Shown: in pieces, positions 1 to 64,000 of the stretch | How the letters are laid out: every line of letters begins with the position of its first letter | Position numbering within the stretch: position 1 is the stretch's first letter | Assembly: GCF_003933245.1 (NCBI RefSeq) | Contig: NZ_QUSX01000001.1 | Span: forward strand, 1,860,001-1,924,000 | Reading direction: 5' to 3' | Origin: Maribacter algicola | GTDB taxonomy: Bacteria; Bacteroidota; Bacteroidia; Flavobacteriales; Flavobacteriaceae | DNA: 64,000 nucleotides | Program-made: the position numbers and the translations under genes | Notes under the pieces: generated by a model | The model's database searches: none | Seen by the model: the letters and a program-made list of their open reading frames with translations, nothing else | Told to the model about the DNA's origin: nothing

Positions 1-2
1 AT

Positions 3-803
3 TATCATTATAGACTTGCACAGTTTCTTTACAAAAACGGAGTATTGGTTTCTGTTGTAAACCCATTGTCGATAAAACGTTTCGTACAAATGAAACTGGC
101 CAAGGTAAAGACTGACAAAAGCGATGCAAGGGCCATATGTGAATATGCCCTTATAAATGAAGTTCCGCTTTACAATGCTTTAACGGATACCCAGAGCGAA
201 TGTTTACAGTTGTTCCGGTTATTGGATACCTATTTAAAACAACGTACCGCGACCAAGAACAAGATACATGGGGAAGCTGTTTTGGGTATACCCTCAAAGT
301 TTGTTTATCGTTCCTTGATACGCAACAAGAAACAGCTGAATAAAGAGGTAGTTGCTATCGAATCAAAGATCCTGTCGTTGGTAAAGGGAGACCAACAAGA
401 ACAATTGACCTTGTTGATGTCAATACCTGGGATAGGTCAAAAGACTGCGTTATTTTTAATAGTGGCAACTGATGGTTTCAGCAAGTTCGAAACGGCATCA
501 CAGCTATGTAGTTATGTTGGTATAACCCCAACGATACGTGAGTCGGGAAGCAGTGTAAGAGGTCGTGCACGAATAAGCAAGGTCGGCAATAGAAAGCTTC
601 GTAATCTATTGTTTCTATGTTCTTTCAATGCCTGTAAACATAACAAGGCATGCAGAGAGGTATATGAGCGAATCGTAAATAAGGGCAAGAGTAAGAAACT
701 AGCATTGATAGCAGTTGCAAACAAACTATTAAAGCAGTCTTTTGCTATTGCAAAATCTGGTAGACCATATGATGAAACTTACGTTTCCATACTGCCAAGA
801 TAA
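3..803 (+). CDS. IS110-family transposase, 5' end missing
   Basis: The open frame runs in from the window edge (residues before the first possible TTG at 45 read YHYRLAQFLYKNG), so the gene is cut at its 5' end by the window, not by mutation. The N-terminal part is the end of the RuvC-like DEDD domain; KTDKSDA supplies its last two acidic residues. The C-terminal half is a Transposase_20 domain, with the helix-hairpin-helix-like SIPGIGQKTA and then the SG...RGRARISKVGNRKLR block; the serine before the glycine is the likely second catalytic residue of the family. IS110 enzymes work with a bridge RNA from the element's noncoding end. The right end of the element must lie within about 804-1000, but I could not fix it. 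It is the only transposase in the window and sits at the edge of the palindrome-rich array. Confidence 0.93.
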   Translation, partial: YHYRLAQFLYKNGVLVSVVNPLSIKRFVQMKLAKVKTDKSDARAICEYALINEVPLYNALTDTQSECLQLFRLLDTYLKQRTATKNKIHGEAVLGIPSKFVYRSLIRNKKQLNKEVVAIESKILSLVKGDQQEQLTLLMSIPGIGQKTALFLIVATDGFSKFETASQLCSYVGITPTIRESGSSVRGRARISKVGNRKLRNLLFLCSFNACKHNKACREVYERIVNKGKSKKLALIAVANKLLKQSFAIAKSGRPYDETYVSILPR

Positions 804-1007
804 ATAGAAGATGGATTGAATAAAAAAAGCTCAAAAAATCAAGTTATTGAACCTATGAGCGTGGAATAATATTGTCTCAAATTAAGGAAGAATTTGTTTG
901 TTTTTTACCTCAGTTCTTTGTTGCCATTTCGTTGTTTTTAATCGTTCATATTATTCAATCAAATTTCGATTTTCAGATTCAGCGTTTGAGTGAATTTAGT
1001 CAGCATT

Positions 1008-1742
1008 TTAATTCGTAAGCTTATTAATTTCAAGCATAGCAGCAAGTGTAATAAATCTCAAAATATGCGATATAATAAGTACCAATAACACTCTTAAAAC
1101 TAAATATATTTTTTTGTAGTTGTATCCTGAAAAAAATTGATAAAAAAACCAAAAAGCATAACCAAAACCAATTATTGCATATATATTAATTAGTGGTCTT
1201 ATCAGCGATTTATCATCAATGAAAGCAAATGATAGTGTAAGAGGTAATCCTAGTACAATTAAACCAGACCAAGAATAGATATTCATTACTAAATGTTCAG
1301 CAAAATTCAGTTTGCTTCTTCTAAAAAACAGATAACTGGAAATAGTTGTGGCACAAATAACAATTAAATAGGTGAGTTGTGGATAAGTTTCCAAAATTTG
1401 ATCCAGTGAATCACCAGAACTTTTAAACATTTCTGGTAATGCTTCATTACTATTTACATTGCCAAAATCGAGCAAAAATTCAATTGCGATTAGTAATATT
1501 AATAGACTAAAAGCATTAATATGTCGTATTCTTTTTCCTTGAATATATTCTCTGATGCTATGCCCAGGTCGTATAAAAAGCTCTTTTATAGTGAAGAAAA
1601 AACTTTTGTTAACGTTAAAAATTCCATTTAAAACTCCATTATCAAAAATATAACTAAACGAAAATCTATGTGTTGATGTTTTTTGTCCGCAATTTGGGCA
1701 GAAATTTTCCTTAACCGAGTTATTACAATTTAAACATTGCAT
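1008..1742 (-). CDS. DUF3667 family zinc-ribbon membrane protein
   Basis: A 244-residue protein opening with a zinc ribbon: CLNCNNSV and then FCPNCGQK supply four cysteines. A basic/aromatic stretch and about five hydrophobic segments follow. This is the layout of DUF3667, a family widespread in Bacteroidetes with no known biochemical role. The RPGHSIREYIQGKRIRH block before the first membrane helix is the typical conserved stretch. The gene stands alone between the IS110 end and the palindromic element at 1792-1987, and is AT-rich like the rest of this accessory region. Family assignment is by motif; function is unknown. Confidence 0.8.
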   Translation of the reverse strand: MQCLNCNNSVKENFCPNCGQKTSTHRFSFSYIFDNGVLNGIFNVNKSFFFTIKELFIRPGHSIREYIQGKRIRHINAFSLLILLIAIEFLLDFGNVNSNEALPEMFKSSGDSLDQILETYPQLTYLIVICATTISSYLFFRRSKLNFAEHLVMNIYSWSGLIVLGLPLTLSFAFIDDKSLIRPLINIYAIIGFGYAFWFFYQFFSGYNYKKIYLVLRVLLVLIISHILRFITLAAMLEINKLTN

Positions 1743-1791
1743 TCTATTTGTGTTTTTTTTCTTTAGTTAAAGATTGCATTCCGCAATGAAT

Positions 1792-1987
1792 GGCAACGGT
1801 TCGTATATGAAACGTAGCGTGTAAAAAGACACGGAACTTTCGTATTATATACGAGCCGAAATTTTAAATTTTCGTTTTACCTTTTTTCTCAAATAGCCAA
1901 ATTTAAAAATTTGGCGGCCTTTGTAAATATACACAAACCTCTAGGAAAGCCCATTCTAGCTATGTTTTATATATATTGTTAGCGGCT
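1792..1987. repeat. attC-like palindromic junction element (junction a)
   Basis: The element starts GGCAACGG and ends TTGTTAGCGGC. Just inside the ends, TATATGAAACGTAGC (from 1805) pairs with GCTATGTTTTATATA (ending about 1974) at 12 of 15 positions. Inner hairpins include CGTGT/ACACG and a perfect GCCAAATTT/AAATTTGGC stem at 1896-1915. It separates the DUF3667 gene from the next minus-strand unit. The plan (AAC, unequal spacers, long stem, variable inner structure, GTT) matches the other junctions at 3401, 4848, 7845, 8942, 10163 and 11077. Confidence 0.6.
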
Positions 1988-2002
1988 GGCTTTATTTTTC
2001 AG

Positions 2003-2704
2003 TTATTCAGATTTCAGTATTTTAAAATCCTTAAAATAACCTTCGGTTCCGATATCAACCCAAAGTGCTATACTTCCTGATTGAGTCTTTCCCTTCATTT
2101 CGTTCACGATGAATGATGCGTATTCTTGGTCGTTCAGGTAGAGTTTCGCCTCTTTTCCTTTGAATTCTACTCTAAATGTAATCCATTCATCAAGTCCGAT
2201 ATCTGCATAAGTTTCAAACTCGCCTTTTGATTCAGCCCGTAATCGGTCGAACTTATAGTCTGGATACGCATAATATTGTACGGTATGATTTCTCGCAAAT
2301 TGATTATCCGACCTACCCACATTAGGTCTTAGGTATATCGATTCGTATGCGGAATTGTCTTCATTTGCCCTAAACGCTACGCCAATAAATCCGTGGGACC
2401 CTTTGAATGGGGATGGAGTTTGAATTCTACTCAACATTTTTACTTCAAAGACACCGTTTTGGATATCCAGATTTTTCACTTTGACATAAGTCGGCTCGTC
2501 CACCGTATTCGATAAGTTTTCTAACTCAAATGGCAGGGCTTTCAAGTCCCGTTCAACTTTCAAAACATTCTCTCTGTTCAATTCCACTATTGATGCTTTT
2601 ACATCCGTAATTTCAAATTCCCTGCCTTCCCATTCTATGGTTTGTGCAGAGACATTTATAATAACTAGGAGAAACACTATTGTTGTAAATAATGAATATT
2701 TCAT
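2003..2704 (-). CDS. secreted concanavalin-like (LamG/DUF1080-like) protein
   Basis: A 233-residue protein with a clear signal peptide (hydrophobic residues about 5-20, then AQT). The body is beta-rich. It contains GSHGFIGVAFRA, IYLRPNVGRSD, an EWITFRVEFKGKEAKLYLND strand pair and GSIALWVDIGTEGYFKDFKI near the C-terminus. This order is typical of concanavalin A-like/LamG or 3-keto-disaccharide hydrolase-type folds, which bind or cleave carbohydrate. No catalytic residue can be named. It lies 95 bp downstream of a Crp-family regulator on the same strand, so the two probably form one unit. Fold call is moderate; substrate unknown. Confidence 0.6.
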   Translation of the reverse strand: MKYSLFTTIVFLLVIINVSAQTIEWEGREFEITDVKASIVELNRENVLKVERDLKALPFELENLSNTVDEPTYVKVKNLDIQNGVFEVKMLSRIQTPSPFKGSHGFIGVAFRANEDNSAYESIYLRPNVGRSDNQFARNHTVQYYAYPDYKFDRLRAESKGEFETYADIGLDEWITFRVEFKGKEAKLYLNDQEYASFIVNEMKGKTQSGSIALWVDIGTEGYFKDFKILKSE

Positions 2705-2799
2705 AACTAAATGATTTTAAGTTTGTTACATTTTAAAAATGCAAATTTAACTAGGCATTGATAATTTAGTCATTGACATAAATCAAGAAATTGGATAAT

Positions 2800-3369
2800 T
2801 TATTTTTTTGCCCTTATCCTGCTAAGGGTTTCAGGTGTTATTCCCATATACGAAGCAATCATATACTGAGGTACTCTTTGTATAATGTCGGGATATGTTT
2901 CTACGAAAATTTGATAACGTTTGTCTAGGGATAAACTTATGATATTGGCCGTTCTCTTTTGAATTGCCATGTATGCATTGGTCATCAAGATGCGTATATA
3001 GCTTTCATATTTTGGCATTATGTCCAAAAGTCTATCGTGTGACCCCTTGCTAATCAAGACAAGCTCCGTATCTTCCAAAGCATCAATGTTGTAAGTTGCA
3101 GGTTCTTGTTTGATAAAGCTGTTCAAATCTCCCATTGTCCAACCCTCAAGCCCAAAAAGGACTACATTTTCATCTCCTTTTGAATTTAGCACATAAGCCC
3201 TTAATACACCTTTTTCTATGAAAGTTATGTGGTCCGTAATTTCTCCGGCGTAAAGAAAGTGCTCCCCTTTTTTTAGCTTTTTTAAGGATAAATGGTTGAG
3301 TAATATTTTCTCTTCTTCCAAATCTAGTGTCACTTTCTCTCTAAACTTTTTTATAAATAGTTGTGACAT
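2800..3369 (-). CDS. Crp/Fnr-family transcriptional regulator
   Basis: A 189-residue protein with an N-terminal cyclic-nucleotide-binding-like beta-roll (about residues 20-120; FLYAGEITDHITFIEKG, ALEDTELVLISK). A short C-terminal helix-turn-helix follows (YMIASYMGITPETLSRIR). The C-terminal DNA-binding region is of the short type common in Bacteroidetes Crp-like regulators. It lacks the Fnr cysteine cluster, so iron-sulfur oxygen sensing is unlikely. The likely target is the secreted protein gene just downstream. The start is the ATG directly following a palindromic junction element, so its promoter must lie inside or next to that element. Confidence 0.88.
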   Translation of the reverse strand: MSQLFIKKFREKVTLDLEEEKILLNHLSLKKLKKGEHFLYAGEITDHITFIEKGVLRAYVLNSKGDENVVLFGLEGWTMGDLNSFIKQEPATYNIDALEDTELVLISKGSHDRLLDIMPKYESYIRILMTNAYMAIQKRTANIISLSLDKRYQIFVETYPDIIQRVPQYMIASYMGITPETLSRIRAKK

Positions 3370-3400
3370 AAATTGGGAAGTTTGTTTTTTTTAGCTTGCC

Positions 3401-3510
3401 GCTAACGCAGGGCTATGTGAAGCCACGTTACGGATTTTAAATTTACGCAACTTGTTGGGATAAATTTAAAATACGTGTTGAACGTGGACAGGTTGCATAT
3501 AGCCGTTGAT
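3401..3510. repeat. attC-like module A, copy 1
   Basis: The module starts GCTAACGCAGGGCTATGTG and ends GCATATAGCCGTTGAT. The flanks pair (GGCTATGTG with CATATAGCC). The inside is a long near-perfect stem: CCACGTT with AACGTGG, and ATTTTAAATTTA with TAAATTTAAAAT. An identical copy lies at 11,081 onward in the same orientation; identity continues without a mismatch for 147 bp (3404-3550 against 11,081-11,227). Confidence 0.7.
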
Positions 3511-3765
3511 ATGTACTTTTTTCCTCGATGGCACCTAAAGGTGATAGGTTTGCTGGTCCCTTATCCTACGGATTATGCAAACTGGCATGGCCCGGAGCCT
3601 GTGCAGAGTTTACCGAAGTAATGATGTACAAATCCCAAGGGGCGGGAATTGGAGCCTTTGGCGACAATGTAGCGACTTGGGTTCACCTTTAGGTGACCGA
3701 GCGAAGCGACCGATGAATACCTTTGAAAAACAATAAAATTTAAATGAATAATTGTACATCATCGG
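3505..3765. repeat. nested palindromic module B, copy 1
   Basis: The module begins in the last bases of module A at GTTGATATGTAC and ends GTACATCATCGG, so its ends pair with each other. Inside are the hairpins CACCTAAAGGTG and TCACCTTTAGGTGA, the stem GGTGACC-GAGCGAAGC-GACC, and the shared block GGTCCCTTATCCTACGG. A second full copy is at 7979-8235, and 5' fragments are seen at about 10,406 and 11,182-11,268. No protein is supported in it: the short frames here are not conserved in position or start. Confidence 0.65.
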
Positions 3766-3889
3766 TTAGTATATGAAAAGCTGGCCCTTTTGAAGCACAA
3801 AAACTTCGGTTAACCAAGAACTTTGATAAGTGCTAAAAGCTTTGAATTTATTATTGTTTTGTCAACTTTCATAGACACTGTTGTATAAC
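3763..3889. repeat. attC-like palindromic element (junction b, distal half)
   Basis: It starts CGGTTAGTATATGAAAAG and ends CTTTCATAGACACTGTTGTAT. TATATGAAAAG pairs with CTTTCATAGA. The inner part holds AAGCAC/GTGCT pairing and the palindrome GGTTAACC. It abuts module B and lies just before the 3' end of the metallo-beta-lactamase-fold gene. Together with modules A and B it fills the 3370-3907 gap, where I see no gene. Confidence 0.55.
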
Positions 3890-3907
3890 ATTTATTCTAC
3901 AAAAACT

Positions 3908-4827
3908 TCAGTTATTTGGTTTTTGAAGATTGTTTATTTTTTCAATTACACTTTTTCTTAAAGTTGTGTCTATATTTATTTTGAACTCTTCTTTTGTTAA
4001 AATTAGAGGGTTTTTTTCTGTTGGTTTTCTTGATCTTAGTTTTTTCATATCATTCAATAAATCATTAACAAAGGGATGGTTTGAAACTAGAGCATTCACA
4101 TTGTTTTCAACTGTATACCGCTCAAAATAATTTAAAGATTGCAGATATTTTTTATTTCCTTCTAAGGTATTAGGTAAACCAGTTCCCCCCCAAATGGAAA
4201 CAACCCGATCAGTATTATTGTCGGTTGTATTGAATATTAGAGAAATCGTTCCTTCAGTATGACCTGGTGTCAATAAAATTTCTAGCTTAGTTTCTCCAAG
4301 AGATATAACTTCTTTATCATCTACTTTTTGATATGATTTCGGTAATGCTAAATCACTTGATTTATTTCCAAAAGGATCTACTAAAACGGTCGTATTAGGG
4401 TCGTGAATACCATTCCAAGCAACTTCGCTCATTAGTATTTTTGAATGATAAACGCTCTCAATATAATTAGCACCACCATAATGGTCAGCATGTTCATGAG
4501 TGATAACTAGGTACTTAATATCTTTAGGATCTAATCCAAGTTTTTTATGCTTGGAATGATGACATTCTTTGCATCATCGTTAGTCCACATAGCGTCAATT
4601 AAGATAATTCCTCGTGTAGTATTTATAACAAATGCTCCCACACCTTCGTAACCAACAAAGTAAATATTATCAAACAATTTTGTTGGTTCAACAATTTCTG
4701 TATTGAATAATGGTGAAGTAGGTAAATCACTTTTTTCGTACGAAGTTGTAATAGTTCCTTCTTTCTTATAATTAGAATTACATCCCAATATAAGTAGGGT
4801 GAAGACCAGCAAAATTATGTTTTTCAT
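3908..4827 (-). pseudogene. MBL-fold metallo-hydrolase split by a frameshift
   Basis: Two adjacent frames (3908-4432 and 4531-4827) make one roughly 306-residue protein if the frame changes by -1 at an A run (T6 at 4541-4546 on the plus strand). The first part has a lipoprotein signal (LLILGC) and the family's early strands (GVGAFVINTTRGIILIDAMW). The joined frame restores LGLDPKDIKYLVITHEHADH, giving the zinc motif HxHxDH, which neither separate frame contains. The second part has the later zinc ligand in TPGHTEGTIS. This resembles exported subclass B3-like MBL enzymes; the substrate is unknown. The shift site is A AAA AAC in the proper zero-frame phase, a classic -1 slippery heptamer. It may therefore be a pseudogene, a sequencing slip, or a gene expressed by frameshifting. 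Confidence 0.8.
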
Positions 4828-4847
4828 GTTTTGATTTTAAATGATTT

Positions 4848-4975
4848 GCAACGGTTTCTTGTATATGAAGTAGCAAAGTAAATAGTACCTAATTTTCTAA
4901 AAGTAAAATACCTGATTAAATGCAAAAGGGATTGGGATTTCAATAAAACAACTATTTCTTAGATACGTTGTTGGC
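4848..4975. repeat. attC-like palindromic junction element (junction c)
   Basis: The element begins GCAACGGTTTCTTGTATATGAAG and ends TTAGATACGTTGTTGGC. The ends share the AACGGTT...TATATGAA signature of junctions a and b, and GTTGT on the right. The inner pairing (GTATATGAAG with the GATAC region, AAATAGT with ACTATTT) is weaker than at the other junctions. It separates the MBL-fold gene from the four-gene dioxygenase unit. Confidence 0.45.
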
Positions 4976-5044
4976 TGTTCACCTTTTTTTAAATTATCAT
5001 TTTGAAGGAAAGTATTTTCAAGTTTGAATATTGTCTATTTTCTT

Positions 5045-5929
5045 TTATGAAATTTTTAAACTGGTCATACTCAAACTTCCAGCTAAAAGTTTGTCATTAA
5101 ATAGGTTAATAGTCTCTCCTTTTTCCTGAAGTCCAAGGCTGTATATCAAAGGTAAATAATGATCTGGCGTAGGAATTGCCAATTGGAATGCTATTGATTG
5201 TTTGTGGTAATCAATCAGTGGTTGGTAATTACCATCTGTTAAATAATTGTTGATTTTTGCTCTTGCTTCTATGGCCCAATCATAGCCATAATCATCTTTA
5301 TGCACATTTGCAAAATCAATCATTCTTAAGTTGTGAATGATATTACCACTACCAATAATTAAAATTCCCCTGTTGCGCAGGTTTGTTAGTTTTTTAGCTA
5401 ACCCATAATGGTATTGTGCAGGTTTTGTATAATCGATACTTAACTGAATTACGGGAATGTTAGCTTTAGGGTAAAGATGTTTTATAACACTCCATGCACC
5501 ATGGTCCAGACCCCATTTATCATCTAATTCTACCACGGTGGGTGATAAAAGTGATTTGGTTTCCCGAGCAAGAGCTGGGCTTCCCATAACAGGATATTGC
5601 ACATCAAATAAAGCCTGTGGAAAGCCACCAAAATCATGAATTGTTTTAGGCATTTCCATAGCGGTAACCTTAGTACCATTTGTAAACCAATGGGCCGATA
5701 CACAGAGTATGGCGTTTGGGGTTGGAATTGTTTTGGCGATTTCTCTAAAGCCTTTAACAAATTCGTTTTCTTCAATGGCATTCATAGGGCTGCCATGCCC
5801 TAAAAATAGAACAGGCATTTTCTCAGTTAGTGAAAAAGCTTCTGATATTTTAGTTAAATCATTTAGTTTCATTCCTAAACCCATACATGGGAGCAGACCT
5901 AAAATCCCAAGAAAATCCGTTCTATTCAT
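5045..5929 (-). CDS. ygiD: LigB-type extradiol ring-cleavage dioxygenase (YgiD/4,5-DOPA dioxygenase family)
   Basis: A 294-residue protein of the class III extradiol dioxygenase family, non-heme iron enzymes that open catechol-type rings. Visible are PVLFLGHGSPMNAIEENEF with the first metal histidine, SAHWFTNG with a second conserved histidine, HDFGGFP, KWGLDHGAWSVIKHLYP and IIGSGNIIHNLR. The N-terminus carries about 30 extra residues (MNRTDFLGILGLLPCMG...) that look like a degraded signal or Tat leader; family members often start near KMPVLFLGHG. It is the last gene of a four-gene minus-strand operon (Crp, DoxX, NAD(P)-binding protein, dioxygenase), 20 bp after the preceding gene. The physiological substrate is not known. 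Confidence 0.87.
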   Translation of the reverse strand: MNRTDFLGILGLLPCMGLGMKLNDLTKISEAFSLTEKMPVLFLGHGSPMNAIEENEFVKGFREIAKTIPTPNAILCVSAHWFTNGTKVTAMEMPKTIHDFGGFPQALFDVQYPVMGSPALARETKSLLSPTVVELDDKWGLDHGAWSVIKHLYPKANIPVIQLSIDYTKPAQYHYGLAKKLTNLRNRGILIIGSGNIIHNLRMIDFANVHKDDYGYDWAIEARAKINNYLTDGNYQPLIDYHKQSIAFQLAIPTPDHYLPLIYSLGLQEKGETINLFNDKLLAGSLSMTSLKIS

Positions 5930-5949
5930 TATATATTAATGACATCAAT

Positions 5950-6777
5950 TTATTCAGATAGCCATTGCTGCAAAGTGGTTTTTGATTTTCCGAGTAAACG
6001 GTCAGAATTTTCTGGGTTTCCTGCTTCTTTTGTTTTCTCAAAATACTCAAACATGGGAATAAACTCTTTTAATTGTTTATTGCCAGATATAAACGCTATT
6101 ATTTTGAGTAACCAAAATGGTGCATTGGCAACCTTTTTAATGTTTGGATGTTTCACCTTAATATATTGCCCCAATGCTTCGTTAATGGTCAGTGCTTCTG
6201 GACCATAGGTATTGAATTCTTGATTTCTACATTCTGGTTTTTGATAGGCATTTACCAATAGTTTACCAAAATCTTTAGAAGCAATCCATCGTAGTTTAAT
6301 CGGTTGTTTTCCCATAACGTTGGCTTTACCATCTTGTATCATTAAAGCCAAAGATTCCATAAACCAAGTTGGTCTAAAAATCATGTACGGAATACCACTC
6401 GTTTTTATAAATTGCTCTGATTCGTATTTAGCTTTTATGAACGGCATTTCAGTATTTTCCTTACATACTGTAGCACCACTCACATAGCTAATACATTTTA
6501 TATCTTGCTTTTTTGCAGCTCTAACAATTTTCTGCACGGCACCAAACTCGTCTAATTGCCCCAAGGTAATATGTATGGCATCACAGTCTTTAATCGCCAA
6601 TGCCAAGTCGCTATCATTAAACACATCGCCTTTTACCGTTTCATGATTTGGATAGTTAGCTGCTTTTATGCTTCGAGAGAAGAGCTTAAGTTGAAAACCC
6701 GCACTATCAAATGCCTTTATGGTCTCTTGTGCCACCATACCACTTGCGCCCAATATGGCAATTTTTTCTATTGACAT
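5950..6777 (-). CDS. NAD(P)-binding atypical SDR / NmrA-like protein
   Basis: A 275-residue Rossmann-fold protein. The N-terminal GASGMVAQETIKAF is a GxxGxxG-type nucleotide-binding motif. It is followed by the KGDVFND acidic turn and a YVSGATVCKE strand near the usual SDR catalytic region. The tyrosine/lysine pair of classical SDRs is not obvious, so this fits the atypical NmrA-like group: NAD(P)H-binding redox sensors or quinone reductase-like enzymes. It sits between DoxX and the dioxygenase genes with short gaps, suggesting co-transcription and a shared redox or quinone-detoxification role. That role is inference from neighbours. Confidence 0.8.
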   Translation of the reverse strand: MSIEKIAILGASGMVAQETIKAFDSAGFQLKLFSRSIKAANYPNHETVKGDVFNDSDLALAIKDCDAIHITLGQLDEFGAVQKIVRAAKKQDIKCISYVSGATVCKENTEMPFIKAKYESEQFIKTSGIPYMIFRPTWFMESLALMIQDGKANVMGKQPIKLRWIASKDFGKLLVNAYQKPECRNQEFNTYGPEALTINEALGQYIKVKHPNIKKVANAPFWLLKIIAFISGNKQLKEFIPMFEYFEKTKEAGNPENSDRLLGKSKTTLQQWLSE

Positions 6778-6802
6778 TTTAGAAAGAGTTTAAAATAAAA
6801 AA

Positions 6803-7207
6803 TTACTTGCCAGTTATTGGTGCTTTTTTTGAGCGCCCCCATGCAACGAAAGCTGCGAGGATGAAAAAGAAAATATTCATACCAATAAGTGATACTTCGC
6901 CTCTTGAAATATGAAATACCATAGCAGCAATCATTAATGCCATGGTTCCATAAGCTGCAAGTACCGTTAATTTTGGTTGTAATCTAAAAGCTGCCGGTAA
7001 AACTATACCTATACCACCAAGTAAATCAACTATTCCTGTAATTTTTAACAACCCTGGGTTATCAAGTGCCCAAGGCAACATCTGCGCGGTTTCTTCAATG
7101 GGTTGGAACAATTTGGCGTAACCTGCCCAAATTAAGGTTAATGAAATTAGTACCTGTGCTACCCATAAAGCAATGTTAAGTCCTTTTGATTTTACTGTCG
7201 CTGTCAT
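6803..7207 (-). CDS. DoxX family membrane protein
   Basis: A 134-residue protein with four hydrophobic helices (about residues 10-30, 50-70, 78-98 and 105-125). The first helix contains LIWAGYAKLFQP and the second GIVDLLGGIGIVLPAA, both characteristic of the DoxX/SURF4-like fold. DoxX-like proteins are linked to thiosulfate:quinone oxidoreductase or to oxidant-resistance membrane complexes. The gene lies 25 bp upstream of the NAD(P)-binding gene and downstream of a Crp-type regulator. Family call is good; the specific partner is unknown. Confidence 0.85.
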   Translation of the reverse strand: MTATVKSKGLNIALWVAQVLISLTLIWAGYAKLFQPIEETAQMLPWALDNPGLLKITGIVDLLGGIGIVLPAAFRLQPKLTVLAAYGTMALMIAAMVFHISRGEVSLIGMNIFFFILAAFVAWGRSKKAPITGK

Positions 7208-7285
7208 TTTATATCTATTTGATTGTTAGTGATTAAGCAAAGATGCAAACAATCAAGAAGAAAAAAATTAAGGTATCTTAAGAAA

Positions 7286-7804
7286 TTACTTCTGAACTAA
7301 TTTTCTTCTAACATCACTTAGATATTCTGGTGTCATGCCCAAATAGGAAGCGATTAGTTTTAGTGGTAGTCTTTGTACTAAAGTTGGATAGGTTTCTATG
7401 AAATCCCTATAGCGTTCTTCAGCAGTTGCACTCAAAAGATTCATTAAACGCTTATTAGTAGAAATTAAATTGTTTATTAATTTATTGTTTTGCTCAAGCA
7501 AATCATCATGACTTAACTGACTTATATTATTGTAATCTGAAGTAGTAATCAGTGATACTTCGCTATCTTCAATTGCATTAATAAAAATATTGGAAGGTTT
7601 GCTATTGATAAAACTGTCCATATCTGTAATAAGCCAATCTTCAGCGGCAAAATGTAAAATATGTTCTTTGCCTGACTTGTCAACTACATAACTCTTTAAG
7701 CATCCTTTAACCACTCTATAAACGGATTTACAAATATCTCCTTTGTATAAAAGAATCGTTCCTTTGGAGACCTTTTGGGTTTGCAAATCGTTGAAAAGTT
7801 TCAT
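7286..7804 (-). CDS. Crp/Fnr-family transcriptional regulator
   Basis: A 172-residue regulator with a cNMP-binding-like beta-roll (GTILLYKGDICKSVYRVVKG, then INAIEDSEVSLIT) and a C-terminal helix-turn-helix (KLIASYLGMTPEYLSDVRRK). It is the first gene of the DoxX/NAD(P)-binding/dioxygenase operon and probably controls it. It is a distant paralogue of the regulator at 2800-3369: both end in the same ASYxGxTPExLSxxR helix but differ greatly elsewhere. The start ATG lies about 40 bp from a palindromic junction element. Confidence 0.88.
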   Translation of the reverse strand: MKLFNDLQTQKVSKGTILLYKGDICKSVYRVVKGCLKSYVVDKSGKEHILHFAAEDWLITDMDSFINSKPSNIFINAIEDSEVSLITTSDYNNISQLSHDDLLEQNNKLINNLISTNKRLMNLLSATAEERYRDFIETYPTLVQRLPLKLIASYLGMTPEYLSDVRRKLVQK

Positions 7805-7844
7805 TTAAAAGTTGGATTTGTTATGGAGTTACTATTGGGTTATA

Positions 7845-7984
7845 GCCAACGCAGGGCTATGTGTAGTCGTGCGCTTGGATTTTTGTTTTTCGTACCAGAA
7901 AGGTACGTAAAAAAGCAAAATACAAAGGAGCACACCAGATAGCATAGCCACCAGATGGGTTTTGTCGGGATGGTAGCCGTTGAT
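7845..7984. repeat. attC-like module A variant (junction d, proximal)
   Basis: It starts GCCAACGCAGGGCTATGTG and ends GGTAGCCGTTGATATG. The outer ends equal those of module A, but the interior is different: a hairpin TTTTTCGTACC/GGTACGTAAAAA and a GGCTATG/CATAGCC pairing. It shows that the ends are conserved while the inner stem is exchangeable, as in attC sites. Confidence 0.6.
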
Positions 7985-8235
7985 ATGCACAGTTGTTCTC
8001 GATGGCGCCTAAAGGTGATAAGATCGATGGTCCCTTATCCTACGGCCATTGCAATCTGACATAGCCCGGAGCCTGTGCAGAGTTTACCGAAGTAATGATG
8101 CACAAATCCCAAAGTGCGGGAATTGGAGCGTAGCGACAATGTAGCGATTTGGGTTCACCTTTAGGTGACCGAGCGAAGCGACCGATGAATACCTTTGAAA
8201 AACAATAAAAATTAGATGAATAATTGTACATCACG
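7979..8235. repeat. nested palindromic module B, copy 2
   Basis: It runs from GTTGATATGCAC to GTACATCACGG and is highly similar to 3505-3765 over its full length, including the CACCTAAAGGTG and TCACCTTTAGGTGA hairpins and GGTCCCTTATCCTACGG. Short frames crossing it have no homology I recognise and are not counted as genes. Confidence 0.65.
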
Positions 8236-8360
8236 GTCTCGGCTATGAGTAGTTGCGTGGTTTGACACTTAACTTTGCAAGTACACACCAAACTGAAAAT
8301 CCGCGAGGATTTTCAGAAGTAGCTGAGAATAAGCAATTACTTATAGCCATTGTTGTGCCA
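8229..8360. repeat. attC-like element (junction d, distal), close copy of 8942-9075
   Basis: It begins CACGGTCTCGGCTATGAG and ends CTTATAGCCATTGTTGTGCC. GGCTATGAGTAGTTG pairs with CAATTACTTATAGCC across the element at nearly every position, and an inner hairpin CTGAAAATCC/GGATTTTCAG is present. It is about 90% identical by eye to the element at 8942-9075, so the Nudix-like gene between them is bracketed by direct copies. With the two modules before it, it fills the 7805-8385 gap; I see no gene there. Confidence 0.7.
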
Positions 8361-8385
8361 CGTATTTTGTTCGATTTGTTAAAAG

Positions 8386-8925
8386 TTAAAGAGAATAAAA
8401 CTCTTCAATAATTTCAGTTTTCCAAATGTCATTTTCTTTAAATTGGCGCAAAGTCCCACCTAAAATACGATTTGGAGTATCTATAACGCCTTTAATCATT
8501 AAGCTTATATGAGGAAATGTAATAAGTTCTGTTGCCTCATCAACTGATACCCATTTTATTTCATCAATTCCAGTTGGTTTTTTCAACATTAGAGATTCAA
8601 TCTTTGCCACATAAACATTTCTCAAAGAGGTAGAGTATTCATTGTTAATTTCGCGCTTAAGAAGAAAAACACCTCTTAATTTAGGTTCTTCTATTTCAAT
8701 TCCGTAACTCTTAGCCAAATTGTTTAAGCCGTTTTGGATTGTCTCATCTTGTGTTTGATAAAAACCTTGTGTTACCCATACATTAGCATTTTCAACTTTA
8801 ACCACCATAATTTTATTCTCGGCATTTATAAGCACAAGTCGATGAAATATTTTTATCTCTGGTTCATTCTGACCGAAAACAGAGTTTAGGAATAATATGA
8901 ATAGTATGAAGATCGTTTTTTTCAT
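8386..8925 (-). CDS. secreted Nudix-like protein with a degenerate Nudix box
   Basis: The start is the ATG giving MKKTIFILFILFLNSVFGQ, a clear signal peptide; an upstream in-frame GTG lies inside the palindromic element and is unlikely. The body (EIKIFHRLVLINAENKIMVV, WVTQGFYQTQDE, LRGVFLLKRE, IDEIKWVSVDEATELI) follows the strand order of Nudix hydrolases. However, the REUxEExGU part of the Nudix box reads NLAKSYGI here, so the metal-binding glutamates are missing. A catalytic role in nucleotide hydrolysis is therefore doubtful, and export would be unusual for the family. It is the only gene in its unit between two near-identical palindromes. Confidence 0.6.
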   Translation of the reverse strand: MKKTIFILFILFLNSVFGQNEPEIKIFHRLVLINAENKIMVVKVENANVWVTQGFYQTQDETIQNGLNNLAKSYGIEIEEPKLRGVFLLKREINNEYSTSLRNVYVAKIESLMLKKPTGIDEIKWVSVDEATELITFPHISLMIKGVIDTPNRILGGTLRQFKENDIWKTEIIEEFYSL

Positions 8926-8941
8926 AACTGTTTTTATATGT

Positions 8942-9075
8942 GGCACAACGGTCTCGGCTATGAGTAGTTGGGTGGTTTAGCACTTAATTTTGCAAGTACA
9001 CACCAGGCTGAAAATCCGCTAGGATTTTCAGAAGTAGGCGAGAACAAGCAATTACTTATAGCCAATGTTGTACGC
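8942..9075. repeat. attC-like palindromic junction element (junction e)
   Basis: The clearest of the set. Ends are GGCACAAC and GTTGTACGC, which pair directly. The left spacer GGTCTC faces the right spacer AAT, an asymmetry like the unpaired central spacers of attC sites. Then GGCTATGAGTAGTTG pairs with CAATTACTTATAGCC, and the tip has CTGAAAATCC/GGATTTTCAG. The ends match the integron core consensus RYYYAAC/GTTRRRY at six of seven positions on each side. It separates the Nudix-like gene from the esterase gene with almost no other sequence. Confidence 0.7.
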
Positions 9076-9077
9076 AG

Positions 9078-10127
9078 TTATTTTTTCAATTCATATAAAT
9101 AATTCGCAGCAGCTTTACTAATTTCTCTATAATCGTGTCCGATATTTGGAATAATTTCTAATTTCCAATTGAATTCAGAGTTTAATTCCGATGCGATTTT
9201 TTTTGATTCATTATAAAAATATGTTCCTCTTTCCAGTCTATGAAGACCTTGTTTGTCAACTTCTGGTGAGTGTCTTAAATCTCCTCTCGTTTCATTGGCA
9301 TCGTCTTTTTCTCCAAGAAACAAGACAAGGTTTTTACTGAAATCTATTTCCTTTTCTAACAGATAACTGTCTTTTAAACCAGTTGGAAAATTTTCTCTAT
9401 CTGTCGGGACAGTGTACCAACCTGAATTTGATGATAAAATTCTATTAGCTTTATTATCTGACTTAAAAATAGCAAGACGATGTAGAATTTGTCCGCCAGC
9501 AGAATGCCCGAACAAATCGTAAGTATCTGTTTTAAGATTAAGTTTTTCTTTTGTTAAATTGAAAATTCGGTCAAAATCGTTGTAAATCCATTTATTAGGG
9601 TTCTTGCTAATTTTAAAATCTGTCATAGCTGTTCTCTCGTCATTTATTTCCACATCTGTAATCATTCCTGCCAAATTGTAGCTCCAAAATTCAGGATAAT
9701 ATCTTTCAGAGTATTCGGGTGATAGAACAAGAACATTGTATTTTTCGGCTTTTTCAATCCAAGCATCTCGATATTCATCTCCATTTCGCCCAGCACCTGG
9801 TAATACAATCACAGTTGGCGATTCGGATTTCAGATTCTTTGGTTTATAGTAATGAATGATTATTTGTTTTTCTTCTTGAAATCCTCCATCAATTAAAAAT
9901 TTCCCACTTCCGTCCTGAATATTAATTTCATTTAAGATTAGTTCCTTTTCAGGAAGTAAATCACTTTTTTTAATAAGGTTCATTTTACAGTGTGGACAAA
10001 TTCCAGATTCGTTAAAAGTCAATTCGTCACAAGGTAAATCACAAGGTTTGCATACATACTCTCCCGTTTGGTCTTTACAAGAAATAAGAGCGAAAAGAAC
10101 TAGAATAAATAAAAATTTTGATTTCAT
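9078..10127 (-). CDS. lipoprotein alpha/beta hydrolase with N-terminal metal-binding domain
   Basis: A 349-residue lipoprotein (LVLFALISC lipobox). Residues about 24-55 hold VCKPCDLPCDE...GICPHCKMNL, a CxxC...CPxC.M pattern like the heavy-metal-binding domain found on copper-transport proteins. From about residue 70 comes an alpha/beta hydrolase: VIVLPGAGRNGDEYRDAW (oxyanion region), LFGHSAGGQ (nucleophile serine) and IPNIGHDYREIS (catalytic histidine). A DDANETRGD segment may carry the acid. The enzyme is probably an esterase anchored on the periplasmic or outer face. Joining a metal-binding ribbon to a hydrolase is unusual. Its 3' end lies immediately next to the palindrome at 8942-9075. 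Confidence 0.75.
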   Translation of the reverse strand: MKSKFLFILVLFALISCKDQTGEYVCKPCDLPCDELTFNESGICPHCKMNLIKKSDLLPEKELILNEINIQDGSGKFLIDGGFQEEKQIIIHYYKPKNLKSESPTVIVLPGAGRNGDEYRDAWIEKAEKYNVLVLSPEYSERYYPEFWSYNLAGMITDVEINDERTAMTDFKISKNPNKWIYNDFDRIFNLTKEKLNLKTDTYDLFGHSAGGQILHRLAIFKSDNKANRILSSNSGWYTVPTDRENFPTGLKDSYLLEKEIDFSKNLVLFLGEKDDANETRGDLRHSPEVDKQGLHRLERGTYFYNESKKIASELNSEFNWKLEIIPNIGHDYREISKAAANYLYELKK

Positions 10128-10162
10128 TGTTGATTGATTTGATTGATGTTTGTTCTAATTGC

Positions 10163-10576
10163 GTACAACGCCGCGCTATGTGCAGTCCGGCGAATTTTAT
10201 GGAAATATAGTGAAAACCATCAACGATGGTTCGGTTATCTGACCGGTTTCGGATATTGCTAACCGAATCATCGTTCATCGATAAGGCTACGTAGTGGCCG
10301 TCTATCGTGGTTTTCACGGTATTGGGAATATAATTTGTCGACCAGATTACATATAGCGTCCTGATATGTCGAGTAGATAAGCCGTAGCGGCGGTCTTTGC
10401 AAAGAGGTCCCTTATCCTAGGGCCATTGCAATCTGACATAGCCCTGCGATGATGTCGACTAGCTTTTGGTGCGGCAATTGCGCTAGCAATGCGACAAAAG
10501 TACGCCGCAGGCGTATTCGACATCATCGGTCTAGTATAAGCGGTCGTTTTAATGCCGCTTATACATTGTTGTAAGC
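10163..10576. repeat. composite palindromic junction element (junction f, with module C)
   Basis: It runs from GTACAACGCCGCGCTATGTG to TTATACATTGTTGTAAGC and fills the whole 10,128-10,581 gap; no gene is seen. The first part is a long hairpin closed by GCGCTATGTG/CATATAGCGTC, with GTGAAAACCA (10,210-10,219) pairing with TGGTTTTCAC (10,308-10,317) inside. Next is the GGTCCCTTATCCTA block shared with module B. Then comes module C (10,448-10,530), bounded by GATGATGTCGA/TCGACATCATC. Last is a short unit with a perfect ten-base stem GTATAAGCGG/CCGCTTATAC (10,534-10,564) before GTTGTAAGC. Confidence 0.65.
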
Positions 10577-10581
10577 AGTTT

Positions 10582-11046
10582 TTATTTGATTCGTTTTTTA
10601 AGGAGCAATATTTGTCCAAGATGATAGTATGTATGTTCAATCATCGCATCTATATTCCTGTAATATGTTCCATATTGTTTATCCACAAAATCCGACATTA
10701 TTTCTTCGTCTGACATCTTACTTACCAGTTCAATAAATTCTTCAGAATCAAAGCAAAATTTATTTACTAGATTCTTCCAATCTTGTTCTGATTTTATTGG
10801 AGGAGAATCAAAACTAAATTTATCTCGTATGTCAAGGGTTCCTCCTTTAAGGACTTTAATTATTCCATCCAAGTAATAATCAATGTGGAAGGTCAAATCA
10901 GCAATAGTATTGTAATTTTCAACTTTTTGTGTTGCTTGTTTCCAGTTAAGACTAACTATCTGTTCTTTGAAATTTGTTCCTAAAACCCATTTTCCTTCCA
11001 ATAAAATCTCTTTTAAACGATTGGACAAATATTCGTTAAGTTTCAT
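10582..11046 (-). CDS. DinB-like four-helix-bundle protein
   Basis: A 154-residue helical protein. DLTFHIDYYLDGIIKVLKGG supplies the first conserved histidine, and the C-terminal MIEHTYYHLGQILLLKK has the family's HxxxHxGQ-type metal ligands. This layout matches DinB/DUF1572-like proteins of the DinB/YfiT superfamily, some of which are metal-dependent thiol transferases. No substrate can be inferred. It is a single-gene unit between composite palindromic elements and begins about 30 bp from the next one. Confidence 0.8.
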   Translation of the reverse strand: MKLNEYLSNRLKEILLEGKWVLGTNFKEQIVSLNWKQATQKVENYNTIADLTFHIDYYLDGIIKVLKGGTLDIRDKFSFDSPPIKSEQDWKNLVNKFCFDSEEFIELVSKMSDEEIMSDFVDKQYGTYYRNIDAMIEHTYYHLGQILLLKKRIK

Positions 11047-11076
11047 TCTAAGCCAGTTTTTGTTTTTTCAGCTTGC

Positions 11077-11268
11077 GTACAACGCAGGGCTATGTGAAGC
11101 CACGTTACGGATTTTAAATTTACGCAACTTGTTGGGATAAATTTAAAATACGTGTTGAACGTGGACAGGTTGCATATAGCCGTTGATATGTACTTTTTTC
11201 CTCGATGGCACCTAAAGGTGATAGGTTGGCTGGTCCCTTATCCTACGGCCAATGTAATCTGGCATAGC
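11077..11268. repeat. attC-like module A copy 2 plus start of module B (junction g)
   Basis: It begins GTACAACGCAGGGCTATGTG. From 11,081 to 11,227 it is identical to 3404-3550, and the match continues with one mismatch to GGTCCCTTATCCTACGG. The same inner stem (ATTTTAAATTTA/TAAATTTAAAAT) and outer GGCTATGTG/CATATAGCC pairing are present. After CCTACGGCCAATGTAATCTGGCATAGC the sequence passes into module C instead of the rest of module B. Confidence 0.7.
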
Positions 11269-11272
11269 GCGG

Positions 11273-11356
11273 CGATGATGTCGACTGGCTTTTGGTGCGG
11301 TAATTGCGCCAGCAATGCGACAAAAGTACGCCGCAGGCGTATTCGACATCATCGGT
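11273..11356. repeat. palindromic module C, copy 2
   Basis: It is bounded by GATGATGTCGA and TCGACATCATCGG, which pair. The inside carries CTTTTGGTGCGG, GCGCCAGCAATGCG and GTACGCCGCAGGCGTA. It differs from the copy at 10,448-10,530 at only a few positions, several of which (A/G, C/T, T/C) lie in inner stems. It is more GC-rich than the surrounding genes. Short frames that recur in both copies read through the palindrome and are not taken as genes. Confidence 0.65.
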
Positions 11357-11616
11357 TGGGCTATGATTTCGTTGCGGACTTTTGAAAGTGTTGATATATA
11401 AAATGCACGTATATGGAATGCCTGCTGTGCGAAGTTGCAAACTTCACACTTCATCAATGCATCATCTAATTTAAAACTTTGTGCTTTGAAGTAGCAAACT
11501 TCGAAGAGCGGGATTGCTGTTTGTTTAAATTATTGCCAACGTAGGAGTATAAATCATTGATAATCTATATTTCTTTTACATGAGCAATATAACCAATAAT
11601 GACATAAGGGCATAAA
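11357..11616. other. gene-free array end with two GCA-loop hairpins
   Basis: This is the right end of the palindrome array. It holds two similar hairpins: GTGCGAAGTT-GCA-AACTTCACAC (11,427-11,449) and GCTTTGAAGT-AGCAA-ACTTCGAAGAGC (11,483-11,509). At about 11,532 there is a degenerate copy of the array's left signature (GCCAACGTAGGAGTAT). No gene is seen before the terminator at 11,617. Confidence 0.45.
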
Positions 11617-11640
11617 AAAGGACGGCCATCGCCGTCCTTT
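11617..11640 (-). terminator. intrinsic terminator of the GT2 operon
   Basis: AAAGGACGGC-CATC-GCCGTCCTTT forms a perfect ten-base stem. On the minus strand it is followed by a T-rich run, 22 bp after the stop of the GT2 synthase gene. It also marks the border between core genes and the accessory array. Confidence 0.85.
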
Positions 11641-11661
11641 ATATTTAAACAAATTTGTCTT

Positions 11662-13146
11662 TTATGCTCTTGCCGTTAAGCTTTTAAAGAAGACAAAGCT
11701 AAAGCCTAGGAACAACATAAAGTGGAACGGGAACAATCCAAAATCGTTCAAGGGAACCGCACTGTACATGCCAAAAAGGAAATACAACATTAAGGCGAAT
11801 TCCAAGATCATGTTGGGAGACAGTTTCTTTGCCAGATACTTGTTGCCCTTCCAGCTTTGTGTCAGGTTATTGATGTTGAACTTGGGCGTACGTACAAATT
11901 CACTGCGCTTGCCCATGTGTCCTTCCAAAACCGCAATGGAGTTGTGTAGCGAGAAGCCCAAGGCTACCGAGAAAAAGGTAAAGAACAGTTTTATGTAGTC
12001 CACAAAATTGTCAAAGCTACTGCCCTGAACGCTCTTGTAGGTAAACCAATAACAGATGAATAGGATGATGGTACTTAGGATGAAAAAGCTAGTTGCCTCG
12101 AACACCCAACCCAAATGCCCATACATATTTTTAATGTACAGCATGGGGATACTCAAAAAGGCCACAATGAAGACACATAGGAACATACTGCTGTTCAATA
12201 GGTGCATCACCCCATGAAACTTCGTCTTAAACGGAATGTTTTTCGCTGTGATTACGCTCCAAACGGTCTTTCTAAAGTTTTCCGCACCACCTTTGTTCCA
12301 ACGGAACTGCTGCGAACGGGCCGCACTGATTACGACAGGTAGCTCGGCAGGCGTCTCCACGTCCTCCAAATACTTAAACTTCCAATTCTTCAATTGGGCA
12401 CGATAGCTCAAGTCCAAGTCCTCGGTCAAAGTATCGCCTTCCCAGTTACCGGCATCCAAAATGGTCTCTTTTCTCCAGATACCCGCCGTACCGTTAAAGT
12501 TGATAAAGTGTCCTTTGGCGTTTCTGCCCACTTGCTCCAAGGTGAAGTGTGCATCCAGGGCAAAGGCCTGTATTTTGGTCAAGGTGGAATAGTCGCGGTT
12601 CAAGTGCCCCCAACGGGTCTGTACCACACCAATTTCCGGATCTTTAAAGTAGATAACGGTTTTCTTCAACCAATCTGGAGATGGCATAAAGTCGGCATCA
12701 AAAATAGCGATGAACTCGCCTTTGGCGATCTTAAGCCCTTCCTTAAGTGCTCCGGCCTTAAAGCCCGTTCTATCCGTTCTGCGGATATGCTGTATGTCCA
12801 ATCCGGTTTCCTGAAGTTCGGATATGCGTTGCGCGGTCACTGCCACGGAGTCATCCGTTGAGTCGTCCAACACCTGGATTTCCAACTTGCTTTTTGGGTA
12901 TTCTATCTTGGCAATGTTTTCCAACAGACGCTCCATTACATATTCCTCGTTGTACACGGGAAGCTGAATGGTAACAAAAGGAATTTCCTTGGGATCCAAT
13001 AAATTGAATTTTGGAGCCGTTTGGTTCTTCCTTTTTTGGGAAAGGTAATTGACCAAAAGGTTCAATTGGGCCAAACTGTAAAAGAAGATCAACAGCAGTG
13101 CAATACTATAGATCGCGATGATAATGTAAGAGATGGTAAGTGCCAT
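11662..13146 (-). CDS. processive family 2 glycosyltransferase (cellulose/mannan synthase-like)
   Basis: A 494-residue membrane GT2 enzyme. One N-terminal helix (residues about 5-28) precedes the catalytic domain: PVYNEEYVMERLL, QVLDDSTDDS, FDADFMPSPDW (DxD), TLTEDLDLSYR (TED) and QQFRWNKGG (QxxRW). Three or four C-terminal helices follow from about residue 315. The D, DxD, TED, QxxRW set is that of processive beta-glycan synthases; the overall length and absence of a PilZ domain are closer to CslA-type glucomannan synthases than to BcsA. The gene is 1 bp downstream of a second GT2 gene and likely shares its transcript. The polymer made is not known. Confidence 0.85.
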   Translation of the reverse strand: MALTISYIIIAIYSIALLLIFFYSLAQLNLLVNYLSQKRKNQTAPKFNLLDPKEIPFVTIQLPVYNEEYVMERLLENIAKIEYPKSKLEIQVLDDSTDDSVAVTAQRISELQETGLDIQHIRRTDRTGFKAGALKEGLKIAKGEFIAIFDADFMPSPDWLKKTVIYFKDPEIGVVQTRWGHLNRDYSTLTKIQAFALDAHFTLEQVGRNAKGHFINFNGTAGIWRKETILDAGNWEGDTLTEDLDLSYRAQLKNWKFKYLEDVETPAELPVVISAARSQQFRWNKGGAENFRKTVWSVITAKNIPFKTKFHGVMHLLNSSMFLCVFIVAFLSIPMLYIKNMYGHLGWVFEATSFFILSTIILFICYWFTYKSVQGSSFDNFVDYIKLFFTFFSVALGFSLHNSIAVLEGHMGKRSEFVRTPKFNINNLTQSWKGNKYLAKKLSPNMILEFALMLYFLFGMYSAVPLNDFGLFPFHFMLFLGFSFVFFKSLTARA

Positions 13147-13147
13147 A

Positions 13148-13837
13148 TTATTTTAAACTGTATTTAAAGATCCAACCCAATATTTTTACTCCGGCAAAGA
13201 TAGTACCTTTTACCGTACCGGACACTTTTGAAACACCAATTCTTTTTTTGTAACGCACTGGTACTTCGGTATATGCCATTTTTTTTCGCAAAATTTTCAA
13301 CTGCATTTCTACCGTCCATCCGTACGTTTTGTCCTCCATTTTCAATTCTTTGAGACTTTCGTATTTTATCGCCCTAAAAGGTCCCAAATCCGTAAATTTA
13401 GAGCCAAAAAACAAACGCATTAAAAATGTGGCCAATTGGTTGCCAAAAACCTGTTGCGGGGTCATGGAACCTTCCTCCCGCAAACTTTTTTTTCTGGCGC
13501 CTACAACAAAATCAAGATCGTTTTCAATAATGGGAGCTACAAGCCTATCCAATTCCTCCGGATAGTCAGAATAGTCTCCGTCGATAAATACGATAATATC
13601 CGGTTGTTTGGATTGCTTGGCGATGTAATCCATACCACAAAGACAGGCATATCCATACCCTTTTTTGGTCTCCGTAAGCACGGTAGCCCCGGCTTTACGG
13701 GCATTTTCAACGGTGGCATCCGTAGATGCATTGTTAATAACTATTATTTCCGAAACCGATTTTGGAAGGTCGTGGATAACATGCGCAATGGAATCTGCTT
13801 CATTAAAGGCGGGAATAATAACCTTAATGTCTGTCAT
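13148..13837 (-). CDS. family 2 glycosyltransferase, DPM1/polyprenyl-phosphate type
   Basis: A 229-residue soluble GT2 enzyme. KVIIPAFNEADSIAHVI opens the fold. VINNASTDATVENARKAGATV, KKGYGYACLCGMDYIA and VFIDGDYSDYPEEL (DxD, metal and nucleotide-sugar binding) follow, and later DLGPFRAIKYESL and GWTVEMQLKI. These are the motifs of dolichol- or undecaprenyl-phosphate sugar transferases. It is first in a two-gene operon with the processive GT2, with a 1 bp gap. A plausible but unproven role is to load a lipid carrier for surface glycan synthesis. Confidence 0.85.
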   Translation of the reverse strand: MTDIKVIIPAFNEADSIAHVIHDLPKSVSEIIVINNASTDATVENARKAGATVLTETKKGYGYACLCGMDYIAKQSKQPDIIVFIDGDYSDYPEELDRLVAPIIENDLDFVVGARKKSLREEGSMTPQQVFGNQLATFLMRLFFGSKFTDLGPFRAIKYESLKELKMEDKTYGWTVEMQLKILRKKMAYTEVPVRYKKRIGVSKVSGTVKGTIFAGVKILGWIFKYSLK

Positions 13838-13963
13838 TATCTTAAAGGGAAATAGCGGTTAGCCATGTTAAAGTGAAATCAGTCGTAAAAGTACCAATAA
13901 CTTACAAGCTTTTGGAATACTTCTTATTAATGAGGTTGAAGTTTTGGTTGTATAAGCTGCGAC

Positions 13964-13978
13964 CAGCTCAGCGTGACA
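13964..13978. repeat. REP-like repeat, left of GIY-YIG gene
   Basis: CAGCTCAGCGTGACA, nearly the same as the end of the repeat at 14,314-14,335 and in the same direction. The two copies bracket the GIY-YIG gene. Confidence 0.55.
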
Positions 13979-13990
13979 ATTGGAAAGGAA

Positions 13991-14296
13991 TTAATCTCCT
14001 TTTCCAAACTGCGTGTAATTTTTAGAAAACTTAATAAGGTCGCTCCAATTTTCATTTATCAAAGCCTGTTTCTTTCGGTGCGACCAACCCTTTATCTGTT
14101 TTTCGATTTTTATCGCTTCGGATGGATTTTCACATTGAATCTGCCACACCAATTTTACAGGTCTTCTTAAATAGGTATAACTATCTTTTCTGAAGCCATT
14201 TTGATGCTGAATTACTCTTTTGTCCAAGTCATTGGTCACGCCAGTGTACAACGTGCCGTCCGAACATTTTAAAATGTATACGTAGTAGAATTTCAT
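13991..14296 (-). CDS. GIY-YIG nuclease domain protein
   Basis: A 101-residue single-domain protein. It starts KFYYVYILKCSDGTLYTGVT, the GIY-YIG signature in the YVYILKC...LYTGVT form. VIQHQNGF then leads to YLRRPVKLVWQ (conserved arginine region) and SEAIKIEKQIKGWSHRKKQAL (catalytic glutamate and KxxKGW). It belongs to the small UPF0213/YhbQ-like group. Direct REP-like repeats lie on both sides, and the end of the gene sits in the palindrome TTGGAAAGGA/TCCTTTTCCAA. That arrangement suggests a small mobile or recombining unit. Confidence 0.9.
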   Translation of the reverse strand: MKFYYVYILKCSDGTLYTGVTNDLDKRVIQHQNGFRKDSYTYLRRPVKLVWQIQCENPSEAIKIEKQIKGWSHRKKQALINENWSDLIKFSKNYTQFGKGD

Positions 14297-14313
14297 TCAA
14301 TTGAATTAATGCG

Positions 14314-14468
14314 CTTCGACAGGCTCAGCGTGACATTTCGTCTTTTATTTGTCGGTCTAGCCTCGACTGCTTCATGTTAGAGGTGTAAATACCCTTTTAT
14401 CTCAATTATGCTTCGCAAAGTTCAGCATCACATTCGAGTCTCGTTTGTCAGTCCGAGCCTGTCGAGGA
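14314..14468. repeat. inverted REP-like pair downstream of the Fe-S protein gene
   Basis: CTTCGACAGGCTCAGCGTGACA (14,314-14,335) and TGTCAGTCCGAGCCTGTCGAGG (14,446-14,467) are inverted copies. A decayed copy (CTTCGCAAAGTTCAGCATCACA) lies between them. The pair can fold into a large hairpin downstream of the membrane Fe-S protein gene, where it could end or stabilise the minus-strand transcript. Confidence 0.6.
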
Positions 14469-14491
14469 CCCATATACATACTTATTAAGAC

Positions 14492-16075
14492 CTACTTTCT
14501 ATTCACCAACTCCATCAAATCAACATCATTGCCCAAAAGTACTTCGGTAGGATTGATGCGACCCTCTTGCGGTCCGTTCTCCAATTTGAGTACGCCGCGG
14601 GGACACACGGCCGAGCAGATTCCACAACCCACACAACTGGACCGGACAATGTTCTCGCCTTTTTGGGCATAGGCCCGCACATCGATGCCCATTTCGCAAT
14701 AGGTGGAGCAATTGCCACAGGAAATGCACTGGCCTCCGTTGGTGGTTATCCTAAATTTTGAAAACAAGCGTTGCTGAAATCCTAGGATGGCCGCCATGGG
14801 ACACCCAAATCTGCACCATACCCTGCTACCAAAAATGGGGTAGAAGCCCGTACCGATAACTCCTGAAAAGATGCTCCCGATCAAAAAGCTGTACGTAGTC
14901 CTAAGTGTATTCGATTTGAATATGAAAATGTTGCCATCACCGCTAAAGAAGTGCATACCGATCAACACCGCGATAATGGTAAAATAACCTATGGCCCCGT
15001 ACTGGGCATCTTTTTGAAGTTGGTCTCTTTTAAAGATCATGACCCAAGCGAAAACTGCGGTCAGTATTACGGATACCCCAATGAGAAAGGTGCTTTTGGT
15101 CAACCAGTATTTGCTGGTGTCGTTCCCCAAATAGGAGTAGATAACGGCCGTAGTCATCAAGGTTACAAAGACTACCACGCTATGCACTACCCAGCGTTCT
15201 ACCTTCCAGGCGAACTTGGATTTATCGCTCAATTGTCTGAAAGGATCACCCACGGTTTCCGCCAAGGCACCACAGCCACATACCCAAGAGCAGTACCATC
15301 GTTTCCCGAATTTATAGGTCAAAATAGGTGAAATCACAAAAATGGAAAGAATGCCAAAAAACAACATGGCCAACCCAATATCCCCTGCATCGATAAAACC
15401 GTTTATCCGGTAGCGCTCAAAATTATAGTAGTTCAGCGGCCACATATTCTTAAGGTCATAATAAGGCAGGTCACCGTTCAGACGTGCCATAATTTCGGGA
15501 ATGATAAAGGCAAAGGCGGTTTGAAAGAACATGACACTAATGGTTCGCAGACGCTGGTAGCCATTATGCCTATATTTCCACATAAATTTTATCCCAAAGG
15601 CCAGTATGCCCAATGTATATAAGGCTCCATATACGAACCACTGACTCGCAGGATTCCCGCTCAAAGCCTTGCTCAAAGGGTCGAACAGGGCAATCACTCC
15701 CTTGTTGTCCCCGTCCTGTACCAGACCCAAATATTCCGGATAGAAATAAAGTACAATGTAAAATCCAGTAAGGGCAATCCCGGTCAACCAGCCCAAAACA
15801 CCCCTGCTCGAAATGGATTTGAACCATACACCATCGTTTTTGATACCCTCGTGCTTATGTGCGTAGGCAGCTTGGGAGAATAGGAATACGCCCAAGAAAA
15901 TCAACAGCAGGGAGATGCTTAGCCAAAGGGCACTGTTTCCCAATTGCAGATTGAACAATTGTAAAATGAGAATGCCCAGTCCGGTCATTCCTATCAATAC
16001 GGATATTTTCTGGTTGGTGTTCAAGGCATTTGGTGGTTCCCCGGCCAATGACATACTTTTATCTAGAGTGCTCAT
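14492..16075 (-). CDS. membrane-bound 4Fe-4S protein (NapH/NosR-like)
   Basis: A 527-residue protein with about nine hydrophobic segments. In the middle, WYCSWVCGCGALAE, and later VWCRFGCPMAAILG, are the CxxxCxC/CxxxCP signatures of the NapH/NosR/CcoG-like membrane domain. Near the C-terminus two ferredoxin clusters appear: CISCGNCSTYCEMG and CVGCGICSAVCPRG. Such proteins pass electrons between quinols and periplasmic or cytoplasmic redox partners. The gene follows an FAD-dependent oxidoreductase gene with a 28 bp gap, so the flavoprotein may be the electron donor. The terminal acceptor is not in view. Confidence 0.85.
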   Translation of the reverse strand: MSTLDKSMSLAGEPPNALNTNQKISVLIGMTGLGILILQLFNLQLGNSALWLSISLLLIFLGVFLFSQAAYAHKHEGIKNDGVWFKSISSRGVLGWLTGIALTGFYIVLYFYPEYLGLVQDGDNKGVIALFDPLSKALSGNPASQWFVYGALYTLGILAFGIKFMWKYRHNGYQRLRTISVMFFQTAFAFIIPEIMARLNGDLPYYDLKNMWPLNYYNFERYRINGFIDAGDIGLAMLFFGILSIFVISPILTYKFGKRWYCSWVCGCGALAETVGDPFRQLSDKSKFAWKVERWVVHSVVVFVTLMTTAVIYSYLGNDTSKYWLTKSTFLIGVSVILTAVFAWVMIFKRDQLQKDAQYGAIGYFTIIAVLIGMHFFSGDGNIFIFKSNTLRTTYSFLIGSIFSGVIGTGFYPIFGSRVWCRFGCPMAAILGFQQRLFSKFRITTNGGQCISCGNCSTYCEMGIDVRAYAQKGENIVRSSCVGCGICSAVCPRGVLKLENGPQEGRINPTEVLLGNDVDLMELVNRK

Positions 16076-16103
16076 ATAAGTTATTTTTTAAAGGTTGGTT
16101 GGG

Positions 16104-17450
16104 TTAGGCAAGTTTTAAGATCCGCCTCCAACTTTTCTTTTTAGGTTGGATGTTTTGGTTAAAATCTTGATTGAACTTAGCTATGATAGCCTCTTCATAA
16201 GAGTCGTAGAGTTCCGGGTCAAAATTGGCGTCCTTAAGGTGTTCCAGTACATATTGGACACTTCTTTTTTCGTTTAGCCATCTATCGAACAGTTCGTGTC
16301 GTAGACGGATGCCGAAGTTATTGATTCCCAAAAATTCATGGGTATCCTTGTGGAAGGCTATGGTGATACAGAGTTTTTCCTTGGGATGCCGCCAGTGGAA
16401 ATGTTCCTCGTACTCTTTTTTATTACGCTCGCTGAACACCCACCCATAGGTCTGATATTCTATGTCCAAGAATTTGGCCGAGTTGAACCAGTGTCCCGGA
16501 TTGTATTCGGTGGGGTTGCCACAAAGGGTCTGCGCCAAGGTCTCGCCCATCATTCTGCCCGTATACCAAACGGCCTCTACGGGTCTTCGTAGCCCGATTC
16601 CTTCATGCTGTTCCGCACAGTCGCCAATGGCGTAGATGTCCTTTATGTTGGTTTCCAGCATTCGGTTTACCTTGACCCCTTTTCCAAGTTCTATGCCGGA
16701 ATCCTTTAGAAAATCGATATTGGGCGTGACACCTGCCGTGAGTCCCACCACATCGCAGTCAATGGTTTCGCCTTTGTCCGTTACCACGGCTTTTGCTTTG
16801 CCGTTTTCATCGGATAGAATTTCTTTCAAATTGGTACCCAAGCGTAAATCAATATGGTGTTCCCTGATGTGCTCGTTGATCATTTCCGATTCCCCACTGG
16901 GCAACACCCCGTTCCAAAAGCTGGTCTCACGCACCAAAAAGGTCACCGGGATGTCCCTGCTTCGCAACATTTCGGCCATTTCGATACCAATAAGCCCGCC
17001 ACCCACAATGACAGCCCGCTTGCAAACATTCTTGTTTGGAGCGTTCTTTTCCAATTGCTCCAGATCTTGTTTGGAGTATAGTCCCTGTACGCCTTTCAAA
17101 TCCTGACCGGGCCAGCCAAATTTGTTGGGTTTGGAGCCCGTGGCGATGACCAGGGCATCGTATTTAATGAGGTCGCCATTGGAAAGGGACACCGTTTTTT
17201 GGTCCGGAAGCACCTTTTCAACATAGCCGTTTACTAATTCTATCCTGTTTTTCTTCCAAAAGTTGTTTTCGTAGGGCTGTGTGTGTTCAAATTTCATGTG
17301 GCCCATGTACACGTACATAAGGGCGGTTCGTGAAAAGAAATATTCGGATTCGGAAGAAATGATGGTGATTTTTTTGTCGGATAGTTTCCGAACATGTCTG
17401 GCTAAGGTCACACCTGAAATACCGTTGCCAATGATGACGATGTGTTGCAT
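16104..17450 (-). CDS. NAD(P)/FAD-dependent pyridine nucleotide-disulfide-type oxidoreductase
   Basis: A 448-residue flavoprotein. IVIIGNGISGVTLARHV binds FAD, VIATGSKP is the conserved ATG turn, RAVIVGGGLIGIEMAEML is the NAD(P)-binding GxGxxG, and DIYAIGDCAEQ is the second FAD motif. No redox-active CxxC pair is seen, so it is closer to rubredoxin/nitrite reductase-type NADH oxidoreductases than to disulfide reductases. About 120 extra residues at the C-terminus, ending in a basic KKKSWRR tail, are not explained. It is first in a two-gene operon with the membrane Fe-S protein. A DUF547 gene is divergently transcribed upstream. Confidence 0.85.
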   Translation of the reverse strand: MQHIVIIGNGISGVTLARHVRKLSDKKITIISSESEYFFSRTALMYVYMGHMKFEHTQPYENNFWKKNRIELVNGYVEKVLPDQKTVSLSNGDLIKYDALVIATGSKPNKFGWPGQDLKGVQGLYSKQDLEQLEKNAPNKNVCKRAVIVGGGLIGIEMAEMLRSRDIPVTFLVRETSFWNGVLPSGESEMINEHIREHHIDLRLGTNLKEILSDENGKAKAVVTDKGETIDCDVVGLTAGVTPNIDFLKDSGIELGKGVKVNRMLETNIKDIYAIGDCAEQHEGIGLRRPVEAVWYTGRMMGETLAQTLCGNPTEYNPGHWFNSAKFLDIEYQTYGWVFSERNKKEYEEHFHWRHPKEKLCITIAFHKDTHEFLGINNFGIRLRHELFDRWLNEKRSVQYVLEHLKDANFDPELYDSYEEAIIAKFNQDFNQNIQPKKKSWRRILKLA

Positions 17451-17476
17451 GGTGGGTTGTATTTTTTGTTTGGTCG

Positions 17477-17506
17477 CAAAGGTGAATTATAACTTATCGG
17501 TGGCAA
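17477..17506 (-). promoter_or_regulatory. putative Bacteroidetes-type promoter for the FAD oxidoreductase operon
   Basis: On the minus strand TTG, 19 bp, then CACCTTTG. The -7 element has one mismatch to TAnnTTTG. It ends 26 bp upstream of the ATG. Confidence 0.4.
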
Positions 17507-17705
17507 TGTAATTTAGAAAGATTACAAAAAGGTAACAAGAAAGGTTATACATACGTGATTTTTCTGTGATTCTTTTCCTTGAATTTTGCTCCGTTGATTG
17601 AATACTGCAAAGCTTTAAAAAAGAGTTAGGAAGTTTTTTTTGTAGGGTATATGCCGAATATTCGACATAACGCCAAGCCAAGTGCAACTATAAATTAATT
17701 AGATT

Positions 17706-18422
17706 ATGAAATTAAATGTCCCAACCATACTCCTTTTTTTCTTGTTGGCATACAACCTTCCGGCACAGGAACTCACTACATTTTTTGACAAGTCCGATGC
17801 TTTTTTTAAGTTCTATGTTAAAAACGGACGTGTCGATTATTCGGCCATAAAGAAAAATCCTGAGGCTTTACGGTCGATACTTATGGAAGCCGAAAATAGC
17901 TCCGTACAAAAATCCGATGCAAGCAATTACCAAGCCTTCTGGATCAACGCTTACAACCTACTGGTACTTGACGGTATCGTCTCTGGGTATCCCTTAAAAT
18001 CACCCTTGGACATTCCCGGATTCTTTGACAGGAATAAGCATAGTATTGGTGGAATGTCGTTGACTTTGAACGACATAGAAAACAAAATGTTACGAGCAGA
18101 ATTCCCCAAGGAGGCCAGGTTTCACTTTGTGTTGGTATGCGCCGGACTGGGGTGTCCGCCCATTATCGATATGGCCTATGTACCCGAAAAACTGGAAAGC
18201 CAGTTACAGGCCCAGACGGTACTCGCCCTGAACAATCCACAATTTATACAAGTCAACAAAAACAAGGTGAAGATCTCACAGATTTTTGAGTGGTACAAGA
18301 CCGATTTTGAACAAGCAGGCGACGTAGTTGATTTTATAAACAGGTATAGAGACGAGAAGCTCCCCAATAATTCAAAAGTTTCCTATTACCCATACGACTG
18401 GTCCTTGAACGACCTTAACTAA
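17706..18422 (+). CDS. secreted DUF547 protein
   Basis: A 238-residue protein with a signal peptide (TILLFFLLAYNLPAQE). The DUF547 core is recognisable: VDYSAIKKNPEALRSIL, FWINAYNLLVLDGIVSGYPL, NDIENKMLRAEF, and FHFVLVCAGLGCPPI with its conserved cysteine and proline pair. FEWYKTDF comes near the end. The role of DUF547 is unknown; bacterial members are exported and often sit near redox genes. Here it lies divergent from the FAD/Fe-S operon and heads a group with two outer-membrane protein genes. Confidence 0.85.
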   Translation: MKLNVPTILLFFLLAYNLPAQELTTFFDKSDAFFKFYVKNGRVDYSAIKKNPEALRSILMEAENSSVQKSDASNYQAFWINAYNLLVLDGIVSGYPLKSPLDIPGFFDRNKHSIGGMSLTLNDIENKMLRAEFPKEARFHFVLVCAGLGCPPIIDMAYVPEKLESQLQAQTVLALNNPQFIQVNKNKVKISQIFEWYKTDFEQAGDVVDFINRYRDEKLPNNSKVSYYPYDWSLNDLN

Positions 18423-18440
18423 TTCTAAACATTAAGAGAC

Positions 18441-19316
18441 ATGCAATTTTGGACTAAAAGAGTGGCTCTGGTAGCAGCCCTTTGTACCTTTTTTGGAATA
18501 TCAGCGCAGGACAGCATCAGTAACCAAAGCAACATTCAGCAATACACCCCGTCCAAACTCATAGGAAAGGGACAGTATGATTTAAAATGGTTCAACAATC
18601 TGTATACGGAAACCGAAAGTACTTTTGCCGTGGGGAAGCAGCCTAGGCAAACCTTTTTTACCTCTACCTTGGAGGCGTATACCGGTATTGGAAACAATAA
18701 ACGATGGAACGTAGGGGCGATTTTCGAATTCCGGTCCAATGTCATTGGGGGAAGGGACGCCTTGGAAGTATTCAAATTTGACGGAGATGAGACTACGGCC
18801 CGATCGGGCTTAACGTCCATAGCCCCTTCCATTAAGTTTGTTCCGATAGCATCGGTCAACAACTTTTCCATTCAAAGTTCATTTTTTATTCCCTTGGTCG
18901 ACAACGAAACGGAAAACGGGATCTTTCTTGATCAAAAAGGATACATCTGGCAAAACCGCTTTTTTTATGATCATACCTTTCCAGGTGAAAAGTGGCAGCT
19001 TTTTAGCGAAATAAATTCTGAATTGAGTTTTGGGGACCAAAATGAAAGTTTTGCCAATAACAGTTTGAACCTAACCCCGGGGTTGTTCCTCAGTTATTTT
19101 CCTTCCAGTAAATTTACCGTGCTCGTACTTGCCCAACACTCCCAACGATTGGATTTGGGCAATAATTTCGCTCAGGATTTTACGGCACTGGGAGGCGGAG
19201 CCAAGTATCAATTGACAAAGGCCTTAAATCTGGAAGTATTGTATACCAATTTTGTGCGGGGAAACAATACGGGACTTGGGGAAACTTTTAATATCGGGTT
19301 AAGGGCCATATACTAA
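18441..19316 (+). CDS. putative outer-membrane beta-barrel protein
   Basis: A 291-residue protein with a signal peptide (VALVAALCTFFGISAQ). Alternating strands such as FTVLVLAQHSQRLDLG, LGGGAKYQLTKALNLEVLY and a terminal GETFNIGLRAIY with a C-terminal aromatic residue suggest a small porin-like barrel. I do not recognise a named family. It is 18 bp downstream of the DUF547 gene and 10 bp upstream of another barrel protein gene, suggesting one transcript. Confidence 0.6.
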   Translation: MQFWTKRVALVAALCTFFGISAQDSISNQSNIQQYTPSKLIGKGQYDLKWFNNLYTETESTFAVGKQPRQTFFTSTLEAYTGIGNNKRWNVGAIFEFRSNVIGGRDALEVFKFDGDETTARSGLTSIAPSIKFVPIASVNNFSIQSSFFIPLVDNETENGIFLDQKGYIWQNRFFYDHTFPGEKWQLFSEINSELSFGDQNESFANNSLNLTPGLFLSYFPSSKFTVLVLAQHSQRLDLGNNFAQDFTALGGGAKYQLTKALNLEVLYTNFVRGNNTGLGETFNIGLRAIY

Positions 19317-19341
19317 TGATATCAGGTTGTATTTTTTGTCG

Positions 19342-20703
19342 ATGCCCATAGAGGGTTGGGGAACCAAAAAAATGGAAGGATCGAACGTTTTTTTATCTTG
19401 TTTCAATCGGGTACAGAGTGTACCCATTTCCGTATTTTGGAAACTGAAATCGGTCCTGGTACTTGGAATACTGCTTTCTTCTTTTTTTATGAACGGACAA
19501 GGATCCCTAGTGGAAAAGCTGGAGTTTATCGATGCCAAGCGTACCAAAAAATCCTTCATTGAAAAATTCATAGGAATGAAGCAGGGCATGGCATTGGACT
19601 CCGCCCAAATGGAAAGGGATATCCTGCGACTAAAGCGATTGCCTTCCGTAGCGAACGCCTATTATCTGGTCGCTCAAACGGAAAACGGGAATTATGAGGT
19701 CCAGTATGTACTCAACGAAAACTTCACCCTCATACCTTTTGCCAATTTGTTCAGTTCTTCCAATGACGATTTTGCCTTTAGGGTGGGGCTGCAGGAATTC
19801 AATGCTTTTGGACGGAACATTACCTTGGGAGCATTTTATCAATTGGATGTCTATAATTCCTATGGATTTGCGATTAGGGCCCCATACCTTTTTACCAATA
19901 ATTTTGGCATTGCCTTTAACTATAATAACTTCTCAACCTTGGAACCCGTGTTCCTTTCCAGTGGTACGGCAGAGTATAGGTATGGGAACACCGGAGTGGA
20001 ACTTTTGGGACTTTATGAATTCGACCTAAAAAATAGGATGGAACTGGGATTCAGTTTCTTTGTGGAGGATTATGAATATCTGTCCGGCGCCACCAATCCC
20101 CAAGTGCCGTTGAACTTGAATGTGGACAAGCATTTGTTTAAACTTATTTTTGACCATGATGGGCTGGACTATTTCTATTATTATGTGGAAGGCTTTAGAA
20201 GCCTGTTGAATTTTCAATACGTGGGAAGTTCGGATGTCAACCTCCCCCAATTCTTTATCGGGTTTAACGATTTTACCTATTACAAAAGAATTGGGAACAG
20301 GGGCAACTGGGCCAACCGACTCCGTTTGGGTTTGGCAAGTAATGTAAACAGCCCCTTCGCGCCCTTTACAGTTGACAATAACCTGAACATTCGCGGGGTG
20401 GGGAATACCATCGACAGGGGAACGGGCGCCATCGTTCTCAATACGGAATATAGGCATACATTGCTCGAAAGGAACAGTTTTGTGTTGCAGGGGAATATAT
20501 TTTTGGACGGAGGCACATGGCGAAATCCCGGAGGCGATTTTAATGATTTTTTGGATGCCGATAATCTTAGGATCTATCCTGGATTGGGTTTCAGGGTGAT
20601 GCACAAGCGTATTTTCAATGCCATTTTTAGGGTGGATTACGGCTACGGAATAACACCCGATGCCGCCAACGGAATCGTCTTCGGTATCGGTCAATATTTT
20701 TAA
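19342..20703 (+). CDS. Omp85-like outer-membrane protein with a single POTRA-like domain
   Basis: After a hydrophobic leader (SVLVLGILLSSFFMNGQ), residues about 60-130 look like one POTRA domain: VEKLEFIDAKRTKKSFIEKF, then MERDILRLKRLPSVANAYY and YEVQYVLNENF. The remaining 320 residues are barrel strands with an LNIRGVGNTIDRGTGAIVLN segment resembling the conserved GxRG region of BamA/TpsB barrels, ending in FGIGQYF. The start is uncertain: TTG at 19,327, ATG at 19,342 or ATG at 19,372 all lie far upstream of the leader. It is much shorter than BamA (which has five POTRAs), so a specialised translocation role or Omp85-like assembly factor is inferred. Confidence 0.7.
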   Translation: MPIEGWGTKKMEGSNVFLSCFNRVQSVPISVFWKLKSVLVLGILLSSFFMNGQGSLVEKLEFIDAKRTKKSFIEKFIGMKQGMALDSAQMERDILRLKRLPSVANAYYLVAQTENGNYEVQYVLNENFTLIPFANLFSSSNDDFAFRVGLQEFNAFGRNITLGAFYQLDVYNSYGFAIRAPYLFTNNFGIAFNYNNFSTLEPVFLSSGTAEYRYGNTGVELLGLYEFDLKNRMELGFSFFVEDYEYLSGATNPQVPLNLNVDKHLFKLIFDHDGLDYFYYYVEGFRSLLNFQYVGSSDVNLPQFFIGFNDFTYYKRIGNRGNWANRLRLGLASNVNSPFAPFTVDNNLNIRGVGNTIDRGTGAIVLNTEYRHTLLERNSFVLQGNIFLDGGTWRNPGGDFNDFLDADNLRIYPGLGFRVMHKRIFNAIFRVDYGYGITPDAANGIVFGIGQYF

Positions 20704-20849
20704 GGCCCTTTCCCGAAAACCAACTTATACTATGGGTTGGATTAGGTTGCCCTTGGATAAATTCTCCAAGGATTTAACAAAATATTTAGGCCACACCATG
20801 GTGGGCCATGCCCGAAAATCTGCTAATTTAGTTTTCATAATCTTTAATT

Positions 20850-21857
20850 ATGAGGAACTTAGGCCTGTTATTACTCTGTTTTCTTCAGTTTTGCTGTACC
20901 AGTAAGGCACAAAAAAAGTTTAATGGTGTCAGTTTTGTCGCCTCAAGAGAAGAGGCGGCCCAGCCCCACGTTGACGAGATAATAAAGATCCATGCAAATA
21001 GTGCGGCAGTAATGCCCTTTGGTTTTATACGTAATCTGGCTTCGCCCGAAATTATTTTTGATACGGAAAGACAGTGGTTCGGGGAAACCAGAAAAGGTGC
21101 CAAGCAATACATCGAAATGTTGAAAAAGAATGGCTTGCAGGTTATGGTAAAGCCACAGATTTGGATCGGGGGCGGACAGTTTACAGGCACCATCAACATG
21201 AAATCGCCTGAAGACTGGAAAATCTTGGAGGCTTCTTACGATAAATTTATCCTTAATTATGCGGAGCTGGCCGAGGAAACCAAAACACCTATTTTTTGCA
21301 TCGGTACTGAACTGGAAACCTTTGTGAAGAATCGGCCGGAATACTGGAACGAGCTTATCGCGAAAATCCGGAAAATCTATTCCGGTAAATTGACCTATGC
21401 TGCCAATTGGGACGAATATGCCAGAACCCCCTTTTGGAAAGAATTGGATTTTATAGGTATCGATGCCTATTTCCCCCTTTCGGAATCCAAAACACCTTCA
21501 GTTGAGGAACTTAAATTAGGTTGGCAGCCTTGGAAACAGAAAATTTCAGACTTGGCTCTTCAGACCCAAAGACCTGTACTTTTCACGGAATACGGTTATC
21601 GAAGTATGGATTTTACGGCTAAGAAACCATGGCTGGTAGACCGTACCGAGGAAGGAGTGAACATGGAAGGTCAGTCCAATGCCAAAAAGGCCATTTTTGA
21701 GGAGTTTTGGGGAGAGGAATGGTTTGCGGGGGGCTTTGTTTGGAAATGGTTCATTCAGCATGAGAAATCCGGTGGGGAAAAGGACAACCGGTTTACGCCC
21801 CAAAACAAACCTTCCCAGGCCATCATCGCCAATTACTATAAGTTACATAAGGATTAG
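20850..21857 (+). CDS. glycoside hydrolase GH113-like lipoprotein
   Basis: A 335-residue protein with a lipobox (LLLLCFLQFCC). The fold is a TIM barrel. NSAAVMPFGFI, GLQVMVKPQIWIGGG, IFCIGTELETF (acid/base glutamate), YAANWDEYARTPFWKELDFIGIDAYFPLS and VLFTEYGYRS (nucleophile glutamate) follow in the order seen in GH113 beta-mannanases and clan GH-A. The C-terminal GGFVWKWF supports this. A GH113-type enzyme would cleave beta-mannan or a related glycan; substrate is inferred from family only. It stands between the outer-membrane protein group and the LysM genes. Confidence 0.8.
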   Translation: MRNLGLLLLCFLQFCCTSKAQKKFNGVSFVASREEAAQPHVDEIIKIHANSAAVMPFGFIRNLASPEIIFDTERQWFGETRKGAKQYIEMLKKNGLQVMVKPQIWIGGGQFTGTINMKSPEDWKILEASYDKFILNYAELAEETKTPIFCIGTELETFVKNRPEYWNELIAKIRKIYSGKLTYAANWDEYARTPFWKELDFIGIDAYFPLSESKTPSVEELKLGWQPWKQKISDLALQTQRPVLFTEYGYRSMDFTAKKPWLVDRTEEGVNMEGQSNAKKAIFEEFWGEEWFAGGFVWKWFIQHEKSGGEKDNRFTPQNKPSQAIIANYYKLHKD

Positions 21858-21930
21858 TATAATGCTAATGCCTATTTTAATGGGTTATCCGTCCAAAACC
21901 ACCTGTTTTTGAAATAAGTTATGCCGCCGC

Positions 21931-21962
21931 TTTGTCAAGGCTATTATTTTTGATAATCTTTG
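21931..21962 (+). promoter_or_regulatory. putative Bacteroidetes-type promoter for the LysM/amidase pair
   Basis: TTTG, 19 bp, then TAATCTTTG, which is TAnnTTTG with one extra base. It lies about 20 bp before the ATG at 21,982. Confidence 0.4.
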
Positions 21963-21981
21963 TAGTAAGAACACTATCAAC

Positions 21982-22941
21982 ATGTACAGCCAAAAACCAA
22001 CCTTCCTTTTAAGGATTTTATTCATTTGCTTTCTGTTTCTGACCAACCATACCACCTCGGCCCAAGCATCGGCAAATACCATCGTAGCCAAAACGGGCGA
22101 TGGCATTTTTTCGGTTTTGAGGCAATCAGGAATCCATCCCATTAAATATTATGAGCAGTTTCTAAAATTGAATGCCGATAACATCAAGAACGGAAGCGAG
22201 CTGATCGTGGGAAAGGATTACATTCTTCCCGATGCCCCCGATTCGTTCAAGCTGACCGGAGTCCGAATTGACACGGGCGAAGGTTCTGAAGCGCCCATTT
22301 TCAACGAAACGCAGTTGTCCTTGATGGGCCAAAAGGATACCACCTTACAAAATATGGTCTATTACTTTTTACATTCTGGTGGAAGGGAGTCTAAAAAACG
22401 ATTTGATCAACTGACCCTGCAGTTGGCGAATGACCTCATGGTAAGAGGGGCAAGGGTGTATCTTCTGGAAGACTCCAAAATAGGAAGTATGGCATTGGAT
22501 TCGCTTCCCAAGTTGGAAAAAAAGGAGCTATACGGTAATTATTCCAGCGCAATCAATAAAAAGTATTTAAGGCATAACGGTGCTTACCAACGGGTGATTT
22601 TGATGGAAGACTCCTTTGGAACCCTTGAAAATTCGGTCGTTAGTATAAGTCACAACGCCAAAAGTAGGGAAGGCCGACAGCTGGCTTCAGTTTTGGAGAA
22701 CGTACTTCAAAAAAATGGCGCAGCGCCATTGAAGGGCAATAAGGAGCCAAATCCCTTTAAGGATGATGCCAGTCTGTACTTGGCCAACAACTTGATTCCG
22801 CCCATAGTCATTTTAAATTTCAACGATGGCTCCAAAGCCCTGCAAGGTGGGTTCAGCCTAAAAGCGGGAAAGAAACCTTTGGTGGGTTTGTTGAACGATA
22901 GTATTTTAGAGGATTACTCCAATTTGGATCTTGAAAACTAA
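21982..22941 (+). CDS. LysM-like secreted protein, catalytically dead amidase paralogue
   Basis: A 319-residue exported protein (signal: LLRILFICFLFLTNHTTSAQ). Residues about 35-85 match the N-terminal LysM-like module of the next gene (TGDGIFSVLRQSGIHPIKYY here, KGDGIYSLLRKHGVNPYEYY there). The rest aligns with an Amidase_3 domain but the active site is gone: the GHGGPDPGA zinc motif reads LHSGGRESKK, and the final FIEIGNIRN glutamate block reads VILNFNDGSK. It is therefore likely a peptidoglycan-binding pseudoenzyme or regulator of its neighbour. It lies 40-50 bp upstream of the active paralogue on the same strand. Confidence 0.75.
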   Translation: MYSQKPTFLLRILFICFLFLTNHTTSAQASANTIVAKTGDGIFSVLRQSGIHPIKYYEQFLKLNADNIKNGSELIVGKDYILPDAPDSFKLTGVRIDTGEGSEAPIFNETQLSLMGQKDTTLQNMVYYFLHSGGRESKKRFDQLTLQLANDLMVRGARVYLLEDSKIGSMALDSLPKLEKKELYGNYSSAINKKYLRHNGAYQRVILMEDSFGTLENSVVSISHNAKSREGRQLASVLENVLQKNGAAPLKGNKEPNPFKDDASLYLANNLIPPIVILNFNDGSKALQGGFSLKAGKKPLVGLLNDSILEDYSNLDLEN

Positions 22942-22992
22942 GAGGTTTTTTACGGATTCTTCGGCACGGACTTTGATTTTGTGAAAGGTATG

Positions 22993-24027
22993 ATGCGTAA
23001 GTCTTTCTTGTTTGTATTTCTTTTTTTTGCACACTACTTTCTTATTTATGGACAGGATACCCTGGCCACCGTTACCGCAGAAAAGGGCGATGGTATTTAT
23101 TCCCTATTGAGAAAACATGGGGTAAATCCGTATGAGTACTACCATGAATTCATAGACATCAATATGGATAACCTGCGGGACAGCCTGCATCTTTTGGAGG
23201 GTAGAACCTATATTATTCCCAAAGTGGAGCTTGACACGGTGCCCGTTGTGGATTCTATTCAAAAACAAGCCAAGAAAGTGAAGGAAATAGCTTCTAAGAC
23301 CTACGATATTTTTGGTGAGGACCATAAAACGGTACTTTCTAAAAGTGAACGGTTGAAAGGGGCCATCTACTACTTGGTTTCCGGTCATGGTGGACCAGAC
23401 CCCGGTGCGATGGCCGTATATAAGGGCAAATCCATATCTGAGGATGAGTATGCCTATGACATCACCTTGCGTTTGGCCAAGGAACTTCTGGCCCATGGAG
23501 CCATGGTCTATATTATCATCCGGGATGAAAACGATGGTATACGGGAAGAGCGTATTTTGGAAATGGACCGTGATGAGGTCGCATACCCAGACAAGGTCAT
23601 TCCATTGAACCAACTGGATAGGCTGCAACAGCGCGTGGATATTGTGAACGATCTGTACAAGCAGAACAAAGGCGCCTACCAGCGACTCATCGTCACCCAT
23701 GTGGATAGCAGGAGCGAGGGGCAGAATATCGATGTTTTCTTTTACCATCACGAAAAGAGCCAAAATGGGAAGCGCTTGGCAGAGAGTATCCATAAGACTT
23801 TCGAGGCAAAATACAGGCAGTACCAGCCCAACAGAAACTATTCCGGGACTTTTGAGGACCGTACCTCGCTGTTTTTGGTAAAAAAGACGCACCCAGCCAT
23901 GACCTTTATCGAGATCGGGAACATTCGCAATGAGAAGGACCAGCGCCGTATTCTGGATCCTGATAATAGACAGGCATTGGCCAAATGGATTTCCGAAGGC
24001 GTTATTTTGGATTTTGAGGAACGATAG
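22993..24027 (+). CDS. N-acetylmuramoyl-L-alanine amidase with LysM-like domain
   Basis: The ATG at 22,993 gives MRKSFLFVFLFFAHYFLIYGQ, a signal peptide; the GTG 12 bp upstream is less likely. A LysM-like module (residues about 28-80, ending GRTYIIP) is followed by Amidase_3: VSGHGGPDPGAM (first zinc histidine), SEDEYAYDITLRLAKELL (zinc glutamate), LIVTHVDSR (second zinc histidine) and FIEIGNIRNEKDQ (catalytic glutamate). The enzyme cuts the amide bond between MurNAc and the stem peptide in the periplasm. It forms a tandem pair with an inactive paralogue just upstream. Its stop is directly against the stop of the convergent GT2 gene. Confidence 0.88.
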   Translation: MRKSFLFVFLFFAHYFLIYGQDTLATVTAEKGDGIYSLLRKHGVNPYEYYHEFIDINMDNLRDSLHLLEGRTYIIPKVELDTVPVVDSIQKQAKKVKEIASKTYDIFGEDHKTVLSKSERLKGAIYYLVSGHGGPDPGAMAVYKGKSISEDEYAYDITLRLAKELLAHGAMVYIIIRDENDGIREERILEMDRDEVAYPDKVIPLNQLDRLQQRVDIVNDLYKQNKGAYQRLIVTHVDSRSEGQNIDVFFYHHEKSQNGKRLAESIHKTFEAKYRQYQPNRNYSGTFEDRTSLFLVKKTHPAMTFIEIGNIRNEKDQRRILDPDNRQALAKWISEGVILDFEER

Positions 24028-24732
24028 TTACAAGGCGATATTCCTTCTGTAATAATCGTACAAGGTGTCAGGACCCTTTCCCAAATAGTGTTTTAAGTGA
24101 ATAACGGCAAAGTGGTATTGTAACCTTACCATACCTTTCTGCATGTACCTACGGGCCGAGGTTACCACATAATCATTGATGATTTTGAAAGAGGTCCTTT
24201 TATACAGGCGCCCTATGAATTCGTTGTCCTCGTAAACCTTATAGCTTTGATCAAATCCGCCCAGGGTTTCAAAAAGTTCCTTTCCAACATAAAGGGATTG
24301 GTCCCCACCGCGACAAATAGGCCGATTGATTTTAGTCCACCACGCGAAAAACCCAAGAAAAAGACTGGGTGTATCAAAACGGAGCCTAAAGCATCCTGCC
24401 TTTTTTCCATTGGTATAGGAATCGATGATCTTTTGGTCAAAACCAAAAGGAGGCAAGCTATCCACATGAATAAAATATAGAACTTTCCCTTGGGCCTTTT
24501 TGGCCCCCAAGTTCATTTGCCGAGCCCGTCCTTTGGGACTGGAAATAACAGGGACGCCCAATTTTTTGGCATAGGAAACAGTTTGGTCCGTACTGCCACC
24601 GTCTACGACCAAAATTTCCTTTATGCGGGTCGTGGTCGAATGATCAAAAATTTTCCCCAATACTCTTTGTATATAGTCTTCCTCGTTCAACACAGGGATG
24701 ATGATACTGATATTGGGAACTTCTTTTTGCAT
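24028..24732 (-). CDS. TIGR04283-type family 2 glycosyltransferase
   Basis: A 234-residue GT2 protein. ISIIIPVLNEEDYIQRVL and EILVVDGGSTDQTVSYAKKLG open the fold, and VLYFIHVDSLPPFGFD carries the metal-binding acid. GGDQSLYVGKELFETLGGF and VYEDNEFIGRLYKR follow. This pattern fits TIGR04283, named for its co-occurrence with arsenosugar biosynthesis genes. It is the last gene of a minus-strand operon with rhodanese, DUF2064 transferase and purine nucleoside phosphorylase. No ArsM or ArsS gene is seen next to it, so the arsenic link is by family context only. Confidence 0.82.
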   Translation of the reverse strand: MQKEVPNISIIIPVLNEEDYIQRVLGKIFDHSTTTRIKEILVVDGGSTDQTVSYAKKLGVPVISSPKGRARQMNLGAKKAQGKVLYFIHVDSLPPFGFDQKIIDSYTNGKKAGCFRLRFDTPSLFLGFFAWWTKINRPICRGGDQSLYVGKELFETLGGFDQSYKVYEDNEFIGRLYKRTSFKIINDYVVTSARRYMQKGMVRLQYHFAVIHLKHYLGKGPDTLYDYYRRNIAL

Positions 24733-24760
24733 TTCTAGTTCAACATAGGGAGACCCCCTA

Positions 24761-25576
24761 TTAAAATTGTTTGATAAGTTCCCGGAAGAGTTTTACCATT
24801 TTAGGTTCGGTCTTTTCGGCAATGGCAATGATTTCCGATATATTGACAGGTTCTAAATGGTCCGGATCACATTCATCGGTCAAAACGGATACGGCCACAA
24901 TGGGCAGTCCCAAGTGGTTGGCCACAATGACCTCCGGCACGGTGCTCATACCCACGGCATCGGCACCTAAAATTTTCAACATTCTGTATTCCGCCTTGGT
25001 CTCCAACTGCGGGCCCACGACGGAGGCATAGACCCCTGTTTTTAACGATATGCCATGTTCGTTGGCAATGGAGAGCAATTTTTGTCCCATGTCCCTGTCA
25101 TAAGGCTGCGACATGTCCACAAAACGCTGTCCAAATTCTGCCACGTTCTTGAAAGCAAGGGGAGATCCGCCCTGTAGGTTGATGTGGTCCTCGATCAACA
25201 TCATATCCCCCTTTTTAAAATCGAGGTTGATGGCCCCCGCCGCATTGGAAATAAAGAGTTTGGTGATACCGAGCATATGCATCACCCGGATGGGGTAGGT
25301 GATATCTAGGAAATCATACCCTTCATAGAGGTGAAAACGGCCTTGCATGACCACTACTTTCTTATCCTCGATGGTTCCAAAAACCAATTTTCCCGTATGG
25401 AATTCAACCGTGGCCAAGGGAAAGAAAGGTATATGGTTATAGTGGGCCTCAATGGGATCCTTGATTTCATCGACCAACCTTCCCAGTCCGGTACCCAGTA
25501 CAATTCCTATTTCAGGGTTGTCAAAACCCTTTGATCTCAAGTGCGCTACGGATTCTTCCAATTGCTTTTTTTGCAT
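24761..25576 (-). CDS. punA: purine-nucleoside phosphorylase (class I)
   Basis: A 271-residue protein matching trimeric class I PNP. IGIVLGTGLGRLVDEI is the phosphate-binding loop, FHTGKLVFG and VVMQGRFHLYEGYD follow, and SNAAGAINLDFKKGDMMLIEDHINL and VGMSTVPEVIVANHLGLP form the base and ribose pocket. The enzyme splits purine (deoxy)ribonucleosides with phosphate. It lies 2 bp after the DUF2064 gene and upstream of the TIGR04283 gene in one operon. In that setting it could remove adenine from an adenosyl intermediate, which is inference; ordinary purine salvage is the safe reading. Confidence 0.93.
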   Translation of the reverse strand: MQKKQLEESVAHLRSKGFDNPEIGIVLGTGLGRLVDEIKDPIEAHYNHIPFFPLATVEFHTGKLVFGTIEDKKVVVMQGRFHLYEGYDFLDITYPIRVMHMLGITKLFISNAAGAINLDFKKGDMMLIEDHINLQGGSPLAFKNVAEFGQRFVDMSQPYDRDMGQKLLSIANEHGISLKTGVYASVVGPQLETKAEYRMLKILGADAVGMSTVPEVIVANHLGLPIVAVSVLTDECDPDHLEPVNISEIIAIAEKTEPKMVKLFRELIKQF

Positions 25577-25578
25577 AC

Positions 25579-26310
25579 TTATCTATTTTTTAAAAATGGG
25601 GCAAAGGCCGGATGGTCCTTTATGTCCTCATAATGATCTACATCGTTTCTGATATCTAAAAGTACTTTTTTTTCGTTTTTCAAATCGGAAAGGGTCGATT
25701 CCAAAACGGTATCCTTTCCCCAATCCTTATCCGTAAAAAGTTCGGGTTTTAGCTTTTTCATCCCTAACAAATAATAACCTCCGTCCGCTGCCGGACCTAT
25801 CACGAAATCGGTTTGGGATAAAACCCTAAAGGCACTTTCCAGGTCATCTTGGCTAAGGTCGTACATATCGCTCCCAATGATGACAATCTTTTCATAACCG
25901 CGGGAAAACCCGTCCTGAAAGGCATGGAGCATCCGAGCACCCAAATTGGTACCTATTTGTCGTTTTTTAGTATAAATCCTTTGGTCCCAAATGTCCTCTT
26001 CCCAGATTTCCTCTGAGTAGTAGACTATTTTTTCGGCATATAATCCAGAAGTGATCTTTACGGTATGGTCCAGGAGAAAGTTGTAGATGTCCAAGGCCGT
26101 TTGGTCGCCTACCGTGGCCGCCAAACGTCTTTTTCCCTTGCCAAGTTCAGGGTTTCTGGTAAAGATAAGTAGCAAATTCTTGCTGTTTGCCAAGGTAAAG
26201 TCTATGGTTTTTTCGTCCTTTTCGTTTTTATTGGTCTGTAGGATGCCCAAGGGTAAGAAGTGTTTAATGTTGTTAAGGAAAATAGCTTTTTCAGGTCTTT
26301 GGTCGTTCAA
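25579..26310 (-). CDS. TIGR04282/DUF2064 family glycosyltransferase-like protein
   Basis: The core is the DUF2064 nucleotide-diphospho-sugar transferase-like fold: LLLIFTRNPELGKGKRRLAA, VIIGSDMYDLSQDDLESAF, DFVIGPAADGGYYLLGM and DKDWGKDTVLESTL. Relatives are annotated as arsenosugar biosynthesis glycosyltransferases. The start is odd. No ATG occurs in the first 50 codons; the frame can begin at a TTG that overlaps the rhodanese stop (TTGA), or at a later TTG just before NSKNLLLIFTR. Family members normally start close to LLLIFTRNP, so the first 45 residues may not be translated. It is second in the rhodanese/PNP/GT2 operon. Confidence 0.8.
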   Translation of the reverse strand: MNDQRPEKAIFLNNIKHFLPLGILQTNKNEKDEKTIDFTLANSKNLLLIFTRNPELGKGKRRLAATVGDQTALDIYNFLLDHTVKITSGLYAEKIVYYSEEIWEEDIWDQRIYTKKRQIGTNLGARMLHAFQDGFSRGYEKIVIIGSDMYDLSQDDLESAFRVLSQTDFVIGPAADGGYYLLGMKKLKPELFTDKDWGKDTVLESTLSDLKNEKKVLLDIRNDVDHYEDIKDHPAFAPFLKNR

Positions 26311-26819
26311 GGTTGATATACCTTAACACCTTTCTTCAATAATCTTCCCCATAAACGGTTGTAAGCGTGAACACTGTCCGTCGCAACGCCTTTTGGGTTA
26401 TAGACGGTTCCATTTTGATTCTTCCATTCAAAGATGCCACCGTAGAGATTCTTTACATCGGTGTAGCCCAATTCCTGTAGCTTTTCACCAATATCCTCAG
26501 AACGTACGCCTATGGAACAATACACTACAATGGGTTGGTCCTTTTTAGGAATCGTTTGCAGCATGTTGGCAGGGTCGAAATCTGAATTTCCTACCCAAAT
26601 GGCATTTTTTAAGTGGCTTACCTCAAATTCGCCTAGTTCCCGCGCATCCAATAAGACGATGGAATCATTCATTTCCAAGTTCTCCGGTTGGATGTAGGGT
26701 ACGGATTGCTTATTCAACAATTTCAGGGTATTGTCCAAGCTACGTTGGGCTCTCATTGCATTGGATTGCAATAGAAATAGGAAAGGGTAAATCAGAAATG
26801 ATAATATTTTTTGTGACAT
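26307..26819 (-). CDS. secreted rhodanese-like protein
   Basis: A 170-residue protein with a signal-like N-terminus (ILSFLIYPFLFLLQSNAM). A single rhodanese domain follows: IVLLDARELGEFEVSHLKNA and PIVVYCSIGVRSEDIGEKLQ, whose cysteine would carry persulfide. YGGIFEWKNQNG and YNRLWGRLLKKG end it. It may move sulfur or reduce thiol/arsenic species in the periplasm. It is the first gene of the operon, with a good promoter just upstream and almost no 5' leader. Its divergent neighbour is a GH32 gene. Confidence 0.85.
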   Translation of the reverse strand: MSQKILSFLIYPFLFLLQSNAMRAQRSLDNTLKLLNKQSVPYIQPENLEMNDSIVLLDARELGEFEVSHLKNAIWVGNSDFDPANMLQTIPKKDQPIVVYCSIGVRSEDIGEKLQELGYTDVKNLYGGIFEWKNQNGTVYNPKGVATDSVHAYNRLWGRLLKKGVKVYQP

Positions 26820-26824
26820 CTCTA

Positions 26825-26857
26825 CAAAGGTAGTATTTTAGGTATGAAGGTCGCAAA
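26825..26857 (-). promoter_or_regulatory. Bacteroidetes-type promoter, probably giving a leaderless transcript
   Basis: On the minus strand TTTG, 21 bp, then TACCTTTG, a perfect TAnnTTTG. Only five bases lie between the -7 element and the ATG at 26,819, so transcription should begin at or next to the start codon. Confidence 0.6.
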
Positions 26858-26881
26858 TGGCCAAATCATAAAATCTTGCAA

Positions 26882-28444
26882 ATGCTAAAGTTCACCACCC
26901 CAATATTTTTGTTTTTTTTGTTGCTCAACTCTTGTAAGGAAGCCCCAAAAAATGAAGTCGAGGAAGACCCGGTAGATACTTCTTATTACAACGAAGACTA
27001 TAGGCCCCAGTTTCATTTCTCTCCCGAGGAAAAATGGATGAACGACCCAAACGGTTTGGTATATCATAAGGGAATCTATCACTTGTTCTATCAATATTAT
27101 CCAGATGATATCGTCTGGGGACCCATGCATTGGGGCCACGCCACAAGTAAGGACATGCTACATTGGGAGCATAAACCTATAGCATTGTTTCCGGATGACC
27201 ATGGCTATATTTTTTCAGGGTCCGCCGTTGTGGACACCAACAATACATCTGGGTTTGGAACGGAAGAAAATCCGCCCTTAGTTGCCATTTTCACCTATCA
27301 TGATATGGAGGGCGAGAAAGCAGGCAAGAACGATTATCAGACACAAGGAATCGCCTATAGTTTGGACAACGGGGATAGCTGGACCAAGTTCGATGGAAAC
27401 CCAATAATTAAAAATGAAGGGATACGCGATTTTAGGGACCCCAAGGTTTTTTGGAACGCAATCCTAAACAATTGGACCATGCTATTGGTCGCTGGGGACC
27501 ACCTGCAGATTTGGCAATCAGATAATTTAAAGGCATGGGAAAAGGTAAGCGAATTTGGGAAGGACAAAGGTGCCCATGGCGGTGTTTGGGAGTGTCCGGA
27601 TATGTTCAAATTGAACGTTGAGGGAACCGATACGGAAAAATGGGTCCTCCTAATAAGCATCAATCCCGGTGCCCCAAATGGCGGCAGTGGCACACAATAT
27701 TTTGTGGGCGATTTTGATGGAACCACTTTTACAACGGACCAGGAAGTTACAAAATGGGTCGATTGGGGAAGGGACAATTATGCCGGGGTCACCTATAATG
27801 ATACACCAGACAACGAACGAATCTTCATTGGCTGGATGAGCAACTGGGACTATGCCCGTGACACGCCCACCGAAGTGTGGCGAAGTGCCAACACGATACC
27901 CCGAAACCTATCGCTCCATAAAAACAACGGAACCTTGGAACTGTATAGTTACCCCATTGCCAATTTTGATGAAATCGTGGAGCGTTCCTATGCGGAGAAA
28001 CCTGTGGCCTTAAAACCGGGACAAAAGACCCAAATCCCCCTAAAATTCGGCAACCAATCTGAGATTCGTTTTCATTTGGAGGCTTTGGACAGCAAATGGA
28101 TATTTAGCAATCCGGAGGGCGATAGTTTGGTACTTCAGGTAAATCAAAAGGATAAAATATTTTCGTTAGACCGTTCCAAATCCGGGAAGGTGGATTTTAA
28201 ATCGGAATTTGTTAATGGTATTCAACTTATGCCCATTCCCAATGTACCTGAGGGCCCTATAGAGGTGCGGATGCTGTTGGACCAATCGTCCTTGGAAATC
28301 TTTTTGAATAAGGGCCAGTACGTGATGACGAACCAAATCTTTCCCAATGCCGATTATAAGGAACTCACCATGGAAAACACTTCGGACACCGAAATAAAAA
28401 TCGACAGCCTTATGGAAAGTAAGGTGATGCGGATTTGGAATTAG
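26882..28444 (+). CDS. glycoside hydrolase family 32 lipoprotein (levanase/fructosidase)
   Basis: The ATG at 26,882 gives MLKFTTPIFLFFLLLNSCKEAP, a lipoprotein signal. The GH32 five-blade propeller begins with KWMNDPNGLVY (nucleophile aspartate); later come GIRDFRDPKVFW (transition-state aspartate) and GVWECPDMFKLN (acid/base glutamate). A C-terminal beta-sandwich follows from about residue 370. The enzyme releases fructose from levan, inulin or sucrose. No susC/susD pair or fructokinase is nearby, so it is not in a full fructan locus. It ends overlapping the stop of a convergent ADP-ribosylglycohydrolase gene. Confidence 0.92.
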   Translation: MLKFTTPIFLFFLLLNSCKEAPKNEVEEDPVDTSYYNEDYRPQFHFSPEEKWMNDPNGLVYHKGIYHLFYQYYPDDIVWGPMHWGHATSKDMLHWEHKPIALFPDDHGYIFSGSAVVDTNNTSGFGTEENPPLVAIFTYHDMEGEKAGKNDYQTQGIAYSLDNGDSWTKFDGNPIIKNEGIRDFRDPKVFWNAILNNWTMLLVAGDHLQIWQSDNLKAWEKVSEFGKDKGAHGGVWECPDMFKLNVEGTDTEKWVLLISINPGAPNGGSGTQYFVGDFDGTTFTTDQEVTKWVDWGRDNYAGVTYNDTPDNERIFIGWMSNWDYARDTPTEVWRSANTIPRNLSLHKNNGTLELYSYPIANFDEIVERSYAEKPVALKPGQKTQIPLKFGNQSEIRFHLEALDSKWIFSNPEGDSLVLQVNQKDKIFSLDRSKSGKVDFKSEFVNGIQLMPIPNVPEGPIEVRMLLDQSSLEIFLNKGQYVMTNQIFPNADYKELTMENTSDTEIKIDSLMESKVMRIWN

Positions 28445-29757
28445 GGGTATTTTAACACCGTGATTTCTTGGGCCATGGCCTCTAGGTCTATACCCAAATT
28501 GTCACGGTTTACCTTCAAGACTTCTTCTTTGATATCCTTTGGTAGTTTGTTGTATCCTGTCTTGGCACCCAAAACCATTCCTGCCACGGCGGCGACCGTG
28601 TCATTGTCCCGGCCATAGTTTACGATGTATTGTATCGTTTTTAAAAAATCACCTTCGCCAAAAGCCAGTCCGGTAATCAGGATTTGCCAGATTTCCCCGG
28701 CATGAAAGGGAATGGCTTTTTGCTCCCTTTCCAAAAAGGCATAGGACGTTTCTTGTTGTTCCCACTCCAAGGCCGATCCAGGATACTGTACGGGCATCGC
28801 AGTCCTATGGGACTTTTTTTCAGTCAGGGTATCGCTGGCTTTGACCATCTTTTTTATACCCCGAATTTGATTGATGGAAGCCATCCAAATATTGTAGGGT
28901 ATACGGCCAACCAAACGGCTGTCCTGATAGCCCTCGATATCTGTAAAGGGAACCACGTTTAAAATGGAATCCATATCCTGTGTGCGCAGGGCCATATGCG
29001 TCATGGCCGATACACTGGCCGTAATATCCTTGGCATAGCCAATGTCAAAGATGGAAAGTTCATACCCCAGGGCATAGGCATCCTCGGTATTGTTGGCGAT
29101 CAGCCCGAACATGGGCGCATACAACTGTCCGGCACAGGACATTTCACCACCATAAAAGCGGTTGAGGGCACGGGTATAATCGTTCATGCCATTTTGGTAC
29201 GCCAGTGAGACCCGCGCCCACTCCTTGATCCAATCGATTTGTTCCATTTTTTCGTCCAGAAGGTCGGTTTGGGCGGCTATTCCGGTATCGGAAAGGTTTT
29301 TGGTAAGTTGCCGGTAATAGCCGTTGATGAATTCTGAAAAGGAAGTTGCATTTGGCTTCCCTTCGAACTGCGTAAAATATTCCGTCATAAGAAATTTCCA
29401 GCGGGTATCATCGGTTGTGGCGCCTTGAAGGAGGTTGTTTTCCCAAGTGCCCTCCGGAGACTGCACGCGTTCCGCCGGGGTAAGTCCTGTGATATAGCCG
29501 TATTTCAGTTGAATATCCTTTCGGTGCCACATTTCCGTACTTGCGCCCATGGCATCGCCAATGGCCGAACCCACCAAAGCACCCAAGACCCTATCATAAT
29601 AGGCCTCTTTTGAGAGTTGCAGGGTATCCGAGGTATATGCTGCATTTTTCGGTGCCGGAATAAGCGGGGTTTCCTTCTCGTTTTGCTTACATGAAAACGT
29701 CAGTACCAACGAAAGGGCAACAATACATTTACTTAGGTTTGGATGATGATATTTCAT
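28441..29757 (-). CDS. exported ADP-ribosylglycohydrolase family protein
   Basis: The ATG at 29,757 gives MKYHHPNLSKCIVALSLVLTFSCKQNE, a lipoprotein signal. The DraG-like core shows GALVGSAIGDAMGASTEMW, GATTDDTRW (metal aspartates) and NYGRDNDTVAAVAGMVLGA near the C-terminus (second metal site), with a GEIWQILITGLAFGEGDF helix. Family enzymes remove ADP-ribose from proteins or cleave related N-glycosides in the cytoplasm. Export here suggests a different substrate, perhaps a sugar or nucleoside glycoside. It is convergent with GH32. The 300 bp upstream hold a palindromic element and no gene. Confidence 0.85.
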   Translation of the reverse strand: MKYHHPNLSKCIVALSLVLTFSCKQNEKETPLIPAPKNAAYTSDTLQLSKEAYYDRVLGALVGSAIGDAMGASTEMWHRKDIQLKYGYITGLTPAERVQSPEGTWENNLLQGATTDDTRWKFLMTEYFTQFEGKPNATSFSEFINGYYRQLTKNLSDTGIAAQTDLLDEKMEQIDWIKEWARVSLAYQNGMNDYTRALNRFYGGEMSCAGQLYAPMFGLIANNTEDAYALGYELSIFDIGYAKDITASVSAMTHMALRTQDMDSILNVVPFTDIEGYQDSRLVGRIPYNIWMASINQIRGIKKMVKASDTLTEKKSHRTAMPVQYPGSALEWEQQETSYAFLEREQKAIPFHAGEIWQILITGLAFGEGDFLKTIQYIVNYGRDNDTVAAVAGMVLGAKTGYNKLPKDIKEEVLKVNRDNLGIDLEAMAQEITVLKYP

Positions 29758-29878
29758 AGGCTTATACTCTTTTAGGGTCAACTAATTTCCGACTGTCATC
29801 TCGAATCGAGAGAATACACTTCTTACTATTCAATTAAGATCGATTTACAATTACACCTCAAAAGCCCAATGTATCGTC

Positions 29879-29988
29879 AATTCGAGTGATTTTGAGGCGC
29901 GAAAAATCGTATCGAGAACTAAACGCTGAAAAAATGCTGCTTCTCGATAAAAATTTTTCTCAATTCGAATCGAAAAATCTACTCGAAG
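29879..29988. repeat. long imperfect palindrome in a gene-free stretch
   Basis: The left arm (29,879-29,918) starts AATTCGAGTGATTTT and ends TATCGAGAA. The right arm (29,941-29,988) starts TTCTCGATA and ends AAAATCTACTCGAAGT. The arms pair over most of their length around a short loop, so the region can form a long hairpin. Its TCGAGxGATTTT-type arms resemble small intergenic repeats of Flavobacteria. The 29,758-30,084 gap otherwise shows nothing coding. Confidence 0.6.
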
Positions 29989-30084
29989 TGATGCATTTTT
30001 TTAAAATGCAACATAGATTGTCTTGATTTTTTAATACCATGTTTGAACTTTAAATACTAAGTATTGATTGTTTTATATTGTTTG

Positions 30085-31056
30085 CTATTTAGACATCATC
30101 AGTTTTTCGGCCATGGCCAAAAGTGATTCCTTTTCTTTTAAACTGCGTTCCAAGGGAAGCTGTGCCAGGCCGATAATCCGACGCGTGATTTCCACACCGG
30201 CTATTTGTGCCATCAACCTTTTGTCATGTTTACCGGGATACGTTTTGGATAAACTATCCACGAAGGTCGCATCATGTGTTGCCATGATGAGGTGGGCGGA
30301 CATGACGCCCAAATCGAATTCGGGGAAACCCAAAAAACCAAATTCGGGATCCAGGACATAGATTTCCTCGTTTTTGGACATCCAACTTCCCGGATAATAA
30401 TCCCCATGCAGCAAGGTGTTGCCCTTGCTGAGATAACGATTTCCAAGCCCGGCAATGATCCCTTTTAATTTTGAATGCCGTTTATAGGGCGCTGCCAAAT
30501 CCTGTAATCCTTTTTGAATGGTATCCAACGAGAACCCGTTGTTTTCCATAAACGGAAACACAAAAATGTGTTGGTGGTTGAGTTGACGCATTTCCATATT
30601 GTCTGGAAAATCCTTGGGAGCCTTGCTGCTATGTATTTTGTAAAGTACCTCGACCAAGGTATTCAATTGACGTTGGTCAACATTCCGTTGGTGGTACAAA
30701 AAGGTCATGTCCTTGCAATCACCCAAATCTTCCATATAAAGTAAATGGGCGTCTTTGTCATAACCTAAAATTCTTGGAAAATGCGCTTGCAGTTCTTTAT
30801 TGCTTACCGCTATATAAAAGGCCTGTTCCACGGCAATCCTTTCAATGGGAGCAGGAATATCCTGATACTTTTGTACGTACTCCCGGGATTGCTTTAGAAT
30901 GAAGGAACGTTGATTGGTATTGATTTTTACGACCACGTTCATATTTCCCTCACCCGCTTTTGACAATTTTTCGATTTTTTCCTCGGGTTGCAGCCATTGA
31001 CGCTCGGCCAAAAAGCTTTCCAGCGTTTCAACGGGAATTTCATCATGTATCAGCAT
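30085..31056 (-). CDS. APH-fold kinase, methylthioribose kinase-like
   Basis: The start is taken at the ATG giving MLIHDEIPVETLESFL; the longer frame to 31,194 begins with TTG and adds 46 residues without homology. AGEGNMNVVVKI is the glycine-rich loop, SFILKQSREYV has the ATP lysine, LLHGDYYPGSW is the Brenner motif with the catalytic aspartate and YVLDPEFGFLGFPEFDLGVM carries the metal-binding aspartate. The DYYPGSW and DPEFG segments resemble 5-methylthioribose kinase (MtnK). No other methionine-salvage gene is nearby, so the substrate is uncertain. It lies downstream of tRNA-Phe on the same strand. Confidence 0.75.
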   Translation of the reverse strand: MLIHDEIPVETLESFLAERQWLQPEEKIEKLSKAGEGNMNVVVKINTNQRSFILKQSREYVQKYQDIPAPIERIAVEQAFYIAVSNKELQAHFPRILGYDKDAHLLYMEDLGDCKDMTFLYHQRNVDQRQLNTLVEVLYKIHSSKAPKDFPDNMEMRQLNHQHIFVFPFMENNGFSLDTIQKGLQDLAAPYKRHSKLKGIIAGLGNRYLSKGNTLLHGDYYPGSWMSKNEEIYVLDPEFGFLGFPEFDLGVMSAHLIMATHDATFVDSLSKTYPGKHDKRLMAQIAGVEITRRIIGLAQLPLERSLKEKESLLAMAEKLMMSK

Positions 31057-31205
31057 CAAAATAAATAGTGTGTTTAATGCATACAAGATACGGTTAATGT
31101 GGGGATGGTGGTAATATAGGGGTTGAATCCTTGGGAAACTTAACGTGATTTGAGTTTTTATTTCCCTTTTTTTTTGATTAATCAAGCTTGCCAAAAATCA
31201 GGAAA

Positions 31206-31236
31206 ATAAAAAACCCGCTCTTGAAGGAGCGGGTTC
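31206..31236 (-). terminator. intrinsic terminator of tRNA-Phe
   Basis: On the minus strand AACCCGCTC-CTTCAA-GAGCGGGTT is followed by a T-rich tract. It begins 12 bp after the tRNA 3' end. Confidence 0.85.
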
Positions 31237-31247
31237 GCTGCGTTAAG

Positions 31248-31320
<73 letters not shown>

Positions 31321-31353
31321 TTTACGCCCCTATAGCTATAGGGAATGCGGCTG

Positions 31354-31385
31354 CAAATATAATTTCAAATTTCACATATACCAAC
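31354..31385 (-). promoter_or_regulatory. Bacteroidetes-type promoter for tRNA-Phe
   Basis: On the minus strand GTTG, 20 bp, then TATATTTG, a perfect TAnnTTTG. The -7 element ends 33 bp upstream of the tRNA. Confidence 0.55.
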
Positions 31386-31400
31386 TAAAAAACAAAAAAA

Positions 31401-31564
31401 GCACCCTTTTGTCTTTTGGCCTTTTTCAATTTTCTGGTTCTGAGGTCGTTTTGCCCAGATTCAGGGTGCCAAAAGCCACGACCAACCATTTTTCATATTC
31501 CCATTAAATTTTAGATTATGATAGGAATTTCATAAAATGTTCTTAATAAAATCTAAATGGGAAT
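31401..31564 (+). other. structured gene-free region upstream of tldD
   Basis: Several pairings overlap here. GCACCC (31,401) can pair with GGGTGC (31,464), or CTTTTGGC (31,413) with GCCAAAAG (31,468); the two share bases, so only one can form. GGTCGT (31,444) with ACGACC (31,478) crosses the second stem and would make a pseudoknot. Further on, ATTCCCATTAAATTTTAG (31,497) pairs with CTAAATGGGAAT (31,553). No gene or known riboswitch is recognised in 31,321-31,685. Confidence 0.4.
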
Positions 31565-31685
31565 CGCACTTATATCTTTAATTCCCTATTTTTAAAGCTA
31601 TTCCTAAAGTAAGGTAAAATCGAAATCACTATGTGATCATGGTGACTTATGGAATTCTGACTAAGTAAAAAATTAACTCAAACAG

Positions 31686-33326
31686 ATGAAACGAAGAAAC
31701 TTTGTACAATTGTCCGGCATGGGTGCAGCCTCCTTATTAGTGCCTGCAAGCATGATGGGCAATGTAATTGAAACAGAAGCGCTTTTGGAACCGGGGATGG
31801 ACGTCCTCCTAAAAAAGAAAATGGCGGATGTTGCCTTGAACACCGCTAAATCCTTAGGTGCCACGTATGCGGATGCCCGTATTGGCAGGTACCTGAACCA
31901 ATATGTGTTCACTAGGGAGGACAAGGTGCAAAATGTTGTAAATACGGAATCCTTTGGTATAGGTATACGTGTAATCGCCAATGGAACGTGGGGATTTGCC
32001 TCTACCAATAATGTGACGGAGGACGGAATCCAAAAAGCGACCCAGCAGGCCGTAGCCATTGCCAAGGCGAATTCCAAAATTCAAAAGGAACCCGTAAAAT
32101 TGGCTCCGGTCCAGGCACACGGGGAGGTGTCTTGGAAAACTCCATTGACAAAGGATTTTAAGGATGTACCCGTTTCGGAAAAAGTCGACTTGTTGTTAAG
32201 TGCCAATGCCGCGGCCATGGAAAATGGTGCCAACTTTGTGAACTCTGCCTTGTTTATGGTAAATGAGCAAAAATATTTTGCTTCGACGGACGGATCTTAT
32301 ATAGACCAGGACGTACATCGTATTTGGCCCACATTTAGCGTTACGGCCGTAGATAGGGAGGCAGGGAAATTCAAGACTCGCCAGGCCATGAGCGCACCCA
32401 TGGGTATGGGCTATGAATATATGGACGGACTTGCTTCGGAAAAACTAGAGGGTCCCGCCGGAATTACGCTGTATAGTAAAAGTTATGATATTGTTGAGGA
32501 TGCCGTACAGGCGGCTAAACAGGCCAAGGAAATGCTTTCGGCCAAATCTGTGGATCCAGGAAAATACGACCTGGTATTGGAGCCCAATCATTTGGGACTA
32601 ACCATACATGAATCCGTAGGGCATCCCTTGGAGCTTGACCGCGTTCTTGGCTACGAGGCCAACTATGCGGGTACCAGTTTTGCCACGCTGGATAAATGGA
32701 AGTCTGGCGACTTCAAATACGGTAGCGATATCGTCAACCTGGTTGCGGATAAGACTCAGGAGGGCAGTTTGGGTGCCGTAGGGTATGACGATGAAGGTGT
32801 GAAGACCAAAAAATGGGATTTGGTCCGTAATGGAATCCTCGTCAATTATCAGGCCATTCGTGATCAGGTGAACATCATCGACCAAAACGAATCGCACGGA
32901 TGTTGCTACGCCCAAAGTTGGAACGATGTACAGTTTCAGCGTATGCCAAACGTTTCCTTGGAGGCCGGAAAGGAAAAATATTCTATTAAGGATATGATCA
33001 AGGATGTAGAAAAGGGAATTTATATAGCCGGGCGTGGTTCGTATTCCATTGACCAGCAACGATACAACTTCCAGTTTGGGGGTACGGTATTCTACGAAAT
33101 TAAAAATGGTGAAATCGTAGGCATGTTGAACGATGTGGCCTATCAATCCAATACCCAGGAATTTTGGAATTCCTGTTCCAAGATTTGTGATGAGGGGGAT
33201 TACCGTATGTTCGGGTCCTTCTTTGATGGAAAAGGGCAACCTTCACAGGTGAGTGCCGTATCCCATGGTAGTTCTACTACAAGGTTTGACGATATCAATG
33301 TAATCAACACGGGTCGTACCATTTAA
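31686..33326 (+). CDS. tldD: TldD-like metalloprotease with Tat-type leader
   Basis: A 546-residue TldD/PmbA-family protein. The N-terminus MKRRNFVQLSGMGAASLLV is a twin-arginine leader (RRNFVQL), unlike cytoplasmic TldD of E. coli. The protease motif HESVGHPLELDR supplies the HExxxH zinc site, and the conserved ESHGCCYAQSWND and QGSLGAVGYDDEG segments follow. TldD and TldE normally act as a heterodimer that degrades unfolded peptides or trims peptide precursors such as microcin B17. The partner gene is 26 bp downstream and lacks a leader, so whether the pair meets in the same compartment is an open question. Confidence 0.9.
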   Translation: MKRRNFVQLSGMGAASLLVPASMMGNVIETEALLEPGMDVLLKKKMADVALNTAKSLGATYADARIGRYLNQYVFTREDKVQNVVNTESFGIGIRVIANGTWGFASTNNVTEDGIQKATQQAVAIAKANSKIQKEPVKLAPVQAHGEVSWKTPLTKDFKDVPVSEKVDLLLSANAAAMENGANFVNSALFMVNEQKYFASTDGSYIDQDVHRIWPTFSVTAVDREAGKFKTRQAMSAPMGMGYEYMDGLASEKLEGPAGITLYSKSYDIVEDAVQAAKQAKEMLSAKSVDPGKYDLVLEPNHLGLTIHESVGHPLELDRVLGYEANYAGTSFATLDKWKSGDFKYGSDIVNLVADKTQEGSLGAVGYDDEGVKTKKWDLVRNGILVNYQAIRDQVNIIDQNESHGCCYAQSWNDVQFQRMPNVSLEAGKEKYSIKDMIKDVEKGIYIAGRGSYSIDQQRYNFQFGGTVFYEIKNGEIVGMLNDVAYQSNTQEFWNSCSKICDEGDYRMFGSFFDGKGQPSQVSAVSHGSSTTRFDDINVINTGRTI

Positions 33327-33352
33327 ACCAGACCTAATACAAAATTTCGAAA

Positions 33353-34669
33353 ATGGCAATATATACAGAAGAAGAGGCTAGACAAATAATGGAAAAAGCG
33401 TTGAGCTTTTCCACGGCCGATACATGTGAAATAAATTTAAGTGGAGAGGAGAGCGGAAATATTCGCTACGCCAGGAATACGGTTTCCACCGCAGGTCATA
33501 GATCCAATCAATCATTGGTGGTACAATCCAGTTTTGGTAAGAAATCTGGAACGGCGACCATCGATGAGTTTGATGATGCCTCCTTGGAAAAGGTGGTGAA
33601 AAGAGCTGAGGAATTGGCAAAACTTTCCCCGGAGAATCCTGAGTTTATGGAGCCCTTGGAGCAACAAACGTACGACAAGGCCATAAATTTTGTGGAAGCA
33701 ACGGCAAACATCACCCCAGAATACAGGGCATCAGTAGCAAATGACAGTATTGAACCCGCCGCAGCAAAGGATGTTACCGCTGCTGGATTTTTGGACGATT
33801 CCTATGGTTTTAACGCCATGTTGAATTCCAAGGGGCTTTTTGCCTACAACAAATCGTCCAATGTAGATTTTACGGTCACCATGCGTACCAATGACGGAAC
33901 AGGCTCCGGTTGGGTATCCAGGGATTACAACGATATTGGTAAGTTCGATGCGTCCGAAGCATCCAAGGTAGCTATCGACAAGGCGGTCATGTCCAGGGAA
34001 GCAAAGGCCATAGAACCTGGAAAGTACACGGTTATCTTGGAACCTGCCGCGGCAGAGGACCTTATCAGTAATATGGCCCGATCCCTAAATGCCCGTACAG
34101 CGGATGAAGGCCGAAGTTTCATGTCCAAGGAAGGTGGTGGGACCAAATTGGGCGATAAAATCGTGGACGAAAGAGTAAGTCTTTGGTCCGATCCGTTGCA
34201 CCCTGAAGTTCCTACAAGTACTTGGAGCGAGGATGGCCAGGCGTTGAGAAAAACAGTATGGATTGAAAACGGTGTGGTCAAAAATTTGGCCTATGATCGT
34301 TTTTGGGCCAAGGAACAGGGTGTGGAACCAGTACCGTTTCCCAATAACATTATTATGGGCGGGGGCGATGCTTCCTTGGAGGATTTGATCAAAAGTACCA
34401 AGAAAGGCATTTTGGTTACCCGTTTGTGGTATATCCGTACCGTAGACCCCCAAACTTTATTGTATACCGGACTTACAAGGGATGGAACGTTCTATATTGA
34501 AAACGGTCAAATAAAGTATCCGGTGAAGAACTTTCGCTTTAATGAAAGCCCGATCATTATGTTGAATAATTTGGAAACCTTGGGAGAGCAGGTCCGTATC
34601 AATGGTAATTTGATTCCCTACATGAAAATCAGGGACTTTACCTTTACGAGCTTGTCAGATGCCGTATAA
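33353..34669 (+). CDS. tldE: TldE/PmbA-like protein
   Basis: A 438-residue TldD/PmbA-family protein without the HExxxH motif, as expected for the non-catalytic partner. NIRYARNTVSTAGHRSNQSL, PGKYTVILEPAAAEDLI and LWSDPLHPEVPTSTWSEDGQ are family segments. It starts MAIYTEEEARQIMEKAL with no signal sequence. It follows tldD by 26 bp and is closed by a terminator, so the two form a short operon. TldE opens and regulates the TldD active-site chamber in known pairs. Confidence 0.9.
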   Translation: MAIYTEEEARQIMEKALSFSTADTCEINLSGEESGNIRYARNTVSTAGHRSNQSLVVQSSFGKKSGTATIDEFDDASLEKVVKRAEELAKLSPENPEFMEPLEQQTYDKAINFVEATANITPEYRASVANDSIEPAAAKDVTAAGFLDDSYGFNAMLNSKGLFAYNKSSNVDFTVTMRTNDGTGSGWVSRDYNDIGKFDASEASKVAIDKAVMSREAKAIEPGKYTVILEPAAAEDLISNMARSLNARTADEGRSFMSKEGGGTKLGDKIVDERVSLWSDPLHPEVPTSTWSEDGQALRKTVWIENGVVKNLAYDRFWAKEQGVEPVPFPNNIIMGGGDASLEDLIKSTKKGILVTRLWYIRTVDPQTLLYTGLTRDGTFYIENGQIKYPVKNFRFNESPIIMLNNLETLGEQVRINGNLIPYMKIRDFTFTSLSDAV

Positions 34670-34683
34670 AGCTTACAAGTTAA

Positions 34684-34731
34684 AAAGCTGGTTGCCCTAT
34701 TTTATCGGAAGGCAGCCAGTTTTTTCTTTTT
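34684..34731 (+). terminator. intrinsic terminator after tldDE
   Basis: AAGCTGGTTGCC pairs with GGCAGCCAGTT with one bulge and one wobble, followed by TTTTTTCTTTTT. It separates tldDE from the MoxR operon. Confidence 0.75.
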
Positions 34732-34769
34732 GCGAGTACGGGAATGAACCTTGAGGTAGTTTTTTAAAA

Positions 34770-35402
34770 GTGGAACCAAAGTTGAGCAACGATTTTTTCT
34801 TTACCCGACTACAATATGAATCCGGCGATTGGGATGTGGACCAACGAATGCCCTCCAACCTGCTCAATTCCTTGGTCGAGTATACGACCCTGCAGGTTAA
34901 TACCGCAGAGAATATAGTTCCCTTGGCCAGTGATGATATTTTCAAATGTCCCTTTTGTTATCTATCTGGCCATAAATTGGTGCAGTTCTCAAAAAAGGAA
35001 GGGGAAAACTTTAAAAAGTACGTTGATAATGGCGGTTTTGTCTTTGTGGACGATTGTAACCATGACATCGATGGGCTTTTTGCAAAATCCTTTGAGCGGC
35101 AAATGGGGGAGCTGTTCGGGAACGATGCTTTGGTGAAACTTCCCAACGATCATGAACTGTACACCATCTTTTTTGATTTTGAGGATGGGCCTCCTACTAC
35201 TTCCCAAGAATTGAACGGTTGGGGAGACGATTTGGTTCATGAATACCTAAAGGCGATCGAGGTCAACGGAAGAATAGGGGTCTTGTATAGCAATAAGGAT
35301 TATGGCTGTGAATGGGATTATGATTTTAGAAATAAAAGGTGGTACAAGAACGACAATACCCGGTTTGGGGTCAACATTGTAATGTATGCACTAACATCTT
35401 AA
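34770..35402 (+). CDS. DUF4159 protein at the head of the MoxR operon
   Basis: A 210-residue protein with a GTG start and no signal peptide. FFFTRLQYESGDWDVDQRMP, YLSGHKLVQFSKKEGENFKK, YVDNGGFVFVDDCNHD, ELYTIFFDFEDGPP and DYDFRNKRWYKNDN are DUF4159 segments; the fold is like a class I glutamine amidotransferase-type or ThuA-like flavodoxin fold. Most family members are larger or exported, so this one is compact. It sits 10 bp before the moxR-type gene. Function unknown. Confidence 0.8.
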   Translation: MEPKLSNDFFFTRLQYESGDWDVDQRMPSNLLNSLVEYTTLQVNTAENIVPLASDDIFKCPFCYLSGHKLVQFSKKEGENFKKYVDNGGFVFVDDCNHDIDGLFAKSFERQMGELFGNDALVKLPNDHELYTIFFDFEDGPPTTSQELNGWGDDLVHEYLKAIEVNGRIGVLYSNKDYGCEWDYDFRNKRWYKNDNTRFGVNIVMYALTS

Positions 35403-35411
35403 GAAAAGTAC

Positions 35412-36422
35412 ATGGATAAAAATTTAATGGCGGCGGAACAGGAAGTAAAGAAATTGACGGATAAACTACCGTTGCTGAAAAAGGAAATAGGAAAGGTCAT
35501 AGTGGGGCAGGAGGAAACCATAGAGCATATGCTCATCACTTTTCTCGCAGGTGGCCATGCCCTTTTGGAAGGTGTGCCCGGACTTGCCAAGACCCTATTG
35601 ATCAAAACAATCTCCCAGGCAATCGACTTAAAGTTCAACAGGATTCAGTTCACCCCAGACCTAATGCCTTCTGATATCGTGGGCACCGAAATATTAGAAG
35701 AAGACCACTCCACGGGCAAAAAATTCTTTAAGTTCAACAAGGGACCCATTTTTGCCAATATCGTTTTGGCCGATGAAATAAACAGGACCCCTCCAAAGAC
35801 CCAGGCCGCTTTGTTGGAGGCCATGCAGGAATTTGAAGTGACGTACTCCGGGAAGACCTATGAAATGGACCGACCCTTTTTTATTTTGGCGACGCAGAAT
35901 CCCATTGAACAATCGGGTACGTTTCCCCTACCCGAAGCGCAACAGGATCGTTTTCTTTTTTATATAAAGATTGGCTACCCGTCAGCAAAAGAAGAAGAGA
36001 CGATCTTAAAAAATACCACGGGCACCCATCGGCCCAAAGTGGAAAAAATCATCAGTGGACCGGAAATCATCCGCTTGCAGGAACTGGTCCGTGAGGTATA
36101 TATCAGCGATGATCTTATAGGTTACGTAAGCGATTTGGTGCGGGCCACACGCCCTGAAACCTCCAATTCCGATTTTGTAAAACAGTGGGTAGGTTGGGGC
36201 GCAGGACCCAGGGCAGGTCAGGCCATGATCTTGACAGCCAAGGCCAGAGCCTTGCAGGAAGGCCGCTTTTCGGTTACCATACAGGACCTAAAACATGTTG
36301 CCTACCCGGTTTTGAGACATAGGGTCATCGTGAACTTTAGGGCAGAGGCCGAAGGCATAGATTCGGACAAGGTCACCCAAGAATTATTGGAACAAATTAA
36401 ACCTCAAATAGTTTCTCTTTGA
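35412..36422 (+). CDS. MoxR-family AAA+ ATPase
   Basis: A 336-residue AAA+ protein. LLEGVPGLAKTLLIKTISQA is Walker A, IVLADEINRTPPKTQAALLE is Walker B, and FILATQNPIEQSGTFPLPEAQQDRF carries sensor 1 and the MoxR-specific segment; the lid domain follows from about residue 240. MoxR ATPases act as chaperones that mature or insert cofactors into protein complexes, usually with DUF58 and VWA-domain partners. Here the DUF58 gene overlaps the stop of this one, and a BatA-like gene follows. Confidence 0.95.
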   Translation: MDKNLMAAEQEVKKLTDKLPLLKKEIGKVIVGQEETIEHMLITFLAGGHALLEGVPGLAKTLLIKTISQAIDLKFNRIQFTPDLMPSDIVGTEILEEDHSTGKKFFKFNKGPIFANIVLADEINRTPPKTQAALLEAMQEFEVTYSGKTYEMDRPFFILATQNPIEQSGTFPLPEAQQDRFLFYIKIGYPSAKEEETILKNTTGTHRPKVEKIISGPEIIRLQELVREVYISDDLIGYVSDLVRATRPETSNSDFVKQWVGWGAGPRAGQAMILTAKARALQEGRFSVTIQDLKHVAYPVLRHRVIVNFRAEAEGIDSDKVTQELLEQIKPQIVSL

Positions 36423-37315
36423 AGACCGACTACAGGGAACTTTTTCAACCTCAAATAATCAACAGTGTATCTGGCTTAGCGTTGATCGCAAGGGTCATTG
36501 TTGATGGTTTTATGTCTGGTTCCCATCAGAGTAGACGTGTTGGTCCTGGGCAGGAATTCAGTCAGTATCGCGGGTATCAACCCGGCGATGATATGCGCCT
36601 TTTGGACTGGAAAATGTTGGCCCGGTCTGGACGCTATTATATAAAGGAGGCCGATATTGACACCCAGGTCAACGTAAAGTTCATTGTGGATACCAGCGCC
36701 TCCATGCTACACGAGGAAGCGGGCCTTAGGAAAATCGATTTTGTAAGGGTGCTCGTCGCATCGCTGGCCTATCTTTCCCATAACCAAGGCGATATGGTGG
36801 GGCTTTATGCGCTTAACAATTCCGGATTACAGAGTGTCTATCCGGCAGCGCACAAGAAACATTATAATCGGATTATATATGAATTGATCGAAATGAAGGT
36901 GGGGGGAGCGTGGCCCGCAAATCTTGAAGATCTGGAAAAAGTCCATCAAAGAACCCAAAAGGAATTATTGTTCGTTATTACTGACATGCATGAATCGGGT
37001 ATCGAATTGACCCATTGGATCCAAAATCTGAAGACTTCCAGAAACGAAGTGGTGGTATTGCAAATACTTGGTGAAAACGAACTTGAATTCAAGTATGCCG
37101 GGGCATTGGTTTTTGAGGATTTGGAAACTGGAAAGAGAGTGAAGGTAGATGCTAAAAGTGCGAAAGATGCCTATCTAAAATCCTTGGAAGCAAATTTATC
37201 GGGAATTAAAAACGAATTCCTTTCCCGCAATATCAGTTATGAATTGTTCAGCTTGAACAGCCCAATAGCCCAGGCACTACAATTATTTTTAAAGAAAAGA
37301 ATCGCTTTGAAATAA
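36419..37315 (+). CDS. DUF58 protein with VWA-like core
   Basis: A 298-residue protein. Its TTG start overlaps the moxR stop (TTGA), which suggests translational coupling. The DUF58 signature GQEFSQYRGYQPGDDMRLLD is followed by WKMLARSGRYYIKEADID. VKFIVDTSASM is a MIDAS motif of the von Willebrand A fold, and LLFVITDMHESG is a later strand. It is a typical partner of MoxR and probably recruits it to membrane substrates. The next gene begins right after its stop. Confidence 0.92.
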   Translation: MKTDYRELFQPQIINSVSGLALIARVIVDGFMSGSHQSRRVGPGQEFSQYRGYQPGDDMRLLDWKMLARSGRYYIKEADIDTQVNVKFIVDTSASMLHEEAGLRKIDFVRVLVASLAYLSHNQGDMVGLYALNNSGLQSVYPAAHKKHYNRIIYELIEMKVGGAWPANLEDLEKVHQRTQKELLFVITDMHESGIELTHWIQNLKTSRNEVVVLQILGENELEFKYAGALVFEDLETGKRVKVDAKSAKDAYLKSLEANLSGIKNEFLSRNISYELFSLNSPIAQALQLFLKKRIALK

Positions 37316-38602
37316 ATGACGTTCCTGCAACCTACATATCTTTGGGCTCTTTTTTCCTTGGCAATTCCGTTGGTTATACATTTGTTGAACAGGGGGGACG
37401 TAAGGACCATAAAAGTAGGAAGTGTCAAATATCTTAAAGAGTTCGATACCAAGCAATCCAGAAAAATCAAACTCAATGAGCTGTTATTACTCCTTTTGAG
37501 AATGCTTTTATTGGCTCTGGTTACAATATCCATGGCAGAACCTAGATGGAAAATAAATACCCCAAAAGCACCAATTACCTATTTTATTGAACCTTCATTG
37601 GCAGATGAAGCAGGGTTTATGTCCTTTTTGGATTCCCTTCCCCAAAACAATGTGAAATGGTTTTCCCAAGGTTTTCCAGAATTTGGGGTTGAGGTGAACC
37701 CACAGGAAACGGTTCACTATTGGCAACTTGCCCAGAAATTACACGAAGTTCCTTCCGATAGTTTTGTGGTCTTTACAAAGGGACTTGTTAAAGGCATACA
37801 AGGCGCCAGACCCTTGTTGGCCCAGAAGGTTCGTTGGGTCGTTTTGGAAAATGAACATAGGATTGACGAAACCATAGCGGCCAGGAACGTTGGGGATTCT
37901 GTTCAATTGTATCAAGTCACTAGTAGTTCCCTTTTGACAGATTTGAAAATAGAGACCTTCACCAATACGGATAGCCGGATAGTTTCCATGGACAGGGATA
38001 CCCTTGGGTGGAAGGAATCGGGAAGAATCTTTAAAATTCCGTTTGTAAAAAATGACACCCTCGACGTGCTCATAGCCTATGACGAGGCACATTCGAAGGA
38101 GATGCACTATTTTTCGGCTTCCCTAAAGGCCATTGGGCAATATGGTAAGCAAGCGATCCGTCAGCAAAAACTGGACAGCGCGGTGAAGTTTGAGGAACAA
38201 GAATCATTGGATCTATTGATTTGGTTGCGGAGCGATAAAGTGCCCAGTATCAAACAGCCCACGATAGCAATGGTAGAGGATTCCTTGGCCAGTTCATTAT
38301 TGGAAAAAACGGAGTTCAAAAATAGGTACCACCTTACAAGAAAATTGAACATACAGAATAGCCTGGAAGGCAATCTGACCAATGCCTTGGCAAGCATACT
38401 GCTACCAAATGATACGGTATCCCAAAAAATGAACGCTTGGGATGGGCGTGTAGTGCAGGAGGCAGCAATGGCCACCAATTTTTCCAATGAAGAGATTGGA
38501 CAACAACGCCCCAAAAACATGGATATTTCCCCTTGGATCTGGTTGCCCATTGTTCTGGTATTGGTAACGGAGAGAATACTTGCTAAACTAAGGAAGCAAT
38601 GA
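37316..38602 (+). CDS. BatA-domain membrane protein
   Basis: A 428-residue protein opening with the BatA (aerotolerance regulator) N-terminal domain: MTFLQPTYLWALFSLAIPLV, HLLNRGDVRTIKVGSVKYL, and a second helix LLLLLLRMLLLALVTISMAEP. A long periplasmic region without a VWA MIDAS follows, then a final helix (WIWLPIVLVLVTERIL). It therefore resembles the BatA-type anchor proteins of Bacteroidetes that have lost the VWA domain. It is translationally adjacent to both neighbours (ATG directly after the DUF58 stop; ATGA overlap with the next gene). Confidence 0.85.
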   Translation: MTFLQPTYLWALFSLAIPLVIHLLNRGDVRTIKVGSVKYLKEFDTKQSRKIKLNELLLLLLRMLLLALVTISMAEPRWKINTPKAPITYFIEPSLADEAGFMSFLDSLPQNNVKWFSQGFPEFGVEVNPQETVHYWQLAQKLHEVPSDSFVVFTKGLVKGIQGARPLLAQKVRWVVLENEHRIDETIAARNVGDSVQLYQVTSSSLLTDLKIETFTNTDSRIVSMDRDTLGWKESGRIFKIPFVKNDTLDVLIAYDEAHSKEMHYFSASLKAIGQYGKQAIRQQKLDSAVKFEEQESLDLLIWLRSDKVPSIKQPTIAMVEDSLASSLLEKTEFKNRYHLTRKLNIQNSLEGNLTNALASILLPNDTVSQKMNAWDGRVVQEAAMATNFSNEEIGQQRPKNMDISPWIWLPIVLVLVTERILAKLRKQ

Positions 38603-40803
38603 GGGAGCCTAAGGAAATTTTACGTAGGGCATTGAATAAATGGCGGTTGATCAGGGGTGCCGAGGTGCTCGTAACGGGCTTTGCCGCCGGTATGTCCACG
38701 TATTTTCTCTTTTCAAATGCAATGGTGGCAATGGCCTGTTTTGTAGGAGTGCTTTTGGTTGCCATGCTCTATGTAAAACCTTGGAAATACACCCTTGAGC
38801 ATATCTGTTCCCGTGTAGATGAAACCATTACACCTATGGAATATAGTACGGCACTGATATTGGCAAATGAAAGCGAATTGCCCCTCTTGTCCAAAATTCA
38901 ACGGATACGGGCAGGTGAAACCCTTAAAAGGCATCAAAGGGAGATCCGCTTCAAAAATTCCCTCCTGCCTATAACCGGATTATCACTAATCGCTGTTTTG
39001 GGAGCTTGGTTACTCCATGTTTTGGGTGTTTTTCAAATAGATCATACTGCGACACAGATACCAGGGACCGATGTGGTGAATTTTAAGAGATTGGATGCTG
39101 TCAATAATGAAATGATACCCCCAAAAATTGGCAAACAGGAAATTCACATTGCCTATCCAAACTACACCCAAATGCCCGATGAATTTACGACCCAAATGAA
39201 CTTGCGTGTCCTGGAGGGCTCTAGGGTATCTTGGAACATCGCCTTTGACCAACCTTTGAAAGGGGTACAAATACAGATCGGTGAAGATTCGCTCCGCATG
39301 GATTTTAGAAATAATTCCTATTCAAAAACCATGGTGGTCGATTATGCCAATTTTTATGCTATCAAATTTCAGGATTCACTGGGCAAGGCCTATCTATCCG
39401 ATTTGTTCGCTTTGGAGGCCTATAAGGATGAACCGCCCGTAATAGAAATAGAGGGTTTGCCGCAGTTCAGCTCTTTTGACTTTGAAGGCCCCCAAAAATT
39501 GGCTTTTACTACACAATTAAAGGATGATTTTGGCCTGACCGATGTCGCCATTATCGCCACGGTGAGCAAAGGAAGTGGGGAATCCGTTAAGTTTAGGGAG
39601 GAGCGGTTGGGCTTTGATACAAAACTGAGTCATGGAACAAAACGTCAGGATTTCAGCAAGACCCTCAATTTAAGAGAGCTGAAAATGGAACCGGGAGATG
39701 AACTCTATTTTTATGTGGAGGCTATTGACAACAAACAGCCTAGACCAAATATTTCCAGGACGGAAACATTCTTTTCGGTCATAAAGGATACCGTAACAGA
39801 TCAATTTGCCGTAGAAGGTACTTTGGGAGCCGATCTTATGCCCGATTATTTCAGGAGCCAACGCCAATTGATTATCGACACGGAAAAATTGATTGCGGAC
39901 AAACCGGTCATTGAAACAAAGGAGTTCAACTTTAGGAGCAATGAGCTGGGCTTTGACCAAAAGGCCCTTCGTATAAAATATGGTGAGTTTATGGGCGATG
40001 AAAGCGAGGGTGGTCCGGTGGTTACTGAAGTTGAAACCGTGACGGCAGAAGACCCCTTAGCGGAGTATACCCATGACCATGATGGGTCCAATGAGCACAA
40101 CCTAGTTGCCGAGGAACACGATCATGAAGATCATGCTAATGAAGGCGACGAAGAAAACCCCTTAGAAGCCTATGTGCACAATCATGAGGACCCAGAGGCA
40201 TCCACCCTGTTCGCCCAGTCCTTAAAGAGCAAATTAAAGCAGGCTATGGCAGAGATGTGGGATGCCGAATTGTATCTGCGACTTTTTCAACCGGAAAAAT
40301 CCCTGCCCTATCAGTACAAGGCCTTAAAACTGATACAGGAAATAAAGAACAGCGCGCGCATTTACGTGCATAGAATCGGGTTTGATCCGCCTCCTATAAA
40401 AGAGGACAAGCGCCTTACAGGTGACCTAAAGGAAATAGGGAATTTTTCCAAGGACGAAACGCTGGATAACGAAGATCTTTACGAAGGCATACGAAACGCG
40501 GTGGCACGTCTAGAAATTTTGTTGGATACGGATATGAAAATTACCAAAGCCGATCGGGAACTGTTCAATAAAGCGGGGAACGAACTGGCGCGAAAGGCCA
40601 TAGAAGAGCCGGGCAGCTATTTGGAGACCCTTCAAATGGTCAAATGGTTGTCCCAATCTGAAAATAGTACTGAACAGCAATTGAAAAGTGCCCTAAAAGG
40701 TCTGTATCAAGTCCTACCTAAAAGGCAAAGATTGCCATACAAGGATGGGCGTTATGATAATCAATTGAACAATCTATTTATAGAAGCGTTGGATGTGGAG
40801 TAA
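38599..40803 (+). CDS. large membrane protein with His/acid-rich insert, MoxR operon
   Basis: A 734-residue protein not assigned to a named family. Two or three N-terminal helices (about residues 20-60 and 110-130) precede a large, probably periplasmic domain that includes a Y-x-T-beta-type segment (EIHIAYPNYTQMPDEFTTQM). Around residues 475-535 lies an insert rich in histidine and acid: EYTHDHDGSNEH, EEHDHEDHANEGDEENP and AYVHNHEDPE, with two repeats of the form NPLEAY/DPLAEY plus xHxHD/HNHED. It could bind metal. The C-terminal part is helical and may form coiled coils. Homologues in this operon position are common in Bacteroidetes. Confidence 0.7.
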   Translation: MREPKEILRRALNKWRLIRGAEVLVTGFAAGMSTYFLFSNAMVAMACFVGVLLVAMLYVKPWKYTLEHICSRVDETITPMEYSTALILANESELPLLSKIQRIRAGETLKRHQREIRFKNSLLPITGLSLIAVLGAWLLHVLGVFQIDHTATQIPGTDVVNFKRLDAVNNEMIPPKIGKQEIHIAYPNYTQMPDEFTTQMNLRVLEGSRVSWNIAFDQPLKGVQIQIGEDSLRMDFRNNSYSKTMVVDYANFYAIKFQDSLGKAYLSDLFALEAYKDEPPVIEIEGLPQFSSFDFEGPQKLAFTTQLKDDFGLTDVAIIATVSKGSGESVKFREERLGFDTKLSHGTKRQDFSKTLNLRELKMEPGDELYFYVEAIDNKQPRPNISRTETFFSVIKDTVTDQFAVEGTLGADLMPDYFRSQRQLIIDTEKLIADKPVIETKEFNFRSNELGFDQKALRIKYGEFMGDESEGGPVVTEVETVTAEDPLAEYTHDHDGSNEHNLVAEEHDHEDHANEGDEENPLEAYVHNHEDPEASTLFAQSLKSKLKQAMAEMWDAELYLRLFQPEKSLPYQYKALKLIQEIKNSARIYVHRIGFDPPPIKEDKRLTGDLKEIGNFSKDETLDNEDLYEGIRNAVARLEILLDTDMKITKADRELFNKAGNELARKAIEEPGSYLETLQMVKWLSQSENSTEQQLKSALKGLYQVLPKRQRLPYKDGRYDNQLNNLFIEALDVE

Positions 40804-42526
40804 CCTGTCTTTTGAGAATATTGAATGGTTCACGGTCGTGGTTTTAACGGCTATTTTACTTTGGGGCATATTTGTTTGGAAGAGCTGGAACGGTAGGGCG
40901 GATAAGCGTTTCTATTTGAATAGTTTCATGGGTTTTGTAGCTGTTCTATGTTTATCACTGTTAGTTTTGAGACCCACCTACCTGCAAAAAGTTAAGGGCG
41001 AGGCCGTTTTGTTGACCGATGGATATCAAAAGGAAACCTTGGATAGTATAAAAAGAACCAACCGTAAGATTTCTGTTTTAGATTATACACCGGGAATGAA
41101 CCTTTCATCATCATTGGATTCCATTGATCGATTACTGATAACAGGATACGGCGTTAGGGATTATGATCTTTGGCAGTTTAAGCAAAGTTCCGTTTCATTC
41201 TTGCCAGAGGATGTATCAGATGGAATTCTACAATTGAAGTATGATCAAGAGGTCATGGTCGGGGATGAATTGACCGTGGAGGGACTTTTTAAAAATCCTA
41301 TTCCGCAAAGCAAGCTGATACTCCATGGGCCCGGTGGAAACCCATTGGATTCCATTGTATTCTTAAATAAGGAAGAACAAGGATTTACGCTAAAGACCAA
41401 CTTAAAAGCAAGTGGAAAGTTTCTTTTCTTCCTACAAGAAAAGGACAGTAGCGATACTGTATACAATACCGAGCCATTACCTGTAGTCGTGAAAACGAAG
41501 GCCCCTTTGAAGATTTTAATGGTCAATGAATTTCCCTCCTTTGAAACCAAGTATTTAAAGAATTTTTTATCCGAAGAAGGGCATCGGGTCATCGCAAAAA
41601 CAAAACTTACCAAACAGAAGTACAAATTTGAATATTTCAATACGGAAAGCCAACCTATTTATTCATTGAATTCGGATAACTTGGCGTCATTTGATCTGGT
41701 TATTTTTGATGATTTATCGTTAAACATGCTTAGCAATTCGGAAAGAACAGTTTTGACCGAAGCGATACAGCAGAACGGACTCGGTGTTTTTGTGCAACAA
41801 ACGGAAAATCGGTTTCAGTCTAAAAATAATCTGGGAGCATTTGAAATCCAGCCCGATACTGAAAACACCCTTAAAGTAGGGGTTGTAGCAGAACCGTTGC
41901 TGGAAAAATATCCGGTAAGCTTCCCAGCCACAGGACTTATGGAAATGGCTATCGGAAATTATGGAAATTCCAAACGATTGGGCCTAGGCCAAATCGGAAC
42001 AACTTCTTTAAAGAATACATATGAATTGCTGCTGGACGGTAAGCAGGCAGAATACAAAGAAATTTGGACTTCCTTGATCAACGGACTTCGGAAACAAACC
42101 CAGAATATGGGAGCATTTCGGTCGGAATACAATTGGGCATTTGTTAATGAACCCTACGATTTTTCGTTTTTTACTTCGGAAGAAAACCCTGCAGTGGTTT
42201 TGGACAATCATTACAGAGTACCTCTTCTAAAAAATACCATAGTGGCGGATGAATGGCAAGGAACTGTTTATCCTAAGGAAAAGGGATGGCATGAATTGGT
42301 ATCGGATTTGGATACTACGGTTTCCAAAAATTTTTATGTGATGGAGGAAGGGAACTGGAGTTCGTTGACCAGCCAAAACACTTTAAAACGGAACAAACGA
42401 TTCTTCGATACTTCCTTTACGGATTATAAAGAAAAATATCTTCCGTACAGGATACCGCCAATTTGGTTTTTTCTGATTTTTTTATCGGCCATGGCGTATT
42501 TATGGCTAGTGCCAAAATTAAGGTAG
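40793..42526 (+). CDS. membrane protein with N- and C-terminal anchors, end of MoxR operon
   Basis: A 577-residue protein overlapping the previous gene by 11 bp. Two helices open it (WFTVVVLTAILLWGIFVW and FMGFVAVLCLSLLVLRP), a periplasmic domain of about 480 residues follows, and a helix (PIWFFLIFLSAMAYLWLV) closes it. Segments such as LKILMVNEFPSFETKYL and LASFDLVIFDDLSLNML suggest a Rossmann-like, glutamine-amidotransferase-type domain, as in other BatA-associated proteins. I do not recognise a catalytic residue. It is the last gene of the operon. Confidence 0.65.
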   Translation: MWSNLSFENIEWFTVVVLTAILLWGIFVWKSWNGRADKRFYLNSFMGFVAVLCLSLLVLRPTYLQKVKGEAVLLTDGYQKETLDSIKRTNRKISVLDYTPGMNLSSSLDSIDRLLITGYGVRDYDLWQFKQSSVSFLPEDVSDGILQLKYDQEVMVGDELTVEGLFKNPIPQSKLILHGPGGNPLDSIVFLNKEEQGFTLKTNLKASGKFLFFLQEKDSSDTVYNTEPLPVVVKTKAPLKILMVNEFPSFETKYLKNFLSEEGHRVIAKTKLTKQKYKFEYFNTESQPIYSLNSDNLASFDLVIFDDLSLNMLSNSERTVLTEAIQQNGLGVFVQQTENRFQSKNNLGAFEIQPDTENTLKVGVVAEPLLEKYPVSFPATGLMEMAIGNYGNSKRLGLGQIGTTSLKNTYELLLDGKQAEYKEIWTSLINGLRKQTQNMGAFRSEYNWAFVNEPYDFSFFTSEENPAVVLDNHYRVPLLKNTIVADEWQGTVYPKEKGWHELVSDLDTTVSKNFYVMEEGNWSSLTSQNTLKRNKRFFDTSFTDYKEKYLPYRIPPIWFFLIFLSAMAYLWLVPKLR

Positions 42527-42577
42527 TTCCATGGGTGTTTTTATTCATAAAGCCATTCCGTTTTATAACTTTACAGC

Positions 42578-43306
42578 ATGAATTTAGTCGTTGATATTGG
42601 GAATACCTTTGTAAAATTTGCAGTTTTCGACAATAAGACCCTTGTTTTTGATGAGCGCTTCAAGTTAGGGGAATTTGCCACTAGGGTGAAAAAACTTTTT
42701 AAGGCGTATTCTAGTATTGACAAGGCGATTTATGCATCGGTAGGTGCTACGGACAAAAAATACTGGAACGTTCTGACATTGTTCTGCAAGGTACATGTGC
42801 TATCCCACCAGTCCAAAGTACCCTTCAAAAACAGTTATGCAACGCCCCAGACCTTGGGTATAGATAGAATCGCCTTGGCTACGGGGGCATTTTATCATGC
42901 ACCCCAAAGGAATACCTTGGTCATCGATGCCGGTACCTGTATAACGTATGATATGGTGAACGATTTTGGTGAGTATATTGGCGGGGCCATCTCACCGGGG
43001 TTGGAAATGCGATATAGGGCCATGCACCAACAGACTTCGGCCTTGCCACTTCTGCAAGTAGAGGCCCCTTTGGACTTGATTGGGAATACAACAAACAGCA
43101 GTATGCATAGCGGAGTCGTTAACGGCGTCTGTGCCGAATTGGACGGAATTATTGATCAATATGCAACCAGATTTAAAGATTTAACAGTTATTTTAACAGG
43201 GGGTGATACTCATTTTTTGTCTAAAAGACTAAAAAATACCATCTTTGCGGATTCCAAATTCCTGCTAAAGGGACTTAATTATTTGCTGGAATACAACAAG
43301 CACTAA
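42578..43306 (+). CDS. coaX: type III pantothenate kinase
   Basis: A 242-residue CoaX. LVVDIGNTFVKFAVFD is the phosphate-1 loop, TLGIDRIALATGAFY the pantothenate region, and LVIDAGTCITYDMVND carries the second catalytic aspartate; GGAISPGLEMRYRAMH and VILTGGDTHFL close the fold. It performs the first step of CoA synthesis, ATP plus pantothenate to 4'-phosphopantothenate. It starts a plus-strand operon with outer-membrane, TPR and LptC genes; the next ATG follows its stop directly. Confidence 0.95.
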   Translation: MNLVVDIGNTFVKFAVFDNKTLVFDERFKLGEFATRVKKLFKAYSSIDKAIYASVGATDKKYWNVLTLFCKVHVLSHQSKVPFKNSYATPQTLGIDRIALATGAFYHAPQRNTLVIDAGTCITYDMVNDFGEYIGGAISPGLEMRYRAMHQQTSALPLLQVEAPLDLIGNTTNSSMHSGVVNGVCAELDGIIDQYATRFKDLTVILTGGDTHFLSKRLKNTIFADSKFLLKGLNYLLEYNKH

Positions 43307-44593
43307 ATGATCAAGAAAATTGTAATTGCAATAGTGTGCATAGCCTCAGCGGGCATGTACGCTCAAAATGGTACTGTTTCTCCCTATTCGTTTTTCGGTA
43401 TTGGTGACTTAAGGACTTCGGCAACGGTTGAAAACCAAATGATGGGTCATATAGGGGTGTATACGGATAGCATTCACCTGAACTTACAAAACCCGGCGGC
43501 CTATGGTGAGTTGGGCCTTGATGTCATGGACAAAGTAGGCTTGGTGGTCTACACGGCGGGCATTTCAAACAAACAGGTGCGACTTAAAAGTTTTACCGAA
43601 GAGCAAAGTAGCTCCTTGACCAATTTGGATTATTTATCCCTGGGTTTCAGTTTGGGCAAAGGGCTGGGAATGGGATTCGGGATTATGCCCTATTCTTCCG
43701 TAGGATATAATTTTGTAGATGAAGGTGCTGACAATGGCCAGACGTTGACCAATATTTTTAGTGGCGAAGGCGATGTGACCAGGGTATATTATTCCATTGG
43801 ATATCAAATAATCAAGGATGTAAGTTTGGGTGTGACCATAAATTACAACTATGGAACCTTGTCCAATGAAAGGCTCCAACAAATAGAGGATGTTCAGTTT
43901 GGCACTTTTGATAGAAGATCTTCGCAAATAAATGGGTTTGATTTCAAATACGCCCTCTTGTATACCCCACAGATTAAAGAAGATTATACCTTACATACCT
44001 CTGTGCGTGTAAATACCCAAGGGAATCTTGTTTCGAGGAACAATCGGAACATAGGTTCTTTTTCAGTGGCCAACGGAGGCAACATAGAAAATATAGATGT
44101 TAATTTGGATGCCAATAACCTGAGGAATACTGAATTTAAAATTCCTACTACTACAACATTGGGAGTGGGTTATGGTAAGGATTTCAAATGGTTTTTGGGT
44201 GCGGAATACAGCTTTCAAGGATTGAGCTCTTTTGAAAATCCTTTTTTGGGGACAACCAACATACAATATAACGATGCCAGTTCATTAGCTTTGGGAGGCT
44301 TCCTTACACCGGATGCGAGGTCGTTCGATAGTTATCTTAAAAGGATTACGTATAGGGCTGGGGTGCGTTTGGATAGGACCGGAATGGTGGTCAATGACGT
44401 GGACATAAATAATTTTGGCATAACTTTTGGTTTAGGGTTACCACTGGGACGAAGTTTTTCCAATCTTAATGTTGGCTTTGAACTGGGAAGAAGGGGAACC
44501 ACTAGGGCAGATTTGATAGAGGAGAGTTACTTTAAGGTCAACATAGGCCTATCCTTAAACGATCGATGGTTCCAAAAACGAAAGATTAATTGA
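43307..44593 (+). CDS. putative outer-membrane beta-barrel protein
   Basis: A 428-residue exported protein (signal: IVIAIVCIASAGMYAQ). It begins NGTVSPYSFFGIGDLR, a start seen in a Bacteroidetes porin-like group, and consists largely of alternating strands and turns (LGMGFGIMPYSSVGYNF, SLGVTINYNYGTLSNERL, FSNLNVGFELGRRG). No FadL or TonB plug is apparent. It lies between coaX and a TPR protein and its stop is 39 bp before the next gene. A role in cell envelope assembly is inferred from the lptC neighbour. Confidence 0.7.
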   Translation: MIKKIVIAIVCIASAGMYAQNGTVSPYSFFGIGDLRTSATVENQMMGHIGVYTDSIHLNLQNPAAYGELGLDVMDKVGLVVYTAGISNKQVRLKSFTEEQSSSLTNLDYLSLGFSLGKGLGMGFGIMPYSSVGYNFVDEGADNGQTLTNIFSGEGDVTRVYYSIGYQIIKDVSLGVTINYNYGTLSNERLQQIEDVQFGTFDRRSSQINGFDFKYALLYTPQIKEDYTLHTSVRVNTQGNLVSRNNRNIGSFSVANGGNIENIDVNLDANNLRNTEFKIPTTTTLGVGYGKDFKWFLGAEYSFQGLSSFENPFLGTTNIQYNDASSLALGGFLTPDARSFDSYLKRITYRAGVRLDRTGMVVNDVDINNFGITFGLGLPLGRSFSNLNVGFELGRRGTTRADLIEESYFKVNIGLSLNDRWFQKRKIN

Positions 44594-44632
44594 TATATTT
44601 TTAGTACATTAACCACTTTTAAAATTAGAAAG

Positions 44633-46003
44633 ATGAAAACTAAACTTTACTTCACGGCAATTATGTTCCTTGGGATGATGGGAGTAAGTAATGCACAGGC
44701 GCAAAATCCTGAATGTATGACGAACTTGTCCATATTTTCAGAGCATGCAAAGGTAAAAAACTATGAAGCGGCCTATGAGCCATGGAAAAAGACATATGAA
44801 GCCTGTCCTCAATTGAATAATGCCATTTATGTTTATGGAGAGCGTATTCTGAATGATAAAATAGAAAAATCTTCAGGAGCGGAGAAAGAAGGCTATATCA
44901 ATGAGCTTTTGGGGCTATACGACAATAAGTTGGTTCATTTTTCTTCCAAAACCAGTGAAGGGGAAACCATGGTGGACAAAGCTATGGTTAAGTATGATAA
45001 CAAAATGGCCGGTGATTCGGAAATGTATGCAATGTTATCAGAGGCCTTTACCAAGGATAGGGACAATTTTACCAATCCGAAGGCTTTGTACCTTTATTTC
45101 TCAAGCTTGGTAGACTTACACGATGCAGGGAAAAAGGAATTACAGGAAGTTTTTGATGTTTACGATGAGGTAACCGCAAAAATCGACGAAGAAAATGATA
45201 AGTTGACGGATAATATTGCCAAATTACTTCCCAAGGAAGAAGCAGGTACTTTGACCTCGAAAGAGAAAAGGTCCTTAAAGGTGTATAATTCGTATTCTGA
45301 AAATTACGGTAAAATTGCCGGTAGTATAGATTCCAAATTAGGTAAGTTGGCGGATTGTGAGAATCTGATTCCATTGTACGAAAAAAGTTTTGAGGAAAAG
45401 AAGGGTGATGTAAAATGGGTAAAGGCAGCCGTAGGTAGAATGTACAGTAAAGAATGCACCGAAGACCCAATGTTCAAAAAGTTGGTTGAGGTTCAAGCAC
45501 AACTCGATCCCTCTGCGGATACTTATGTTTACTTAGGTTCCTTAAAAAAATCCAGTGGCGATACCAATGGTGCTGTTGCGGATTACAACAAAGCATTGGA
45601 ATTGGAAACGGATGCTAAAAAGAAGTCAAATATTGCGTATAAAATTGCCACTAGTTATACGAAATCGAGTAGGTCGACCGCAAGAAGCTATGCACAAAAA
45701 GCGATTGATGCCAACCCGGCAAACGGTAGGGCTTACTTGTTGATTGCTAGTTTATATGCCGGTAGTGCCAATGAATGTGGAAGCACTCCTTTTGAGAAGC
45801 GTGCCATTTATTGGAAAGCTGCGGACATGGCCAGACAGGCAGGTAGGGTAGACCCCGCCTTAAGTGGAAGGGCAAGCCAGGCTGCTACAAGTTACAATGC
45901 CAAGGCACCAACCAAGGAAATGATCTTTAGTTCTGGGATGGCCGGGCAAACCGTATCCTTCTCTTGTTGGGTGGGCGGCAGCATTAAGGTACCAGCATTA
46001 TAA
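44633..46003 (+). CDS. exported TPR-repeat protein
   Basis: A 456-residue protein with a signal peptide (FTAIMFLGMMGVSNAQAQ). Residues about 270-400 carry recognisable TPR units: ADTYVYLGSLKKSSGDTNGA, VADYNKALELETDAKKKSN and YAQKAIDANPANGRAYLLIA. The N-terminal half has weaker helical repeats with two conserved cysteines (ECMTNL, YEACPQL). TPR proteins of this kind often scaffold periplasmic or outer-membrane complexes. Its stop is 1 bp from the lptC start, so the two are co-translated. Confidence 0.8.
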   Translation: MKTKLYFTAIMFLGMMGVSNAQAQNPECMTNLSIFSEHAKVKNYEAAYEPWKKTYEACPQLNNAIYVYGERILNDKIEKSSGAEKEGYINELLGLYDNKLVHFSSKTSEGETMVDKAMVKYDNKMAGDSEMYAMLSEAFTKDRDNFTNPKALYLYFSSLVDLHDAGKKELQEVFDVYDEVTAKIDEENDKLTDNIAKLLPKEEAGTLTSKEKRSLKVYNSYSENYGKIAGSIDSKLGKLADCENLIPLYEKSFEEKKGDVKWVKAAVGRMYSKECTEDPMFKKLVEVQAQLDPSADTYVYLGSLKKSSGDTNGAVADYNKALELETDAKKKSNIAYKIATSYTKSSRSTARSYAQKAIDANPANGRAYLLIASLYAGSANECGSTPFEKRAIYWKAADMARQAGRVDPALSGRASQAATSYNAKAPTKEMIFSSGMAGQTVSFSCWVGGSIKVPAL

Positions 46004-46004
46004 A

Positions 46005-46610
46005 ATGACAATACATGCTGTGAAAATATGTACGGGCATTGCCATGGTTTCCATGGCAATGCTTTTTTTTTCATGTAAGGATAATTACAAACGGGTAGGG
46101 GAAGAAGCCAAAAAGGAGATTTTTCCACAGGGGGTCGCTGAAAATTTTGTCCTGACCTATACGGAGATGCAAGAGAACCTAAGCGCGGAGGATACGGGTG
46201 CTTCTAAGGTACTGGCCGTTATATCGGGGCCCTTGCGAAATGATTTTGAGAATTTGGCATTCCCCCATCAGACCTTTCCAGAAGGACTATTGGTTGAAAT
46301 TTTTAATGAACGGAATGAAAGAACGACCATTGAGGCAGATTACGGAATTTACTACACGGCAACGGCTATAATCGACCTTCAGGGAAATGTGATAATCAAG
46401 GGACACGATGGTAAAAAATTGGAAGCTCCACAGTTGTATTACGACCAGGAAAACGAGTGGGCATTTACCCAAGAAAAGTTTAAGTTTACAAACCCGGAGG
46501 ATGGGACCGTTATGGACGGTGAGGGAATGGATATAAAGAAGGACCTTACCTTTTTGAACGCCCATAAAACCTTTGGTCTAATGTTGATTAAAGAAGATAA
46601 AGATGATTAA
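46005..46610 (+). CDS. lptC: LPS export protein LptC
   Basis: A 201-residue protein with a hydrophobic N-terminus and a lipobox-like SCKD (MVSMAMLFFSCKDNY). The LptC beta-jellyroll is visible: FVLTYTEMQENLSAEDTGAS, LAVISGPLRNDFENLAFPHQ, FPEGLLVEIFNERNERTTIE, AIIDLQGNVIIKGHDGKKLE, and WAFTQEKFKFTNPEDGTVMD. LptC takes LPS from LptBFG in the inner membrane to LptA. A lipid anchor in place of the usual membrane helix is typical of Bacteroidetes forms. It overlaps the next small gene by 8 bp. Confidence 0.85.
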   Translation: MTIHAVKICTGIAMVSMAMLFFSCKDNYKRVGEEAKKEIFPQGVAENFVLTYTEMQENLSAEDTGASKVLAVISGPLRNDFENLAFPHQTFPEGLLVEIFNERNERTTIEADYGIYYTATAIIDLQGNVIIKGHDGKKLEAPQLYYDQENEWAFTQEKFKFTNPEDGTVMDGEGMDIKKDLTFLNAHKTFGLMLIKEDKDD

Positions 46611-46806
46611 AATTTTAAGATATACGGAGTATTTGTATATAATCGTGGCTGCCTTTTCAATCTATAGAATTTTTACGGATTGGAATACGGATCGCAGCAT
46701 GGCCTATCTTTTTATTTTTTTCGCGGTAATATCCATAGGAATGTTCTTTTTCCGAAGGAACTATCGCAAAAAGTTTGAACAACGCGCTAAGGATAATAAC
46801 AAGTAG
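46603..46806 (+). CDS. small two-helix membrane protein
   Basis: A 67-residue protein with two hydrophobic helices (YLYIIVAAFSIYRIF and MAYLFIFFAVISIGMFFF) and a basic C-terminal tail (RRNYRKKFEQRAKDNNK). No family is recognised. It overlaps lptC by 8 bp and its stop is shared with the GTG start of the next gene, so translation is probably coupled. It could assist LptC or the CorC-like protein, but nothing in the sequence proves this. Confidence 0.8.
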   Translation: MIKILRYTEYLYIIVAAFSIYRIFTDWNTDRSMAYLFIFFAVISIGMFFFRRNYRKKFEQRAKDNNK

Positions 46807-48095
46807 TGGTGGAAACTAGTATTGTAATTATTGTACTTTCCTTGGTATTTTCCGCTTTTTTCTCAGGAATGGAAATCGCTTTCGTTTCCGCGAACAAGAT
46901 TCATATTGAAATTGAGAAGAAACAGGCCGGTCTTCTTGCAAAAGTGCTAACCCGTCTTACAAAAAGGCCTTCCAAATTTATAGCCACAATGCTCATTGGC
47001 AATAACATAGCCTTGGTCGTGTATGGACTTTTTATGGGAGAGGTGCTCATGAATTGGTTTTTGGGCATGAATACTCAAAATAAGGTTCTCAGGATTTTTT
47101 TAACGGATTTTAGCCTGTTGTCCCAAACCATTATTTCCACCTTGGTAATACTCATCACAGCAGAGTTCTTGCCAAAGGTTTTGTTCCAGATTTATGCCAA
47201 CAGTCTTTTGAAAATGTTGGCCATACCTGCCTATATATTTTATTTGATATTTAGTATCGTTTCTGATTTTGTCATTTATATTTCTGACATTATTCTAAAA
47301 TATATTTTTCGTACATCTGGGGACGAAGTGCAATTGGCCTTTACCAAATTGGAATTGGGCGATTATATCACGGAGCAAATGGAAACCGTAGAGGCGGAAG
47401 ACGAGGTAGATTCTGAAATCCAGATTTTTCAGAATGCCCTTGAGTTTGCCGAGGTCAAGGCCCGTGAGGTTATGGTTCCAAGGACGGAAATTACTGCCGT
47501 GGAAATTCATGAAACACCTAAAAATTTGGCCAAGTTGTTCACGGAGACGGGATATTCCAAAATTCTTATATTTAAGGATACCATTGATAATGTAATTGGT
47601 TATGTTCATTCTTATGAACTTTTTAAAAAACCAAAAACGATCAAAAGTATACTCCTGCCCGTAGAGTTCGTTCCGGAAACCATGCTTATTCAAGATATTC
47701 TAAATGTCCTTATCAAAAAGCGAAAGAGCATGGCCGTGGTTCTTGACGAATATGGCGGAACTTCCGGTTTGATGACTGTGGAGGATATCGTAGAGGAGCT
47801 TTTTGGTGAAATTGAGGATGAACATGATACCACCGATCTTAAGGAAGAACAGATAGATGAACGGAATTTTTTGTTTTCGGCACGATTGGAGGTTGATTAT
47901 GTAAACGAGAACTATAAATTGGAACTGCCCATTGGGGACGAATTCGAAACACTGGGTGGACTTTTGGTCCATCAAATAGGGAAAATTCCGGAAAGTGCGG
48001 CAGAAATTGTAGTGCAAAACTATAAGTTTACCGTACTTGAGGTCTCGAACACCAAAATAGACTTGGTTTCCCTGGAAGTTTTAAAGGATGATTGA
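46806..48095 (+). CDS. CorC/HlyC-family transporter (DUF21 plus CBS domains)
   Basis: A 429-residue protein starting at GTG in the stop of the previous gene. The DUF21 (CNNM) membrane domain covers about residues 1-180 (FFSGMEIAFVSANKIHIE, LIGNNIALVVYGLFMGE). A CBS pair follows, with VMVPRTEITAVEIHE and VLDEYGGTSGLMTVEDIVEELFGEIEDE, and the CorC_HlyC domain ends the protein (LETLGGLLVHQ-like TLGGLLVHQIGKIPE). Relatives are linked to magnesium or other divalent-metal efflux; the gliding protein GldE belongs to the same family, but the neighbours here do not support that name. Confidence 0.9.
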   Translation: MVETSIVIIVLSLVFSAFFSGMEIAFVSANKIHIEIEKKQAGLLAKVLTRLTKRPSKFIATMLIGNNIALVVYGLFMGEVLMNWFLGMNTQNKVLRIFLTDFSLLSQTIISTLVILITAEFLPKVLFQIYANSLLKMLAIPAYIFYLIFSIVSDFVIYISDIILKYIFRTSGDEVQLAFTKLELGDYITEQMETVEAEDEVDSEIQIFQNALEFAEVKAREVMVPRTEITAVEIHETPKNLAKLFTETGYSKILIFKDTIDNVIGYVHSYELFKKPKTIKSILLPVEFVPETMLIQDILNVLIKKRKSMAVVLDEYGGTSGLMTVEDIVEELFGEIEDEHDTTDLKEEQIDERNFLFSARLEVDYVNENYKLELPIGDEFETLGGLLVHQIGKIPESAAEIVVQNYKFTVLEVSNTKIDLVSLEVLKDD

Positions 48096-48239
48096 TTGAA
48101 TTTTGGGATGGGCAGAGTATAGACCCTATCAAATTATGGACTACCCACCCTACCGCATTTTACCCACTATTATAGTTTTTATTATTTCAATTAAAAATGG
48201 TAATTTCGCCAACTGATTTTAATTTTTTGATTCGATAGG

Positions 48240-50360
48240 ATGGCAGTTTTAGAAAATATTAGAAAACGGACCACGGTATTAATACTGATTATTGGTCTGG
48301 CACTTTTTGCCTTTGTGATTTCAGGGGTATTTACAAGTAGCAATTTTGGAGCTGGGGGCAAAGTGGGATCTTCCGTAGCCGAAATTAATGGCAAGGAAAT
48401 TTCCATCGATGAGTTCAGGCAAAGGGTAGAGACCGCCGCTCAAAGGATGGGGCCTACTGTTTCTTCCATGCAGACTATGAACCAAGTTTGGGATCAAGAA
48501 GTTAGAAGAAGTATCTTGGAAGAGCAATTTGAGAATTTGGGCATCGGTATAGAGCAAGATCAAATTGTCGATTTTCTAAGAACTACAGGCTATGCCCAAA
48601 ACCCTGAATTTCAGAATGAAAATGGGGTATTCGACCCAAATAGGTTTCGGTCCACGGTTTTGGATTGGAAGAACAACAATCCTGCCCAATATGATTTTTG
48701 GTTGCAGACCGAAAATGAAATAGTTCAAATGGCCAAGGAACAGACCTATTTTGATTTGATCAAGGCCGGAGTGGGAGCTACATTGAAAGAAGGTGAGTTT
48801 GATTATAAACTGGCCAATGAGAAAATGGATATTAAGTATGTAAGGGTACCCTATGCTTCAATTCCGGATAGTACCATAACCGTCACCAAAAGTGAGATTT
48901 CCGACTATGTCAACAAACACAAGGATGATTTTAAACAGGATCCTGCACGTGATATCCAGTTCGTCTATTTTAGCGAGAAGCCCTCTGAGGCGGATGATAT
49001 GGCCATAAATGACGAAATAACCAAATTGTTGGATGATACCATTGAATATAATTCACAGACCGATAGGAATGACACCATAGCCGGCTTCAGGAACACAGAG
49101 GATATGGAAGCTTTTCTTGATAGACATTCAGATGTTAAGTTCGATACCATATATAAGGCCAAAAAGAACCTGCCCTCTAGTGTTGCAGATACCTTAATGA
49201 CTTTGAACGTTGGTGAAATTTATGGTCCTTATAAAGATGCAGGCTCTTATAAAGTTTCCAAAATGATGGGAAGAAGGCCTAATGGTTCCGTAAAGGCAAG
49301 TCATATATTGATTGCCTATGAAGGTGCCACCAGGGCCAATCCAGAGGTAACTAGAACGAAGGAAGAAGCAGAAAAGGAAGCAAGCAGATTATTGGCCGAA
49401 GCGAAGAAATCCGGTGTAGTATTTGCCGAATTGGCAAGGGATAACTCTGATGGTCCGTCCGCACCAAATGGAGGTGATTTGGGATATTTCCAACAGGGAA
49501 CAATGGTGCCGGCTTTCAATGATTTTGCCTTTGGTAATGATGTTGGAACGATTGGGATGGTTGAGACCGATTTTGGTTTTCACGTTATCAAAGTAGATGA
49601 CAAGGAAGATTTGGTGCAAATAGCCACTTTGGCAAGGGAAATCGTTGCTTCCGAAGAAACAACCAACAAGCTTTTTACGGATGCCACAAAATTTGAAATG
49701 GAAACCATTGAGGATGAAGGTTCCTTTACTGAAATCGCCCAAAAAAGCGAGTATCTGGTTAGGCCGGTCAATAAAATAAAACAATTGGACGAAAACCTTC
49801 CAGGGCTTGGATCACAGCGAGTAATAGTTCAATGGGCATTCAACGAGGATACAGAGGTTGGCGATATTAAGCGTTTTAATATAAACGATGGCTATGCCGT
49901 AGTGCAACTGACCGGAATCTATAGGGAAGGGCTTATGAGCGCGGAAGATGCTTCGGCCATCGTACTTCCAATTATTAGAAAAGAAAGAAAAGCAGCGCAA
50001 ATCATGGCCGCTAACCAGGGTAAGGACATGAATGCCATTGCTTCGGACAACAATACCACGGTTTCAACGGCAAGTGCCCTAACCGTAAAGTCGCCTACCA
50101 TTCCTGGTGCGGGTAGCGAACCGGTAATCGTGGGTACTGCCTACGGAATGAAAGAAGGCGAAACTTCAGGTCTTTTGGAAGGGAACACAGGTATTTTTAA
50201 AATTGAGGTAACCAAGAAAACCGAGGCCCCTAAATTGGACAATTATGCTACGTATGCGAACACCTTGAAGACCAACGCGGCCAACAGGGTGAATTCCGAA
50301 GTTTACAACGCGCTTAAGGAGTCTTCAGAAATTGAGGACAAAAGAGCTACTTTCTACTAA
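48240..50360 (+). CDS. PpiD-like membrane-anchored peptidyl-prolyl isomerase
   Basis: A 706-residue protein. The N-terminal anchor (VLILIIGLALFAFVISGVF) is followed by a SurA_N-type chaperone region (EISIDEFRQRVETAAQRM, RRSILEEQFENLGIGIEQD). A parvulin domain lies at about residues 345-460: VKASHILIAYEGATR, FAELARDNSDGPSAPNGGDL, GYFQQGTMVPAFNDFAF and FGFHVIKVDDKED. A long C-terminal chaperone-like part follows. Such proteins help fold outer-membrane and secreted proteins leaving the Sec channel. A strong terminator follows the stop. Confidence 0.9.
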   Translation: MAVLENIRKRTTVLILIIGLALFAFVISGVFTSSNFGAGGKVGSSVAEINGKEISIDEFRQRVETAAQRMGPTVSSMQTMNQVWDQEVRRSILEEQFENLGIGIEQDQIVDFLRTTGYAQNPEFQNENGVFDPNRFRSTVLDWKNNNPAQYDFWLQTENEIVQMAKEQTYFDLIKAGVGATLKEGEFDYKLANEKMDIKYVRVPYASIPDSTITVTKSEISDYVNKHKDDFKQDPARDIQFVYFSEKPSEADDMAINDEITKLLDDTIEYNSQTDRNDTIAGFRNTEDMEAFLDRHSDVKFDTIYKAKKNLPSSVADTLMTLNVGEIYGPYKDAGSYKVSKMMGRRPNGSVKASHILIAYEGATRANPEVTRTKEEAEKEASRLLAEAKKSGVVFAELARDNSDGPSAPNGGDLGYFQQGTMVPAFNDFAFGNDVGTIGMVETDFGFHVIKVDDKEDLVQIATLAREIVASEETTNKLFTDATKFEMETIEDEGSFTEIAQKSEYLVRPVNKIKQLDENLPGLGSQRVIVQWAFNEDTEVGDIKRFNINDGYAVVQLTGIYREGLMSAEDASAIVLPIIRKERKAAQIMAANQGKDMNAIASDNNTTVSTASALTVKSPTIPGAGSEPVIVGTAYGMKEGETSGLLEGNTGIFKIEVTKKTEAPKLDNYATYANTLKTNAANRVNSEVYNALKESSEIEDKRATFY

Positions 50361-50383
50361 AACTTTTTAAAAATAATATCAAT

Positions 50384-50410
50384 AGGCCCTCCCAACGGAG
50401 GGCCTTTTTT
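50384..50410 (+). terminator. intrinsic terminator after the PpiD-like gene
   Basis: AGGCCCTCC-CAAC-GGAGGGCCT forms a perfect nine-base stem followed by six T. It lies between convergent genes; the reverse side has few T, so it mainly serves the plus strand. Confidence 0.9.
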
Positions 50411-51317
50411 ATAGGATTATTTTGAAATATGGAATTACAGTGGTATATCCCTTTTTGCTGAAGTAGTCCATTTCCTCTTGCCCTCCAGTTGCCAATATAA
50501 AGTCACCGCCCCAGGCTCCTAGACTTTTGATACAGCCTTGATAGTCGGGAAAAAGTTGGTTTTTAATCGTTTCGACTTTTAAGGTTTTGGAAAGTAAATG
50601 CTCATGCGTATTTATTACAGTTTCAAATGTTCCAAGATCTTTCGCTGCTATAAGTTGAGTGGTAAGACCGTTTATTTGGGCAATAAGCTCTTTTTTATCA
50701 ATATTTAATTGACGATATGCCTTAATAGCCTCCCTGCTATTTTGTTTTTTGTTCAAGTAGATAAAGAAAAGTCGGTCTTTAAACAGTGGGTCAAAAGGCA
50801 CCTTTTCTACCTGAGGATTGCCTTCCTTTTTTTGATAAACAATGGGAGTATCGTTTTGGGCACAGGCAATGTCATATCCACTGCCGCCAAAAGTGGCTCC
50901 TAAAAGTTCAAAGGGGTTCACTTTGGCCCAGTTTGCCATATTATTGACAAGCGTGGATGAAGATCCCAAGCCCCAATCTTTTGGGAAGGTCAATTTAGTG
51001 TCGACAAAAACGCCATCGCAAGCATCCAAAAAGGAAGGATTCAAAGCTTTGGCTTCCCTTAAAACGCTAACCAAGCGCTCTGCCGATTTCACATCGGAGG
51101 TGGCAAGGATTTGTAAATCTTTTAAGGATAGGTCTGCCGTAAACCAGGGGGTATTTTTTTCGGTAAGGCTTTGCCAATTGATTTGACCCGTAGTTGAATT
51201 TTTCACAGATAAATATTGCCCAAATTTGGTAGGTATAGCAAGTCCTTTAGCGCCATCCAAAATAGCATATTCGCCCGTAAGTAACAATTTTCCGTTGCTG
51301 TAAAACTCCTTGATCAT
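50409..51317 (-). CDS. GYDIA-type GHMP kinase (mevalonate pathway)
   Basis: A 302-residue GHMP-superfamily kinase. NGKLLLTGEYAILDGAKGLA is the first motif, DWGLGSSSTLVNNMANW the GLGSSA-like ATP loop, and GGSGYDIACAQNDTPIVYQ the group's naming motif. It lies directly behind HMG-CoA reductase (start 1 bp after that stop), so it probably phosphorylates mevalonate or phosphomevalonate in isoprenoid synthesis. The GYDIA group is typical of Bacteroidetes; exact step is not assigned from sequence alone. Confidence 0.88.
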   Translation of the reverse strand: MIKEFYSNGKLLLTGEYAILDGAKGLAIPTKFGQYLSVKNSTTGQINWQSLTEKNTPWFTADLSLKDLQILATSDVKSAERLVSVLREAKALNPSFLDACDGVFVDTKLTFPKDWGLGSSSTLVNNMANWAKVNPFELLGATFGGSGYDIACAQNDTPIVYQKKEGNPQVEKVPFDPLFKDRLFFIYLNKKQNSREAIKAYRQLNIDKKELIAQINGLTTQLIAAKDLGTFETVINTHEHLLSKTLKVETIKNQLFPDYQGCIKSLGAWGGDFILATGGQEEMDYFSKKGYTTVIPYFKIIL

Positions 51318-52634
51318 CTATTTTCTAAGGTTTTCAAGTGCGTTCAAGACCCCCCTATGGGTAACCGTATGGGTCTTAAAGTGTTCAATGAGGGTTGCTT
51401 TCTCTTGTTCCGTAGCGGCATGTTGATTCAAAATATTCATTAGGTGCATTTTCATGTGCCCCTTTTGGATGCCCGTAGTAACCAAAGAGCTTACCGCCGC
51501 AAAGTTCTGTGCAAGACCCGCCACGGCCATTATTTGCATTAACTCAACGGCCGATGGATTCTGCAATATTTCTAGATTGAGTTTCACCAAAGGATGTAGC
51601 TTTGTGAGTCCGCCCACGGTGCCCACTGCAAGAGGAATCTCAATCCAAAATGTGAATATATCTCCATCGATTTTGGCATGTGTAAGACTGCTATATACAC
51701 CATTTTTTGATGCATAGGCATGTGCCCCGGCCTCAATGGCCCTAAAATCGTTTCCTGTGGCCAGTACCACCGCATCGATACCGTTCATGATACCCTTGTT
51801 ATGGGTAACAGCCCTGTAAGGCTCCACTGTGGCAATTTCTACGGCCCGTACCATTTTTTCGGCGAAATCCTTGGGTGCTATGTCGTTGGAAAGGTTCAAT
51901 TGATCAATAGGACAGTTTACTTCGGCCTTGACCAGACAACTGGGAACATAGTTGGAAAGAATACTCATTACTACTTCCAATTGTTTTTCTTCATCGGAAA
52001 AATAAGGGTTTGCCAGTGCCTCTTTTTTAAGGGTTTCGGCTAACTGTTCCAAACAACTATTGATAAAGTTTGCGCCCATGGCATCTTTGGTCTCAAACGT
52101 ACAATGCAGTTGATAGTAATTAGGAAGCTTGCTAGTTTTGTCCTTTAGAACAATGTCATTGATTCCACCTCCTCGCTTTTGCATGCTTTGGGTCAAATGT
52201 TCTGCTTCGGACAACAACGTTGTTTTTATATTGTTGAAGAAATCCAATAGTTTGGACGCACTCCCGTGGTACATGAAATGTACCTGGCCCACTTTTTCCG
52301 TACCCAGGACTGTTGTCCTAAAACCTCCACGGCCTTCCCAAAATTTGGCCGCTTTACTTGCAGCTGCAACTACGGAACTTTCCTCAATGGCCATTGGGAT
52401 AGCATAAAGCCTATCATTGATCAAAAAATTAGGTGCTATTCCCATCGGCATATAAAAATTACTGATCGTATTTTCTATAAACTCGTCATGTAGCTGTTGC
52501 AATTGGGAATCCGTATTCCAGTACGATTCCAGGATTTTTTTTGATTGTTGGGGGTTTTGTGTGTAGTTGGTGGCGATCCATTCAATTTTTTCTGATTTGG
52601 ATAGCTTGGAAAAACCGGCAATGGGCTTCATCAT
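51318..52634 (-). CDS. mvaA: class II hydroxymethylglutaryl-CoA reductase
   Basis: A 438-residue class II HMG-CoA reductase. ENTISNFYMPMGIAPNFLIN and MAIEESSVVAAASKAAKFW form the HMG-CoA site with the catalytic glutamate. AVTHNKGIMNGIDAVVLATG, then NDFRAIEAGAHAYASKNG, hold the nicotinamide-binding region and catalytic aspartate area, and a C-terminal TVTHRGVLNALENL carries the mobile-domain histidine. The reaction is HMG-CoA to mevalonate with NAD(P)H. Although such enzymes are sometimes called degradative, its link to a mevalonate-type kinase points to synthesis here. It is first in the two-gene operon. Confidence 0.93.
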   Translation of the reverse strand: MMKPIAGFSKLSKSEKIEWIATNYTQNPQQSKKILESYWNTDSQLQQLHDEFIENTISNFYMPMGIAPNFLINDRLYAIPMAIEESSVVAAASKAAKFWEGRGGFRTTVLGTEKVGQVHFMYHGSASKLLDFFNNIKTTLLSEAEHLTQSMQKRGGGINDIVLKDKTSKLPNYYQLHCTFETKDAMGANFINSCLEQLAETLKKEALANPYFSDEEKQLEVVMSILSNYVPSCLVKAEVNCPIDQLNLSNDIAPKDFAEKMVRAVEIATVEPYRAVTHNKGIMNGIDAVVLATGNDFRAIEAGAHAYASKNGVYSSLTHAKIDGDIFTFWIEIPLAVGTVGGLTKLHPLVKLNLEILQNPSAVELMQIMAVAGLAQNFAAVSSLVTTGIQKGHMKMHLMNILNQHAATEQEKATLIEHFKTHTVTHRGVLNALENLRK

Positions 52635-52841
52635 TTTTTAGGGTTTCTTGGGTAATACGGCTAACTTTCAAAATTTGAAAACAGCCTGAAAATAGTCGTT
52701 TCAAGGGTAAAGATAATGATATTGGCCCTAATGCAAACGAAAGTGAAAGCAGCGTTAAAAATGAGGTCTTTTTGAATGGAATCCGAGGTTTTTTAGATAA
52801 TTAGTGGTAAACTTGGAGGATTTAACAAATTTCATCATTTC

Positions 52842-55007
52842 ATGCGAAAATTTTACATTCTAGCACTATGCTTGATTGGTTTTCAAACGGCGATTCTTGC
52901 CCAACAAAAAAAGGTTACTGTAGAGGAGATTTATTCGGGAACATTCAGTACTCAGGGTCTTGATGTGCTTCGTTCCATGAACAATGGGAAACAATACACC
53001 GTTTTAAACTTTGACCGAAATACTGGAATATCTACCATAGACAAGTACGATTATAAGACCTTGGAAAAGGTGGAGACCATAGTTTCTTCGGCGGACTTGG
53101 AGGAAGTTGAAAACTTTTCCTCCTATGAATTTAGTAACGATGAGTCCAAGGTCTTGTTGGCAACTGAAGTAGAATCCATTTTTAGGAGGTCTACCCTGGG
53201 TGTTTTTTATGTGTTTGATCTCGCTTCCAAGAAGTTAACCAAAATTGGCAATGATAAAATTCAGGAACCTGCCTTGTCGCCCAACGGTGAAAAGGTGGCC
53301 TATGTGAGGGATAACAACCTTTATATGATGGAACTGATGACAGGGAACACCCAACAAATCACCAAGGACGGCAAAAAGAATGAAATTATCAATGGTATTA
53401 CGGATTGGGTCTATGAGGAAGAATTCGCGTTCGTACGGGCCTTTGAATGGAACAGTAACGGAACCAAGATCGCATTTTTAAGATTCGATGAGACTAAGGT
53501 GCCGGAATTTTCAATGGATATGTACGGTACCGAAAAATATCCTTCCCAAAATGTATTCAAATATCCAAAGGCGGGAGAGGACAATGCCATTGTGAGCCTT
53601 CATTTGTTGGATGTTGCAAGCGGAACAATTTCCATGGTTGATTTGGGCAATCCTTATTATATCCCTCGGATAAAATGGATGAACAACCCAAATTATTTAA
53701 GTGTACAGACCATCAACAGACACCAAAACGATTTGCGATTGCAGGAGGTAAATGCCGATACAAAAACTGTTAGGTTATTGTTGCAGGAGACGGACGATGC
53801 ATATGTGGATATTACGGACGACCTTACTTTTTTGGCGGACGATAGTTTTATTTGGACGAGCGAGAAGGACGGTTGGAACCATATATATCTTTACAATTCC
53901 GATGGGGAACTGATGAACCAAATCACCAAAGGGAATTGGGAGGTTACCCGCTATTATGGATATGATCAAAATGAGGATAAGGTGTATTATCAATCTACGG
54001 AAAATGGCTCAATAAATCGGGGTGTTTATAGTGTGGAGAGCAGTGGCAAAAATAAGAGGAATTTGGCAGTGGCCGATGGGACCAATAATGCTTCCTTCAG
54101 TGCGGACTTCAGTTACTTCATCAACACATTCTCCAACGCTACCACACCCCCCGTCTACACCCTGCATAAGGCTTTAACTGGTAAAAAGCTTAAGGATATA
54201 AAGGACAATACAGGGCTTTTGAAGAAATTGGAAGGATACATCATCAATCCAAAAGAGTTTTCCACCATCAATATCAACGGGAATGATTTAAATATGTATA
54301 TCATAAAGCCCCAGGATTTTGACGCATCCAAAAAATATCCCTTGTTGATGTACCAATATAGTGGCCCGGGTTCCCAAAGTGTGAACAATACATGGTACAA
54401 TGCCAGGGATTATTGGCATCAGGTCCTAGTTGCCGATGGTTATATAGTTGCCTGTGTAGACGGCAGGGGTACGGGTTACAAAGGCAGGGATTTTAAAAAA
54501 TCCACGTATTTGAATTTGGTAAAGTATGAGACCGAAGATCAAATAGCAGCGGCCAAAAAATTAAGTGAGAGACCCTACATTGATGAAAACAGAACGGGCA
54601 TTTGGGGATGGAGCTTTGGAGGCCATATGGCCACAAACTCGCTGCTTAAAGGAAACGATACCTTTGAGATGGCCATAGCCGTAGCACCGGTGACTTCTTG
54701 GCGATTTTATGATACAATCTATACAGAACGCTTTATGCGTACACCGAATGAGAATCCTAGCGGATATGATGACAACTCACCCTTTAATTATCCTGAATTG
54801 CTGAAAGGGGATTTCTTGTTGATCCATGGCTCAGGGGATGACAACGTTCATGTGCAGAACACCATGCGAATGATAGAAGCGCTGGTGCAGGCCAATAAGC
54901 AATTTGAGTGGGCCATTTATCCAGACAAGAACCACGGTATATACGGCGGAAATACCCGAATTCATCTATTCAACAAAATGACCAATTTTGTAAAGGAAAA
55001 CTTATAA
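52842..55007 (+). CDS. S9 family peptidase, DPP IV-like
   Basis: A 721-residue exported serine peptidase (signal: YILALCLIGFQTAILAQ). A DPP IV-type beta-propeller covers about residues 35-480, including DWVYEEEFAFVRAFEW with the paired glutamates that bind the substrate N-terminus. The alpha/beta hydrolase part has RTGIWGWSFGGHMA (serine), LLIHGSGDDNVHVQNTMR (aspartate) and DKNHGIYGGNTR (histidine). DPP IV enzymes release Xaa-Pro or Xaa-Ala dipeptides. A POT-family peptide transporter gene follows 26 bp later, a sensible pairing: cut dipeptides outside, then import them. Confidence 0.93.
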   Translation: MRKFYILALCLIGFQTAILAQQKKVTVEEIYSGTFSTQGLDVLRSMNNGKQYTVLNFDRNTGISTIDKYDYKTLEKVETIVSSADLEEVENFSSYEFSNDESKVLLATEVESIFRRSTLGVFYVFDLASKKLTKIGNDKIQEPALSPNGEKVAYVRDNNLYMMELMTGNTQQITKDGKKNEIINGITDWVYEEEFAFVRAFEWNSNGTKIAFLRFDETKVPEFSMDMYGTEKYPSQNVFKYPKAGEDNAIVSLHLLDVASGTISMVDLGNPYYIPRIKWMNNPNYLSVQTINRHQNDLRLQEVNADTKTVRLLLQETDDAYVDITDDLTFLADDSFIWTSEKDGWNHIYLYNSDGELMNQITKGNWEVTRYYGYDQNEDKVYYQSTENGSINRGVYSVESSGKNKRNLAVADGTNNASFSADFSYFINTFSNATTPPVYTLHKALTGKKLKDIKDNTGLLKKLEGYIINPKEFSTININGNDLNMYIIKPQDFDASKKYPLLMYQYSGPGSQSVNNTWYNARDYWHQVLVADGYIVACVDGRGTGYKGRDFKKSTYLNLVKYETEDQIAAAKKLSERPYIDENRTGIWGWSFGGHMATNSLLKGNDTFEMAIAVAPVTSWRFYDTIYTERFMRTPNENPSGYDDNSPFNYPELLKGDFLLIHGSGDDNVHVQNTMRMIEALVQANKQFEWAIYPDKNHGIYGGNTRIHLFNKMTNFVKENL

Positions 55008-55033
55008 GAAACCAATAAACCAAACCAAGATTT

Positions 55034-56533
55034 ATGGAAATTACTTCAAAACCTAGCGAGGGTAGCTTTAAACATCCAAAAGGATTGTACGTACTGTTCA
55101 CCGCAGAAATGTGGGAACGTTTCAGCTATTATGGCATGCGTGCCATATTGATTCTTTTTATGACTACTGACGTGGCATTTGAAGGCTTGGGCTTGACCAC
55201 CGAAACGGCGGGTGCTGTTTACGGTCTTTATACTGCCTCTGTGTATTTGATGACATTACCTGGTGGATGGTTGGCCGATAATATATTCGGACAAAAGAAA
55301 GCCGTGTTCTACGGAGGTGTCCTAATCATGATTGGCCATCTAGTTCTGGCCATTCCAGGTTCTCCAATAATATTTTTTACAGGATTGGCTTTTGTTGCCT
55401 TGGGAACCGGATTGTTGAAAGGAAATATAAGCACCCTAGTTGGAGAATTATATTCAAAGGACAGTGGTGCAAAAAGGGATGCAGGCTTCTCCATATTTTA
55501 TATGGGAATAAATTTGGGATCCTTCTTGGGTCAAATTTTTGTGCCTTTATTGGCAGAATATAATTGGCATCTTGGCTTTGGTCTGGCAGCGGTTGGAATG
55601 CTTTTTGGTTTGATTGCCTTTAAGGTGTACTCCCCAAAATATCTCGCCGAAATTGGGGTAGAACCTAAAGTTAAAAGTGCCGGTGAAGAAAAAACGTCCT
55701 CCAATTCTTCAATAACGATTTTCATTATTGCAATTGTTTTGATTTCCCTTTTTCTGTTGCAGTTCTTAGGTTATATTGATGTGACAACAGCTACGGGCAT
55801 TGCACAGGCACTTGGTCTAATCATCGTTTTGATAACCATGGGTTACTTCATAAACATTTTGTTCAATGGGGGTTTGAACATTATCGAGAAGAAACAGGTG
55901 GGGGTTATTTTTATACTTTTTGTAGGGATAGCTATATTTTGGTCCGGTTTTGAACAGGCGGCTTCTTCCTTGAATTTATTTGCAAGAGATTTTACAGATA
56001 GGTTTATAGGAGGTTGGGAAATGCCAGCGGGGATGTTGCAATCCGTGAACTCCGCCTTTATTATAATTTTTGCACCCATCATAGGGGCACTATGGGTAAA
56101 ACTGGCAGCCAGAAATATAAATATAAGAACGCCCTTAAAGTTCGCTCTTGGACTTATTTTATTAGGTGCCGGTTTCTGGGTGATGGTAGGTGCCGCCAAT
56201 GTTGCTGCAAGTGGTACAAAGGCGGGTATGTTCGCTTTGATTCTCACGTATTTTCTGCATTCCATTGGGGAGCTGACCATTAGTCCCGTTGGACTGAGTG
56301 CAACAAGCAAATTGTCCCCAGCCAAATACTTGGGCCAAATGATGGGAATTTGGTTTGTTGGGGCGGCCCTGGGCAATTTAATTGCCGGATTGATAGGCGG
56401 TAATTTTGATCCTGAAAATGTCCTTGAAATGCCGAATATTTTCTTGAACGTCGTTTGGGTTTCCGTTGGGGCCGGAATTATTTTCTTGGTTGCCGGACCC
56501 TTTATCAAAAAATGGATGGGCGATGTAAATTAA
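55034..56533 (+). CDS. POT-family peptide:H+ symporter
   Basis: A 499-residue, 12-14 helix protein of the PTR2/POT family. FTAEMWERFSYYGMRAILIL is the ExxERFxYY motif used in proton coupling, GGWLADNIFGQKKAVFYGGV the motif A loop, and FSIFYMGINLGSFLGQIFVP the FYxxINxG signature. It imports di- and tripeptides with protons across the inner membrane. Its operon partner is the DPP IV-like peptidase. Its terminator lies inside the 3' end of the convergent comEC gene. Confidence 0.95.
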   Translation: MEITSKPSEGSFKHPKGLYVLFTAEMWERFSYYGMRAILILFMTTDVAFEGLGLTTETAGAVYGLYTASVYLMTLPGGWLADNIFGQKKAVFYGGVLIMIGHLVLAIPGSPIIFFTGLAFVALGTGLLKGNISTLVGELYSKDSGAKRDAGFSIFYMGINLGSFLGQIFVPLLAEYNWHLGFGLAAVGMLFGLIAFKVYSPKYLAEIGVEPKVKSAGEEKTSSNSSITIFIIAIVLISLFLLQFLGYIDVTTATGIAQALGLIIVLITMGYFINILFNGGLNIIEKKQVGVIFILFVGIAIFWSGFEQAASSLNLFARDFTDRFIGGWEMPAGMLQSVNSAFIIIFAPIIGALWVKLAARNINIRTPLKFALGLILLGAGFWVMVGAANVAASGTKAGMFALILTYFLHSIGELTISPVGLSATSKLSPAKYLGQMMGIWFVGAALGNLIAGLIGGNFDPENVLEMPNIFLNVVWVSVGAGIIFLVAGPFIKKWMGDVN

Positions 56534-56535
56534 AC

Positions 56536-58608
56536 CTATTCAATATCAAAAGCGTAATATCCCATTTCACCTGTATAGTGGAATGGGATATCGTATTTTT
56601 CACAGGTCGCTTTCCAGGATTCGATAAAACTTGGGAAATTGCTTCCATCTGCAATGATTTCATGTGGTTTGGTTTCAAGAATGAACCGTTCCAGATTTAT
56701 CTTCGGGGATTCCACAATTAGAAATATGGTTTGGGAATCCTTAGGCATATAAATTCCAGAACTATCGACAACTTGAAAAGTCCTCCCTTTCAACATATAG
56801 CTGTTTTTCAGGAGAAGGTATTTCGTTTGTTCGATGCGTTCTTGTACGCCATAACTATCTACCCAGCTTTTCGCACTTGTTGTATCCGGAGTCAGTACAT
56901 CCAGTTTATTGCCATTTCTATCAAACACTACAGAGTTTTTTATTTGATGCAATATGATAGTTTCCTTCTTTCCACGCGATTCAAATTCTTGATACACCGT
57001 GTACAATTGGAACATCAGAAGAAGACCCAAAAAGAGCATAACACGCTTAAAGTTCGTTTTGGAGAACCCATAAATAAGGGAACCAATAAGAAGGTAACCA
57101 AGGAGCAATTGCACGTCATCGAAGGAAATGGATTTAAAAACAAAAGCCTCCTGGCGGGCTATCCAACCTATTATTTGGTTCATAAACCCGATAATTTTAT
57201 TGTAAAGCGAAATCAATGGCGTTGGAGCAATGTCCAATAGGGATAATAGAATAATGCCTATGCCCATTCCCAAAATCAGTCCCAAAAAAGGAACGATCAA
57301 TAAATTTGAAATAAAGAATAATCCAGGAAATTGATGAAAATAAAACAAGCTTATCGGCAAAACGCCTAGTTGTGCAGCAATACTAACGGATAACAGTTGC
57401 CAAACATAACGTAAAACCTTATTCTTTGGATACCACCAGCGCTGTAATAGGGGATAGATCCAAACAATGGCGAAGACGGCTGCATAGCTCATTTGAAAGC
57501 CAACCTGGAACAATAAATTTGGATTGATTACCAATAATATAAAGAACATGGATAAAGCCAAAATATTAAAACTGTTCGAAGGTCTGTTTAGGTACATGGC
57601 GTATGCTACAAAGGTAAACATGGCACAGGCCCGGATGATGGAAGGTGAAAGTCCCGCAATAAATGCGAACGCCCAAAGTAAAAACACCGTTAGGAACAAA
57701 CCTATTTTTTTACCGAAAGGGATGCGATGCAATGGTTTTAACAGAAATTGTATTAAAAGCAATAGGATTCCTATATGGAGTCCGGAGACCGCCAAAATGT
57801 GTACGGCTCCGGCATCGATATAATTGGAATATGTTTCCTCGGAAATATTGGTACGTTCGCCCAAAAGCAAGGCCTGTATGATGGAAAGTTGCTCGGCTCC
57901 AAATTCCTTTTGCTCCAAGGTTTCTATGATATTGGTTCGTATTTGTTGGGCATAACCGAGGAAGGTCCTTGATGGATTTGGCAAGCTGATAAAGTTATCG
58001 CCCGACAACTTCATGGAATGATGCACCCCTAAATGCCCCATGTATCCTTTAAAGTCAAACTGATGCGGATTTACGGGCGGTTTTATTTCCGATACCCTTG
58101 TTTGTACAAACAGTTCTTGGTCAACCATAAGAGTATTGGAAGCACTATCTCTAGGCTGATTTACAAGGATTTTACCAACGGTCTTCTTGTCATCTACCGT
58201 TAAAACCGATGCCAGGTAGTTTTGGGAAAAGGCATTGGGCTTAAGCACATCCCGTATTTTAATTCGAATTAAGGCAGACTCTGATTTGGCAATTTTACTA
58301 AAATGATGATCGTACTGAATAGGCTGATTTTGGAGGTAGGTAAATATCCCTAAGATAATGACAGTAGCACCTGCCGTACTATCAAACTTTTGGCTTTTGT
58401 AGTCCTTACGAATGAATACATACCCCAAGGTTGCCAAGCTTGCTAATAATAGACCTAGGCAAAGACCAATGGGTATTTTAAAAAAGTATCCCAATAAAAT
58501 GCCCAATGTAAGCAATAGCGTACCCTTAATTGGGACAAACGCCAATAATTTCACATGTTCCCTTTTAATTAACTTATTGAAAGTTAAACATTTATTTTTG
58601 TTGGACAC
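56536..58608 (-). CDS. comEC: ComEC/Rec2-family DNA uptake channel protein, MBL domain absent
   Basis: A 690-residue membrane protein. An N-terminal DUF4131-like region leads to the competence core: EQLSIIQALLLGERTNISEE, AGAVHILAVSGLHIGILLLL, and FAFIAGLSPSIIRACAMFTF. About ten helices are seen. The HxHxDH metallo-beta-lactamase domain of full ComEC proteins is absent; a short non-catalytic tail takes its place. The protein would pass single-stranded DNA through the inner membrane. The start is uncertain: GTG at 58,608 sits in the hairpin TTGGACA/TGTCCAA, and GTG at 58,554 (VKLLAFVPIKG) may be the real one. Confidence 0.88.
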   Translation of the reverse strand: MSNKNKCLTFNKLIKREHVKLLAFVPIKGTLLLTLGILLGYFFKIPIGLCLGLLLASLATLGYVFIRKDYKSQKFDSTAGATVIILGIFTYLQNQPIQYDHHFSKIAKSESALIRIKIRDVLKPNAFSQNYLASVLTVDDKKTVGKILVNQPRDSASNTLMVDQELFVQTRVSEIKPPVNPHQFDFKGYMGHLGVHHSMKLSGDNFISLPNPSRTFLGYAQQIRTNIIETLEQKEFGAEQLSIIQALLLGERTNISEETYSNYIDAGAVHILAVSGLHIGILLLLIQFLLKPLHRIPFGKKIGLFLTVFLLWAFAFIAGLSPSIIRACAMFTFVAYAMYLNRPSNSFNILALSMFFILLVINPNLLFQVGFQMSYAAVFAIVWIYPLLQRWWYPKNKVLRYVWQLLSVSIAAQLGVLPISLFYFHQFPGLFFISNLLIVPFLGLILGMGIGIILLSLLDIAPTPLISLYNKIIGFMNQIIGWIARQEAFVFKSISFDDVQLLLGYLLIGSLIYGFSKTNFKRVMLFLGLLLMFQLYTVYQEFESRGKKETIILHQIKNSVVFDRNGNKLDVLTPDTTSAKSWVDSYGVQERIEQTKYLLLKNSYMLKGRTFQVVDSSGIYMPKDSQTIFLIVESPKINLERFILETKPHEIIADGSNFPSFIESWKATCEKYDIPFHYTGEMGYYAFDIE
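56557..56599 (+). terminator. terminator of the POT gene inside the 3' end of comEC
   Basis: ATATCCCATTTCAC pairs with GTGGAATGGGATAT (one wobble), and CGTATTTTT follows. It lies 24 bp after the POT stop but within comEC coding sequence. Confidence 0.6.
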
Positions 58609-58647
58609 TTCGCACTGTCCAAGAATAACCTCATTGAAGGCTACCCA

Positions 58648-59223
58648 CTATAATATTCTGGTGGCTTTTACAAAGGCCTGGTTCCAAAAACCGTCCCGTA
58701 ATGAGGAAATGGTTACGCCCCTTGAGGTAGAAGCATGAATGAATTTAATTTCATCCTCCTCTACCGTTACTACCATACCTACATGGTTGATACGTTTAGA
58801 ACCTCTGGTTGTCTTAAAAAAGAGAAGGTCTCCTTTTTCAATGTCCTTGACCCGGATTCTTTTTCCTCTCTCTGCCATGCGACTGGAGGTTCTAGGAAGC
58901 TCCACGTCATGTTCGCTGAAGGACACATATAAAAGTCCGGAGCAATCCATTCCCTTTCTGGTGGTACCGCCATATTTGTAGCGCACGCCTGAAAATGTCA
59001 ATGCGGTATTTATAATATTATCGGCCTTTGAAGCATTGCTTTTTGGTACTTCAATAGGGTAGGAATCATTGGGGGAATCATTTAGATCAATCCGGCTGGC
59101 GCCCCTTCGGACCTTATCAGCTGCGGCAACTGATATGGTACGTTCTGTTAGGGTTCCCTTTTTTTTGGAACTACCACAACTGGTCAATAAAAAAACGAGT
59201 AGAAATATGGAAAAATAGCGCAT
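58648..59223 (-). CDS. NlpC/P60 (C40) peptidase lipoprotein
   Basis: The ATG at 59,223 gives MRYFSIFLLVFLLTSCGSSKK with a clear lipobox; an in-frame TTG three codons upstream is less likely. The C40 domain has TRKGMDCSGLLYVSF (catalytic cysteine), RINHVGMVVTVEEDE (histidine) and IKFIHASTSRGV (third polar residue, histidine). Such enzymes cut gamma-D-glutamyl-diaminopimelate bonds in peptidoglycan. It lies just upstream of comEC on the same strand with a small gap. Confidence 0.92.
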   Translation of the reverse strand: MRYFSIFLLVFLLTSCGSSKKKGTLTERTISVAAADKVRRGASRIDLNDSPNDSYPIEVPKSNASKADNIINTALTFSGVRYKYGGTTRKGMDCSGLLYVSFSEHDVELPRTSSRMAERGKRIRVKDIEKGDLLFFKTTRGSKRINHVGMVVTVEEDEIKFIHASTSRGVTISSLRDGFWNQAFVKATRIL

Positions 59224-59292
59224 GGATTTCAAGTAGCCTCTTTTACTTGAACATCAAAATTATAGAATTATTTTGTAATGGTCCGGTTTGTA

Positions 59293-60411
59293 CTAGGAAT
59301 TGGTCATAGCCACTATTGACAGTGCCGTATTTTTACTGGCACCTATTCCCCCCAATTGTTGTCTTAGTAGCCTATAATCCTTTTGGATTTCTTCCCTTTT
59401 CGTTCCGGCTAGGATGGCCTGCAATTCCTTTTTCAGTCGATTGGTGTTTAAATCGTTCTGTATCAACTCGGTAACAACTTCCTTCTTCATGATGAGGTTC
59501 ACCAAGGAAATATATTTCAAGGTAATGATCCTTTTTGCAATTTGGTAGGAAATCCAATTGGCTTTATAGCAAACAACCTGTGGGACTCCAAAAAGAGCTG
59601 TTTCCAATGTAGCCGTCCCACTTGTAACCAAGGCGGCATGGGAGATGGACAAGAGGTTGTATGTCTGGTTTTTGACCATTTTTACATTGTTGCCTTTTAA
59701 ATAGGGTTCATAAAATTGGGATTCTAAACTGGGTGCCCCGGCAATTACGAATTCATAGTCGGGAAAGTCCTTTGTAATGGATAACATTAGAGAAAGCATT
59801 TTTTGTACTTCCTGTTTCCTGCTGCCCGGTAGTAAGGCTATAATGGGTTTATGTGGATCGATTTTAAATTTTTCCCTAAAAACAGGTTCTTTTACCTCTG
59901 GGCGATTGGAAATGGCATCGATCAATGGGTGGCCTACAAAATTTACGGGGTAGTGATGTTTCTTTTCATAAAACTCCTTCTCAAAGGGAAGTATGACGTG
60001 CATGGTATCAATATCCCTTTTTATCTTTTTGATTCTTCCTTCCCTAGAGGCCCATATTTGTGGTGAAATATAGTAATTTGTTTTGTAACCTTTTTCCTTG
60101 GCCCATTTGGCAATCCGTAGGTTAAAACCGGAATAATCAATAAAAACGATACTATCCGGATTAAAACTTTCAATGTCTTTTTTGCAAAAAGCAATGTTTC
60201 TGAAAATGGTATGTAGGTTCATTAACACTTCAAGAAAACCCATAAAGGCCATTTCTTTGTAGTGTTTTACAAGTGTACCACCGGCCTGCTTCATTAAGTC
60301 CCCGCCCCAACATCGCACCTGGGCACTTGGATCTACCTCCCTAAGTGCTTTTATCAAATTGGAGCCGTGCAAGTCTCCTGAGGCCTCCCCTGCAATGATG
60401 TAATATTTCAT
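59293..60411 (-). CDS. lpxB: lipid-A-disaccharide synthase
   Basis: A 372-residue GT19 enzyme. YYIIAGEASGDLHGSNLIKAL is the N-terminal signature, RCWGGDLMKQAGG and MAFMGFLEVLMNL follow, and IALLPGSRKQEVQKMLSLML, HAALVTSGTATLETALFGVP and QVVCYKANWISYQIAKRII complete the donor site. It condenses UDP-diacylglucosamine and lipid X into the lipid A disaccharide. It follows surE and a small membrane protein gene on the minus strand with a 1 bp gap. Confidence 0.95.
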   Translation of the reverse strand: MKYYIIAGEASGDLHGSNLIKALREVDPSAQVRCWGGDLMKQAGGTLVKHYKEMAFMGFLEVLMNLHTIFRNIAFCKKDIESFNPDSIVFIDYSGFNLRIAKWAKEKGYKTNYYISPQIWASREGRIKKIKRDIDTMHVILPFEKEFYEKKHHYPVNFVGHPLIDAISNRPEVKEPVFREKFKIDPHKPIIALLPGSRKQEVQKMLSLMLSITKDFPDYEFVIAGAPSLESQFYEPYLKGNNVKMVKNQTYNLLSISHAALVTSGTATLETALFGVPQVVCYKANWISYQIAKRIITLKYISLVNLIMKKEVVTELIQNDLNTNRLKKELQAILAGTKREEIQKDYRLLRQQLGGIGASKNTALSIVAMTNS

Positions 60412-60412
60412 T

Positions 60413-60697
60413 CTAAAAAACTTTGTAGTATAGAATCACCAAAGCAGTTAGAATGGTGGCAATTAGAACCCCCTTGGCCCTATTGTCCCTCTTTATCCGC
60501 AAAAATCCAAAAAAAGCGATCAGGTTTAAAATGGCACCTAGTGCCAACAGACTGCCTACATGACCTTGTGTAACAGCGGCAGTATAGGTCTCCATAATAC
60601 TTAGGTCTGAGAATAATACGATATAGGCCAAAGTTCCAATGGTATTGGCAATGATGCCCACTAAAAACCCTATTAAAAGTTCCTTTTTAACGTTCAT
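60413..60697 (-). CDS. small membrane protein between surE and lpxB
   Basis: A protein of about 94 residues starting MNVKKELLIGFLVGIIAN; its ATG overlaps the surE stop as ATGA. Three hydrophobic helices are seen: LIGFLVGIIANTIGTLAYIV, HVGSLLALGAILNLIAFFGF and GVLIATILTALVILYY. No family is recognised. Coupling to surE and position directly before lpxB suggest a shared transcript. Confidence 0.85.
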   Translation of the reverse strand: MNVKKELLIGFLVGIIANTIGTLAYIVLFSDLSIMETYTAAVTQGHVGSLLALGAILNLIAFFGFLRIKRDNRAKGVLIATILTALVILYYKVF

Positions 60698-61470
60698 TTT
60701 AAGTTCCAATTATTGATGTCCTGTATGGCATGATGTGCCGTAAGGTCAAACTGGGTGGGCACTATTGAAATATAACCGTTTGCCAAGGCCCATTCGTCCG
60801 TATCTTCCCCTTTGTCCAAGAGCTCGAATTCGCCCGTCAACCAATAGTAATCCTTACCCATAGGGTTTGTCCTTTTATCAAACTTCTCCTTCCAATTCGC
60901 TTTGGCCTGCCTACAGACCTTAATTCCCTTCAGGTCTTTTTTTGGCAGTTTGGGAATGTTGACGTTGAGGACCACACCTTTTGGGATGCCAAACTTTAAA
61001 GCCTCACGGACAATGTTTTTTACAAAATCTTCAGAAGGTGCGAAATCCGCTTCCCAATTATAGTCGCATAGTGAAAATCCTATGGCCGGTACTCCCTCGA
61101 TCCCAGCTTCAATGGCAGCACTCATAGTACCGGAATAGATTACGTTGATGGAGGAATTTGATCCATGGTTGATACCACTCACGCAAATATCCGGCTTCCT
61201 GTCCAAAAGTTCTTGAAGACCTAATTTCACACAGTCGGCGGGGGTGCCACTACAACTATATTCCTCTGTACCCGTATGACTGAGATCTACCTGCATTTTT
61301 TTTGAATAGAGTGTACTGTCCAAGGTTATGGCGTGCCCCATTCCAGATTGTGGGCTATCCGGGGCTACCACTACAACATCCCCAATTTCCTTCATGTAAG
61401 AGACCAATGCACGAAGCCCAGGGGCCGTGATTCCATCATCATTGGTTACCAATATCAAAGGTTTTCCCAT
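60694..61470 (-). CDS. surE: 5'/3'-nucleotidase SurE
   Basis: A 258-residue SurE. LILVTNDDGITAPGLRALVS supplies the DD metal pair, VVAPDSPQSGMGHAITL and CSGTPADCVKLGL follow, and CVSGINHGSNSSINVIYSGT holds the NHGxN motif. EAGIEGVPAIGFSL is the dimer region. The enzyme removes phosphate from nucleoside monophosphates. It is first in a minus-strand operon with a small membrane protein and lpxB. Confidence 0.95.
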   Translation of the reverse strand: MGKPLILVTNDDGITAPGLRALVSYMKEIGDVVVVAPDSPQSGMGHAITLDSTLYSKKMQVDLSHTGTEEYSCSGTPADCVKLGLQELLDRKPDICVSGINHGSNSSINVIYSGTMSAAIEAGIEGVPAIGFSLCDYNWEADFAPSEDFVKNIVREALKFGIPKGVVLNVNIPKLPKKDLKGIKVCRQAKANWKEKFDKRTNPMGKDYYWLTGEFELLDKGEDTDEWALANGYISIVPTQFDLTAHHAIQDINNWNLK

Positions 61471-61659
61471 GGTATATACTTTCTGTGGTAAAAATACGTT
61501 TTTAAATAGGATTTGTCATTTGGCTCGTTTAACAAAAAATTAATTCCAAGCCCCCAAATTGGCATGGTTTTTTCTTTATCTTAGAGGATTTCGACAAAAA
61601 AGTTGCTCGTATAATCTATAAATTCCTAGGTTTTGAAAATTAGATTTAAAAATATATTT

Positions 61660-63804
61660 ATGAAAAGAAATTTAGCTTATGTTCTTACGATAATGCTGGT
61701 TGCGGTGGCATCCTGCAGTTTCACAAATAAGTCTTTTGATAATGACGATAAGGATAAATTGTTATTGGACCTGATTACCTATGTTTTGGAAAAGGGACAT
61801 TACGAGCCCAAGGAAATCGACGATGATTTTTCGGTCAGCGTTTTTGAAGACTTTATAGATGTTCTCGATCCCACAAAACGCTATTTTTTAGCTACAGATA
61901 TAGCTGATTTTGAGCAATATAAGTTCCAAATCGACGATCAAATAAAAAATACTGACATCACTTTTTTCAATTTGGTGTATGAAAGGCTGATGCAACGAAT
62001 GGGCGATGCGAAGGAAATCTACAAGGAAGTCCTTAAGAAACCTTTCGATTATTCGGAGAATGAAATTATAAGTATAAAATACGAGGATGAGCCATTCGCT
62101 TCCAACAGGCAGGAATTAATGGAACGCTGGAGGAAACAACTCAAATATGCTACTTTGGGTACTTATGACTCCAAAATCGCACATGCTGAGAAGCCAGCTG
62201 ACGAGGCTATTTCAGATGACCATGACCATAGTGCCCATTCCCCGGAAGAGGCTGAAATAGAATCAAGGGAATCAACCGAAGCCACGTTGGATGAATTTTT
62301 TGATTTTGTGGATGATTTGGAGCGAAAGGATTGGTTCGTACAGTATATCAACACCATAGTTGACGAGTTTGATCCGCACACATTTTATTTTGCTCCGGAC
62401 GACAAGGAAAAATTTGACATGAATATGTCCGGCAAATTTGAAGGTATAGGTGCTAGGCTACAGAAAAAACCGGAAGGTGCCAAAATTGTTGAAATCATTT
62501 CAGGGGGTCCGGTGTGGAGAGACCAACGGTTGGAAGTTGGCGATGAAATAATTAAAGTGGGCCAAAATGGCGAGGAACCTATCAACATAGTTGGCATGCG
62601 TTTGGATGATGCCATAAAGTTGATTAAGGGCCCACAGGGAACGGTTGTTGACCTAACAGTACGAAAGGTAGATGGTTCTTTGGAGGAGATATCGTTGACT
62701 AGAGATGTTGTGGAATTGGAAGAGTCCTATGCAAAATCTGCCAATATTATAAGAGGTGATGAAAAATTCGGGATTATAAATCTTCCAAAATTCTATGTGG
62801 ATTTTGAGGATTACAACGAAAGAAATGCTGCCACAGATGTGGCCAAGGAAGTTGAGCGCCTAAAAGAAGAAGGTGTCGAAGGATTGATTTTGGACCTAAG
62901 GGACAATGGGGGAGGTTCCTTAAAGACAGTTGTTGAAATGGCCGGTCTATTCATTAAAGATGGGCCCATCGTTCAAGTTAGGTCAGGAAACAAGCAAAAA
63001 GAAGTTTATGATGATAAGGACGAAAGAATACAGTGGGACGGACCTTTGGTGATACTCGTGAACGAACTTTCTGCATCCGCATCCGAAATTTTGGCCGCTG
63101 CCATGCAGGATTATAAAAGGGCCATCGTGATAGGAAGCAAGCAAACCTTTGGAAAGGGAACCGTACAAAACGTAATACCTTTGGACAACATCGTTAGAAG
63201 CAATGAACATGGAGATTTGGGTGCCATTAAATTGACTACCCAAAAATTCTATAGAATCAATGGAGGTTCAACCCAATTGGAAGGTGTTAAAAGTGATGTT
63301 GTGGTACCGGATAAATACAGTTATATCGATTTAGGAGAGCGAGATCAGGCAAATCCTTTAAAATGGGATAAAATTACACCTGCCGACTATGAAATCTGGG
63401 ATGGCTATCTTGATTATGAGCAAACGGTGGCCAAGAGTAAAAAGAGAATGGAAAGCAACCCACAGATAAAACTTATTGAGGAAAATGCAAAATGGTTGAA
63501 GTCTGAACAGGACGAAACCGAGATTTCCCTAAATTACAATACGTATAAAGAGGAGAAGGAAAAGGATAAGGAACAGTCCAATTATTTCAAAAGTCTAATG
63601 GACTATGATTCTAAATTGACTTTTAAGTCCTTGAAATATGAACAGGAATTATTTGCCCAAGATTCTGTGTTAAGGGAAAAAAGGGATAGATGGCATAAGA
63701 GTTTGGCTAAGGATGTATATGTAGAAGAAGCCGTCAATGTTCTTGAGGATTTAAAAATGAACAATCTTAAGAACCTTAAACTCGCCAGTAGCGTAAAAAA
63801 TTAA
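61660..63804 (+). CDS. prc: Prc-like S41 carboxy-terminal processing protease
   Basis: The ATG at 61,660 gives MKRNLAYVLTIMLVAVASCSF, a lipoprotein signal; the frame to 61,633 starts with TTG. A PDZ domain (about residues 235-330; FEGIGARLQKKPEGAKIVEI, IKLIKGPQGTVVDLTVRK) precedes the S41 domain: GLILDLRDNGGGSLKTVVEM, LVNELSASASEILAAAMQDY (serine) and GSKQTFGKGTVQNVIPL (lysine). A DUF3340-type C-terminal region follows, as in E. coli Prc. An insert around residues 185-205 contains DDHDHSAHSPEEAE. It trims C-termini of periplasmic proteins, including peptidoglycan enzymes. Confidence 0.92.
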   Translation: MKRNLAYVLTIMLVAVASCSFTNKSFDNDDKDKLLLDLITYVLEKGHYEPKEIDDDFSVSVFEDFIDVLDPTKRYFLATDIADFEQYKFQIDDQIKNTDITFFNLVYERLMQRMGDAKEIYKEVLKKPFDYSENEIISIKYEDEPFASNRQELMERWRKQLKYATLGTYDSKIAHAEKPADEAISDDHDHSAHSPEEAEIESRESTEATLDEFFDFVDDLERKDWFVQYINTIVDEFDPHTFYFAPDDKEKFDMNMSGKFEGIGARLQKKPEGAKIVEIISGGPVWRDQRLEVGDEIIKVGQNGEEPINIVGMRLDDAIKLIKGPQGTVVDLTVRKVDGSLEEISLTRDVVELEESYAKSANIIRGDEKFGIINLPKFYVDFEDYNERNAATDVAKEVERLKEEGVEGLILDLRDNGGGSLKTVVEMAGLFIKDGPIVQVRSGNKQKEVYDDKDERIQWDGPLVILVNELSASASEILAAAMQDYKRAIVIGSKQTFGKGTVQNVIPLDNIVRSNEHGDLGAIKLTTQKFYRINGGSTQLEGVKSDVVVPDKYSYIDLGERDQANPLKWDKITPADYEIWDGYLDYEQTVAKSKKRMESNPQIKLIEENAKWLKSEQDETEISLNYNTYKEEKEKDKEQSNYFKSLMDYDSKLTFKSLKYEQELFAQDSVLREKRDRWHKSLAKDVYVEEAVNVLEDLKMNNLKNLKLASSVKN

Positions 63805-63830
63805 CTACTGATATAATGTATGTAGTAAAA

Positions 63831-63858
63831 AAAAGCCCCGTTTATACGGGGCTTTTTT
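63831..63858. terminator. bidirectional terminator between prc and msrA
   Basis: AAAAGCCCCG-TTTATA-CGGGGCTTTT makes a strong stem with A runs before it and T runs after it, so it can stop transcription from both converging genes. Confidence 0.9.
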
Positions 63859-63859
63859 A

Positions 63860-64000
63860 TTATTTGATTTTAGTGGCATACAACTTTTTTAGCTTGGCAA
63901 GTTTAGGATTAATGACGACTTGGCAATACCCTTGTGAGCCATTATTTTTATAGTAGTCTTGATGATAGTCCTCAGCCTCATAAAAAATGCCAAGCGGGGA
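63860..64000 (-). CDS. msrA: peptide methionine sulfoxide reductase MsrA, C-terminal part
   Basis: The last 47 codons of a minus-strand gene enter the window. They read [20 protein letters not shown] and then [12 protein letters not shown], the conserved C-terminal block of MsrA (AExYHQxYY and a recycling-type cysteine). MsrA reduces methionine-S-sulfoxide in proteins. The GCFW active site lies outside the window. Confidence 0.9.

Follow-up and report, generated by a model that had tools for sequence, protein, structure and literature searches.

A row of hairpin-separated genes in Maribacter algicola as a probable cassette array of an integron-like system in flavobacteria

In a 64,000-nucleotide stretch of the Maribacter algicola genome (the window), a row of genes on one strand is punctuated by attC-like palindromes, with no integrase gene in view. 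What is this row, and what could move its genes? The preliminary description proposed an integron-like (CALIN) array of a Bacteroidetes type, and our analysis supports that proposal. The row is very probably a cassette array, itself integrase-less, of an integron-like gene-capture system that occurs across flavobacteria and would rely on a non-IntI recombinase to catalyze the exchange of circular cassettes.

The array in the window

No integrase gene lies in the segment 1795-11540, which is a CALIN-like cassette array. In the ORF list of the window, all gene-like ORFs from 1008 to 11046 lie on the minus strand, and AAC opens an element at every one of the seven junctions (1795, 3404, 4850, 7848, 8947, 10167, and 11081), both as first described. 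Four of these junctions (3404, 7848, 10167, and 11081), originally taken for single elements, are composites in which a short element is followed by a gene-less stretch and then by a second element. A covariance model (R1), built on 73 elements of which 2 come from the M. algicola genome, matched five window elements at E<=1e-4, each read on the minus strand. Taken as attC sites, these five matches (1795-9069), with no integrase nearby, compare with the two or more that define a CALIN. R1 did not match the second elements within 10167-10570 and 11081-11540, and a search of the whole window with Rfam at gathering scores returned one tRNA and nothing else.

The features, all on the minus strand except the anchor, to which no strand is assigned, are as follows. 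The outermost cassette gene encodes a DUF3667 protein (1008-1742; PF12412, 1.8e-12); its far end carries an IS110-family gene instead of an element. An attC-like element (1795-1980; E 1.4e-8; AAC at 1795, GTT at 1978) separates it from a cassette at 1978-3406, bounded by GTTAGCGGC and GCCGCTAAC with arms matching at 6/6 positions, in which Pfam recognizes a 3-keto-disaccharide hydrolase-like gene (2003-2704) and a cNMP-binding regulator gene (2800-3369). The first composite junction begins with a short attC-like element (3404-3507; AAC at 3404, GTT at 3505; stem GGCTATGTG/CATATAGCC), continues with a gene-less stretch (3508-3760) that is repeated at 7982-8231 and partly at 11185-11352 and is perhaps a degenerate cassette, and ends with an attC-like element at 3761-3882 (E 6.5e-5). 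The next cassette (3880-4852; arms just 3/6) holds a gene split into two ORFs (3908-4432 and 4531-4827) that looked MBL-like by eye; a Pfam scan of one of the pieces gave no match. Beyond the element at 4850-4972 (E 8e-7) lies the unit that had been noted as holding four genes, and it does: the cassette at 4970-7850 (arms 5/6) encodes, by Pfam, LigB-like (5045-5929), NmrA-like (5950-6777), and DoxX-like (6803-7207) proteins and a cNMP-binding regulator (7286-7804).

The composite junction at 7848-8354 consists of an element (7848-7981), the gene-less repeat (7982-8231), and a standard element (8232-8354; E 3.6e-18). Two cassettes whose genes have no Pfam match follow, one at 8352-8949 with a 186-aa gene (8386-8946; arms 6/6, GTGCCA) and one at 9067-10169 with a 349-aa gene (9078-10127; arms 6/6, GTACGC); the element between them (8947-9069; E 1.5e-18) is itself among those on which R1 was built. 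The composite junction at 10167-10570 has near-copies at three places in the sister array, one of them partial, with 94-98% identity. The cassette at 10568-11083 carries a DinB_2-like gene (10582-11046), and a composite junction whose last part is degenerate (11081-11540) forms the right end of the array. An AAC core with a short dyad (11533-11575) anchors the array; the breakpoint falls at nearly the same place in two relatives (G585 and G600). Among the cargo labels given at first, DUF3667 and the regulators were borne out by Pfam and the DinB-like label corresponds to a match below the Pfam cut-off, while Nudix-like, esterase, and MBL-fold were assignments by eye with no Pfam match in the proteins scanned.

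Borders, hairpins, and turnover of cassettes

Cassettes in these arrays have the limits GTTnnnnnn...nnnnnnAAC. We compared the 6-base arms of 19 cassettes from the three arrays of the M. algicola genome, with right ends taken from the covariance model and left ends placed by eye. The arms matched at 6/6 positions in 14 of the 19 and at 5/6 or better in 16; when arms were paired wrongly, 5 of 342 combinations reached 6/6 (permutation, 0/20000). Arms inside one element show no such agreement (mean 2.7 of 10). The arms thus match across the gene and not within the hairpin, as circular cassettes predict. The fixed end consensus proposed earlier, ACAACGGT...GTTGTRC, gives way to this rule of GTT or AAC plus six cassette-variable bases. 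The heptamer core consensus of integrons is GTTRRRY / RYYYAAC. The cores here, GTTR followed by five variable bases (for example GTTGTGC and GTTAGCG), do not follow it, in line with the departure from classic cores first reported. Among the 277 cassettes in the arrays examined, 23 lack an ORF of at least 50 aa; in the other 254 the longest ORF points outward in 238 and in the opposite direction in 16.

Searching for single elements by their stems proved unspecific, with 24, 52, and 29 matches in the regions of the three arrays compared to 16, 41, and 21 in shuffled sequence; we therefore used chains of cassette borders and then the covariance model. The hairpins so defined are about 124 nt long: 182 of 211 elements measure 100-135 nt, with a peak at 123-126. 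This narrow length bears on the possibility that the elements are dispersed REP- or MITE-like repeats, spread by a transposase or homologous recombination, and that ordinary recombination alters the genes without any cassette recombinase. Such repeats would account for elements that recur within the genome with composite copies more than 90% alike, for hairpins that differ among genomes beside homologous genes, and for the IS110-family gene at the left end. They would not be expected to have so narrow a length, cassette-specific arms matching on both sides of a gene, a single gene orientation, or an adjacent integrase in many genera, and we regard this explanation as hardly credible.

The architecture is instead of the attC type, an imperfect palindrome with R''/R' boxes (AAC/GTT) and an L''/L' stem, a geometry that 190 of the 194 elements retain (the remaining 4 were dropped for a weak stem 1). 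The spacers are unequal, the left one being the longer as was noted at the outset (5-8 nt, mostly 5-6, compared to 3 nt), and the middle is variable. At two positions, A.C mismatches on the top strand (124/190 and 107/190), with G.T as their bottom-strand counterpart, replace clear bulges. All 14 of 14 stem pairs vary on both sides, and double-change cells number 203 compared to 58 in shuffled alignments and at most 93 in slid ones; the preliminary description had let its reading depend on such compensatory change. Arms of the bottom strand are the more stable in 177 of 190 elements and 42 of 43 loci, and in these 177 the better-folding strand is the antisense of the cassette genes.

This strand bias also weighs on the idea that the hairpins serve as RNA signals, such as terminators or attenuators, between single-gene units whose order merely varies. 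The elements are intergenic and they fold, as such signals do, but an mRNA hairpin would call for better folding of the opposite strand, the matching arms flank the gene rather than the hairpin, and cassettes shared between genomes end at the arms. An RNA signal is thus close to untenable.

Gene order in relatives, which the preliminary description had also made decisive, is not fixed. At the orthologous place in ten related genomes, one per species, gene content differs: by DNA, none of them has any of the window's cassette genes there, and two of the ten are empty sites without an array. In this one-genome-per-species sample, no strain pair differing by a single cassette was seen. Two cassettes are common to distant genomes with borders kept and hairpins different. 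The DinB_2-like cassette (10568-11083) also occurs in two other Maribacter genomes, where homology runs from GTTGTAAGC to the AAC core. That the same cassette gene stands beside different hairpins in different genomes is not predicted by a strict gene-plus-attC unit without hairpin exchange. One genome (G581) has a relative of the gene at 9078-10127 without recognizable borders and another (G594) has a block resembling 5047-8253; clean borders are therefore not found in all relatives of the cargo genes.

A recombinase family beside the arrays

The absence of an integrase from the window agrees with the first description; the candidate lies elsewhere in the same genome. M. algicola has two further arrays, and one of them adjoins a tyrosine recombinase gene (C1:1563469-1564260) that is divergent to the cassettes and has its start cut off. 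This is the only close copy in the genome. Because its 5' end is missing, the arrays may be frozen at present, or a recombinase supplied from elsewhere may move them. No array lies beside the genome's two other tyrosine recombinases (about 298 aa; L145 and L146). Full-length relatives of the truncated protein adjoin such arrays in many flavobacterial genera; a tyrosine recombinase gene near other arrays is what the preliminary description had proposed to look for.

Linkage was measured with chains of at least 3 exact units. Among 57 named loci with more than 1.5 kb of upstream sequence, chains lay upstream of the integrase in 16 and downstream in 4 (Tangfeifania and Maribellus), with at most 2 in the control of 171 shuffles; the other 41 did not reach 3 exact units on the upstream side, in many cases owing to a contig end. 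Among single-contig genomes, 23 of 27 loci had a chain downstream and none of 27 upstream; the four integrases without a chain were L136, L162, L166, and L167. A chain of 3 or 4 is no proof alone, since 2 of 160 shuffles yielded chains of 4, and because the test selects exact matches, chain arms are not independent evidence as the 19-cassette comparison is. The layouts form two clades, one with integrase then array in one direction and a second that is divergent. Of 44 chains, 33 have their first core no more than 150/260 nt from the integrase; in the other 11 it is farther off, up to 4.6 kb for the first exact core. A putative attI-like dyad with arms of at least 6 was found at 20 of the 33 near first cores (shuffled, 111/1650) and not at the other 13.

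Is the linked protein an IntI? Catalytic residues are invariant across 22 aligned integrases, and the nearest solved relatives are XerA and VchIntIA, the latter being the first Foldseek match. The IntI-specific insertion is absent: residues 180-243 of VchIntIA face 21 profile positions, and the alignment of the 22-member profile with VchIntIA (2a3v) breaks at the insertion (profile 257/279, chain 179/244). TIGR02249 scored 181-204 bits, in two pieces, below its cut-off of 265 in 5 of 5 proteins. In a tree of 23 family rows, 10 IntI, and 2 other recombinases, monophyly of the family has support of only 73/44 with long branches; the family and IntI may be sister lineages.

Most flavobacterial copies examined, and all 22 aligned, carry an extra N-terminal domain of about 75-100 aa, most of which is missing from a subgroup in other classes of the phylum. 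A likeness to the HARP-like ssDNA-binding domain was rejected, as that domain was missing from the Pfam matches listed to E=10 in five full-length proteins, and the domain predicted alone (pLDDT 89.6) had no PDB fold match at E<=0.001. SOS control likewise found no support: GGA-N5-TCC, given as the Flavobacteriaceae SOS motif in PMC8565304, occurs within 250 bp upstream of 1 of 83 integrases (shuffled, 19/1660). In the 200 bp upstream of the gene, a palindrome of TGATAT and ATATCA was observed for 23 of the 61 genes in the >60% clade and for 1 of the 26 others.

A relative of the recombinase was found at E<=1e-40 in 125 of 199 Flavobacteriaceae genomes, and a covariance search of the kind suggested at the start matched 174 of the 199. 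With integrase status defined by that match and the two tallies crossed by hand, elements occur in 123 of 125 integrase-positive and 51 of 74 integrase-negative genomes (Fisher 1.7e-9). The count for profile A1 (336 of 395 phylum genomes) is not the prevalence of the recombinase family, as A1 also catches matches of about 1e-45 to 1e-60 that we take for Xer.

These figures bear on the possibility that a true IntI from elsewhere acts on the array as on a canonical CALIN and that the linked recombinase is incidental. The elements do resemble attC in their AAC/GTT ends, inner stem, and bottom-strand bias, and IntI exceeds the TIGR02249 cut-off in 105 of 395 phylum genomes. Yet the M. algicola genome has no protein over that cut-off (none of its 10 matches lies within the window), Flavobacteriaceae are absent from the 107 phylum genomes with a TIGR02249 match at 1e-60 despite their many elements, and the elements repeatedly adjoin a non-IntI recombinase. 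A canonical integron is accordingly very unlikely.

Relation to known integrons

Judged by sequence, the system would function as an integron does, and the most fitting name for it is a new, non-IntI integron lineage. We infer that a tyrosine recombinase lineage near IntI but distinct from it, lacking the IntI-specific insertion, would run it by recognizing two kinds of site: attC-like hairpins of folded single-stranded DNA, in which the bottom strand shows better pairing than the top one, and, next to the integrase gene, a short double-stranded attI-like dyad that ends at GTT. With single strands folding in the cell and the bottom strand cleaved at GTT, the integrase would excise cassettes as circles, in which the ends GTTnnnnnn and nnnnnnAAC pair together, and insert them at the attI-like GTT in a single orientation.

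Like IntI integrons (VchIntIA, PDB 2a3v), the system has an integrase, a putative attI-like site, a one-way cassette array, a bottom-strand bias, and matching cassette arms; its AAC...GTT hairpins fall in the published attC range of 57-142 nt (PMC2727003), and its C-terminal motif SPLD resembles SPVD or SPFD in the IntI of the tree. In contrast, its arms are GTT plus six variable bases, A.C/G.T positions and not clear extra-helical bases mark the stem, and the aligned flavobacterial proteins have the additional N-terminal domain. Canonical integrases have an IntI-specific additional domain around patch III (PMC9668308), which this family does not; its recombinase does lie beside an array, the sister array rather than that of the window. 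In PMC8138268 the catalytic-domain insertion is incompletely conserved in an integron-like subgroup, to which the family may therefore belong by sequence; the account there ties the insertion to integron function and, as far as its text goes, describes no cassette arrays of insertion-less members. Treponema-type integrons, whose integrase is transcribed towards attI (PMC3607928), share the layout of integrase then array in one direction; the integrases there are named intI, whereas ours lack the insertion and have a divergent second clade. Xer chromosome-dimer recombinases are simple two-domain proteins that act at dif for dimer resolution. The family here is close to XerA, XerC, and XerD by sequence, yet it is linked to cassette arrays and bears the extra domain in the 22 aligned members. 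The window also resembles the CALIN and In0 of Bacteroidetes in the IntegronFinder 2.0 survey (PMC9024848) in having attC-like sites without an integrase; the main text of that survey lacks the stem "flavobacteri" and makes no mention of flavobacterial integrons.

Flavobacteria may exchange genes through a machinery that escapes standard surveys. It is likely that Bacteroidota have an integron lineage of their own, with a recombinase lacking the IntI domain, strand choice through A.C/G.T positions rather than extra-helical bases, and sites in most Flavobacteriaceae sampled. If so, the IntI domain would be unnecessary for integron recombination, and a large pool of mobile cassettes would have escaped surveys built on IntI or on standard attC models. 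Integron-type gene capture would be common in a large family for which the survey text reports none, and the needs of folded single-strand site recombination could be separated from the peculiarities of IntI. Strand choice in attC could then be compared with a second solution that occurs in nature. The origin of integrons would become testable, since the family and IntI may be sister lineages, and the cassettes in the arrays examined would become addressable as mobile units.

A minus-strand array, two sister clusters and a truncated integrase

From 1795 to 11540 the window carries minus-strand gene units with hairpin elements in between, as the preliminary description had proposed (units on one strand, palindromes at their junctions). 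The Pfam cargo of these cassettes comprises DUF3667, a 3-keto-disaccharide hydrolase-like protein, two cNMP-binding regulators, and LigB-, NmrA- and DoxX-like proteins. The DinB_2-like protein scored under the Pfam cut-off, and the MBL label stands by eye only: the Pfam scan found nothing in that gene, nor in a 186-aa and a 349-aa protein of the same array. The MBL-like gene (3908-4827) is broken into two ORFs in different frames, and only 3 of the 6 arm bases of its cassette agree, as would fit a decaying cassette. Composite junctions, in which two elements surround a repeated stretch that is free of genes and has an inverted repeat of its own, occur at 3404-3882, 7848-8354, 10167-10570 and 11081-11540 and also in loci L016 and L017 of the same genome; near-copies are present in two arrays, and one adjoins a truncated integrase. 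The DUF3667 unit, which is without an outer hairpin, adjoins an IS110-family transposase gene (45-803; full ORF L020:14835-15803) at the array's far end. IS110/IS1111 elements target attC-like palindromes.

The window spans C1:1860001-1924000 of a 4.1 Mb genome, which has two sister clusters of the same elements, C1:1543703-1563466 and C3:256366-259786. None of the genome's ten matches to the integron integrase model TIGR02249 lies inside the window, in keeping with the earlier remark that no integrase was in view. That account had pointed to other arrays as the place to look for a tyrosine recombinase, and one was found directly right of the first sister array (C1:1563469-1564260, plus strand; L017:11469-12263). 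The cassettes beside it are on the minus strand, a divergent layout as in typical integrons. This gene is the best TIGR02249 match of the genome, yet it falls under the cut-off and matches in two pieces. The last element of the array extends into it and the gene start is missing: KLKAYSPNTIRVYLAEF follows a stop at the opening of the frame, about 90 residues short of the N-terminus of full-length relatives. Cut by the array end and lacking a start codon, it is the genome's only close integrase copy. At the left end of a sister array, an ORF resembles a REP-associated (Y1) transposase by eye (L016:9287-9664).

Hairpin folding and cassette borders

The hairpin set comprised 194 distinct elements from 43 loci, with the own genome counted as one. 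The plan is AAC, 3 nt, a 6-bp stem, a mismatch, 4 bp, a mismatch, 4 bp, a variable middle, 5-8 nt and GTT, and stem 1 is at a fixed place in 190 of the 194; the other four were dropped. Covariation was assessed on 73 elements (6 of 79 listed were excluded). Paired cells made up 88.5% of this alignment as compared to 63.7 after shuffling, and 203 cells carried a change in both partners, where shuffling gave a mean of 58 and slid versions no more than 93; the covariation score was reached by 0 of 500 shuffles. A lack of compensatory stem changes had been named as evidence against the idea; in fact 14 of 14 stem pairs change on both sides, against a shuffled mean of 11.0.

The two mismatch columns are top-strand A.C, hence T.G on the bottom strand, in 124 and 107 of 190 elements, with standard pairs in 33% and 13%. 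Folding favors the bottom strand: its arms are the more stable in 177 of 190 elements (2 ties) and in 42 of 43 loci, as is the whole element in 171 of 190. The G.T/A.C positions may do the job of strand choice in these hairpins.

On the plus strand an element reads nnnnnnAAC...GTTnnnnnn. If units travel as circles, the arm after GTT should match, inverted, the arm before the next AAC across the gene, while the arms within one element are free to differ. With right ends taken from the covariance model and left ends placed visually, the arms were identical at 6/6 in 14 of the 19 cassettes in the own genome's three arrays, and at 5/6 or better in 16. Wrong pairings reached 6/6 in 5 of 342 cases, and none of 20000 permutations reached the observed sum. 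The cassettes under 5/6 were 3882/4850 of the window array (the broken gene, 3) and 13408/13849 (4) and 10755/13285 (1) of the array labeled B. In a first pass over 22 cassettes with both ends placed by eye, mean agreement was 6.9/10 within the same cassette, 3.2/10 between other cassettes and 2.7/10 within elements. Arms that agree across the gene are the cassette logic of integrons.

Integrases, attI-like sites and distribution

We defined a chain as at least 3 cassettes with exact 9-bp inverted ends, 80-560 bp apart, and searched both sides of each integrase. At the 57 of 77 named loci whose available upstream sequence exceeds 1.5 kb, chains lay upstream in 16 and downstream in 4 (Tangfeifania, Maribellus); 171 shuffles gave at most 2. 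A second sample comprised 27 chosen loci from single-contig genomes (identity 37-53%), some of which have further copies outside the sample. Here chains were downstream in 23 and upstream in none, L136, L162, L166 and L167 having no chain, and a chain of 4 appeared in two of 160 shuffles. Integrase-array loci thus fall into two layouts, divergent and codirectional; the latter is known from Treponema, in the part of PMC3607928 consulted. Although 80-560 bp was permitted, the distance from one chained cassette to the next was 100-135 nt in 182 of 211 cases, and the lengths of the 194 retained elements peak at 123-126.

Of two same-genus loci, L143 has an upstream chain of 4 and L144 is interrupted by a contig end. 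Among further recombinases in the own genome, L145-L147 gave 1 or 0 on either side in the chain search and L148 gave no match. Four genomes have two fetched integrases each (G159, L149 and L150; G040, L151 and L152; G056, L153 and L154; G168, L163 and L164), and each of the eight has its own downstream chain of at least 3 cassettes. Outside the own class, among the rows listed, model hits lie near integrases on the same contig (for example G242:C44, G234:C33, G365:C17 and G249:C4); the profile match of these four starts at position 72-77, so they are without most of the N-terminal domain.

The first core is near the integrase in 33 of 44 chains, either no more than 150 nt past its stop (18/27) or no more than 260 nt ahead of its start (15/17); the remaining 11 have it farther off, at distances reaching 4.6 kb. 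Within the 31 nt that end at the near first core, a perfect dyad (arms of 6 or more) is present in 20 of 33 loci, as compared to 111 of 1650 shuffles (for example ATAACACCACCGGTGGTGTTATCCAATTGTTA after the stop codon and ACACATATATATGTGTTG 5' of the start codon). Between the attI-like site and the integrase start, a palindrome TTTTGTATATCA...TGATATACAAAA recurs (L060, L069, L087 and others), and 23 of the 61 genes in the >60% clade were positive in a simple test for its core. It is a possible operator and is not the same as the Flavobacteriaceae SOS box.

Covariance-model hits were obtained in 174 of 199 family genomes (E<=1e-6) and in 106 of 296 across the phylum, some of the latter resting on a single weak match. 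When the family tallies were crossed by hand, 123 genomes had integrase and elements, 2 integrase alone, 51 elements alone and 23 neither (Fisher 1.7e-9). Across the phylum, in the source's definition, canonical IntI scored above cut-off in 105 of 395 genomes, and a TIGR02249 match at 1e-60 was found in 107 genomes: 0 in the own family, 1 in the own class and 106 outside it.

Cassette turnover and relation to integrons

Of 36 genomes of the genus, 34 contain the sequence flanking the window array on its right. Fixed gene order in relatives had been named as evidence against a mobile array, but at ten fetched orthologous loci no window cassette gene was matched at the DNA level (blastn, E<=1e-15); element repeats were matched in G587 and G594. 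The flanks are separated by 155 bp in G598 and 222 bp in G611, which have no array, and by 1.6 kb in G580, 3.8 kb in G595, 4.4 kb in G581, 5.2 kb in G585, 9.3 kb in G591 and 11.7 kb in G587. A contig end cuts the interval short in G600 (0.9 kb) and in G594 (no less than 8.4 kb). Exact chains numbered 4 in G594 and at most 1 in the others; some intervals therefore do not form a clear array, and G587 has plus-strand genes as well. In the own genome, G585 and G600 the right breakpoint falls at an AAC core that adjoins a short dyad. The DinB-like cassette recurs elsewhere in the genomes of G598 and G591 (77-78% identity), with homology from GTTGTAAGC to the AAC core and different hairpins outside.

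Comparison of 277 cassettes from 47 arrays gave 11 cross-array hits with a coverage of 60% or more of a cassette, among them pairs that were counted from either side. A 585-bp cassette is common to Arenibacter troitsensis L085 and G014 L165 (84%), and one of about 680 bp to G157 L161 and G068 L141, of different genera (92%). In these two pairs homology stops 1-7 bases from the GTT/AAC core at three of four ends and 25 bases outside it at the fourth, and the hairpins beyond differ. In L152/L138 it begins at the core and ends 11 bases short of the other end; in L151/L150 (66%) it continues through the hairpin. Shared ends at cores with differing hairpins suggest that gene segments keep their borders while hairpins are replaceable, perhaps by conversion among a genome's repeated hairpins.

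The consulted parts of the open PMC literature, including PMC9024848, PMC9668308, PMC8138268 and PMC8618304, describe no flavobacterial integron of this kind; a prior description is possible, because preprints and most subscription journals lay outside the search. In those parts, Bacteroidota are named among phyla with integrons, without detail (PMC8618304, PMC9668308), and for Bacteroidetes proper IntegronFinder 2.0 lists a single complete integron, that of Salinibacter ruber (PMC9024848). The system is outside the IntI-defined family, since the defining IntI domain was tested for and not found. In line with the integron-like array first proposed, its sequences indicate a system that works like an integron.
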